Assembly: GCA_009380075.1 (NCBI GenBank) | Contig: WHSO01000031.1 | Coordinates: 1-34,990 of the forward strand | From: Alphaproteobacteria bacterium | GTDB taxonomy: Bacteria; Pseudomonadota; Alphaproteobacteria; SMXQ01 | Direction of reading: 5' to 3' | DNA length: 34,990 nucleotides | Part shown: one piece after another, positions 1-34,990 of the stretch | Position numbering within the stretch: the first letter of the stretch is position 1 | How the letters are laid out: every line of letters starts with the position of its first letter | Translations under genes and position numbers: made by a program | The notes under the pieces: generated by a model | What the model was told of the DNA's origin: nothing | Databases searched by the model: none | The model's input: the letters and a program-made list of their open reading frames with translations, nothing else

Positions 1-24
1 CCCCGCCTCGGGGAGACTGCGGCC

Positions 25-1290
25 ATGACCGAGCCGTCCCCTTCACCTTCCGCACCCGCGGTGGATGTCGCCATCGTCGGCGCCGGCGCCGCCGGGCTGA
101 TGCTGGCCGTCGCGCTGGCGCGCAGCGGCGTCGGAGTCGCCGTGATCGATCGCCGGGACCCTATGCCGAGGGAAAATGGAGCGGCGGATGAGGGACCATC
201 GGACGGGAGGGTATTCGCGCTGTCGGCGGGCTCGCGCCGGGTGCTGGAGGGGCTCGGCTTGTGGGCGGAGCTGGCCGCCGGCGCCGCCCCGGTCAACGAC
301 ATCCTGGTCAGCGACCGCGCCGGGCCGCCGCTGGTGCGCTTCGACCACGCGGAGATGGAGGCCGGCCCCCTCGGCCATGTGGTCGCGGCCGATGCTCTGC
401 AGCGCGTCTTCGCCGATGCGGCGCGGCGGCAGCCGGGCCTACGCCTTCTCGCGCCCGCCGAACTGGAGGGGATCGTGGTGGGAGCGGACAGCGTCCGCCT
501 CACGTTTGCCGATGGCGGCACGCTCGACGCGCGGCTCATGGTCGGCGCCGACGGTCGCCAGTCGATGGTGCGCGACGCAGCCCGCATCAACGTCTCCGAA
601 TGGACCTACGACCAGACCGCCATCGTCGTCACCATCACCCATGCCCGCCCCCACGACGGCGCGGCGGAGGAACGCTTCCTCGCCGGCGGCCCTTTCGCCG
701 TCCTGCCGCTCTCCGACGGGCCGGACGGGTCGCACCGGTCATCCATCGTGTGGACGGAGCCCGCCGCCCGCGCCGCCGATCTCGTGCAGCTCGCAGCCGA
801 CGATTTCGATGCGGAACTCGCGCGACGGCTCGGATCGCGCCTCGGTGCCGCGCACGCCGTCGGCGCGCGCTGGACTTATCCGCTGGCGCTGTCGCTGGCC
901 GAGAGCTACGTCGGCAACCGCGTCGCCCTGATCGGCGATGCCGCTCACGCCATCCATCCCATCGCCGGGCAGGGCCTCAACCTCGGCATCCGCGACGCCG
1001 CCGCGCTGGCCGAGGTGATCGTCGATGCCCACCGCCTCGGCCTCGACATCGGCATGACGACGGTGCTGCTCGACTTCGAGCGCTGGCGCCGGTTCGACAA
1101 CACCTGCCTTGCCGCCGCGACCGACCTGCTCAACCGTGTCTTCGGCATCGGCAACGCGCCGTTCGGTGCTTTGCGCCGTGTGGGAATGAAGGTGCTCGAC
1201 CGCACCGGCGCGGCGCGGCGGCTGTTCATGCTGGAAGCGATGGGCCTGAACGGCGACCTGCCGCGCCTCGTGCGCGGCGAACCGCTTTAG
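25..1290 (+). CDS. UbiH/UbiF/COQ6-family FAD-dependent ubiquinone biosynthesis hydroxylase
   Basis: A 421-residue flavoprotein monooxygenase expected to hydroxylate the aromatic ring of a ubiquinone precursor using FAD, NAD(P)H and O2. The N-terminal Rossmann fingerprint G19-x-G21-x-x-G24 follows a hydrophobic strand. The second FAD motif lies at V173-G-A-D-G-R178, and the C-terminal GD motif is I303-G-D-A-A-H308 followed by P-I-A-G-Q-G-L-N-L-G. This is the usual order for the UbiH/COQ6 family, and the length is normal. The ATG is preceded by GGGAG about nine bases upstream. Which ring position it acts on (UbiH, UbiF, UbiI or UbiL type) cannot be read from motifs. The gene upstream lies outside the window. 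Confidence 0.93.
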   Translation: MTEPSPSPSAPAVDVAIVGAGAAGLMLAVALARSGVGVAVIDRRDPMPRENGAADEGPSDGRVFALSAGSRRVLEGLGLWAELAAGAAPVNDILVSDRAGPPLVRFDHAEMEAGPLGHVVAADALQRVFADAARRQPGLRLLAPAELEGIVVGADSVRLTFADGGTLDARLMVGADGRQSMVRDAARINVSEWTYDQTAIVVTITHARPHDGAAEERFLAGGPFAVLPLSDGPDGSHRSSIVWTEPAARAADLVQLAADDFDAELARRLGSRLGAAHAVGARWTYPLALSLAESYVGNRVALIGDAAHAIHPIAGQGLNLGIRDAAALAEVIVDAHRLGLDIGMTTVLLDFERWRRFDNTCLAAATDLLNRVFGIGNAPFGALRRVGMKVLDRTGAARRLFMLEAMGLNGDLPRLVRGEPL

Positions 1291-1388
1291 GTGGGTAGGA
1301 ACGTGCGGCGCTTCTTTATCGCCATTGCTGAGGGAAGATTACAATTGCCCCTTACAGCTCCCTTGGACGCGAAAGTTCGTGGTCATGT

Positions 1389-1778
1389 GTGCGGTTGGAG
1401 ACTTGGGTGAGACGCCTGTCTTACCTTAAGGCCGCTCTCTGGGGCGGTGCGCTTCTTCTGTCGATCGCCGCCCTATTGGTGATTGCGATTGAGACCTGCA
1501 ATTATTTCACCGAATCCTGCCAAGAGGGACTGTCTGCTCTCACCAGAATTTCTTTTCTTACCCATCCGATAGCAGAACGTCTGTATCGCGAGATCGTTCT
1601 TGCTTTCTTTCTTGGTGAAAGTCGCTCTTTGCATCCGTGGAGTCCCTCTGCGCTGGAGGTAATCCTTTACTATGGCCTACACTTGTTGGAGGCCTTCTTC
1701 TATGGACTCATTCTCGGCCTCCTCGCGAGGATTCTGCTTCCATGGGTGACGAGGCCCGTGAATTTCTGGCGGGGTTAG
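1389..1778 (+). CDS. hypothetical low-GC membrane protein
   Basis: A 129-residue protein that I do not recognise. A hydrophobic segment spans roughly residues 13-35 and a longer one residues 88-118, which could be one or two helices. Residues 60-75 look amphipathic, and two cysteines (C37, C44) lie just after the first helix. Base composition falls to about 50 % G+C (42 % in 1501-1560), far below its neighbours, with T- and A-ending codons they avoid. This suggests a recent acquisition or an orphan gene. The start used is GTG 1389; a GTG at 1407 is an alternative, and neither has a strong ribosome site. The TAG stop abuts the TAG stop of the opposing DUF971 gene with no gap. Confidence 0.55.
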   Translation: MRLETWVRRLSYLKAALWGGALLLSIAALLVIAIETCNYFTESCQEGLSALTRISFLTHPIAERLYREIVLAFFLGESRSLHPWSPSALEVILYYGLHLLEAFFYGLILGLLARILLPWVTRPVNFWRG

Positions 1779-2159
1779 CTACTGCGGCTCCCGGCCGAGG
1801 CCCTGCGCTTCAAGGCCGCGGAGGTAATCGGCCCAGCGCTTGTCCTTCTCCTCGCCCAACTCGCGCAGGTAGGCCCAGGAAAAGATGCCGGTGTCGTGGC
1901 CGTCGTCGAAGACGATGCGGACGGCGTAGTTGCCCACCGGTTCCAGCTTTGCGATACCGACCCGCGCCTTGCCGGGCACGATGATCCTCTGGCCCGGGCC
2001 GTGGCCCTGGACCTCCGCCGACGGGCTTTCGACGCGCAGGTATTCGGCCGCGAAGGAATGGCGGATGCCGTCGGTGAAGGTGACGTCGAGGCGCGCCTCG
2101 GCGCGGTTGAGCCTGAGCTCCTCGACCTCGGGTGAACGGAAATGGGCGGGGCCGGACAT
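1779..2159 (-). CDS. DUF971 (gamma-butyrobetaine hydroxylase-like N-terminal) protein
   Basis: A 126-residue single-domain protein of the DUF971 / GBBH-like N-terminal family, which is found alone in bacteria and fused to 2-oxoglutarate oxygenases in eukaryotes. It carries the typical strand pattern, with 'LRLNRAEARLDVTFTDG' near the N-terminus, 'SFAAEYLRVESP' in the middle, and 'YAVRIVFDDGHDTGIFSWAYL' split around residues 78-99. The H-D-T-G-I-F-S-W segment is characteristic. The exact role is unknown; iron-sulphur or iron-related functions have been proposed for relatives. It starts eight bases after the Trm112-like gene stops, so it is probably the last gene of the ybbN operon. Confidence 0.88.
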   Translation of the reverse strand: MSGPAHFRSPEVEELRLNRAEARLDVTFTDGIRHSFAAEYLRVESPSAEVQGHGPGQRIIVPGKARVGIAKLEPVGNYAVRIVFDDGHDTGIFSWAYLRELGEEKDKRWADYLRGLEAQGLGREPQ

Positions 2160-2167
2160 CCCCAGCC

Positions 2168-2377
2168 TCAGGCGGGCGGCTTGCCCTTGCCGGTCTCGAC
2201 CGGGCGTGCCTCGTCCACCAGCATGATCGGGATACCGCCGCGGATGGGGAAGGCGAGGCCGGCCTTCTCCGAGATCAGCTCGGCCTTCTCGCGGTCGTAG
2301 GTTAGCGGTCCCTTAGTGACGGGGCAGACCAGGATTTCGAGCAGCTTGGGATCGACCTCATTGGCCGTATCGGTCAT
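2168..2377 (-). CDS. Trm112-family small protein (YcaR-like)
   Basis: A 69-residue protein of the Trm112p family. The pattern '[14 protein letters not shown]' followed by '[21 protein letters not shown]' matches bacterial YcaR-type members, in which the zinc cysteines of eukaryotic Trm112 are mostly lost; one C remains in the VCP segment. Eukaryotic and archaeal Trm112 is an obligate partner and activator of several methyltransferases. The bacterial role is less clear and I do not assign a partner. The ATG at 2377 (A-A-A-G-G eight bases upstream) is preferred over an in-frame GTG at 2386. It sits between the LON-domain and DUF971 genes in a tight leftward operon. Confidence 0.87.
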
Positions 2378-2405
2378 CGGACGCACCTTTCCTCGGTTCC
2401 TCGGT

Positions 2406-3095
2406 TCAGTGGCGGGTGCCTTCGGAAGTGTCGGGCAAGCCCGCCGACATTTCCAGCAGGCTGGTCAGCACCTCGGCGCGGGCGGGCAGTGCCTTGGCCT
2501 CCAGCAGCGCCTGCTTCTCCGACGGGTCGAACGGGCAGCCCATGGCGAGCGAGGTCACCAGCATGCGGTCGCCCATGTCGCGGATCGCCTTCCAGTTGGG
2601 ATCGATCTTGTGCGCCTTGAAGTACTGCTCCAGCGCGGCGAGCAGGCGGTCGCGGTCGAACTGGCCGCGCCGGTACTCTTCCTCCATGTCGGCCTCGAAC
2701 GCCGACCAGTCGGGCCGCACCCGGCGGTAGCCGCGGACCATGTCGAGCTCCTCGGCGACGCGGAAGCGCAGGATGCCGGCGAGCGTGATCATGTAGCGCC
2801 CGTCGCGGGATTCGGCGAACTGCACGAGGCGCCCGGCGCAGCCGGTCTCGTACAGCGCCGGCCCGTTGCTGCCCGCGGCGGCGATGCTGTCGGCGTCGTC
2901 GGCGCCGGTCGGCTGGATCATGCCGATCATGCGATGGTCGGTCTTGAGCACGTCGGCCGTCATGGCGAGGTAGCGGTCCTCGAAGATGTTGAGCGGCAGC
3001 GATCCCCGCGGCAGCAGCAGCACGCCGGCGAGGGGGAAGATCGGAATGACGTCCGGCAGGTGGCTGAACTCGGGCGCGAAAGGTTGCCGGGCCAT
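2406..3095 (-). CDS. LON peptidase substrate-binding (LonN) domain protein
   Basis: A 229-residue protein made only of the N-terminal substrate-binding domain of Lon. The family hallmark '[19 protein letters not shown]' followed by 'NIFEDRY' lies near the N-terminus, and later comes '[17 protein letters not shown]' with a helical C-terminal half. There is no AAA+ or serine-lysine protease domain, so it is not a protease itself. A role in binding or delivering substrates is inferred only from the domain. The start is placed at ATG 3095 because GAGG lies five bases upstream. A TTG at 3110 would extend it but would overlap ybbN and has no such signal. With this start the gene begins seven bases after the ybbN stop. 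Confidence 0.9.
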
Positions 3096-3102
3096 CGCCG
3101 CC

Positions 3103-4080
3103 TCACGCAAAGAGGATGGCCGAAAGCCGCTGGCGACCCTCGATGGTGAGCGGGTCCTGGGGGCCCCAGGCCTCGAACATCTTGACCAGTTGCTTGCGCG
3201 CGGCGGAATCGTTCCAGTCGCGCTTGCGCCGGACGATCTCGATCAACTGGTCGACCGAGGCTTCGCGCCGGTTGGCGGCGAAATGGGCGAGGGCGAGATC
3301 GTAGCGGGCCTGCAGGTCCGTCGGATCGGCCGCGACTTTGGCCTCGAGCGCCGCCGCCTCGCCGGTCAGGGCGGCGCCCGCGGCGTGCAGTTCCAGGGCC
3401 GCCCGCGCCGCCGCGGCGTCGGGGTGGTTGGCCGCCGTTTCGGGCAGCGAATCGAGAAGACCCTGGGCCGCCTCGGTCTCGCCCGAAGCGATATAGCAGC
3501 GCGCCAGCCCCGCCAGCGCATCGACGTTCTTCTCGTCGTGCTGCAGGACTTCCGAATAGAGGCTGAGGGCGCCGCCGTCGTCGCCCTTCTCGAGCAGGGC
3601 GCGCGCATCGGCCACCATTTTTGCGAGGTCGGGCCCGCCGTCGCCGGGCGTGCCGCCTGCGGCGGCGATCACGTTGTCGATGAAGGCCTTGACCTGGCTT
3701 TCGGGGATGGCCCCGGCGAAGCCATCGAGGGGGCGCCCGCCGAAGAAGGCGTAGACCATGGGGATCGACTGGATGCGCAACTGGCCGGCCAGCGCCTGGT
3801 TCTGGTCGATATCGACCTTGGCGAGGCGGACCTTGCCGCCGGCCGCCGTGACCAGCTTTTCGAGGATGGGGCCGAGCTGCTTGCACGGGCCGCACCACGG
3901 CGCCCAGAAATCGACGATCACCGGCACGGTGCGGCTCGTCTCGATGACGTCGGCCATGAAGCTGGCGGTGGTGACGTCCTTGATCAGCGGCCCCGCCGCC
4001 GCTGCACTGCCCTGATCGCCCGGGGTCCCCGGGCCCTGTGCCGGTCCCGGGGTGCCGGGACTTCCCGTTGTCGTGCTCAT
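3103..4080 (-). CDS. YbbN/CnoX-type thioredoxin with C-terminal tetratricopeptide region
   Basis: A 325-residue fusion. The first 30 residues are a Gly/Pro/Ala/Ser-rich tail. A thioredoxin domain follows with an intact W62-C-G-P-C66 site. From about residue 160 to the end there are helical TPR-like repeats ('LYSEVLQHDEKNVDALAGLARCY', 'DLQARYDLALAHFA'). This is the architecture of E. coli YbbN (CnoX), a redox-linked co-chaperone that holds clients for DnaK and GroEL. E. coli YbbN has lost the CxxC cysteines, whereas this protein keeps both, so it may be an active oxidoreductase, as reported for some alphaproteobacterial homologues. It is the first gene of the leftward operon with LonN, Trm112 and DUF971 genes; its ATG has AGAGAG upstream. 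Confidence 0.92.
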   Translation of the reverse strand: MSTTTGSPGTPGPAQGPGTPGDQGSAAAAGPLIKDVTTASFMADVIETSRTVPVIVDFWAPWCGPCKQLGPILEKLVTAAGGKVRLAKVDIDQNQALAGQLRIQSIPMVYAFFGGRPLDGFAGAIPESQVKAFIDNVIAAAGGTPGDGGPDLAKMVADARALLEKGDDGGALSLYSEVLQHDEKNVDALAGLARCYIASGETEAAQGLLDSLPETAANHPDAAAARAALELHAAGAALTGEAAALEAKVAADPTDLQARYDLALAHFAANRREASVDQLIEIVRRKRDWNDSAARKQLVKMFEAWGPQDPLTIEGRQRLSAILFA

Positions 4081-4298
4081 CGGTCTCTCTGTCGGCCGGC
4101 GCCGCCGGCACGCTCATTGTACAGGTGATACATAGCGCAGGCAGCCATGGCCCGCGCGGCTCGGAAATGTCACGCTACTAAATGGCCTTTGGAACGAGGA
4201 TGTCAACGCCCCGCCGCCGACGGCGCATGTCGATTCCGCCCCGATTCCGGCGATTTCCGGGCCCCTCGGCGGCCGGGAGCCCGCGCCTATTGGGGGGC

Positions 4299-4326
4299 TT
4301 GCAAAGGGCGCCGCTTTAATTATGAT
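4299..4326 (+). promoter_or_regulatory. predicted sigma-70-type promoter of tRNA-Gly
   Basis: TTGCAA at 4299-4304 and TATGAT at 4321-4326, 16 bases apart, lie 49 bases before the mature tRNA 5' end. The -10 box matches consensus at five of six positions and the local sequence is AT-rich in an otherwise GC-rich region. The rest of 4081-4298, between this promoter and the divergent ybbN start, contains no gene that I can support. Confidence 0.6.
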
Positions 4327-4375
4327 CGCGGGCCTTCCAGCGGCCCCCCGCGCCATTTCCGGGCGGGCCCATCGA

Positions 4376-4450
4376 GCGGGCGTAGCTCAGGGGTAGAGCA
4401 CAACCTTGCCAAGGTTGGGGTCGAGAGTTCGAATCTCTTCGCCCGCTCCA
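4376..4450 (+). tRNA. tRNA-Gly (anticodon GCC), CCA encoded
   Basis: A full cloverleaf can be folded by eye. The 7-bp acceptor is GCGGGCG with CGCCCGC. The D stem is GCTC/GAGC with an AGGGGTA loop. The anticodon stem is CAACC/GGTTG with loop TTGCCAA (anticodon GCC), followed by a 5-base variable region. The T stem is GAGAG/CTCTT with TTCGAAT in the loop. The discriminator T is at 4447 and CCA is encoded at 4448-4450. No integrase or duplicated tRNA end lies nearby, so it does not mark an island here. Confidence 0.98.
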
Positions 4451-4536
4451 GTTTCTTGCCGCAATCCCATCTCGCACCCTGGCGCGGCCGTGGCTTATAG
4501 TTGGTCCCCGGCCCCATGACCGAGGAGTCCGACGCC

Positions 4537-5610
4537 ATGACCGACTTCCGCACCTTCCAGAGCGCGCATCGCGGGCCCGCCCGTCCCGGCGCGCCCGTGG
4601 TCGATCCGGCGGGCTGGATGCCGGAGACGCTGGCTCGCGACGACGCCTGGATCTACCGGCTGAGCGCCGCCGACATCGCCGACGTTCGCGACGGGATCGC
4701 CGCCGCGCGCAAGCGCGGACTCGCCATCGTCGACCTGAACCCGGGCGATTTTCCCTTGCGCCGTTTCGCCGATATCATCGCCGACGTCCGCAACGAGTTG
4801 CGCGACGGCCGCGGCATCGTCATGCTGCGCGGCCTTCCGGTCGCCGATCTCGGCATCGAATCGGCGGCCATGGCCTATTTCGGCATCGGCACGCACTTGG
4901 GCGCTGCGCTGCGCCAGAACGCCAAGGGTCACGTGCTCGGCCACGTCAAGGATCTCGGCGGCGACTACAACGATCCCAAGACGCGCGGCTACCTCACCCG
5001 CGCCGAGATGCGCTTCCATTGCGACCACAGCGATTACGTCGGCCTCTTGTGCCTGCACCAGAGCAAGTCGGGCGGCGAAAGCCGGATCGCCAGCTCCGTC
5101 ACCGTCTACAACCGCATCCTCGAACAGCGTCCCGACCTCGTGCGCGAACTTTGCAATGACTGGTACTGGACCAAGCACGGCCAGGTCTCCTCCGCCGACG
5201 AGACGCCGTGGTTTAGGGCGCCGATCTTCATGTTCGAGCGCGGCGTGTTCTCGGCCCGCGGGCTCGGCGCCTATGTGCTCAAGTCGCAAGGCCTGCCGGG
5301 CGTGCCGCCGTTCACCGCCGCCCAGAAGGACGCGATCCGCATCTACGAGGAGACGGTGCAAGCCTCGGCGGTGGACATCGGGTTCGAGCCGGGCGACATC
5401 CAGCTTCTCAACAACCACGTCATGCTGCACACCCGGCGCGCCTTCGAGGACTGGCCCGAGCCGCACCGCAAGCGCCATCTGCTGCGCCTCTGGCTCACCG
5501 ATCCCGATGCCCGTATCCTGCCGGCCTTCATGCGTGAGGGGATGCTCGGCGAGGGCGTGGCGCTCGACGACGTCACTGCCAGCGCGCCGCTGGATGCCGA
5601 CGCGGCCTGA
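4537..5610 (+). CDS. TauD/TfdA-family Fe(II)/2-oxoglutarate dioxygenase
   Basis: A 357-residue member of the TauD/TfdA clan that couples 2-oxoglutarate decarboxylation to substrate oxidation. The metal site is visible: H161-x-D163 in 'RFHCDHSDYVGLL' and a distal H298 in 'NNHVMLHTRRAFED'. R317 in 'RHLLRLWL' is the expected 2-oxoglutarate carboxylate ligand. Members of this group include enzymes acting on taurine, carnitine precursors and unknown small acids, so the substrate is not assigned. ATG 4537 is chosen because GAGGAG precedes it by about ten bases; in-frame starts at 4501 (TTG) and 4516 (ATG) are weaker. It is a single gene between the tRNA and a convergent transporter, with no sulphonate transporter beside it. 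Confidence 0.9.
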   Translation: MTDFRTFQSAHRGPARPGAPVVDPAGWMPETLARDDAWIYRLSAADIADVRDGIAAARKRGLAIVDLNPGDFPLRRFADIIADVRNELRDGRGIVMLRGLPVADLGIESAAMAYFGIGTHLGAALRQNAKGHVLGHVKDLGGDYNDPKTRGYLTRAEMRFHCDHSDYVGLLCLHQSKSGGESRIASSVTVYNRILEQRPDLVRELCNDWYWTKHGQVSSADETPWFRAPIFMFERGVFSARGLGAYVLKSQGLPGVPPFTAAQKDAIRIYEETVQASAVDIGFEPGDIQLLNNHVMLHTRRAFEDWPEPHRKRHLLRLWLTDPDARILPAFMREGMLGEGVALDDVTASAPLDADAA

Positions 5611-5658
5611 GCGGCACCCGGGTATCCCGTTCCATCGTTCCTGGCGGAGCGTTCTACC

Positions 5659-6633
5659 TCACGGCCAGCGCCATTCGAGGAAGACGCGCGGCAACTCGAT
5701 GTATTCGGCGACGAAGTCGATCGAAATCGTCAACGCCACCGCGCCGGCGATGGAGACGACCGTACCGACCGCGAGGCGCAGGTTCAGCACCTCGTGCCCC
5801 GGGTTGAGCAGGGTCGAGAAGATGATGCGGAAGATGCCGGTGAGCCGCTGGATCGGCGTCACCACCGTGACCGGCGCGATGGCCAGTGCGAGATAACGGA
5901 ACATCTGCGCCAGGAAGGCGAAGAAGCCGGAGTTGACGAACCACGGCAGCGCCCGGCGGTCGACCATGAGGATATGCGCGAGCCGGCCCCTGGGAATCAG
6001 AAACAGGAGGAAGAACAGCGTCGCCGCCGTGTAGGACACCAGCCCGGCGGCGAAGGGCGCGCTGGTGCCGGAAAGCCCGAGCTTGACCAGGATGGGCGAG
6101 AGGCCGTAGCCGGTCGCCGACAGGAGGGCGAAGGTCATCCCTTCGGCGATCTTCGGCTCGAACGGCGCCGTGCCGTCGGCGGCGGCCTTCACCGGCGCCT
6201 TCTTGTTGCGTGCCGTCGGCACCGCGATCGCGCTGCCGCCCAGGATCATCACCAGCCCCGCGATCTTGAGCGGCGTCAGATATTCGTCCAGCACCCACAT
6301 GGCGGCGCCGAGCGCGACGATAAGGTTTGTGCTCTGCACCGGCGACGACAGGTTGCTGCCCATTGCCTTGATCGAACGGTAGCCGCAGTAGCGCCCCCAG
6401 ACGAAATGGAGGATCCCGGCAGCGGCGAGGTAAAGGAGGTTGAGCCCGCCGAAATCGCCGAGGGCGCCGAGCTGCCCGGCGAGCACCGTGCCGATGAAGA
6501 ACAGCGGCACGCCCAGCGGCACCGTTACCGAAAGGGCCTGGAACACCGAGGTGTTGATGACGCCGCGGCGCAGCGTCGCATTGTTGAAGGCGAAGGTGGC
6601 GGCCGACAGGACCGCGAACAGGGCGCCGAGCAT
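5659..6633 (-). CDS. EamA-family (DMT superfamily) transporter
   Basis: A 324-residue inner-membrane protein with about ten hydrophobic segments arranged as two EamA repeats. It begins 'MLGALFAVLSAATFAFNNA', and each half contains the usual short hydrophobic helices separated by tight turns. A basic cytoplasmic loop ('ARNKKAPVKAAADG') separates the halves near residue 145. DMT family members export or import small metabolites such as amino acids or nucleosides; the substrate cannot be deduced. It lies downstream of phoD on the same strand, but a 111-base gap with a strong hairpin separates them, so it is probably a separate transcription unit. Confidence 0.88.
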   Translation of the reverse strand: MLGALFAVLSAATFAFNNATLRRGVINTSVFQALSVTVPLGVPLFFIGTVLAGQLGALGDFGGLNLLYLAAAGILHFVWGRYCGYRSIKAMGSNLSSPVQSTNLIVALGAAMWVLDEYLTPLKIAGLVMILGGSAIAVPTARNKKAPVKAAADGTAPFEPKIAEGMTFALLSATGYGLSPILVKLGLSGTSAPFAAGLVSYTAATLFFLLFLIPRGRLAHILMVDRRALPWFVNSGFFAFLAQMFRYLALAIAPVTVVTPIQRLTGIFRIIFSTLLNPGHEVLNLRLAVGTVVSIAGAVALTISIDFVAEYIELPRVFLEWRWP

Positions 6634-6662
6634 CGGGGGGTGGACCGGGTTTTGTTATCGTT

Positions 6663-6688
6663 GGTTCGCCGCCGAGTATCGGCGAACC
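6663..6688 (-). terminator. 9-bp perfect hairpin between phoD-like gene and EamA gene
   Basis: GGTTCGCCG (6663-6671) pairs with CGGCGAACC (6680-6688) around an eight-base loop. It lies 57 bases after the phosphatase stop on the minus strand. There is no run of T after it on either strand, so it may be a terminator helped by other factors, an RNA-stabilising 3' end, or a leader element of the EamA gene. Confidence 0.45.
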
Positions 6689-6744
6689 GGCCCACGCGGC
6701 AAAGGAAAAGGTTGCGGGGCCAGGCTGGTCCGGAAAAGCGTCGG

Positions 6745-8313
6745 TCAGGCGCGGGCGACGAGCGGCCGCCCCGCCTCGACGGCGAACGAAGCCTGGGTGC
6801 GGATCGGCGCGGCGCGCACGGTGACCCGGTCCACCACCCGCATGTCGGCGCGCCAGACCGCGTCGGTGATGTCGTGGCGCACGTAACCGCGCAGGGCACT
6901 GGCGAAGCGCAGGTGCGGATTGTCGCGCAGCAGGGCGCTCAGCCTCTTGCTCCGTTCACGGCCGTCGCCGTTCGATGAGATCGACGTATTCAGAAACTCG
7001 ACGGCCACGGGCGGTGTTTCAGGGCGGGAAAAATCGGGCCGCAGTTCGGCAACGATGTGGCGGTGGAAATCACCCGACAGGACGACGGGATTGCGGACAC
7101 GGGCTTCGGCGAGGAACGTGAGCAAGCGCTGCCGCGGCACCTGGTAACCGTCCCATTTGTCCGTGTCGAAGCGTCGGGCCTCGGGGTCGCGGTCGCGGTC
7201 GAGCTCGGCCATCAGCACCTGCTGGCCGATCACGTTCCACCGCGCCGGCGAACCGGTGAGCTGGCCGCGTAGCCAGTGTTCCTGCGCGGTTCCCAGCATC
7301 CGGGCGTGCGGGGACATGGCGCCGTCGCACAGCGGCACGACCTTCCCGCAGGGCTGGTCGGTGCGGTACTGGCGCGTGTCGCACAGATTGAGCCGCACCA
7401 GCCGTCCGAAACCGAGCGTGCGGTAGCTCGGCATGTTTTCCGCCACCGGCGCCGGTGCGCGCAGCGGCATGTGCTCCCACCACGCCTTCAATGCGGCCGC
7501 GCGGCGGGTCCTGAAGGCGGCGCCATCGTTCCCCATACCGTCCCTGTCGTCGGCCCAGTCGTTGGCAACCTCGTGATCGTCGAAGACGACGGCGAAGGGA
7601 TGGGCCGCATGCGCCAGCTTCAGGTCCGGGTCGGACTTGTAGAGAGCGTAGCGCAGCCGGTACTGCGCCAGAGTCACGCACACATGCGGCGAATGCAGGC
7701 GCACGTGCTCGGGCCGGTTCCGTCCTGCCCCCTCGTAGATGTAATCGCCGGTGTGGACGACGACGTCGAGATCTTCGTCGGCCAGGTGACGGTAGGCGGT
7801 ATAGAAGCCGTCCTCGTAGTGCTGGCAGCCGACCTGGCCGATCCGCACGGCCTGCAGCGCCGCCCCGGGCGCCGGTGCCGTGCGGGTGCGCCCGACGGGG
7901 CTGGCGATGCCGCCGGCGATAAAGCGGTAGAAGTACGCCCGCTGCGGTGCAAGGCCCAGCACATCGACATGGACCGAATGGGCTTGCGTGGCCATGGCCT
8001 GGGTCTCGCCCTCGCGCAGGATGCGGGTAAAGCCTTCGTCGTGCGCCACCTGCCAGCGGACGGGAACGGCCTCCGGTCCCATACCCCCGTCGTCGTCCAG
8101 CGGGCGCGGGGCGAGCCGCGTCCACAGCACCACCCGGTCATGGAGCGGGTCGCCGGAGGCGACGCCGAGGGCGAACGGGTCATCGCTGAATCGCCCGCGC
8201 GGCGCCGCGCAGCCGAGGGGGCCGAGCGCGCCTGCGGCTGCCAAGGCCAGCCCGCCGCGGAGCAGGCCGCGGCGGTCGGGGCGGAGGAAAGCGGGAAAAC
8301 GGTCGGATGGCAC
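6745..8313 (-). CDS. PhoD-family alkaline phosphatase/phosphodiesterase with Tat signal
   Basis: About 522 residues. The N-terminus has a twin-arginine signal (R14-R15-G-L-L-R-G-G, then an Ala/Leu-rich stretch to C35), so the folded enzyme is exported by Tat. The phosphatase body has the metal-site motifs of PhoD: 'RIGQVGCQHYEDGFY', 'VVHTGDYIYEG', 'VVFDDHEVANDW', and 'VVLSGDFHRH'. PhoD enzymes use Fe/Ca sites to release phosphate from mono- and diesters outside the cytoplasm. The position of C35 would allow lipidation, but P-L-G-C is a poor lipobox. GTG 8313 with GAGG ten bases upstream is the likely start; an in-frame GTG at 8340 lacks a ribosome site and would place extra residues before the signal. 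Confidence 0.92.
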   Translation of the reverse strand: MPSDRFPAFLRPDRRGLLRGGLALAAAGALGPLGCAAPRGRFSDDPFALGVASGDPLHDRVVLWTRLAPRPLDDDGGMGPEAVPVRWQVAHDEGFTRILREGETQAMATQAHSVHVDVLGLAPQRAYFYRFIAGGIASPVGRTRTAPAPGAALQAVRIGQVGCQHYEDGFYTAYRHLADEDLDVVVHTGDYIYEGAGRNRPEHVRLHSPHVCVTLAQYRLRYALYKSDPDLKLAHAAHPFAVVFDDHEVANDWADDRDGMGNDGAAFRTRRAAALKAWWEHMPLRAPAPVAENMPSYRTLGFGRLVRLNLCDTRQYRTDQPCGKVVPLCDGAMSPHARMLGTAQEHWLRGQLTGSPARWNVIGQQVLMAELDRDRDPEARRFDTDKWDGYQVPRQRLLTFLAEARVRNPVVLSGDFHRHIVAELRPDFSRPETPPVAVEFLNTSISSNGDGRERSKRLSALLRDNPHLRFASALRGYVRHDITDAVWRADMRVVDRVTVRAAPIRTQASFAVEAGRPLVARA

Positions 8314-8350
8314 GGCTTTGCAACCTCGATCCACGGGCACGGTTCACGAC

Positions 8351-8376
8351 ATTGTCGCCAAATTCGTGAATTGTCG
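8351..8376. promoter_or_regulatory. dyad plus direct repeat between divergent phoD and NAD-GDH genes
   Basis: The intergenic region holds ATTGTCG at 8351-8357 and again at 8370-8376 (19-base period). Between and overlapping them is the perfect dyad AATTCGTGAATT at 8361-8372. It is the most AT-rich part of the gap. A regulator site is plausible, but it does not resemble a Pho box (two seven-base repeats 11 bases apart). Confidence 0.3.
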
Positions 8377-8510
8377 ATGACCGCACGAGAATCCGGCTCT
8401 TGTCGCGGTCGACCCGGGATTGGAGATCGTCCCCCGATTGTTCTAGGCTATTGGCAATGTTGGATCATAACGAAACCGCCCGCCGCGGGAGCGGCCCCCG
8501 GGAGAACCTC

Positions 8511-11500
8511 ATGGTTCGGCCCCGAAACGCGGAAATCACCGCCCTGATCGGCAAGATCGTCGCCGGCACGAAGCGGCGCGCCAAGGGAAAGGGCGGGGCG
8601 AGGGGCACGGGCCGGCGCCAAGGCCGGTCGCGAGCCATGGACGAGGCCTTCATCCGCGGCTATTTCGCCCGCGTGCCCGTCGAAGACCTGCGCGGATACG
8701 ACAGCGGCGACCTGGCCGGACAGGCCCTGTCGTTCCTCGCCTTCGCCTCGGTGCGCAAGCCGGGCAAGCCGTCGCTGCGCCTCTTCAACCCGGACGCCAG
8801 GACGCACGGCTGGTCCGGCCCGCATACGGTGATCGAGATCGTCAACGACAACATGCCGTTCCTGGTCGATTCGGTGGTGGCGGCGCTCAACGGGCGCGGC
8901 CTCGGCGTGCGTCTCGTCATCCATCCGGCGTTCAAGGCCTGGCGCGATTCCCGCGGCGTCCTCAAGGGCCTGGGACCGCAGGCGAAACCTCCGGCGGCGT
9001 TGCGGGAAATCGCCGAATCCTACATCCATGTCGAGATCGACCGCCAGGTTGCCGAAGACGAGATGGCGGACATCCGCAAGACCATCGAGAGCGTGCTCGC
9101 CGACGTGCGCGTGGCGGTGACCGACTGGATGGCCATGCGCGGCAAGATCGTGGACGTCATTCGTGAACTCGGCAGCGAGGGCGTGGCCAGGGAGTCGGCG
9201 GAATTCGTGAGCGAGGTGCACGATTTCCTCAAATGGCTGGACGACGATCACTTCACCTTCCTCGGCTATCGTCGTTACGACTTCACGACGCGCAAGGACA
9301 CCAGGCACGCCCGTGTCGTTCCTGATTCCGGCCTCGGCATCCTGCGCGACCCCAATGTGCGAATCTTCTACGCCGACGAATCGACGATGCCGCGCGACGT
9401 GCGCGAAATCGTTTCGGAGGGGTACACGATCTCCATTTCCAAGGCGAACCGGCGCTCGACCGTGCATCGCCCGACCCACATGGATACCATCGGCGTGCGC
9501 ATCGTCAATGCCGCAGGCGAGGTCGCGGGCGAACACCGTTTCGTCGGCCTGTTCACGTCCCATGCCTACAGCATCAACCCGCGCTACATCCCGCTGCTGC
9601 GCCGCAAGATTTCCCGCGCCATCGCCGCCGCCGGCTTCGATGCGTCCAGCCACGACGGCAAGGCCTTCCAGCACATCCTGGAGACCTATCCCCGCGACGA
9701 ACTGTTCCAGATCTCGGAAGACGAACTGGTCGAAAATGCACTCGGCATCCTGCACCTGCAGGAACGCCAGCGCACTGCGTTGTTCCTGCGCCGCGACCCG
9801 TTCCACCGCTTCGTCTCGTGCCTGGTGTACACGCCGAGGGAGCGCTACTCGGCCAACCTGCGGCAGCGCTTCGGCGACATCCTGTGCCGGGCGTTCGAGG
9901 GCACCGTGTCGGCGGCCTATACCCAGGTCGGCGACGAGGCACTCGCCCGCATCCACTTCATCATCAGGACCGACCCCGAAAAAAAGCAGGGCTACGACAA
10001 GGATGCGATCGAACGCGACCTTGTTGCCGCGTCGCGGTCGTGGGCGGACGATCTGCGCGATATCCTGATCGCGGCGCATGGCGAACGCGAGGGGCTCGCC
10101 ATGTACGCGCGCTACGCCCCCGCCTGTCCCGCGTCCTACCGCGATACGTTCTCCGCCTCCCAGGGCGTACATGATGCGGACAAGATCGAGGAGGTGCTGG
10201 CCACCCGGCGCTCCGCCCTGCACCTCTATCGCCGTCAGGGCGACGATGCCGACGAACTGCGCCTCAAGATCTACCAGCCGGGTGCGCCCCTGCCTCTCTC
10301 CGACGCGCTGCCTGTGCTGGAGAACATGGGCCTTAAGGTAATGGAGGAGATCCCGTTCGAGATCGCGCTCCGGGACGCGGGCTCGGTCTGGATTCACGAC
10401 TTCGGTCTCGAGCGCCGCCATGCGCTACCCGCAGGCAAACAGGACTTCGCGCGCCTGAAGGAACTGTTCGAGGATTGCCTGGCGCGCGTCCAGAGCGGCG
10501 AGGTCGAAAATGACGGCTTCAACCAACTGGTCCTGACCGAATGCCTGAGCTGGCGCGAGGTCGTCGTCGTACGGGCCTATTCCAAGTACCTGCGCCAGGC
10601 CCGCGCGCCGTTCAGCCAGGACTACATGATCGAAACCTTCATCCGGAATTCGGGATTCGCCCAGATACTCACGGCGTTGTTCGCCGCCAAGTTCGACCCC
10701 TCCGACCGCAAGAACGCTCATGGTCGCATCAGCACCGGCAAGGTCCGCTACGAAGAGGCCTTGGAGAAGGTCTCGATCCTGGACGAGGACCGCATCCTGC
10801 GCCGCTTCCTCAACCTCGTGATGGCGAGCCTGCGCACGAATCACTATCAGAAAGACGCTTCAGGCGGGCACAAGCCCTATCTGTCCATAAAGCTCGCCAG
10901 CAGCGAGATCGAGAACCTGCCCCTGCCGCGTCCGTGGCGCGAGATCTGGGTCTACAGCCCGCGCGTCGAAGGCATCCACCTGCGCGGCGGCCGGGTGGCG
11001 CGCGGCGGTATCCGCTGGTCGGACCGGCGCGAGGACTTCCGCACCGAGATCCTCGGCCTGATGAAGGCCCAGACGGTCAAGAATCCGGTAATCGTCCCGG
11101 TCGGTGCCAAGGGCGGCTTCGTCGTCATGCGCCCGCCAGCGGAAGGCGGCCGCGAAGCGCTCCTCGCCGAAGGGATCGAATGCTACAGGACGCTGATGCG
11201 CGGCCTGCTCGACCTCACCGATAACCGCGTCGGCGACAGGGTTGTCATCCCCAGGGACATCGTGCGCTACGACGACGACGATCCTTACCTTGTTGTCGCC
11301 GCCGACAAGGGCACCGCGACATTCTCCGATATCGCCAACGGCATCGCGCGGGACTACGGCTTCTGGCTTGACGACGCCTTCGCCTCGGGCGGGTCGGTGG
11401 GCTACGACCACAAGAAGATGGGCATCACCGCGCGCGGCGCATGGGAATCGGTCAAACGCCATTTCCGCGAAATGGGGAAGGATATACAGGAGGAAGACTT

Positions 11501-13397
11501 CACCTGCGTCGGCATCGGCGACATGGCCGGTGACGTGTTCGGCAACGGCATGCTGCTGTCGCCTCACACACGCCTCGTCGCGGCGTTCAACCATATGCAC
11601 ATCTTCCTTGACCCCGACCCCGATCCGGCGAAAGCAATCGCCGAACGGCGGCGGTTGTTCGACACGCCGCGCTCGACCTGGGCGGACTATAACGGGAAGC
11701 TCATCTCCAGGGGCGGCGGCGTGTTCGAGCGTTCGGCCAAGTCCATCCCCATATCTGCCGAAGTGAAAACGCTACTCGGCGTCACCGCGTCGTCGCTGCC
11801 GCCGGACGAACTGATCCAGCATATCCTCCGGGCCGATGTCGACCTCCTGTGGTTCGGCGGCATCGGTACCTTCGTCAAGGCAACCCATGAAAGCCACGTC
11901 GAGGCCGGCGACCGCACCAACGACGCACTGCGTGTCGATGCCGAGGATCTGCGCTGCAAGGTTGTGGGCGAGGGCGCCAACCTGGGCATGACCCAGGCCG
12001 GGCGCGTCGAATACGCCCGCGCCGGCGGCCGCCTCAATACCGATGCGGTGGACAATTCGGCGGGTGTCGACTGTTCCGACCACGAAGTGAACATCAAGAT
12101 CCTGCTCGGGCAGGTGGTGGCAGCGAAGACACTCTCCATGAAGGCGCGCGACAGGCTTCTCGCCGATATGATGGAAGAGGTGGCCGCGCTCGTGCTGCGC
12201 GACAACTACCTGCAGACCGGAGCCCTGTCGGTAGCCGAAGCCGACGCGGCGGAGCGCTTTCCCAATTACCAGCGCCTGATCCGCGCCCTCGAACGGGCGG
12301 GCCGCATCAACCGGTCGGTGGAAGGTCTGCCGGACGAGGAAGGCATCGCCGAACTGTCCAAGGCAGGGCTCGGTCTCACGCGGCCGGAGCTCGCAGTGCT
12401 GCTGGCCCACGCCAAGCTTGCGCTCAATGACGAGCTGCTGGATTCGGACCTGCCGGACGAGCACTGTCTCGAGGACGATCTGGTGGACTACTTTCCGACA
12501 CCACTGCGAAGGAAATACGCGAAGGCCATCGCGAACCATCGCCTGAAGCGTGAGATCATCGTCACCGCCGTCGACAACCAGATCGTCAACCGAGCCGGGC
12601 CGACCTTCGTCAACGACCTCAAGGAAAGGACCGGCGAAGGCTCGCCCGCGATCGCCCGCGGCTTCACCATCGTACGCGGCGCCTTCGGCCTCGATGCCTT
12701 GTGGGCCGGCATCGAATCCCTCGACAACAAGGTGCCGTCGCGCCGCCAGATCGATATGCAGGTCGACATCAAGCGTCTGCTCGAGCGTGCCGTCATGTGG
12801 TTCATGCGGTACGGCGACCATCCCCTCGACATCGAACGGAACACGGATCTCTTCCGGCCCGGCATCAAGACTCTCGCCGATGGCCTGCCCGACGTCCTGT
12901 CCGAATCCGGGCGCCGAACGCTGGAGGAGCGTATCGCCGGCTCCGGCGCCGACGGGGTGCCGGAATCCCTTGCCCGTTCGGTCGCGGGACTTTCCCAGAT
13001 GAATTCCGCCCTCGACATCGTCTGCCTCTCCGGCCACAAGGCCGCCGCGGTGGCGAACATGGCCCGGGTCTACTTCGGCGTCGGCGCGCGCTTCGGCTTC
13101 GAGTGGCTGCGCGGCGCGGCCCGGCGCATGGAGATGCAGACCTCCTGGCAGCGCCAGGCCGTGCAGGCGATGGTGGACGAGCTCTACGCCCTGCAGCAGG
13201 ACCTGGTCAGCCAGGTCGTCCGTAGTGCGGGTAAGTCCCCTGCGGCCGATGATGCCGTTTCGGACTGGTCCGGCGCCCGCGATCGGCTGGTCGTGCGCAC
13301 CGACCAGACTCTCGCCGATATCCGCGCGGCCGGCACGACGGATCTCGCCATGATCGCGGTGGCCCTGCGCCAGTTGCGCGTTCTGGTCTCCTCCTGA
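8511..13397 (+). CDS. NAD-specific glutamate dehydrogenase, large (~180 kDa) class
   Basis: A 1628-residue enzyme of the large bacterial NAD-GDH class (L_180 type), which oxidises glutamate to 2-oxoglutarate and ammonium. The long N-terminal half holds ACT-like regulatory regions ('HTVIEIVNDNMPFLVDSVV'). The catalytic part begins near residue 820 with 'RGGIRWSDRREDFRTEILG' and 'VIVPVGAKGGFV', where K867 is the expected catalytic lysine. The NAD domain follows ('CVGIGDMAGDVFGNGML', 'GGIGTFVK', 'VVGEGANLGMTQ'). Family length is about 1600, so it looks complete. ATG 8511 has GGGAG six bases upstream. In-frame ATG 8457 and TTG 8400 are possible but less supported. These enzymes are usually catabolic and allosterically controlled. 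Confidence 0.96.
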   Translation: MVRPRNAEITALIGKIVAGTKRRAKGKGGARGTGRRQGRSRAMDEAFIRGYFARVPVEDLRGYDSGDLAGQALSFLAFASVRKPGKPSLRLFNPDARTHGWSGPHTVIEIVNDNMPFLVDSVVAALNGRGLGVRLVIHPAFKAWRDSRGVLKGLGPQAKPPAALREIAESYIHVEIDRQVAEDEMADIRKTIESVLADVRVAVTDWMAMRGKIVDVIRELGSEGVARESAEFVSEVHDFLKWLDDDHFTFLGYRRYDFTTRKDTRHARVVPDSGLGILRDPNVRIFYADESTMPRDVREIVSEGYTISISKANRRSTVHRPTHMDTIGVRIVNAAGEVAGEHRFVGLFTSHAYSINPRYIPLLRRKISRAIAAAGFDASSHDGKAFQHILETYPRDELFQISEDELVENALGILHLQERQRTALFLRRDPFHRFVSCLVYTPRERYSANLRQRFGDILCRAFEGTVSAAYTQVGDEALARIHFIIRTDPEKKQGYDKDAIERDLVAASRSWADDLRDILIAAHGEREGLAMYARYAPACPASYRDTFSASQGVHDADKIEEVLATRRSALHLYRRQGDDADELRLKIYQPGAPLPLSDALPVLENMGLKVMEEIPFEIALRDAGSVWIHDFGLERRHALPAGKQDFARLKELFEDCLARVQSGEVENDGFNQLVLTECLSWREVVVVRAYSKYLRQARAPFSQDYMIETFIRNSGFAQILTALFAAKFDPSDRKNAHGRISTGKVRYEEALEKVSILDEDRILRRFLNLVMASLRTNHYQKDASGGHKPYLSIKLASSEIENLPLPRPWREIWVYSPRVEGIHLRGGRVARGGIRWSDRREDFRTEILGLMKAQTVKNPVIVPVGAKGGFVVMRPPAEGGREALLAEGIECYRTLMRGLLDLTDNRVGDRVVIPRDIVRYDDDDPYLVVAADKGTATFSDIANGIARDYGFWLDDAFASGGSVGYDHKKMGITARGAWESVKRHFREMGKDIQEEDFTCVGIGDMAGDVFGNGMLLSPHTRLVAAFNHMHIFLDPDPDPAKAIAERRRLFDTPRSTWADYNGKLISRGGGVFERSAKSIPISAEVKTLLGVTASSLPPDELIQHILRADVDLLWFGGIGTFVKATHESHVEAGDRTNDALRVDAEDLRCKVVGEGANLGMTQAGRVEYARAGGRLNTDAVDNSAGVDCSDHEVNIKILLGQVVAAKTLSMKARDRLLADMMEEVAALVLRDNYLQTGALSVAEADAAERFPNYQRLIRALERAGRINRSVEGLPDEEGIAELSKAGLGLTRPELAVLLAHAKLALNDELLDSDLPDEHCLEDDLVDYFPTPLRRKYAKAIANHRLKREIIVTAVDNQIVNRAGPTFVNDLKERTGEGSPAIARGFTIVRGAFGLDALWAGIESLDNKVPSRRQIDMQVDIKRLLERAVMWFMRYGDHPLDIERNTDLFRPGIKTLADGLPDVLSESGRRTLEERIAGSGADGVPESLARSVAGLSQMNSALDIVCLSGHKAAAVANMARVYFGVGARFGFEWLRGAARRMEMQTSWQRQAVQAMVDELYALQQDLVSQVVRSAGKSPAADDAVSDWSGARDRLVVRTDQTLADIRAAGTTDLAMIAVALRQLRVLVSS

Positions 13398-13398
13398 G

Positions 13399-14676
13399 GT
13401 GGAGGCGCCGGCCGAAGGTTCCGGCGGGGGCACGCGCGCACGCGTCGCCTGGTGCCTGTACGACTGGGCCAATTCGGCCTTCCCCGCCGTCATACTGACC
13501 TTTGTCTTCGCCGCCTATTTCACCCGCGGAGTCGCCGCCGATCCGATCGAGGGAACGCGGGACTGGGGCACGGCGATCTCGCTCTCGGCTCTGGCCATCG
13601 CCGTCCTGTCGCCGGTGCTTGGTGCCATCGCCGACCAGGGCGGCGCGCGCAAGCCGTGGCTGGCAGCATTCACGGCGCTGTGCGTCGCCGCCACCTTCGC
13701 GCTGTGGTGGGTGGCGCCCACGCCGGAGCATGTCGTGCTGGCCCTGGTGCTCGTCGGCATCGGCAATTTCGCCTTCGAGCTCGGCATCGTCTTCTACAAC
13801 GCCATGCTGCCCGAAATCGTGACGCCGGCGCGACTCGGCCGGCTGTCGGGCTGGGGATGGGGTCTGGGCTACGCCGGCGGGCTCGTGTGTCTCGTCGTGG
13901 TGCTGTTCGGCTTCGTCCAGGTCGACACCGTGCCCTTCGGCCTCGATACCGAGGCGGCCGAACACGTGCGCGCGGTTGGCCCCATCTCGGCGATGTGGAT
14001 GGCGGTGTTCGCCCTGCCCCTGTTCCTCTGGGTGCCGGACCGGGCGCGGACGCGCGCCTCGCTTTGGCGCGCGGCGCGCGACGGCCTGGCCCAACTCGTC
14101 GCCACGCTGCGGCAGATGCACAAGTACCGCGACGCGACGCGATTTCTCATCGCGCACATGATCTACACCGACGGGCTCAACACCCTGTTCGCCTTCGGCG
14201 GCGTCTATGCCGCCGGCACCTTCGACATGGCGGTGGACGAAGTGATCATGTTCGGCATCGCCATGAACCTGACCGCCGGCCTCGGCGCCGCCGGTTTCGC
14301 CTGGGTTGACGACTGGTGGGGGGCGAAGCGCACGATCCTGATCGCGCTCGCGGCGCTCACGGTCATCGGCGCCGCCATCCTGCTGGTTGAATCGAAGGCG
14401 TGGTTCTGGGGCCTCGGCCTCATGCTCGGCTCGTTCTTCGGGCCGGCCCAGGCCGCCAGCCGCTCGTTCATGGCCCGCCTTGCGCCCGCCGAGATTCGGA
14501 CCGAGATGTTCGGCCTCTACGCGCTTTCGGGCAAGGCGACCGCCTTCGTCGGCCCGGCGCTGCTGGGCTGGATCGCGGCATGGGCGGGATCGCAGCGCGT
14601 CGGCCTTGCAACGGTCCTCGCCTTCTTCGTCGTCGGGATGTGGGTGCTCTGGCCGCTGCGGGAGCCGGGGAAGTAG
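13399..14676 (+). CDS. UMF1 / Atg22-like MFS transporter
   Basis: A 425-residue protein with about 11-12 membrane helices. The N-terminal signature 'YDWANSAF' (residues 21-28) is typical of the UMF1 family of major facilitators, related to the yeast vacuolar effluxer Atg22, which moves amino acids. The middle has 'GWGWGLGYAGGLVCL', and the C-terminal half has 'GLMLGSFFGPAQAASRS', both usual for the family. The GTG start lies one base after the GDH stop, so the two are almost certainly co-transcribed and perhaps translationally coupled. A link to amino-acid movement is therefore plausible but is inference; bacterial substrates are largely unknown. It converges on purH with only eight bases between stops. 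Confidence 0.88.
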   Translation: MEAPAEGSGGGTRARVAWCLYDWANSAFPAVILTFVFAAYFTRGVAADPIEGTRDWGTAISLSALAIAVLSPVLGAIADQGGARKPWLAAFTALCVAATFALWWVAPTPEHVVLALVLVGIGNFAFELGIVFYNAMLPEIVTPARLGRLSGWGWGLGYAGGLVCLVVVLFGFVQVDTVPFGLDTEAAEHVRAVGPISAMWMAVFALPLFLWVPDRARTRASLWRAARDGLAQLVATLRQMHKYRDATRFLIAHMIYTDGLNTLFAFGGVYAAGTFDMAVDEVIMFGIAMNLTAGLGAAGFAWVDDWWGAKRTILIALAALTVIGAAILLVESKAWFWGLGLMLGSFFGPAQAASRSFMARLAPAEIRTEMFGLYALSGKATAFVGPALLGWIAAWAGSQRVGLATVLAFFVVGMWVLWPLREPGK

Positions 14677-14684
14677 CGCCGCTC

Positions 14685-16274
14685 CTAATGCCGGAAGTGG
14701 CGCATGCCGGTGAGCACCATGGCGAGGCCGGCGTCGTCGGCGGCCTTGATCACCTCGTCGTCGCGGATCGATCCGCCGGGCTGGATCACCGCTTCGGCAC
14801 CCGCCGCGGCGGCGGCCAGCAGTCCGTCGGCGAAGGGGAAAAAGGCGTCCGACGCCACCACTGAACCCTGGGTGCCCGGCTGCGGCTGCCCCGCCGCCTT
14901 TGCCGCATCGGCGGACTTGAGCGCGGCGATGCGCGACGAATCGACCCGGCTCATCTGTCCGGCGCCGATGCCGACGGTCGCCCCGTCCTTGACATAGACG
15001 ATGGCGTTGGACTTCACGTGCTTGCATACGCGGAAGGCGAACAGCAGGTCCGCGATCTGCGCCGCCGTCGGCTTGCGCCTGGTGACGATCTTGAGGTCGC
15101 TTTCCGCGATCCGTCCCGAATCCCGCGTCTGCAGCAGGAACCCGCCGGCCAGCGTGCGCATCGTCATCCCTCGGGCAGTCGCGTCGGCCATGGCGCCGGT
15201 CTCCAGTACGCGGACGTTCTTCTTCTTCGCCAGGATGGCTTTCGCGTCCTCGCCGATCTCCGGCGCGATCACCACCTCGACGAACAGCTTGGCGATCTCC
15301 TCCGCCGTCTTGCCGTCGAGCGGACGGTTGGCGGCAATGATGCCGCCGAAGGCCGAGACCGGGTCGCAGGCCAGTGCCCGCAGGTAGGCGGCATGCAGGT
15401 CCGCCCCGCGCGCCACGCCGCAGGGGTTGGCGTGCTTGATGATGGCGATGGTGGGGTCCTCGAACTCGCTCACCAGCTCGAACGCCGCGTCGGTGTCGTT
15501 GAGATTGTTGAACGACAGCTCCTTGCCCTGGATCTGCCGCGCGGTGGCGACGCCGGCGCGCGGGTGCAGGGGGTCGAGGTAGAACGCCGCCGCCTGGTGC
15601 GGGTTTTCGCCGTAGCGCAGCACCTGGGCACGCTCGCCCGCCAGCGTCGCGCGGCGCGGGAAGGTGTCACCCAGCACGCCCGCGAACCAGCCCGAGATCG
15701 CGGCGTCGTAGGCTGCCGTCCGCGCGTAGGCGTCCGCCGCCATGCGCTTGCGGAAGGCGAGGCTCGTGCCGCCGCCGTGCGCGTCCATCTCGGCGCGCAG
15801 CGCGGCGTAGTCCGCCGCCTCGGTCACCACCGCGACGAAGGCGTGGTTCTTCGCCGCGGCGCGGATCAGCGCCGGACCGCCGATATCGATGTTCTCGACA
15901 CAGTCGTCGAAGGCGGCGCCCTTCGCCATCGTCGCCTCGAACGGGTAGAGGTTGATGATGACGAGGTCGATCGGCCCGATACCGTGATCGCGCATCGAGG
16001 CTTGGTCGCCCGCATTGTCGCGACGCGTCAGGATGCCGCCGTGCACCATCGGATGCAGGGTCTTGACCCTTCCGTCCATCATCTCGGGAAAGCCCGTGAG
16101 CTCGGCGACGTCGCGGACCTTGAGGCCCCCATCGCGCAGCGTCTTGGCGGTGCCGCCGGTGGACACCAGCTCGACGCCGTGCGCCGCCAGGTACCTACCC
16201 ATCTCCGCGAGGCCGGTCTTGTCGGAAACGCTGATGAGCGCGCGGGCGATGGGCTGGATGTCGGCGGTGGTCAT
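14685..16274 (-). CDS. purH: bifunctional AICAR formyltransferase / IMP cyclohydrolase
   Basis: A 529-residue enzyme for the last two steps of IMP synthesis: 10-formyl-THF-dependent formylation of AICAR, then ring closure. The N-terminal MGS-like cyclohydrolase domain shows '[11 protein letters not shown]' and '[15 protein letters not shown]' (K71, H74). The formyltransferase domain has K280-H-A-N-P-C-G286, including the catalytic lysine and histidine. Length is standard. It is the last gene of the leftward htpX-purH run, 47 bases after the dehydratase gene, and may also have its own promoter. GAGG precedes the ATG. Confidence 0.98.
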
Positions 16275-16321
16275 GTCGGGGTCGGCCTCGTCTTTCGTGC
16301 GGGTTTCGTGGAGTGGAGGGA

Positions 16322-18292
16322 CTAGTGGACCGTCTCGCGGGCGCCCTCGGCCGCGGGAACGGCCCCGTTCGGGTGGTAATCGGGGACCAGCGCGCGCAGC
16401 GTGCCGATGACCGCCGCGCGGTCCCGCGCCCGCGCTGCCTGGGCCAGCTGGTCGATACCTGTGGCCAGCGTTACGCGGTTGAGTGGCCGCGGCCGGGCGA
16501 TGAGGACGCCCGGATAGCGCGTCGGCTCGGTGGTTTCGGCGGTGTGGAACAGCTCCTCGTGTAGTTTTTCGCCGGGGCGCAGGCCGGTGACCTGGATCTT
16601 GATGTCCTCGCCGGGGCGCAGCCCGGCAAGGCGAATCATCTGCTGGGCGAGGTCCATGATCCGCACCGGCGTCCCCATGTCGAGGACGTAGATCGCTGCG
16701 CCGTCGCCCTCCCCGGTGCCGAGGACGGTAGCCTCGAGCACAAGCTCCACTGCTTCGCGCACGGTCATGAAATAGCGCGTCATTTCCGGGTGCGTGACGG
16801 TCAGTGGCCCCCCCTGGGCGAGCTGGCGTTCGAACAGTGGTACCACCGACCCGGTCGAGCCGAGCACGTTGCCGAAGCGGAGGGTAATGAATCGGGTGGC
16901 GATATCCTCACCGGCTGCGCGCGCGAGATTGAGCGACTGGCAATAGCTTTCGGCGACGCGCTTGCTTGCCCCCATGACCGCGGCGGGGTTGACCGCCTTG
17001 TCGGTCGAGATCAGCACCATAGCCGCGACGCCTTCGGCGACGCAGGCATCGACGACATTGCGGGTGCCGACCACATTGGTGAGCACGCCCTCTTCGGGGT
17101 TGTCCTCGACGATCGGCACATGCTTGAGGGCGGCCGCGTGGAACACGAGCTCGGGCCGTGCCGCATGAATGGCGGCGGCGATGCGGGTACCATCGCGTAC
17201 GTTGGCGAGGACCGCGGTGCGCGGCAGCGCCGGCGTGCGCTCGCGAATTTCGAGGTCGATGCTGTAAAGCGCGTATTCGCTGTTATCGATCAGGGTCAGG
17301 TGCGCTGGCTCCAGCGCCGCCACCTGGCGCGCGAGCTCGCCGCCGATGGTGCCGCCGGCCCCGGTGACCAGCACCCGCTTGCCGCGGATCAGTTCCTCCA
17401 TCGCGGCGCGGTCGAGGACCTGCTGGGGACGGCCCAGGAGGTCCTCGATGGCGATTGGGCGCGGCTCGATCCGGGGCGATTCGGCGGCGCGGAAATCGGT
17501 CATGCGCGGCAGGCGCGCCAGCGTGACGCCGAGCGCCTCCGATTCCTCCAGCAGCCGCGCCATGACCCGCCCGGGCAAAGTGTCGTCGGTGATGATGAAG
17601 CGCCGCGGGCGCAGGTTGACGTTGTGGAGACGCGCCATGATGTCGCCGAGCCGGTCGAGCGGTCCGCTCACCTCCACCCCGCGGATGCGCCGCCCGATCC
17701 TTGAGCCCTCGGTATCGATGATGCCAACGACGCGGTAACGCGCGGTCGAATCCTCCGACAGCGCCCGCAGGAACAGGTCCGCCCCGTTGGCCGCGCCGAT
17801 CAGCAGCACCGGCACGCGGTCACCGCGGCCGGCGTCCATGGCGGTCCGTCCCCAGCCCTGCTTGGCAATGCGATACATGATGCGCGGTCCCGCCAGCAGC
17901 GCCACCAGCATGAACCAGTTGATCGCCAGCGCCGCGCGCGGCATGTCGACGAGGCGGGTGGTCCAGAACTGCACAACGACGAAGAGCAGGACGATCAGTG
18001 TCACCGCCCGCAGGATCCGCAGGATCTCGGGGGTGGAGGTGTATTGCCACACGTCGCGCTGGGTCTGCAGGAAGACGAACACCAGCGCCGAAACCAGCGT
18101 GAACCCGCCGGTGCCGAGGATCACCAGTTCCGGCGAATAATCCCACGGGTCGCCGCCGAGCCGCAGGGCCAGCGAGGCGAAGAACGACAGCGCCGCCATG
18201 GCGGCGTCATGGCACAGGATGAATCCCGCGCGCAGGCTACGTCGGACGCGCGGACTCACGGGTGCGCGGTCCGGAATGTTGGAACGGGGCAA
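16322..18292 (-). CDS. membrane NDP-sugar 4,6-dehydratase (WbpM/PglF/CapD-like)
   Basis: A 656-residue polysaccharide biosynthesis protein. The N-terminal third has about four membrane helices. A CoA/NAD-binding-like segment follows ('[19 protein letters not shown]'). The catalytic short-chain dehydrogenase domain starts at about residue 306 with the NAD motif in T310-G-A-G-G-T-I-G317. It contains '[17 protein letters not shown]', where the M-x3-K arrangement replaces the usual Y-x3-K, as in WbpM and PglF. These enzymes make 4-keto-6-deoxy UDP-sugars for O-antigen or glycan synthesis. The start is uncertain: TTG 18292 gives the full reading frame, a GTG at 18259 or ATG at 18196 would shorten the basic N-terminus. 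Confidence 0.9.
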
Positions 18293-18368
18293 ATACGGCT
18301 AAACATCATGTCGGGCATATTCGTTCAACTGGCCGGGCAAGTCCATCGGCAGGGGCCGGAATCCCCCT

Positions 18369-19433
18369 TCAGCCTTGCTTCGGTGCATCCTCCGGTGCGG
18401 CGCGGGCGAGCCACAGCAGCATCCAGCCGACCGTGACGGCGGCGGCGGCAAGGCACAGCACCTGTCCCGTTGTTCCCACCACCTTGGCCGACAGCACGGC
18501 GATGAGCGCGAGGAAGACATTCCCCGCGGCGATGAAACGTGCGACCCGCGCATGGCCCAGGCCGCGCTGCACGGCACGCTGGTAGAAGTGCTTGGCGTGG
18601 GCCCGCCACACGGTTTCGCCCGCGAGCGCACGGCGGACGATGGTGATGGTCGCATCGGCGAGGTAATAGCCCGGCAGGATCAGCGCCGCCGACCAGTAGC
18701 CCCACGCCGCCAGCGTCAGCAGGAACCAGCCGAGGAGGTAGCCCAGCGCGATGGCGCCGACGTCGCCCATGAACACCCGCGCCGGGTGCCAATTGAGCAA
18801 GAGGAACCCCGCCGCCGCGGATGCCGTCACCAGCGCCGCCAGCGCGAGCGCGATCCCCGGGCGCCCGGCGTCGCCCCCCGCGGTCGCCAGCAGCGCAAAC
18901 AGGCCGAAGCCGATGGCCATGGTCTCCACCCCGGCGATACCATCGATACCGTCCATGAAATTGTAGAGGTTGATAAACCAGACCCAGGCCACGGCGGCCG
19001 CCACGCGGTCGAGCGCGAGCGGCAGGATGCCCTGAAACACGAGCAGCTTTTCGGGCATCAGCGCCAGCGCCACCGCCACGGCGGCAACGTGGGTGGCGAG
19101 ACGCAGGGCCACGCGGATGCCACGCAGGTCATCGATCCACGACACCAGGGCCAGCGCCGCCGTGAGCGCAATGACCACGGGGAATTCCGCCGCCTCCGGC
19201 GTGTGCAGCCAGAAAACGCCCACGACCAACGGCAGGGCCACCGCGAGGATGCCGATACCACCGCCACGCGGCGTCGGCGCGGAATGGCTGGAGCGTTCGT
19301 TGGGATGGTCCAGCACGGCGCGCCGCTTCAGGACCGCCAGTACCCAGCGCGTGACGATCCAGGCCGCCGCCACGGTCAGGATCGACAGCACCAGCGCGCC
19401 CGCGAGACCCTCGCCGCTCGCAAGCGCGGTCAT
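18369..19433 (-). CDS. glycosyltransferase family 4, WecA/WbpL-like undecaprenyl-phosphate sugar-1-P transferase
   Basis: A 354-residue polytopic enzyme of the MraY/WecA/WbpL superfamily. It would move a sugar-1-phosphate from a UDP-sugar to undecaprenyl phosphate, starting a lipid-linked glycan. Motifs in order: D42-H-P-N-E-R-S-S-H50, P53-T-P-R-G-G-G59, N158-F-M-D-G-I-D-G165 and 'HPARVFMGDVGA' (M222-G-D-V-G). About 10-11 helices are visible. It lacks MraY-specific features and peptidoglycan neighbours, so surface glycan initiation is more likely. Start ATG 19433 overlaps the heparinase stop as ATGA and has a purine-rich ribosome site; an upstream in-frame codon at 19463 is unlikely. Confidence 0.9.
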   Translation of the reverse strand: MTALASGEGLAGALVLSILTVAAAWIVTRWVLAVLKRRAVLDHPNERSSHSAPTPRGGGIGILAVALPLVVGVFWLHTPEAAEFPVVIALTAALALVSWIDDLRGIRVALRLATHVAAVAVALALMPEKLLVFQGILPLALDRVAAAVAWVWFINLYNFMDGIDGIAGVETMAIGFGLFALLATAGGDAGRPGIALALAALVTASAAAGFLLLNWHPARVFMGDVGAIALGYLLGWFLLTLAAWGYWSAALILPGYYLADATITIVRRALAGETVWRAHAKHFYQRAVQRGLGHARVARFIAAGNVFLALIAVLSAKVVGTTGQVLCLAAAAVTVGWMLLWLARAAPEDAPKQG

Positions 19434-21256
19434 CCCTTTTCCTTCACGCGGGTGAAGGCCCATTGCACGGTGGCGCCCGGCCGCGGCCCTTCGGCGGTGA
19501 CGCCGCCGGTGACGACGATCTGGTTGGCGCGGCGCATCTCACCGCTGCCGACGTAGATGGAATTCTCGACCGTGACGTTGCCGCCTTCGGCGCGGAAGCG
19601 CCAGCCGGCACCCGACGGCAGGCGCAGCAGGACCGCGTGTTCCTCGCCCAGCAGCGACGCGGTGACGCCGGGGTGCAGGTGAAAGCGCACGGCGAAGCTG
19701 CGTGGCCGCCCGCGCCGCCAGCGCCACAGGCGGCGCGGGCCGTCGTCGCTCCCGCCGGTTGCGGCGGTGTCGGCGGTGCCGTCGCGGGGCGGAATCAGGT
19801 GATCCTCGCCGCGGACCTCCTCGCCGCTGCTCGACATCCACAGGCGGCGGCGGTGGATCAGGCCGAAGCCGCCGACGTAGCCGTCGTGGCTGCCGTCGAG
19901 CCAGGTGGCGCCGTCGGACTCGGTGCGGGTGTGGCTGACCGTGACGGGATGCTTGCCGATTTCGCTGCCGCGCCCGGGCGCCTCGAGGATCTCGGTCGAA
20001 TTGGTGTCGGCGAGCGTCAGCGTCGAATGGGCGGCACTCGCGCGCAGCGCTTGGCGCCACGTGATGCCGAGCCCGGGACCGCCGCCGCAGTTCACCACCA
20101 GGCGCTCCTTGCCGATACTCATCTCGAACGACAGTGTGCCGGCGAAGGCATGGTCGCGCGCGCCCGGCGGCGGTGGGGCGCCCATGTCGCAGATCAGCAG
20201 CGTGCGGTTGGCGGTGACGCGCTCGAATCCGGAATGGGGCGCGCTGGTCAGCGGCTTGCCCGGCGCCTCGGCACGGGTCAGCACCATGTCGACCAGCCAG
20301 GCCTCGCCCTCGCTGGAATCGTTGAACAGCGCCAACCCGCCGTCGCCATGCCGGAAGAAGCGCAGCATCGGTGCCATGCGGTCGATGGCATGCTGCAGGG
20401 AATGGGGCACGGGGTGGCCGCCGGTCATCAGCACCGAACGGATGTCCACAAGGTCTCGGAGCACGGCAAACTGCTGCGCCGGGGAGCGCTCGATATGGCC
20501 GCCGTCGCCCAGCACCTGGCGGGCGAGCTCGCGTTCGAGGCGCACCAGCGTGCGCCGCAGGTGCCGGCCGCCGCCGAACACCACAGCGGCGGTGAAAACC
20601 TGCCCCTTGAATACCGTGAGCAGCCGCGCGCCGGACAATCCGCCGCCGCCGCCCCGCAGCAGGTGGCGCGCTTGGCGTGCCAGGCTGGCGAGGAAGGCGC
20701 GCTCGAACGCGGGTTCGGCGCCGGGCAGGATGACATCGGCGCTGGCGATCCAGGCCGCGATCCGCGTCGCCAGGACGTCGGGCCGCCACGGGATGCGCCG
20801 CCACCGCTTATGACGTGCGATCCAGTCGGCGACGAGGCGCCGCGCCGTCTCGCGCGCCGATTCGCCGCCGGCGACCCGGAGGTCGCGCAGCCAGGCAAAT
20901 CCGTGCAGCGCCGTGAGCCAGTCGAGCCCCGCTTCCGACGGCGCCCACAGCGCCATGCCCGGGCCTGCGCCCTGGGTCGGCGGCGTCACCCGTATGGTCC
21001 GTCCGTGAAAGGCGAAGGTGCCGCCGATGACGGCGCGGCCGCGCCCGGCATCGCCGGGCCACGGGTCGATGGGAACGCCCGCCAGCGCCCGTCCCGCCGC
21101 CCCGCCGAGCAGCATGCCGTGCACCGGCGTCGCGTAATAAAGACTGCGCAGCGCATATCCCATCGCCCGCGCGTTGCGCGCGAAGGGGCGCCGGGCGACG
21201 GCAAGGTACCAGCCAAACGGTGGGTGTTGGGGCGGGGCGGGCGCGGCCTCGGTCAT
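19430..21256 (-). CDS. heparinase II/III family protein
   Basis: A 608-residue protein. The N-terminal half is helical and resembles the toroid region of heparinase II/III and alginate lyases ('ALHGFAWLRDLRVAGGESARETARRLVADW' split across residues 118-150, 'RHLRRTLVRLERELARQVLGDGGHIERSP' across 230-260). The C-terminal half is beta-rich. It includes 'LFNDSSEGE', 'NCGGGPG' and 'HSTLTLADTNS', which fit the family's beta-sandwich lyase part. I see no signal peptide, so where it acts is unclear. In many alphaproteobacteria a homologue sits beside rsmB/purH (established context). The polysaccharide substrate is unknown. Its stop overlaps the GT4 start by four bases. Confidence 0.88.
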   Translation of the reverse strand: MTEAAPAPPQHPPFGWYLAVARRPFARNARAMGYALRSLYYATPVHGMLLGGAAGRALAGVPIDPWPGDAGRGRAVIGGTFAFHGRTIRVTPPTQGAGPGMALWAPSEAGLDWLTALHGFAWLRDLRVAGGESARETARRLVADWIARHKRWRRIPWRPDVLATRIAAWIASADVILPGAEPAFERAFLASLARQARHLLRGGGGGLSGARLLTVFKGQVFTAAVVFGGGRHLRRTLVRLERELARQVLGDGGHIERSPAQQFAVLRDLVDIRSVLMTGGHPVPHSLQHAIDRMAPMLRFFRHGDGGLALFNDSSEGEAWLVDMVLTRAEAPGKPLTSAPHSGFERVTANRTLLICDMGAPPPPGARDHAFAGTLSFEMSIGKERLVVNCGGGPGLGITWRQALRASAAHSTLTLADTNSTEILEAPGRGSEIGKHPVTVSHTRTESDGATWLDGSHDGYVGGFGLIHRRRLWMSSSGEEVRGEDHLIPPRDGTADTAATGGSDDGPRRLWRWRRGRPRSFAVRFHLHPGVTASLLGEEHAVLLRLPSGAGWRFRAEGGNVTVENSIYVGSGEMRRANQIVVTGGVTAEGPRPGATVQWAFTRVKEKG

Positions 21257-21271
21257 GGCCAGGCGCCCCGG

Positions 21272-21982
21272 TCAGGCGCTGCCGCGCTTGGCGCGGCCTT
21301 CATGGGACACAGTGGCCCGGCCGCCGCCCCGCAGTCGGGCGATATTGTCGGCATAGGCCGCTTCGCCGCCGGCGAAGGTGGACGTGCCGGCCACCAGCAC
21401 ATCGGCACCGGCGGCAACGGCGCGGGCGGCGGTTTCGGCGTTGATGCCGCCGTCGACCTCGAGGTCGATGTCGCGGCCAGCGGCGTCGATGGCCTTGCGC
21501 ACCGCCGCGATCTTGGCGAGCTGGGATTCGATGAACGCCTGTCCGCCGAATCCCGGGTTGACGGTCATCACCAGCACCAGGTCGATATCGCCGAGGACGT
21601 TGTCGATCGCCTCCACCGGTGTTGCCGGATTGAGCGCCACCCCCGCCTTCTTGCCGAGCGAGCGGATCAGCTGCACCGTGCGGTGCAGATGCGGTCCGGA
21701 TTCGGGATGCACGGTGATGATGTCGGCGCCGGCGTCGGCGAAGCCGGGCACGTAGGGATCGACCGGCGCGATCATCAGGTGCACGTCGAACGGCAGCCGG
21801 CTGTGGGCGCGCAGCGCCCTGATCACGTCGGGGCCGATGGTGATATTGGGCACGAAATGGCCGTCCATGACGTCGACATGGATGTAGTCCGCACCCGCCC
21901 TGGTGACCGCCGCGATTTCGAGGCCGAGCCGCGCGAAATCGGCGGCGAGAATCGAGGGTGCTATGCGGACCGGCTTTGCCAC
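21272..21982 (-). CDS. rpe: ribulose-phosphate 3-epimerase
   Basis: A 236-residue TIM-barrel enzyme interconverting ribulose-5-phosphate and xylulose-5-phosphate. Family motifs are all present: '[14 protein letters not shown]', '[14 protein letters not shown]' (metal/catalytic His and Asp), 'VHLMI', '[14 protein letters not shown]' and '[12 protein letters not shown]'. The start is GTG 21982, five bases after the rsmB stop, with no strong ribosome site of its own. This suggests translational coupling with rsmB. The C-terminal tail 'GRAKRGSA' is slightly longer than usual. Confidence 0.97.
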
Positions 21983-21987
21983 CGGCG

Positions 21988-23379
21988 TTAGGTAGCAGCT
22001 TCGCCAGACCGCCGCAAGCGGGCGGCAAAGAAGCCGTCGATCCCTCCCCCGTCCGCCATCATCGAGGGCAGGGTGCGCATGCAGCCGGCGGCGGTCGCGG
22101 CCTCGGGCAGGCCGGGAAGGTCCGCCGGCGTGACCGGGTCGGCGGTGAAATCGTCATGACGGGCGAGGAACGCGGCGATACGCGCCTCGCCCTCGACCGG
22201 TTCCAGCGAACAGACGGTGTAGACCAGCATCCCGCCCGGCCGCGTCAGGTGCGCGGCATTGTCGAGCAGCCGGTCCTGCAGGGCGGCGGCGCCGGCGATG
22301 TCGTCGGGCCGCCGGGTACGCGCGATGTCGGGATGGCGGCGCATGGTGCCGGTGGCGGTGCACGGCGCGTCCAGCAGCACTGCGTCGAACGGCGCCGCCG
22401 CGAATGCTGCGCCGTCGGTGGCGACGAGCTCCGCCGCGAGTCCGGTCCGCGCCAGGTTCCGGGCAACGATGTCGAGCCGGTCCGCCGACCGGTCCACGGC
22501 GGTGACATGGGCGCCCCCCGCCGCCAGTTGCAGCGTCTTGCCGCCCGGCGCCGCGCACAGGTCGAGCACCCGTTTTCCCGTAACCGGGCCCAGCAGCTGC
22601 ACCGGAATCTGCGCCGCCGCGTCCTGGACCCACCAGGCGCCGTCGGCATAGCCGGGCAGGTCGGGGATGGCCCCGCCGCTCCGCCGGCGCAGTGCGCCCC
22701 AGGGCAGGACCTCGGCTTCCAATGACGCGGCGAGGCTCTCTGCCTTCACGGCGTCGCGCGGCGCAAGGTCGAGCGGCGCCTCGGTCAGGTGGCTTGCGGC
22801 AATGGCCCGCGCGGTGTCCTCGCCGTAGGCGTCGCACCATCCCTGCCACAGCCAGTCCGGCGTGTTGACGCGCGCCGGGTCGAGGTCCGCGACCAGAGTC
22901 CGTCCCTCGCGCGCCACCCGCCGCAGCACGGCATTGACCAGACCCTTGAACTTTGACGCGCGCCTCGCCTCGCACAGGGCGACGGAGGTGGCGACGGCGG
23001 CATGGGGCGGCGTGTCGAGGTAGAGGAGCTGGACGATGCCGAGTGCCAGGATGTCGGAGACGGCGCGCGCCGCCTCGGGCAGCGGTCGCTCCACCAGCCG
23101 CGCGATCACGGCGTCGATCTCGCCCGCCCGGCGCAGCACCGTCGCCGCAAGCAGGCGGGCGAAGGCGCGGTCGCGCGCCTCCAGCGCGGCGAATCCCGGC
23201 GCGTCCTCCAGCGCCGTTTCCAGCGGCCTGCGCTGCTCACGGACACGCGCAAGCGCCACCGCCGCGGCGTGACGCGGGTCGACGGGAGCCTGTCGCGATG
23301 CGGGTCCCGCGGACCGCCGGCGCGTGGCGGTGGTCTGGGGACGGCGCGTGCGCGGCGGGCCGGGCGGGCGAGGGGCCAT
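21988..23379 (-). CDS. rsmB: 16S rRNA m5C methyltransferase RsmB-like
   Basis: A 463-residue protein. The N-terminal 45 residues are basic and Pro/Arg-rich. A NusB-like RNA-binding domain follows ('[16 protein letters not shown]', '[19 protein letters not shown]'). The catalytic part is a SAM-dependent m5C methyltransferase with '[16 protein letters not shown]', C340 in '[17 protein letters not shown]' and C390 in '[14 protein letters not shown]'. The two cysteines are those used in m5C chemistry. E. coli RsmB methylates C967 of 16S rRNA. The start ATG 23379 overlaps the htpX stop by one base (TGATG). A longer frame to 23589 only runs antiframe through htpX and is rejected. Confidence 0.95.
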
Positions 23380-24233
23380 CAGCCCCACGGGCCGCTGGCG
23401 CCGGCCATCTCGCGCAGCCGGTGCACGCGACTCTCGGTCGACGGATGGGTCGAGAACAGGCTGTCGACCGCGTGGGCGTGCAGCGGGTTGATGATGAACA
23501 TGTGGGCCGTCGCCGGGTTGCGCTCGGCGGCCAGGTTGTCGACGCCGCGTGCCATCGCGTCGATGCGCTCGAGCGCGGAGGCGAGCCACAGTGGCTGGCC
23601 GGAAATCGTCGCGCCGATGCGGTCGGCCTCGTACTCGCGGGTGCGCGATATCGCCATCTGCACCATCATCGCCATGATCGGCGCAAGGATCATGATCAGC
23701 AGCGCGCCGACGATGCCGAGCGGGTTGTTGCGGTTGCCGCCGCCGAAGAAGAACGCGAATTGCGCCAGCATGCCGATGGCGCCGGCTATGGTGGCGGTGA
23801 TCGTCTGGATCAGCGTGTCGCGGTTACGGACGTGGGCGAGCTCGTGGGCCATGACGCCCGCGATCTCCTCGTGGGACAGGTGGTGCAGCAGGCCCGTCGT
23901 CGCCGCGACCGCGGCGTTCTCCGGGTTGCGTCCTGTGGCGAAGGCGTTGGGCTGGTCGTTCTCGATGGTATAGACCCGCGGCATCGGCAGTTCCGCGTTG
24001 GCCGCGAGCTGTTCGACGATGCCGTAGAATCCGGGCGCGCTCCGCCGGTCGACCTCGCGGGCGTTGTACATGGACAGCACCATGCGATCGGAGTTCCAGT
24101 AGGCGAACAGGTTCATCGCCGCGGCCACGGCGAAGGCGATCAGCATCCCGGCCTCGCCGCCGATCAGGTAGCCCACGGCGAGGAACAGTGCCGTGATCCC
24201 GGCGAGGAGGATGGCGGTACGGACGTAGCCCAT
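23379..24233 (-). CDS. htpX: membrane zinc metalloprotease HtpX
   Basis: A 284-residue M48 protease of the inner membrane that degrades misfolded membrane proteins alongside FtsH. Two N-terminal helices (about residues 5-45) precede the catalytic domain. The zinc site H130-E-L-A-H134 lies in '[14 protein letters not shown]' and the third ligand is in '[11 protein letters not shown]'. Another pair of hydrophobic helices lies between them. The ATG has GGAG nine bases upstream. It is the first gene of the leftward run to purH and is divergent from the DUF1674 gene, the usual alphaproteobacterial neighbourhood. Confidence 0.97.
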
Positions 24234-24321
24234 GTAATCGTTTCTCCGGCGCGGCGGGCGGAAATGCCCGGGGCGCCACGAAGGCGGGTGTAAAATCCCC
24301 GCAGATTAAGTAGAGTGCGTG

Positions 24322-24341
24322 TGCCCCCTGTTCAAGGGGCA
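24322..24341. promoter_or_regulatory. hairpin and CTTGAA box in the htpX / DUF1674 divergent region
   Basis: TGCCCC (24322-24327) and GGGGCA (24336-24341) form a 6-bp stem with an eight-base loop. On the minus strand the same stretch reads CTTGAA (24336-24331), the -35 type of RpoH promoters, about 98 bases before the htpX start. I could not find a convincing -10 partner, so heat-shock control is only a possibility. Confidence 0.25.
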
Positions 24342-24390
24342 GAGCCTGGACAGGGTCAAAGATTCCAATACGTTAAGGCCACATGCCCCG

Positions 24391-24585
24391 ATGACTGAGA
24401 CGCCGAAAACCCCCCGCCGCATCCAACCCCCGGCCCCGCCGCCGCCGTCGGTGCCGCGCCGCCCGCGCGCGCCCGTGCCCACCCCCGTCGCAGACGAGCG
24501 TCCCGAGGGCAAGGCGTCGAAGCCGGAGACCGACCCCACCCGTTACGGCGACTGGGAAAAGAACGGCCGCTGCATCGACTTCTGA
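24391..24585 (+). CDS. DUF1674 / SDHAF4-family small protein
   Basis: A 64-residue protein with a Pro/Arg-rich, probably disordered N-terminal half. Its conserved C-terminal signature is 'DPTRYGDWEKNGRCIDF', the defining end of DUF1674. Mitochondrial SDHAF4 in this family binds the flavinated succinate dehydrogenase subunit during complex II assembly, so a similar role in SDH maturation is likely but is inferred. ATG 24391 is chosen. An in-frame GTG at 24319 would add 24 residues unlike the family, overlapping the hairpin. The gene is divergent from htpX, and a 7-bp GC stem follows its stop. Confidence 0.88.
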   Translation: MTETPKTPRRIQPPAPPPPSVPRRPRAPVPTPVADERPEGKASKPETDPTRYGDWEKNGRCIDF

Positions 24586-24593
24586 TTCGGCTG

Positions 24594-24618
24594 CCCCGCC
24601 TCACACGGACCGGCGGGG
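24594..24618 (+). terminator. GC-rich inverted repeat after DUF1674 gene
   Basis: CCCCGCC (24594-24600) pairs with GGCGGGG (24612-24618) around an 11-base loop, starting eight bases after the DUF1674 stop. No T-run follows. It may end the small-gene transcript before the reductase gene, which starts 69 bases later. Confidence 0.35.
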
Positions 24619-24687
24619 TGCCAGCGGCGCGTCATCCTGGGCTATCATTACGGGCCAGCGGCGACCGAGGTCCCGCAGCCGCAACGG

Positions 24688-26056
24688 ATGACGACGGAAT
24701 TGAAGTCCCTTTCGCCACTCCCTGTCCGGGCCCTCGGATCCATCGGCATCGTCGCCGCCTATCTCGTCCTTGTGCTGGCGCCGCTCGCTTTGGCCTGGGC
24801 TTCGGCGCCCGACGGCGGCGGTATCGCCGCCGAGATCGGCAGCGCCGCCGCCTTCGCCGGCTACGCCATGCTGCTGGCGCAGTTCACGCTGACGGGACGC
24901 TTCCGCGTCATCGGCGCGCGCATCGGCATCGACGTCGTCCTGCGGCTGCACCAGCTTCTCGCCCGCGCGCTGACGGTCCTGCTGGTGCTTCATCCGTTCC
25001 TCTACGGCTTGCCGCGGATCGTCGCCGACCCCCTGGCTTATCTCGCCGGCGTCGTCCGGATGTTTACCACGCCGGCTTTTGCCTCGGGGGTGGCTGCATG
25101 GATTCTGCTTCTGGCGTTGATGATCCTCGCGGTCTATCGCGGCCGGATTGGATTGCGCTACGAAGTCTGGCGCGCCAGTCACGCGTTCCTCGCGGTACTC
25201 GTCGCCACCGGCGGGTTGCATCACGCGCTGACGGTCGGTGGTCTCAGCGGCGCGCCGGGTGTGCGGATGGCCTGGGTGGTCCTCGCCGCACTAGCGGGCC
25301 TTACCCTCCTGCACACCTACCTGTTCCGGCCGCTGGCGCTGGGGCGCCACCCTTGGCGTATCTCGGACGTGCGCTCCGTCGGCCCCGGTCGCTGGGTGTT
25401 AGGGGTGGAACCGGATGGCGGCGGGGCGCTCGACTTCCGCGCCGGGCAGTTCGTCTGGCTCAAGGTCGGCGACCACCCGTTCACCCTGCGCGAGAACCCG
25501 TTCTCCATCGTATCCGCCCCGGGCGCGCCCCGGGTGGAATTCCTCATCCGCGAAGCGGGCGACTTCACCGGGGCCGTCGGCCGCCTCCGGCGCGGACAGC
25601 GGGCCTGGCTCGACGGACCCCCACGGCGCCTTCACGCGCGCAGCGGCGGGTAACGCGGCACGTGTGATCCTGCTCGCCGGTGGGGTCGGGCTGGCGCCGT
25701 GTCTCGCCATGCTGCGCGAGGCCGCGGCCGAGGGCGATCCGCGCCCCCATCACCTGATCTTCGGCAACCGGACCGAGGGCCAGATCGTGCTGCGCGACGA
25801 AATCGCGGCCCTGTCGCCGCGCCTCGACCTCCGGACCGATTTCGTGCTGTCGGAACCGCCGCCGGGCTGGGGCGGGACGACCGGCCAGATGGACGCCGAA
25901 ACACTGACGCCCCTTCTGGCGGGCGGCGGGAACGCGTCCGGCGCCGTCTACTTCGTCTGCGGCCCGCCGCCGATGGTGCGCGCGTCGCTCCATGCTCTGT
26001 CGGCGCTCGGTGTGCCGGCGGACGGGGTCGTTACCGAACGCTTCGACTACGATTGA
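24688..26056 (+). pseudogene. ferric reductase/NOX-like flavocytochrome, frameshifted in a C5 run
   Basis: Two frames together encode one protein of about 455 residues. Frame one (24688-25653) has about six membrane helices with histidines suited to haem ('RLHQLLARALTVLLVLHPFLY', residues split over the helix; 'WRASHAFLAVLVATGGLHHAL'). It then has an FAD-binding region with 'FRAGQFVWLKVGDHPFTLREN'-type residues near 250-270. After 'RAWLDGP' it runs out of family sequence and stops at 25653. The next frame resumes 'HGAFTRAA', then the NAD(P)H motif 'LLAGGVGLAPCLAML' and 'YFVCGPPPM', ending at 26056. Removing one C from CCCCC at 25618-25622 restores one frame. Such proteins pass electrons from NAD(P)H via FAD and haem across the membrane. 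It may be a real mutation or a sequencing error. Confidence 0.88.
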
Positions 26057-26064
26057 GGACAGGG

Positions 26065-26148
26065 ATGTTCCGCGACCGGGCCATTCGGATGTTCACGGCG
26101 ATCCTTGCCGTGGTGCTGGCCGTGCTCGCGGCTTTCGTGCTGCGGTAA
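26065..26148 (+). CDS. candidate 27-residue single-helix membrane peptide
   Basis: A short open frame starting ATG 26065, eight bases after the reductase stop, with the purine-rich GAGGACAGGG immediately upstream. The peptide starts M-F-R-D-R-A-I-R and continues as one hydrophobic stretch (about residues 9-26) ending L-R: a basic-in, single-span topology. It ends four bases before the convergent cytochrome c stop. Size and hydrophobicity would fit a small subunit or regulator of a membrane complex, possibly the reductase, but this is inferred from position only. No family is recognised. Confidence 0.4.
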   Translation: MFRDRAIRMFTAILAVVLAVLAAFVLR

Positions 26149-26152
26149 GGCG

Positions 26153-26440
26153 TTACTTCTTTGGCGCTATCCGGTTCATGCGTTCCAGGAAAGCGATGAT
26201 GTTCTTGCGTTCCGCCGCGTCGCGGGCGTGATGGCGGGACAGCTTGCGCTCCAGCCATGCCGCCCGTTCTTCGGCGTCGGGGTGGGCCCTCATGAACTCC
26301 ACCGCCTTGGCGACGCTGTGGCAGCGCGCGCATTGCTTTGCAAAGGCGACTTCCCCGGCGTCCTGGGCGAGCGCCGGCGCGCCCGCGGTGACGACTAGTG
26401 TCGTCAAGGCGATGGCGGCGGCGATCCAGTACGTCATCAT
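26153..26440 (-). CDS. small monohaem c-type cytochrome
   Basis: A 95-residue precursor. A Sec signal peptide ends at A-L-A|Q (about residue 25), so the mature domain is about 70 residues in the periplasm. One haem site C37-A-R-C40-H41 is visible; M50 and M88 are candidate axial ligands. The C-terminal 'ERKNIIAFLERMNRI' helix resembles class I cytochromes. It overlaps the upstream membrane-protein gene by ATGA and lies downstream of acs, so the three genes are probably one transcript. The electron partner is unknown; the nearby reductase is transcribed towards it from the other side. Confidence 0.85.
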   Translation of the reverse strand: MMTYWIAAAIALTTLVVTAGAPALAQDAGEVAFAKQCARCHSVAKAVEFMRAHPDAEERAAWLERKLSRHHARDAAERKNIIAFLERMNRIAPKK

Positions 26441-26706
26441 TCGTTGCCCTTCTTCGAGCCCCTGAGCAGGAAATAGAACAGGGCCGCGACGATGAACGGG
26501 AGGATGAGGACAAGGTCGTCGGCACGCATGTTCATCATACTCGCCAGATAGAAGCTGAAAAAGATCATCCCGACCGAAACGACATAGACCAGCGTCGCGC
26601 CGACGACGGCGAAATTGATGGTCTTGCCGTTGGTGCGCAGCACGTAGCCGACCACGAACGCCGGCAGCAGCGTCGAAAACAGGATGATGGCGATCTTTCC
26701 GTCCAC
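26437..26706 (-). CDS. hypothetical three-helix membrane protein downstream of acs
   Basis: An 89-residue protein with three predicted spans (about residues 5-23, 31-55, 64-82) and a basic C-terminal tail (R-G-S-K-K-G-N-E). The short loop between helices 2 and 3 is 'MMNMRADD', rich in methionine. I do not recognise a family; it is not obviously the DUF485 protein YjcH that follows acs in E. coli. GTG 26706 has GAGGAG nine bases upstream. It lies 21 bases after acs and overlaps the cytochrome c gene by four bases, so it is likely expressed with both. Confidence 0.72.
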   Translation of the reverse strand: MDGKIAIILFSTLLPAFVVGYVLRTNGKTINFAVVGATLVYVVSVGMIFFSFYLASMMNMRADDLVLILPFIVAALFYFLLRGSKKGNE

Positions 26707-26727
26707 CGTTGAAATCTCCTCGGGGGT

Positions 26728-28665
<1,938 letters not shown>

Positions 28666-28718
28666 GAGTTCTGCTCCCTGATCTGCAGCGGTGCCGGCAA
28701 GGCAACGCCGCGGCAGAA

Positions 28719-28738
28719 CGCGTCCGCACCCGGACGCG
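28719..28738 (-). promoter_or_regulatory. perfect hairpin in the acs leader
   Basis: CGCGTCCG (28719-28726) and CGGACGCG (28731-28738) form an 8-bp stem with a four-base loop, 54 bases before the acs start. If transcription begins just after the -10 proposed at 28757-28762, it lies at the 5' end of the acs message. It could also be a terminator for the Rieske gene upstream, but only two Ts follow on the minus strand. Confidence 0.4.
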
Positions 28739-28756
28739 CGCCGGAATTATGAAAGC

Positions 28757-28785
28757 ATTATTGATGGCCGTGGCCCACGGCACAA
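28757..28785 (-). promoter_or_regulatory. candidate acs promoter with dyad in the spacer
   Basis: On the minus strand TTGTGC (28785-28780) and AATAAT (28762-28757) are separated by 17 bases. The spacer contains the perfect dyad CCGTGGGCCACGG (28780-28768), which overlaps the last base of the -35. This geometry suits a repressor site. The -35 matches consensus only at TTG, the -10 at five of six. Confidence 0.35.
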
Positions 28786-28813
28786 GGGGGCGGCCGCGAC
28801 TCCCCGGCCGATC

Positions 28814-29188
28814 CTAATCCCGGTTCCGGGGCGCGAGGCGAATTTCGCCGTTGGATACCGTGACCGGCACCTTCATCAGGGCGCAGTCACCCGGCATCGG
28901 GCCGGACAGGACTTCCCCGGTATTGATGCGAAAGGTCGCCCCGTGCATGACGCAGAGGATGCGGGTCTTGTCCAGGGTCAGGAACACGTCGTCCTTCCAG
29001 TTAAGCGGCAGCAACTGGTGCGGGCACTGGTTGACGTAGGCGAAAGCTGTCTCACCGTCGCGGACGACGAAGATCTCGATCTCCTCGCCGTCGTCGAACT
29101 GCAACATGAAGGCCTTTGACGGCGGATCGGAGAGGTCTTCGAGGCGGCACAGCGCCTCTCCGGGGCGAACGACGGGCGGGGTGCTCAC
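28814..29188 (-). CDS. Rieske [2Fe-2S] domain protein
   Basis: A 124-residue soluble ferredoxin-like Rieske protein. Ligands are clear: C55-P-H57 and C79-V-M-H82, with the S-G-P turn at about 95-97 ('TGEVLSGPMPGDCALMKVPV'). It lacks a signal peptide or membrane anchor and any oxygenase domain, so it probably serves as a cytoplasmic electron carrier. Relatives work with ring-hydroxylating oxygenases or nitrite reductases, but neither is encoded here. GTG 29188 has GGAGAG six bases upstream. It precedes acs on the same strand, separated by a 148-base gap with promoter-like signals. Confidence 0.87.
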   Translation of the reverse strand: MSTPPVVRPGEALCRLEDLSDPPSKAFMLQFDDGEEIEIFVVRDGETAFAYVNQCPHQLLPLNWKDDVFLTLDKTRILCVMHGATFRINTGEVLSGPMPGDCALMKVPVTVSNGEIRLAPRNRD

Positions 29189-29330
29189 GGGAACTCTCCA
29201 ACGGTGGTGCGGAACCCCGCGCCCGGGCGGCGGCTTGGGCGGGCGGCGGCGCGCATTATTATCGGTTCGGCGGCGCGGGACAAGCCGCCGCGGCCGTCTA
29301 ATTTGAAAATGGAGTGCTGCTAACTAGCTG

Positions 29331-29567
29331 TCAGTTCGGCCAGTTGCCTAGCCAAACGCCGATGAGCCCAACTGCCATAGCCAGCAAGGCTCCTGCAATA
29401 AAAATACCGGCAGCCTTCAAGGCTTGAGTACCGTGGTTTCCACGTCGCCCCTTAAACCCGTCCACCCACCATAGAACGATGTGGTAAGCACTCACGAACC
29501 AGCACACCACGCAGGCTAACCAAATGATGACAAAAACAATTACAGTGCCAATTCCGATGGCGTTCAT
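29331..29567 (-). CDS. hypothetical small membrane protein, lower GC
   Basis: A 78-residue protein with two hydrophobic regions (about residues 5-36, perhaps two helices, and 52-73) joined by a basic Gly-rich loop 'DGFKGRRGNHG'. It is rich in tryptophan (W16, W23, W33, W34, W72, W76). I do not recognise a family. Its G+C content is about 53 %, well under the surroundings, and the composition shift extends over about 29290-29640. ATG 29567 has a distant GGAG. Two dyad sequences lie upstream. It could be an orphan or acquired gene. Confidence 0.5.
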   Translation of the reverse strand: MNAIGIGTVIVFVIIWLACVVCWFVSAYHIVLWWVDGFKGRRGNHGTQALKAAGIFIAGALLAMAVGLIGVWLGNWPN

Positions 29568-29608
29568 TTTGTTCTTTGCTCCGCCACGATAGCCGCTCTT
29601 ACGGCATC

Positions 29609-29622
29609 TAGGGGCGCCCCTA
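29609..29622. repeat. 14-bp perfect palindrome
   Basis: TAGGGGCGCCCCTA reads the same on both strands. It lies 42 bases before the small lower-GC membrane gene and 33 bases after the EVE gene stop. No loop is available for a long hairpin, so a dimeric protein site is more likely than an RNA stem. Confidence 0.5.
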
Positions 29623-29636
29623 AATCGGTATACTAC

Positions 29637-29654
29637 GAGGGCGGCGCCTCCCTC
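29637..29654 (-). terminator. near-palindrome directly after the EVE gene
   Basis: GAGGG (29637-29641) and CCCTC (29650-29654) flank GGCGCC, giving an 18-base dyad with one mismatched pair that touches the EVE stop codon. It could form a 5-bp stem in RNA, but no T-run follows. Confidence 0.25.
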
Positions 29655-30068
29655 TCACGCCGTGATGCCGGCCATCCGGCACAGGATCTTCCACTCCGCC
29701 GCCGACACCGGCACCACCGACAGGCGCCCCTGCCGCACCAGGGCGAGCTTCTCGAGCCCCGGCTCCGCCTTGATCGCGGCAAGGCTGACGCGGTTCTTCA
29801 CCGGCATGACCGCCTTCACGTCGACCATGCCGAAGCGGCCGGTGGCATCGCTGTCGTCGGGGTAGTGCTCCTTGACCACCTCGACCACGCCGACGATGTC
29901 CTTCTCGTCGACCGAATGATAGAAGAAGCCGCGGTCGCCCTTCTTCATCGCCTTCATGTTGTTGTTGGCCTGGTAGTTGCGCACGCCGTTCCAGTGGGTG
30001 CGCTTGTCCTTGACCAGCCGCTCCCAGGAATAGGATCCGGGTTCGGACTTGAACAACCAGTACGCCAT
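29655..30068 (-). CDS. EVE-domain protein
   Basis: A 137-residue protein made of a single EVE domain (PUA-like fold). It begins 'MAYWLFKSEPGSYSWERL', the diagnostic N-terminus, and continues 'HWNGVRNYQANNNMKAMKKGD' in two adjoining segments, then 'GFFYHSVDEKDIVGVVEV'. Related EVE/YTH/PUA folds read modified bases in RNA or DNA. Stand-alone bacterial EVE proteins have no settled function. ATG 30068 has GAGGCAGCG upstream; a longer frame to 30131 is not supported. It ends the leftward tsaD-gpsA-yciI run, 35 bases after yciI. Confidence 0.92.
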   Translation of the reverse strand: MAYWLFKSEPGSYSWERLVKDKRTHWNGVRNYQANNNMKAMKKGDRGFFYHSVDEKDIVGVVEVVKEHYPDDSDATGRFGMVDVKAVMPVKNRVSLAAIKAEPGLEKLALVRQGRLSVVPVSAAEWKILCRMAGITA

Positions 30069-30103
30069 CGCTGCCTCGTTTGTTGCGGGATTGGCGGTTC
30101 GAC

Positions 30104-30388
30104 CTATTTTTCCGGGAACACCAGCCGCCACGGCCAGATCACGGACGACGAAAACAGCCCGGCCCGGGCATAGGGGTCGTCGTCGGCAAACCGGCGCGCC
30201 GCCGTCATGTCCTCGGCCTCGACGATCAGCAGGCTGCCGACGGGTGTCTGCCCGTCGTCGGCGAGGATCGGCCCGGCCGTCATCAGCCGGCCGCCCGCCG
30301 CCCGCAGGTACACAAGGTGCGTCTCCCGCGTCTTCATGCGCAGATCGACGCTGTCGGGCTTGTCGTGGTTCAGGATGGCAAAGTGCAT
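30104..30388 (-). CDS. YciI-family protein
   Basis: A 94-residue ferredoxin-like-fold protein of the YciI family. It starts 'MHFAILNHDKPDSVDLR', has the conserved 'THLVYLRAAGGRLMTAGPI' core (H and the G-R-L turn) and ends 'FSSSVIWPWRLVFPEK'. The fold suggests an acid-base or small-molecule enzyme; some relatives are dehalogenase-like or YCII hydrolases, and the function here is unknown. ATG 30388 is preferred because GGGGAG lies nine bases upstream and it matches the family start. The in-frame ATG at 30418 overlaps gpsA as ATGA and could also be used. Confidence 0.88.
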   Translation of the reverse strand: MHFAILNHDKPDSVDLRMKTRETHLVYLRAAGGRLMTAGPILADDGQTPVGSLLIVEAEDMTAARRFADDDPYARAGLFSSSVIWPWRLVFPEK

Positions 30389-30414
30389 CTGGTTGATCTC
30401 CCCTGCGGCAGTCA

Positions 30415-31443
30415 TCATTTCGTAAGCCCGACCTCTCGGTCGATCCCCTCGGCCCGGAACGGGCGCGACAGCAGTTCCTCCACCACCTCGGCGAGCGGCG
30501 CGTCCCCGTTCACCACGCGGTCGACGGCGGCGACGATCGGCATCTCGATGCCGAGCCGCGCCGCCAGCCGCACCACCGCGCCCGCCGTGTGGGCGCCCTC
30601 CGCCACCGTGCGCCGCGCCGCCAGGATATCGCGCGCGCCCCGGCCCCGGCCGATCTCGACGCCCAGCGAATAGTTGCGCGAGTCCTCCGAGGTGCAGGTC
30701 AGCACCAGGTCGCCGAGCCCCGACAGGCCCATCATCGTCTCGAGCTCCGCGCCCTTCACCAGCGCCAGGCGTGTCATCTCGGTGAGGCCGAGGGTCAGCA
30801 GCGCGGCGCGCGCGTTCTGGCCAAATCCCATCCCCGCCACCATGCCGCAGGCGATGGCCATCACGTTCTTGACCGCGCCGCCGATCTGCACACCGATCAT
30901 GTCGGCGCGGGTGTAGGGACGGAAGCGGGCGGATCCGATCGTGGCAGCCAGCGCTTCGGCGAGCGCCGCATCTGCCGCCGCCACGGTCACCGCGGTCGGC
31001 TTGCCCTCGGCGATCTCGCCGGCCAGTGTCGGCCCCGACAGGACGGCGGGGCGTGCGGCGGGCAACGCCTCGGCCAGCACCTCGGTCATCAGCAGGCCGG
31101 AGGATTCCTCGATGCCCTTGGCGCAGATGACGACCGGCAGGCCCTTGGGCGCGTGGGGGGCGAGAGTCCCGGCGACCGCGCGCAGGTGCTGCGCCGGGGC
31201 GACCAGCAGCAGCGCATCCATCGCCGCCAGCCGGCCGATGTCGCCCGTCGCCTTCACCCCCGGCGCGAGCGGCACGCCCGGAAGGAACAGCGTGTTTTCA
31301 TGGGCGTCGTTGATGCTCGCCACCACCTCGGGCTCGTGGGCCCAGACCAGGGTCTCGAGCCCGCGCGCCACGATCACCTGCGCCAGCGCCGTGCCCCAGG
31401 CGCCGGCGCCGACCACGCCGATGCGGCGGAAGACCTCAGCCAT
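30415..31443 (-). CDS. gpsA: NAD(P)-dependent glycerol-3-phosphate dehydrogenase
   Basis: A 342-residue enzyme making sn-glycerol-3-phosphate from dihydroxyacetone phosphate for phospholipid synthesis. The dinucleotide motif is 'GVVGAGAWGTALAQ' near the N-terminus. Others are 'LPVVICAKGIE', 'SGPTLAGEIAEGKPTAV', 'GGAVKNVMAIACGMVAGMGFG' with the catalytic lysine, and 'LSGLGDLVLTCTS'. All are characteristic of GpsA, and the length is normal. It overlaps the upstream oxygenase gene by eight bases and is followed by yciI. Confidence 0.97.
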   Translation of the reverse strand: MAEVFRRIGVVGAGAWGTALAQVIVARGLETLVWAHEPEVVASINDAHENTLFLPGVPLAPGVKATGDIGRLAAMDALLLVAPAQHLRAVAGTLAPHAPKGLPVVICAKGIEESSGLLMTEVLAEALPAARPAVLSGPTLAGEIAEGKPTAVTVAAADAALAEALAATIGSARFRPYTRADMIGVQIGGAVKNVMAIACGMVAGMGFGQNARAALLTLGLTEMTRLALVKGAELETMMGLSGLGDLVLTCTSEDSRNYSLGVEIGRGRGARDILAARRTVAEGAHTAGAVVRLAARLGIEMPIVAAVDRVVNGDAPLAEVVEELLSRPFRAEGIDREVGLTK

Positions 31444-32104
31444 GGCTGCCTGCCGCCGGAAGCGCGAAGTTGAAGGCGATGGAGATTCGCGCGCGGTCGC
31501 CGTGATAGGGCCGCACGCCGTGCATCAGCCACGCGGGGAACAGGAGCATCGTGCCGGTGGCGGGGGTGATCACTTCGCTGCCGCCCATGGTCTGGCAACC
31601 GCCGAGGGCGGGCGCCAGCTCCGGCGCGTACATGGCGGGGGCGAGGCCGCGCGGGTCCATTACCTCGAAGCCGCCGCCGAGGGTGGGGTCGGCGCCGATG
31701 CCGCCGTCGTCGACGTAGTAGCAGCCCGACCACGCCGCGCCGGGATGGGCGTGGATCTGGTTGGAATGGCCAGTGCGGTTGACGTTGGCCCAGGCGTTGA
31801 CGAACCAGTCCACGGCGACGCGGTTGCCGGCGCGGTCGCCGGTCAGCCGGTCGGCCAGCGCCCTGGCGAAGGCGATGACCTTGTCGCCCTCGGCGCCGCC
31901 CCAGGCGGTGAAATCGTCGGCCGACTGCCAGCCCAGCAGGTTGGAATGGGCGACGCTCCTGCCCTTCGATTCGCGTGCCAGGATCGTTGCCGCGAGCCGC
32001 GCGTTGTCGGCCTCCGTCATCGGCGCGCGCGCGATCACCAGCGGCGTCGGGAACAGGCTGCGGACGTCAATGTCCTTGGCAGCGTCGCGTGGGGCACGTG
32101 TCAT
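31436..32104 (-). CDS. putative 2OG-Fe(II) oxygenase (PF13759 / TIGR02466-like)
   Basis: A 222-residue protein with 'RSLFPTPLVIAR' near the start, as in TIGR02466 proteins. The core has 'SNQIHAHPGAAWSGCYYVDD' with H118-A-H120. Later comes 'GTMLLFPAWLMHGVRPY' with H195, and then 'RARISIAFNF', giving a likely iron triad and 2-oxoglutarate arginine. Some relatives are phage or host prolyl-hydroxylase-like enzymes; the substrate is unknown. ATG 32104 has GAGG seven bases upstream and is preferred over a start at 32188. It lies between tsaD and gpsA, overlapping gpsA by eight bases. Confidence 0.87.
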   Translation of the reverse strand: MTRAPRDAAKDIDVRSLFPTPLVIARAPMTEADNARLAATILARESKGRSVAHSNLLGWQSADDFTAWGGAEGDKVIAFARALADRLTGDRAGNRVAVDWFVNAWANVNRTGHSNQIHAHPGAAWSGCYYVDDGGIGADPTLGGGFEVMDPRGLAPAMYAPELAPALGGCQTMGGSEVITPATGTMLLFPAWLMHGVRPYHGDRARISIAFNFALPAAGSHG

Positions 32105-32144
32105 CGGGGGGTCCTCGGAAAGCCGGGGCCATTGTTCCCTCACA

Positions 32145-32161
32145 CCTTGCGCCGCGCAAGG
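32145..32161 (-). terminator. 7-bp hairpin between tsaD and the oxygenase gene
   Basis: CCTTGCG (32145-32151) and CGCAAGG (32155-32161) enclose a three-base loop, 24 bases after the tsaD stop on the minus strand. No T-run follows. It may separate tsaD from the downstream genes or end part of its transcripts. Confidence 0.35.
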
Positions 32162-32184
32162 GGAAGGCCGGGTGCCCGCCGCGA

Positions 32185-33219
32185 TCATTGAACGCCTGCG
32201 ACCTCGCCCAGCGGCCAGCGCGGGCGCGGACGGAAGTCGAGCGGATCGGCGAGCCCGAGTCGCAGGCGCTCGATCCCCGCCCAGGCGACCATCGCCGCGT
32301 TGTCGGAACAGAGCGCCGCGGGCGGTGCCACCAGGGTAAATCCCTGCGCCCCGGCGACCTCCGCCAGCGCGGCGCGCAGGGTGCGGTTGGCGGCGACGCC
32401 GCCGGCCACCACCAGATGGCGCACGCCCGGATGGGCGGCGGCGAAGGTCTGCAGCGCGGTGCGGGTCCGGCGCGCCACCGATTCGGTGATGGCGGCCTGG
32501 AACGACGCCGCGATGTCGGCAGCTTCCTTTTCATTGGACGGATGGCCGAGGCGGTCCACCACCTGCGCCACCGCGGTCTTGAGGCCGGAGAACGAGAAAT
32601 CGCAGCCCGGCTTGCCCAGCATCGGCCGCGGCAGGGCGTGGCGTGCGGGGTCGCCCGTGGCCGCGGCGCGTTCGAGCGCGGGCCCGCCGGGGTACGGCAG
32701 GCCGAGGAGCTTCGCCGTCTTGTCGAAGGCCTCGCCCATGGCGTCGTCGATGGTGGTGCCCATGACGCGGTAACGCCCGACCCCCTCCACCGCGACGAGC
32801 TGGCTGTGGCCGCCCGTCACCAGCAGCAGGAGATAGGGGAAGGCGATGTCATGGGTGAGCCGGCAGGTCAGCGCGTGGGCTTCGAGGTGGTTGACGTTGC
32901 TGAGCGGCTTGCCCGTCACCTGGGCCAGGGTCTTGGCCGTCATCACGCCGACGATGACGCCGCCGATCAGCCCCGGCCCGCCGGTGACCGCGATGCCGTC
33001 AAGCGCGTCGAAGCCGATTCCCGCCTCGGTCATGGCGTCGCGCACCAGCGTGTCGATATGGTCGAGGTGGCTGCGCGCCGCGATCTCCGGCACCACGCCG
33101 CCGTAGGGCGCGTGCTCGGCGAGCTGGCTCAGCACCTTGCTCGCGCGGATGTCGCGCGTGTCGGTGACCACCGCCGCCGCGGTCTCGTCGCAACTGGTCT
33201 CGATGCCGAGGACGATCAT
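32185..33219 (-). CDS. tsaD: tRNA N6-adenosine threonylcarbamoyltransferase
   Basis: A 344-residue Kae1/TsaD ASKHA protein that, with TsaB and TsaE, transfers threonylcarbamoyl from TC-AMP to A37 of ANN-decoding tRNAs. It begins 'MIVLGIETSCDETAAAVV', carries the metal site H111-L-E-A-H115 in 'VNHLEAHALTCRL', then 'LLLLVTGGHSQLV', 'AFDKTAKLLGLPYPGGP', and 'VAGGVAANRTLR' with 'CSDNAAMVAWAG' near the end. ATG 33219 is certain from the family N-terminus; the open frame running upstream into hemC is not coding. It is divergent from hemC. Confidence 0.98.
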   Translation of the reverse strand: MIVLGIETSCDETAAAVVTDTRDIRASKVLSQLAEHAPYGGVVPEIAARSHLDHIDTLVRDAMTEAGIGFDALDGIAVTGGPGLIGGVIVGVMTAKTLAQVTGKPLSNVNHLEAHALTCRLTHDIAFPYLLLLVTGGHSQLVAVEGVGRYRVMGTTIDDAMGEAFDKTAKLLGLPYPGGPALERAAATGDPARHALPRPMLGKPGCDFSFSGLKTAVAQVVDRLGHPSNEKEAADIAASFQAAITESVARRTRTALQTFAAAHPGVRHLVVAGGVAANRTLRAALAEVAGAQGFTLVAPPAALCSDNAAMVAWAGIERLRLGLADPLDFRPRPRWPLGEVAGVQ

Positions 33220-33241
33220 TGCCGCTCGCCCACCTCCGTCT

Positions 33242-33262
33242 CCGCGCGCGGGTCGCGCGCGG
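33242..33262. promoter_or_regulatory. 9-bp perfect stem in the tsaD/hemC divergent region
   Basis: CCGCGCGCG (33242-33250) and CGCGCGCGG (33254-33262) enclose the loop GGT, 23 bases upstream of the tsaD start. Being all G/C, it would be a very stable stem in the tsaD leader. No promoter box is clear around it. Confidence 0.4.
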
Positions 33263-33337
33263 GCCCTACATACCCGCCCGTTGCGCGGTGCGCCAGCACC
33301 TCGGTCACGGCACCCGGTTACGACCCCGGAACGGCCC

Positions 33338-33366
33338 CGTCCCGCGGCCTTGCGCCGTCCCGCGGG
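33338..33366. repeat. 10-bp direct repeat upstream of hemC
   Basis: CGTCCCGCGG occurs at 33338-33347 and 33356-33365, an 18-base period. The CCCGCGG cores also form an inverted repeat with CCGCGGG at 33360-33366. It lies 20 bases before the hemC start; it may be a regulator site or only GC-rich coincidence. Confidence 0.35.
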
Positions 33367-33385
33367 CGCGCGTACCAATGGGTCC

Positions 33386-34384
33386 ATGAGCACCGTTCCT
33401 TCCACGCCCGCGGCGCGCGCCGCCGCCGGAGCCCTGGTCATCGCCACGCGGGGCAGTCCGCTGGCGCTGGTCCAGGCGGGGCTGGTGCGCGATGCGCTGA
33501 TCGCCGCCCATCCGGGGCTCGCGGTTTCGACCGCGGTGATCCGCACGAGCGGCGACATGCGCCTCGACCGGCCGCTGGCGGAGATCGGCGGCAAAGGCCT
33601 GTTCACCAAGGAGATCGAGGACGCGTTGCTCGACGGCCGCGCCGATATCGCGGTGCATTCGATGAAGGACGTGCCGACGGCGCTGCCGCCCGGCCTGCAC
33701 ATCCCCTGCGTGATGGAGCGCGAGGACGTGCGCGACGTGCTCATCGCCCGCGATCCGGCCGTGCGCCGCATCGACGACCTGCCGCGAGGCGCGCGCATCG
33801 GCACGGCGTCGCTGCGTCGCGCGGCGCAAGCACTGGCGCGCCGGCCCGACCTCCGCATCGTTGCCTTGCGCGGCAACGTCGGCACCCGCATCGACAAGAT
33901 CGCAGCGGGCGCCGCCGACGCGACGTTCCTCGCGCTCGCCGGGCTCAAGCGACTCGGTATCTCGGACGATACCGGCACCATTCTCGACGTGGATGACATG
34001 CTTCCCGCTGTGGCCCAGGGGGCCATCGGCGTCGAATGCCGCAGCGATGACGCGCGCGTGGCGCGGCTCCTCGAACACCTTGATCATGCCCCGAGCCGCC
34101 GTTGCGTCACCGCCGAACGCGCTCTACTGGCGGCATTGGAAGGGTCGTGCCGCACGCCCATTGCCGCGTTGGCGACCGTTACCGGTCCCGATGGCGCGGA
34201 CGCAAGCCTCGACTTGCGGGCGATGATCGCGCTGCCCGACGGCCGCCGCCGCGTCGATGCGCGGCAGTCGGGGACCGATGCTGCCGCCCTTGGCGCGGCG
34301 GTGGGGGCACGGCTCCGCGCCGATGCCGGCCCGGAGTTCTTCGTTGCGCTCGCCTCCGCGTCGCCATCCGGGGCGGGGCGGTGA
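33386..34384 (+). CDS. hemC: hydroxymethylbilane synthase (porphobilinogen deaminase)
   Basis: A 332-residue enzyme that joins four porphobilinogens into hydroxymethylbilane in haem and other tetrapyrrole synthesis. Motifs: 'VIATRGSPLALVQA', 'GDMRLDRPLAEIGGKGLFTKEIE' across two lines of the active site, 'DIAVHSMKDVPT', 'GTASLRRAAQ', 'ALRGNVGTRI', and C255 in 'EGSCRTPIAAL', the dipyrromethane-cofactor cysteine. ATG 33386 gives a short Ala/Pro-rich tail before the domain; no strong ribosome site is seen. Its stop overlaps the hemD start (GTGA). Confidence 0.97.
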   Translation: MSTVPSTPAARAAAGALVIATRGSPLALVQAGLVRDALIAAHPGLAVSTAVIRTSGDMRLDRPLAEIGGKGLFTKEIEDALLDGRADIAVHSMKDVPTALPPGLHIPCVMEREDVRDVLIARDPAVRRIDDLPRGARIGTASLRRAAQALARRPDLRIVALRGNVGTRIDKIAAGAADATFLALAGLKRLGISDDTGTILDVDDMLPAVAQGAIGVECRSDDARVARLLEHLDHAPSRRCVTAERALLAALEGSCRTPIAALATVTGPDGADASLDLRAMIALPDGRRRVDARQSGTDAAALGAAVGARLRADAGPEFFVALASASPSGAGR

Positions 34385-34990
34385 CGCCGCGCACGGTGCT
34401 GGTGACTCGCCCGGCCGAGGATGCGGCGCCGTTGGCACGGCGCATCGAGGCGCTGGGTCATCGCGCCCTGTGCGAACCGTTGCTCGTCATCCGCTTCCTC
34501 GACGACGCGACGCTCGATCTCGACGGCGTCCAGGCTTTGGCCTTCACCTCGGCCAACGGCGCGCGCGCGCTGGTCCACGCGCGGCCCGAGGCGCGGCGCC
34601 TCGGGCTTTCGGTTTTCGCCGTCGGCAAGGCGACGGCGGTTGCGGCGCGCGCGGCGGGATTTGACAACGTCGTCACTGCCGGCGGCGATGTCGACTCCCT
34701 CGCCCATGAAATCGCCACGGCATTGCGGCCCGGCGCCGGCGTCGTCGTGCATGTCGCCGGGCGCGAGCGCGCGCGGGATCTCGTCGCTGCGCTCGCCGCG
34801 GACGGGTTCGCTGCGCGCCGCGCCGTGCTCTACGCCGCCGACATGGTCGAGTCGCTGTCGCCCGCGACGATGGATGCGCTGCGATCCGGTGCGATCGACG
34901 ACGTCGTCATTTTCTCCCCCCGCACGGCGCGCGGGTTTGTTACCCTCCTCACGCGCGCGGGGCTGGCGCGCGCGGCCGGTCGCCTGCGCC
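34381..34990 (+). CDS. hemD: uroporphyrinogen-III synthase, 3' end beyond window
   Basis: The frame opens at GTG 34381, overlapping the hemC TGA by four bases, and stays open for 203 codons to the window edge. The start 'TVLVTRPAEDAAPLARRIEALGH' (within residues 5-28) is typical of HemD, as are 'ALAFTSANGARAL', 'FAVGKATAVAARAAGF', 'VHVAGRERARDLV' and 'DVVIFSPRTARGF'. HemD closes hydroxymethylbilane with ring-D inversion. Position after hemC supports the call. About 30-50 residues are expected to be missing. Confidence 0.94.
   Translation, partial: MTPRTVLVTRPAEDAAPLARRIEALGHRALCEPLLVIRFLDDATLDLDGVQALAFTSANGARALVHARPEARRLGLSVFAVGKATAVAARAAGFDNVVTAGGDVDSLAHEIATALRPGAGVVVHVAGRERARDLVAALAADGFAARRAVLYAADMVESLSPATMDALRSGAIDDVVIFSPRTARGFVTLLTRAGLARAAGRLR

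Follow-up and report, generated by a model that had tools for sequence, protein, structure and literature searches.

Bacterial NADPH oxidases (NOX) are defined, in the available part of PMC5676040, by two heme-binding histidine pairs (His-X12/14-His), six transmembrane helices, the FAD motif H[PSA]F[TS][LIMV] and the production of superoxide from O2. Structures 8qq7 and 8qq5 are of one such enzyme, SpNOX, the Streptococcus pneumoniae NADPH oxidase (PMC11031084, available part). The gene studied here is like SpNOX in that a ferric-reductase membrane domain is combined with a FAD/NAD(P)H module, but the sequence similarity is weak and the NOX NADPH motif is one residue off. The two parts of the gene lie in different reading frames that join at CCC-C, a sequence that the available text of PMC4519876 describes as a +1-prone error site of tRNA-Pro, suppressed by m1G37, at which up to 1% +1 shifting occurred when it was placed at the second codon position of an E. 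coli reporter. The errors treated in that text are non-programmed, and at the present site no conservation, stop or specific stimulator was found.

Two reading frames meet at a CCCCC run

The window, that is, the whole stretch of DNA analyzed, is contig C46 (34,990 bases) of a draft assembly of 162 contigs and 3.54 Mb (3542 kb), with 97.43% completeness and 2.64% contamination. Three features define the break:

24688 to 25653, plus strand: first reading frame, with the membrane and FAD part and the histidine pairs (PF01794 and FAD_binding_8 matches)
25618 to 25622, plus strand: CCCCC run, the meeting place of the two frames (sequence and alignment)
25619 to 26056, plus strand: second (+1) reading frame, with the NAD(P)H-binding domain and a TGA stop ending at 26056 (PF00175 match)

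Frame one starts at ATG 24688 and is family-like up to 25620 (...GQRAWLDGP), beyond which it runs on out of frame through PRRLHARSGG to a TAA stop at 25651-25653. From 25619, the +1 frame takes over with P-H-G-A-F-T and is family-like as far as its TGA. The family-like lengths are 311 and 144 residues, or 311 and 145 if the shared proline is counted twice, and no additional stop was seen in either part. The first-pass annotation had placed the FAD part in frame one up to RAWLDGP with a stop at 25653, had the +1 frame resume with HGAFT and the NAD(P)H domain, and had put the break at the CCCCC run; the reading of the open frames, the Pfam matches and the alignment bear out each of these statements, and its figure of about 455 residues for a single frame fits the sum of the two family-like parts. 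A C5 run at the switch site is not unusual as such: the window holds 22 exact five-base runs of C and 14 of G, and two further C5 runs lie inside the ferric-reductase-type gene.

Domains and motifs of the split gene

Ferric_reduct (PF01794) matched frame one at 2.2e-13 (50.7 bits, Pfam cut-off 28), and NAD_binding_1 (PF00175) matched the +1 frame, after the membrane part, at 2.1e-18. FAD_binding_8 (PF08022) matched the final third of frame one at 6.7e-4 with 20.2 bits, below the cut-off of 22, which the same profile exceeded in the intact relatives L004 (22.1 bits) and L005 (24.2 bits). A hydropathy scan gave merged hydrophobic stretches across residues 8 to 216, from which no helix count was obtained. 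No NCBIfam family matched the first half, and 15 matched the second half, all far under their cut-offs. Against solved structures, the first half had three matches only at E <= 0.01 (8qta, 8qt6 and 8qq7, at about 7e-5), and the second half matched many FNR-type reductases, 5yly best (4e-12). Unlike 8qq7, the entries 8qta and 8qt6 go unmentioned in the main text of PMC11031084. An intact relative of the same genus matched 8qq7 at 6.9e-14 over residues 62 to 351; in its C-terminal part, other reductases outscored SpNOX, with 2eix (NADH-cytochrome b5 reductase) best. The following motifs were located:

24949 to 24993, plus strand: first histidine pair, H88-x13-H102 (motif scan)
25180 to 25224, plus strand: second histidine pair, H165-x12/13-H178/H179 (motif scan)
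25474 to 25488, plus strand: FAD motif HPFTL (motif as defined in the available part of PMC5676040)
25682 to 25699, plus strand: NAD(P)H glycine motif GVGLAP (motif scan)
25958 to 25966, plus strand: CGP motif close to the C terminus (motif scan)

Both histidine pairs agree with the heme-ligand pattern given in the available part of PMC5676040, and HPFTL agrees with its FAD motif. The NADPH pattern of the same source was missed by one residue, as GVGLAP has L at the fourth position, and for this reason we file the gene as a superfamily member and not as a NOX. The label "NOX-like" in the first-pass annotation therefore has to be used with caution: it agrees with the FAD and histidine-pair motifs and is one residue short for the NADPH pattern. 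We conclude that the gene is, judged by its sequence, a member of the ferric-reductase-domain (FRD, NOX/FRE-like) superfamily.

The genome contains a second match to the ferric-reductase domain, on contig C78 (L026, 7787 to 8122, minus strand; PF01794, 49.1 bits), in an open frame of 293 amino acids. One translated piece at that locus had no Pfam family, and the strand of the piece is perhaps wrong.

Relatives are open across the junction

The first half, used as the query against the genome itself and 40 relatives, gave matches in 8 of the 41, the genome itself among them. The seven relatives from that search and 14 loci from a scan of named genomes form a set of 21 (L004 to L024, from Alphaproteobacteria and other groups) that show the same two-part match, but all are uninterrupted at the studied site: in the aligned junction, a single open frame runs through in 21 of 21 non-self relatives. 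The residues at the join are G-P-H/Y/F-G in 19 of them, the exceptions being A-P-Y-G in L014 and G-A-H-G in L020. With the C-terminal half as the query, tblastn matched 20 of the 21; L015 had no such match at E <= 0.01, yet its frame is open for 134 codons beyond the site. Shorter open stretches cross the site in L023 and L024 (298 and 308 amino acids). L023, a homologue from Gemmatimonadetes, also has an in-frame stop in its upstream half (4337 to 4339), away from the studied site.

The relative of the same genus (G001) matched at 59% over residues 1 to 311 and at 68% over the second half, with no break. Since this relative aligns unbroken on both sides, and since all 21 relatives are open across the site, the frame break is more than a chance apposition of two frames. 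Gene order around the locus is the same in G001, where the gene is intact. On one side, both have htpX and a DUF1674 gene, and on the other, a small cytochrome-c-like open reading frame (ORF) whose cytochrome match is weak and below cut-off, a second small ORF, acs and a Rieske-like ORF; the labels htpX, acs and Rieske are those we presume from recognizing the sequences. Elsewhere in the window, 32185 to 34026 on the minus strand hold a 613-amino-acid ORF with TsaD in residues 293 to 582 only and no Pfam match in its first part. This ORF may have an overlong start that runs antisense to the adjoining gene.

L005, from the same family, and L006, from the same class, each have a C5 run and an in-frame CCC-C at the same place with the frame intact, the phase of the run differing from that in the studied gene. 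Comparison of the site in relatives, which the first-pass annotation had proposed as a check, thus returned the break in none of 21 and a C5 run with an intact frame in two.

Constraint on the two halves

The third-position difference between this genome and G001 was nearly identical in the two halves (0.487 in the first, 0.486 in the second). dN was 0.32 in the first half and 0.24 in the second, and dS was 1.00 and 1.02. Near-invariant columns, defined as those common to 18 or more of the 21 relatives, were kept at 35 of 36 positions in the first half and at 16 of 16 in the second, and the sole exception was common to G001. With G005 as the outgroup, unique residues in the first half numbered 23 in this genome and 30 in G001; in the second half they numbered 12 and 7, a weak excess on small numbers that leans slightly in the direction of relaxed selection. 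Taken from these alignments, both halves look constrained still, so the break would be either very recent or an artifact.

Other conserved genes are split in the same assembly

Frame breaks elsewhere in the assembly were sought with a codon-usage survey trained on 245 long sampled ORFs. The first version, run on 278,005 bases, returned three candidates but not the studied site, after which thresholds were altered; the second gave 15 candidates in 298,005 bases. The final version, with retrained scores and tighter limits, gave 10 candidates in 42 stretches that included the window and covered 557,355 bases of the 3542 kb. Because the survey was tuned on the studied site, its counts serve as a qualitative comparison, not a rate estimate, and the excess over the control is suggestive but not statistically strong. 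That control consisted of 20 stretches (400 kb) from the complete chromosome of G038 and gave four candidates: two transposases, what looks by eye like an ordinary gene start (L094) and a locus with polyketide-type domains in both frames (L101).

Four of the 10 final candidates are conserved families split across frames. One is the studied gene, and the others are as follows:

Contig C17, 9944 to 11439 (L058): Peptidase_M32 (carboxypeptidase Taq), split near 11138 (profile positions 2 to 396 and 392 to 489)
Contig C29, 2774 to 6132 (L072): AcrB-type RND transporter (ACR_tran), split near 5075 (profile positions 3 to 690 and 694 to 1020)
Contig C40, 9514 to 12347 (L083): ileS, split near 11423 (TIGR00392 positions 2 to 633 and 633 to 854)

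On inspection by eye, L047, L058 at 9175 and L083 at 15044 resemble ordinary downstream gene starts. L075 was set aside as an overlapping pair of shikimate kinase and dehydroquinate synthase genes with complete domains. L073 matched the MFS_1 profile at positions 4 to 203 of 347 in one frame and nothing in the other, and L082 matched no family. A candidate at 17454 in L063, listed by the second version but no longer by the final one, proved to lie in a single intact ORF of 776 amino acids (C78, 16121 to 18451) with two similar halves and a long Ser/Thr/Gly repeat linker; the halves presumably resemble glycoside hydrolases.

Among the split genes is one that is essential, ileS, and its break must therefore be an error or be compensated. 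No other location in the genome scored above the ileS cut-off, and the weaker profile matches on C87, C119, C23 and C14 are, we assume, other class I synthetases. A second ileS could lie in a part of the genome absent from the assembly. Ten relatives were compared: in seven, ileS is a single open frame that covers almost all of the model; in G001 and G012 it is in pieces on separate contigs (one G012 piece containing a TAG), and in G004 it is not found above cut-off. We conclude that the ileS break is almost surely an error of assembly or sequence. At these three breaks, the longest runs within 30 bases were TTT, CC and CCC, none above three bases. The lack of long runs is in keeping with scattered errors, not with a recoding signal common to the breaks. 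By the same token, these sites do not point to a homopolymer-specific error process shared by all four breaks.

Explanations of the break

One explanation is that tRNA-Pro slips +1 at CCC-C as a recoding signal, so that full-length protein is made. The first-pass annotation had called CCC-C a known slippage-prone site for proline tRNA, in agreement with the available text of PMC4519876, and the two frames do join there. The same gene, however, holds four other in-frame CCC-C sites (25030, 25528, 25745 and 25910, those at 25030 and 25745 within C5 runs), and the family-like frame persists after each. Among the sampled ORFs, the motif occurred 387 times in 119,618 codon pairs and was present in 182 of the 245. 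No stop adjoins the shift site, the codon after CCC in frame one being CCA, and the predicted RNA fold of the downstream 100 bases was unexceptional (z -1.70, with 13 of 200 shuffles equally good); the earlier observation that neither an adjacent stop nor a stimulatory signal is present therefore holds. The decoding machinery gave no hint either: ARAGORN, run on the loci of 31 of 41 tRNA matches, found three tRNA-Pro genes of 77 nt each, with normal-looking seven-base anticodon loops and G37 in each by eye, and trmD was found in the genome. The break is absent from all 21 relatives, and the two that keep frame through C5 and CCC-C at the same place are a further argument against slippage, as are the ileS, M32 and RND breaks with their short runs. 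We reject programmed slippage, which we regard as very improbable on all of these counts: conservation across the relatives, frequency of the motif, the tRNA-Pro genes, trmD and the RNA fold. It is just as hard to credit that the C5 is real and that some ribosomes slip, giving membrane/FAD-only and full-length products in this lineage alone. Translation could instead restart at GTG 25664 to make a two-subunit enzyme from two cistrons; this codon is in the second frame just before the NAD domain, 13 bases on, counted from where the TAA stop begins. Such a restart would drop the conserved HGAFT stretch, however, and no convincing ribosome-binding site was seen by eye. With no relative among the 21 split at the site, we reject this arrangement too and give it scarcely any weight.

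The choice is then between a change in the cell and a change in the record, both of which the first-pass annotation had considered simpler than slippage; the break in none of the relatives, the unexceptional fold and the commonness of the motif support that preference. Homopolymer slippage is an ordinary route of mutation, and a real, recent change in the length of the C run would turn the locus into a pseudogene, or into a variant at the strain level, in the population that was sequenced. The patchy distribution of the gene among the 41 genomes suggests that it is probably dispensable, and the slightly higher count of unique residues than in G001, seen in the second half, is weakly in keeping with relaxed selection. 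Neither family-like part has acquired a further stop, however, and the near-invariant positions are retained. Moreover, errors explain together the splitting of the other conserved genes, the only ileS found included. The three other split genes, ileS among them, tilt the choice to an assembly or sequencing error, and we consider a real mutation possible, though rather unlikely. We infer that the C5 frame break is probably a consensus error of the draft rather than a biological feature.

With such an error, the cell would carry one unbroken frame of about 455 residues, and its putative product would be an NAD(P)H oxidoreductase bound to the membrane, with heme and FAD as cofactors. By analogy with the family, electrons would pass from NAD(P)H to FAD and on to two hemes, across the membrane. 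Were the break real and read through, the gene would be a natural case of CCC-C recoding, and the evidence points against this. We conclude that when a frame break is seen in one draft genome only, other genes of that assembly should be inspected for breaks before the case is put forward as a pseudogene or as recoding.
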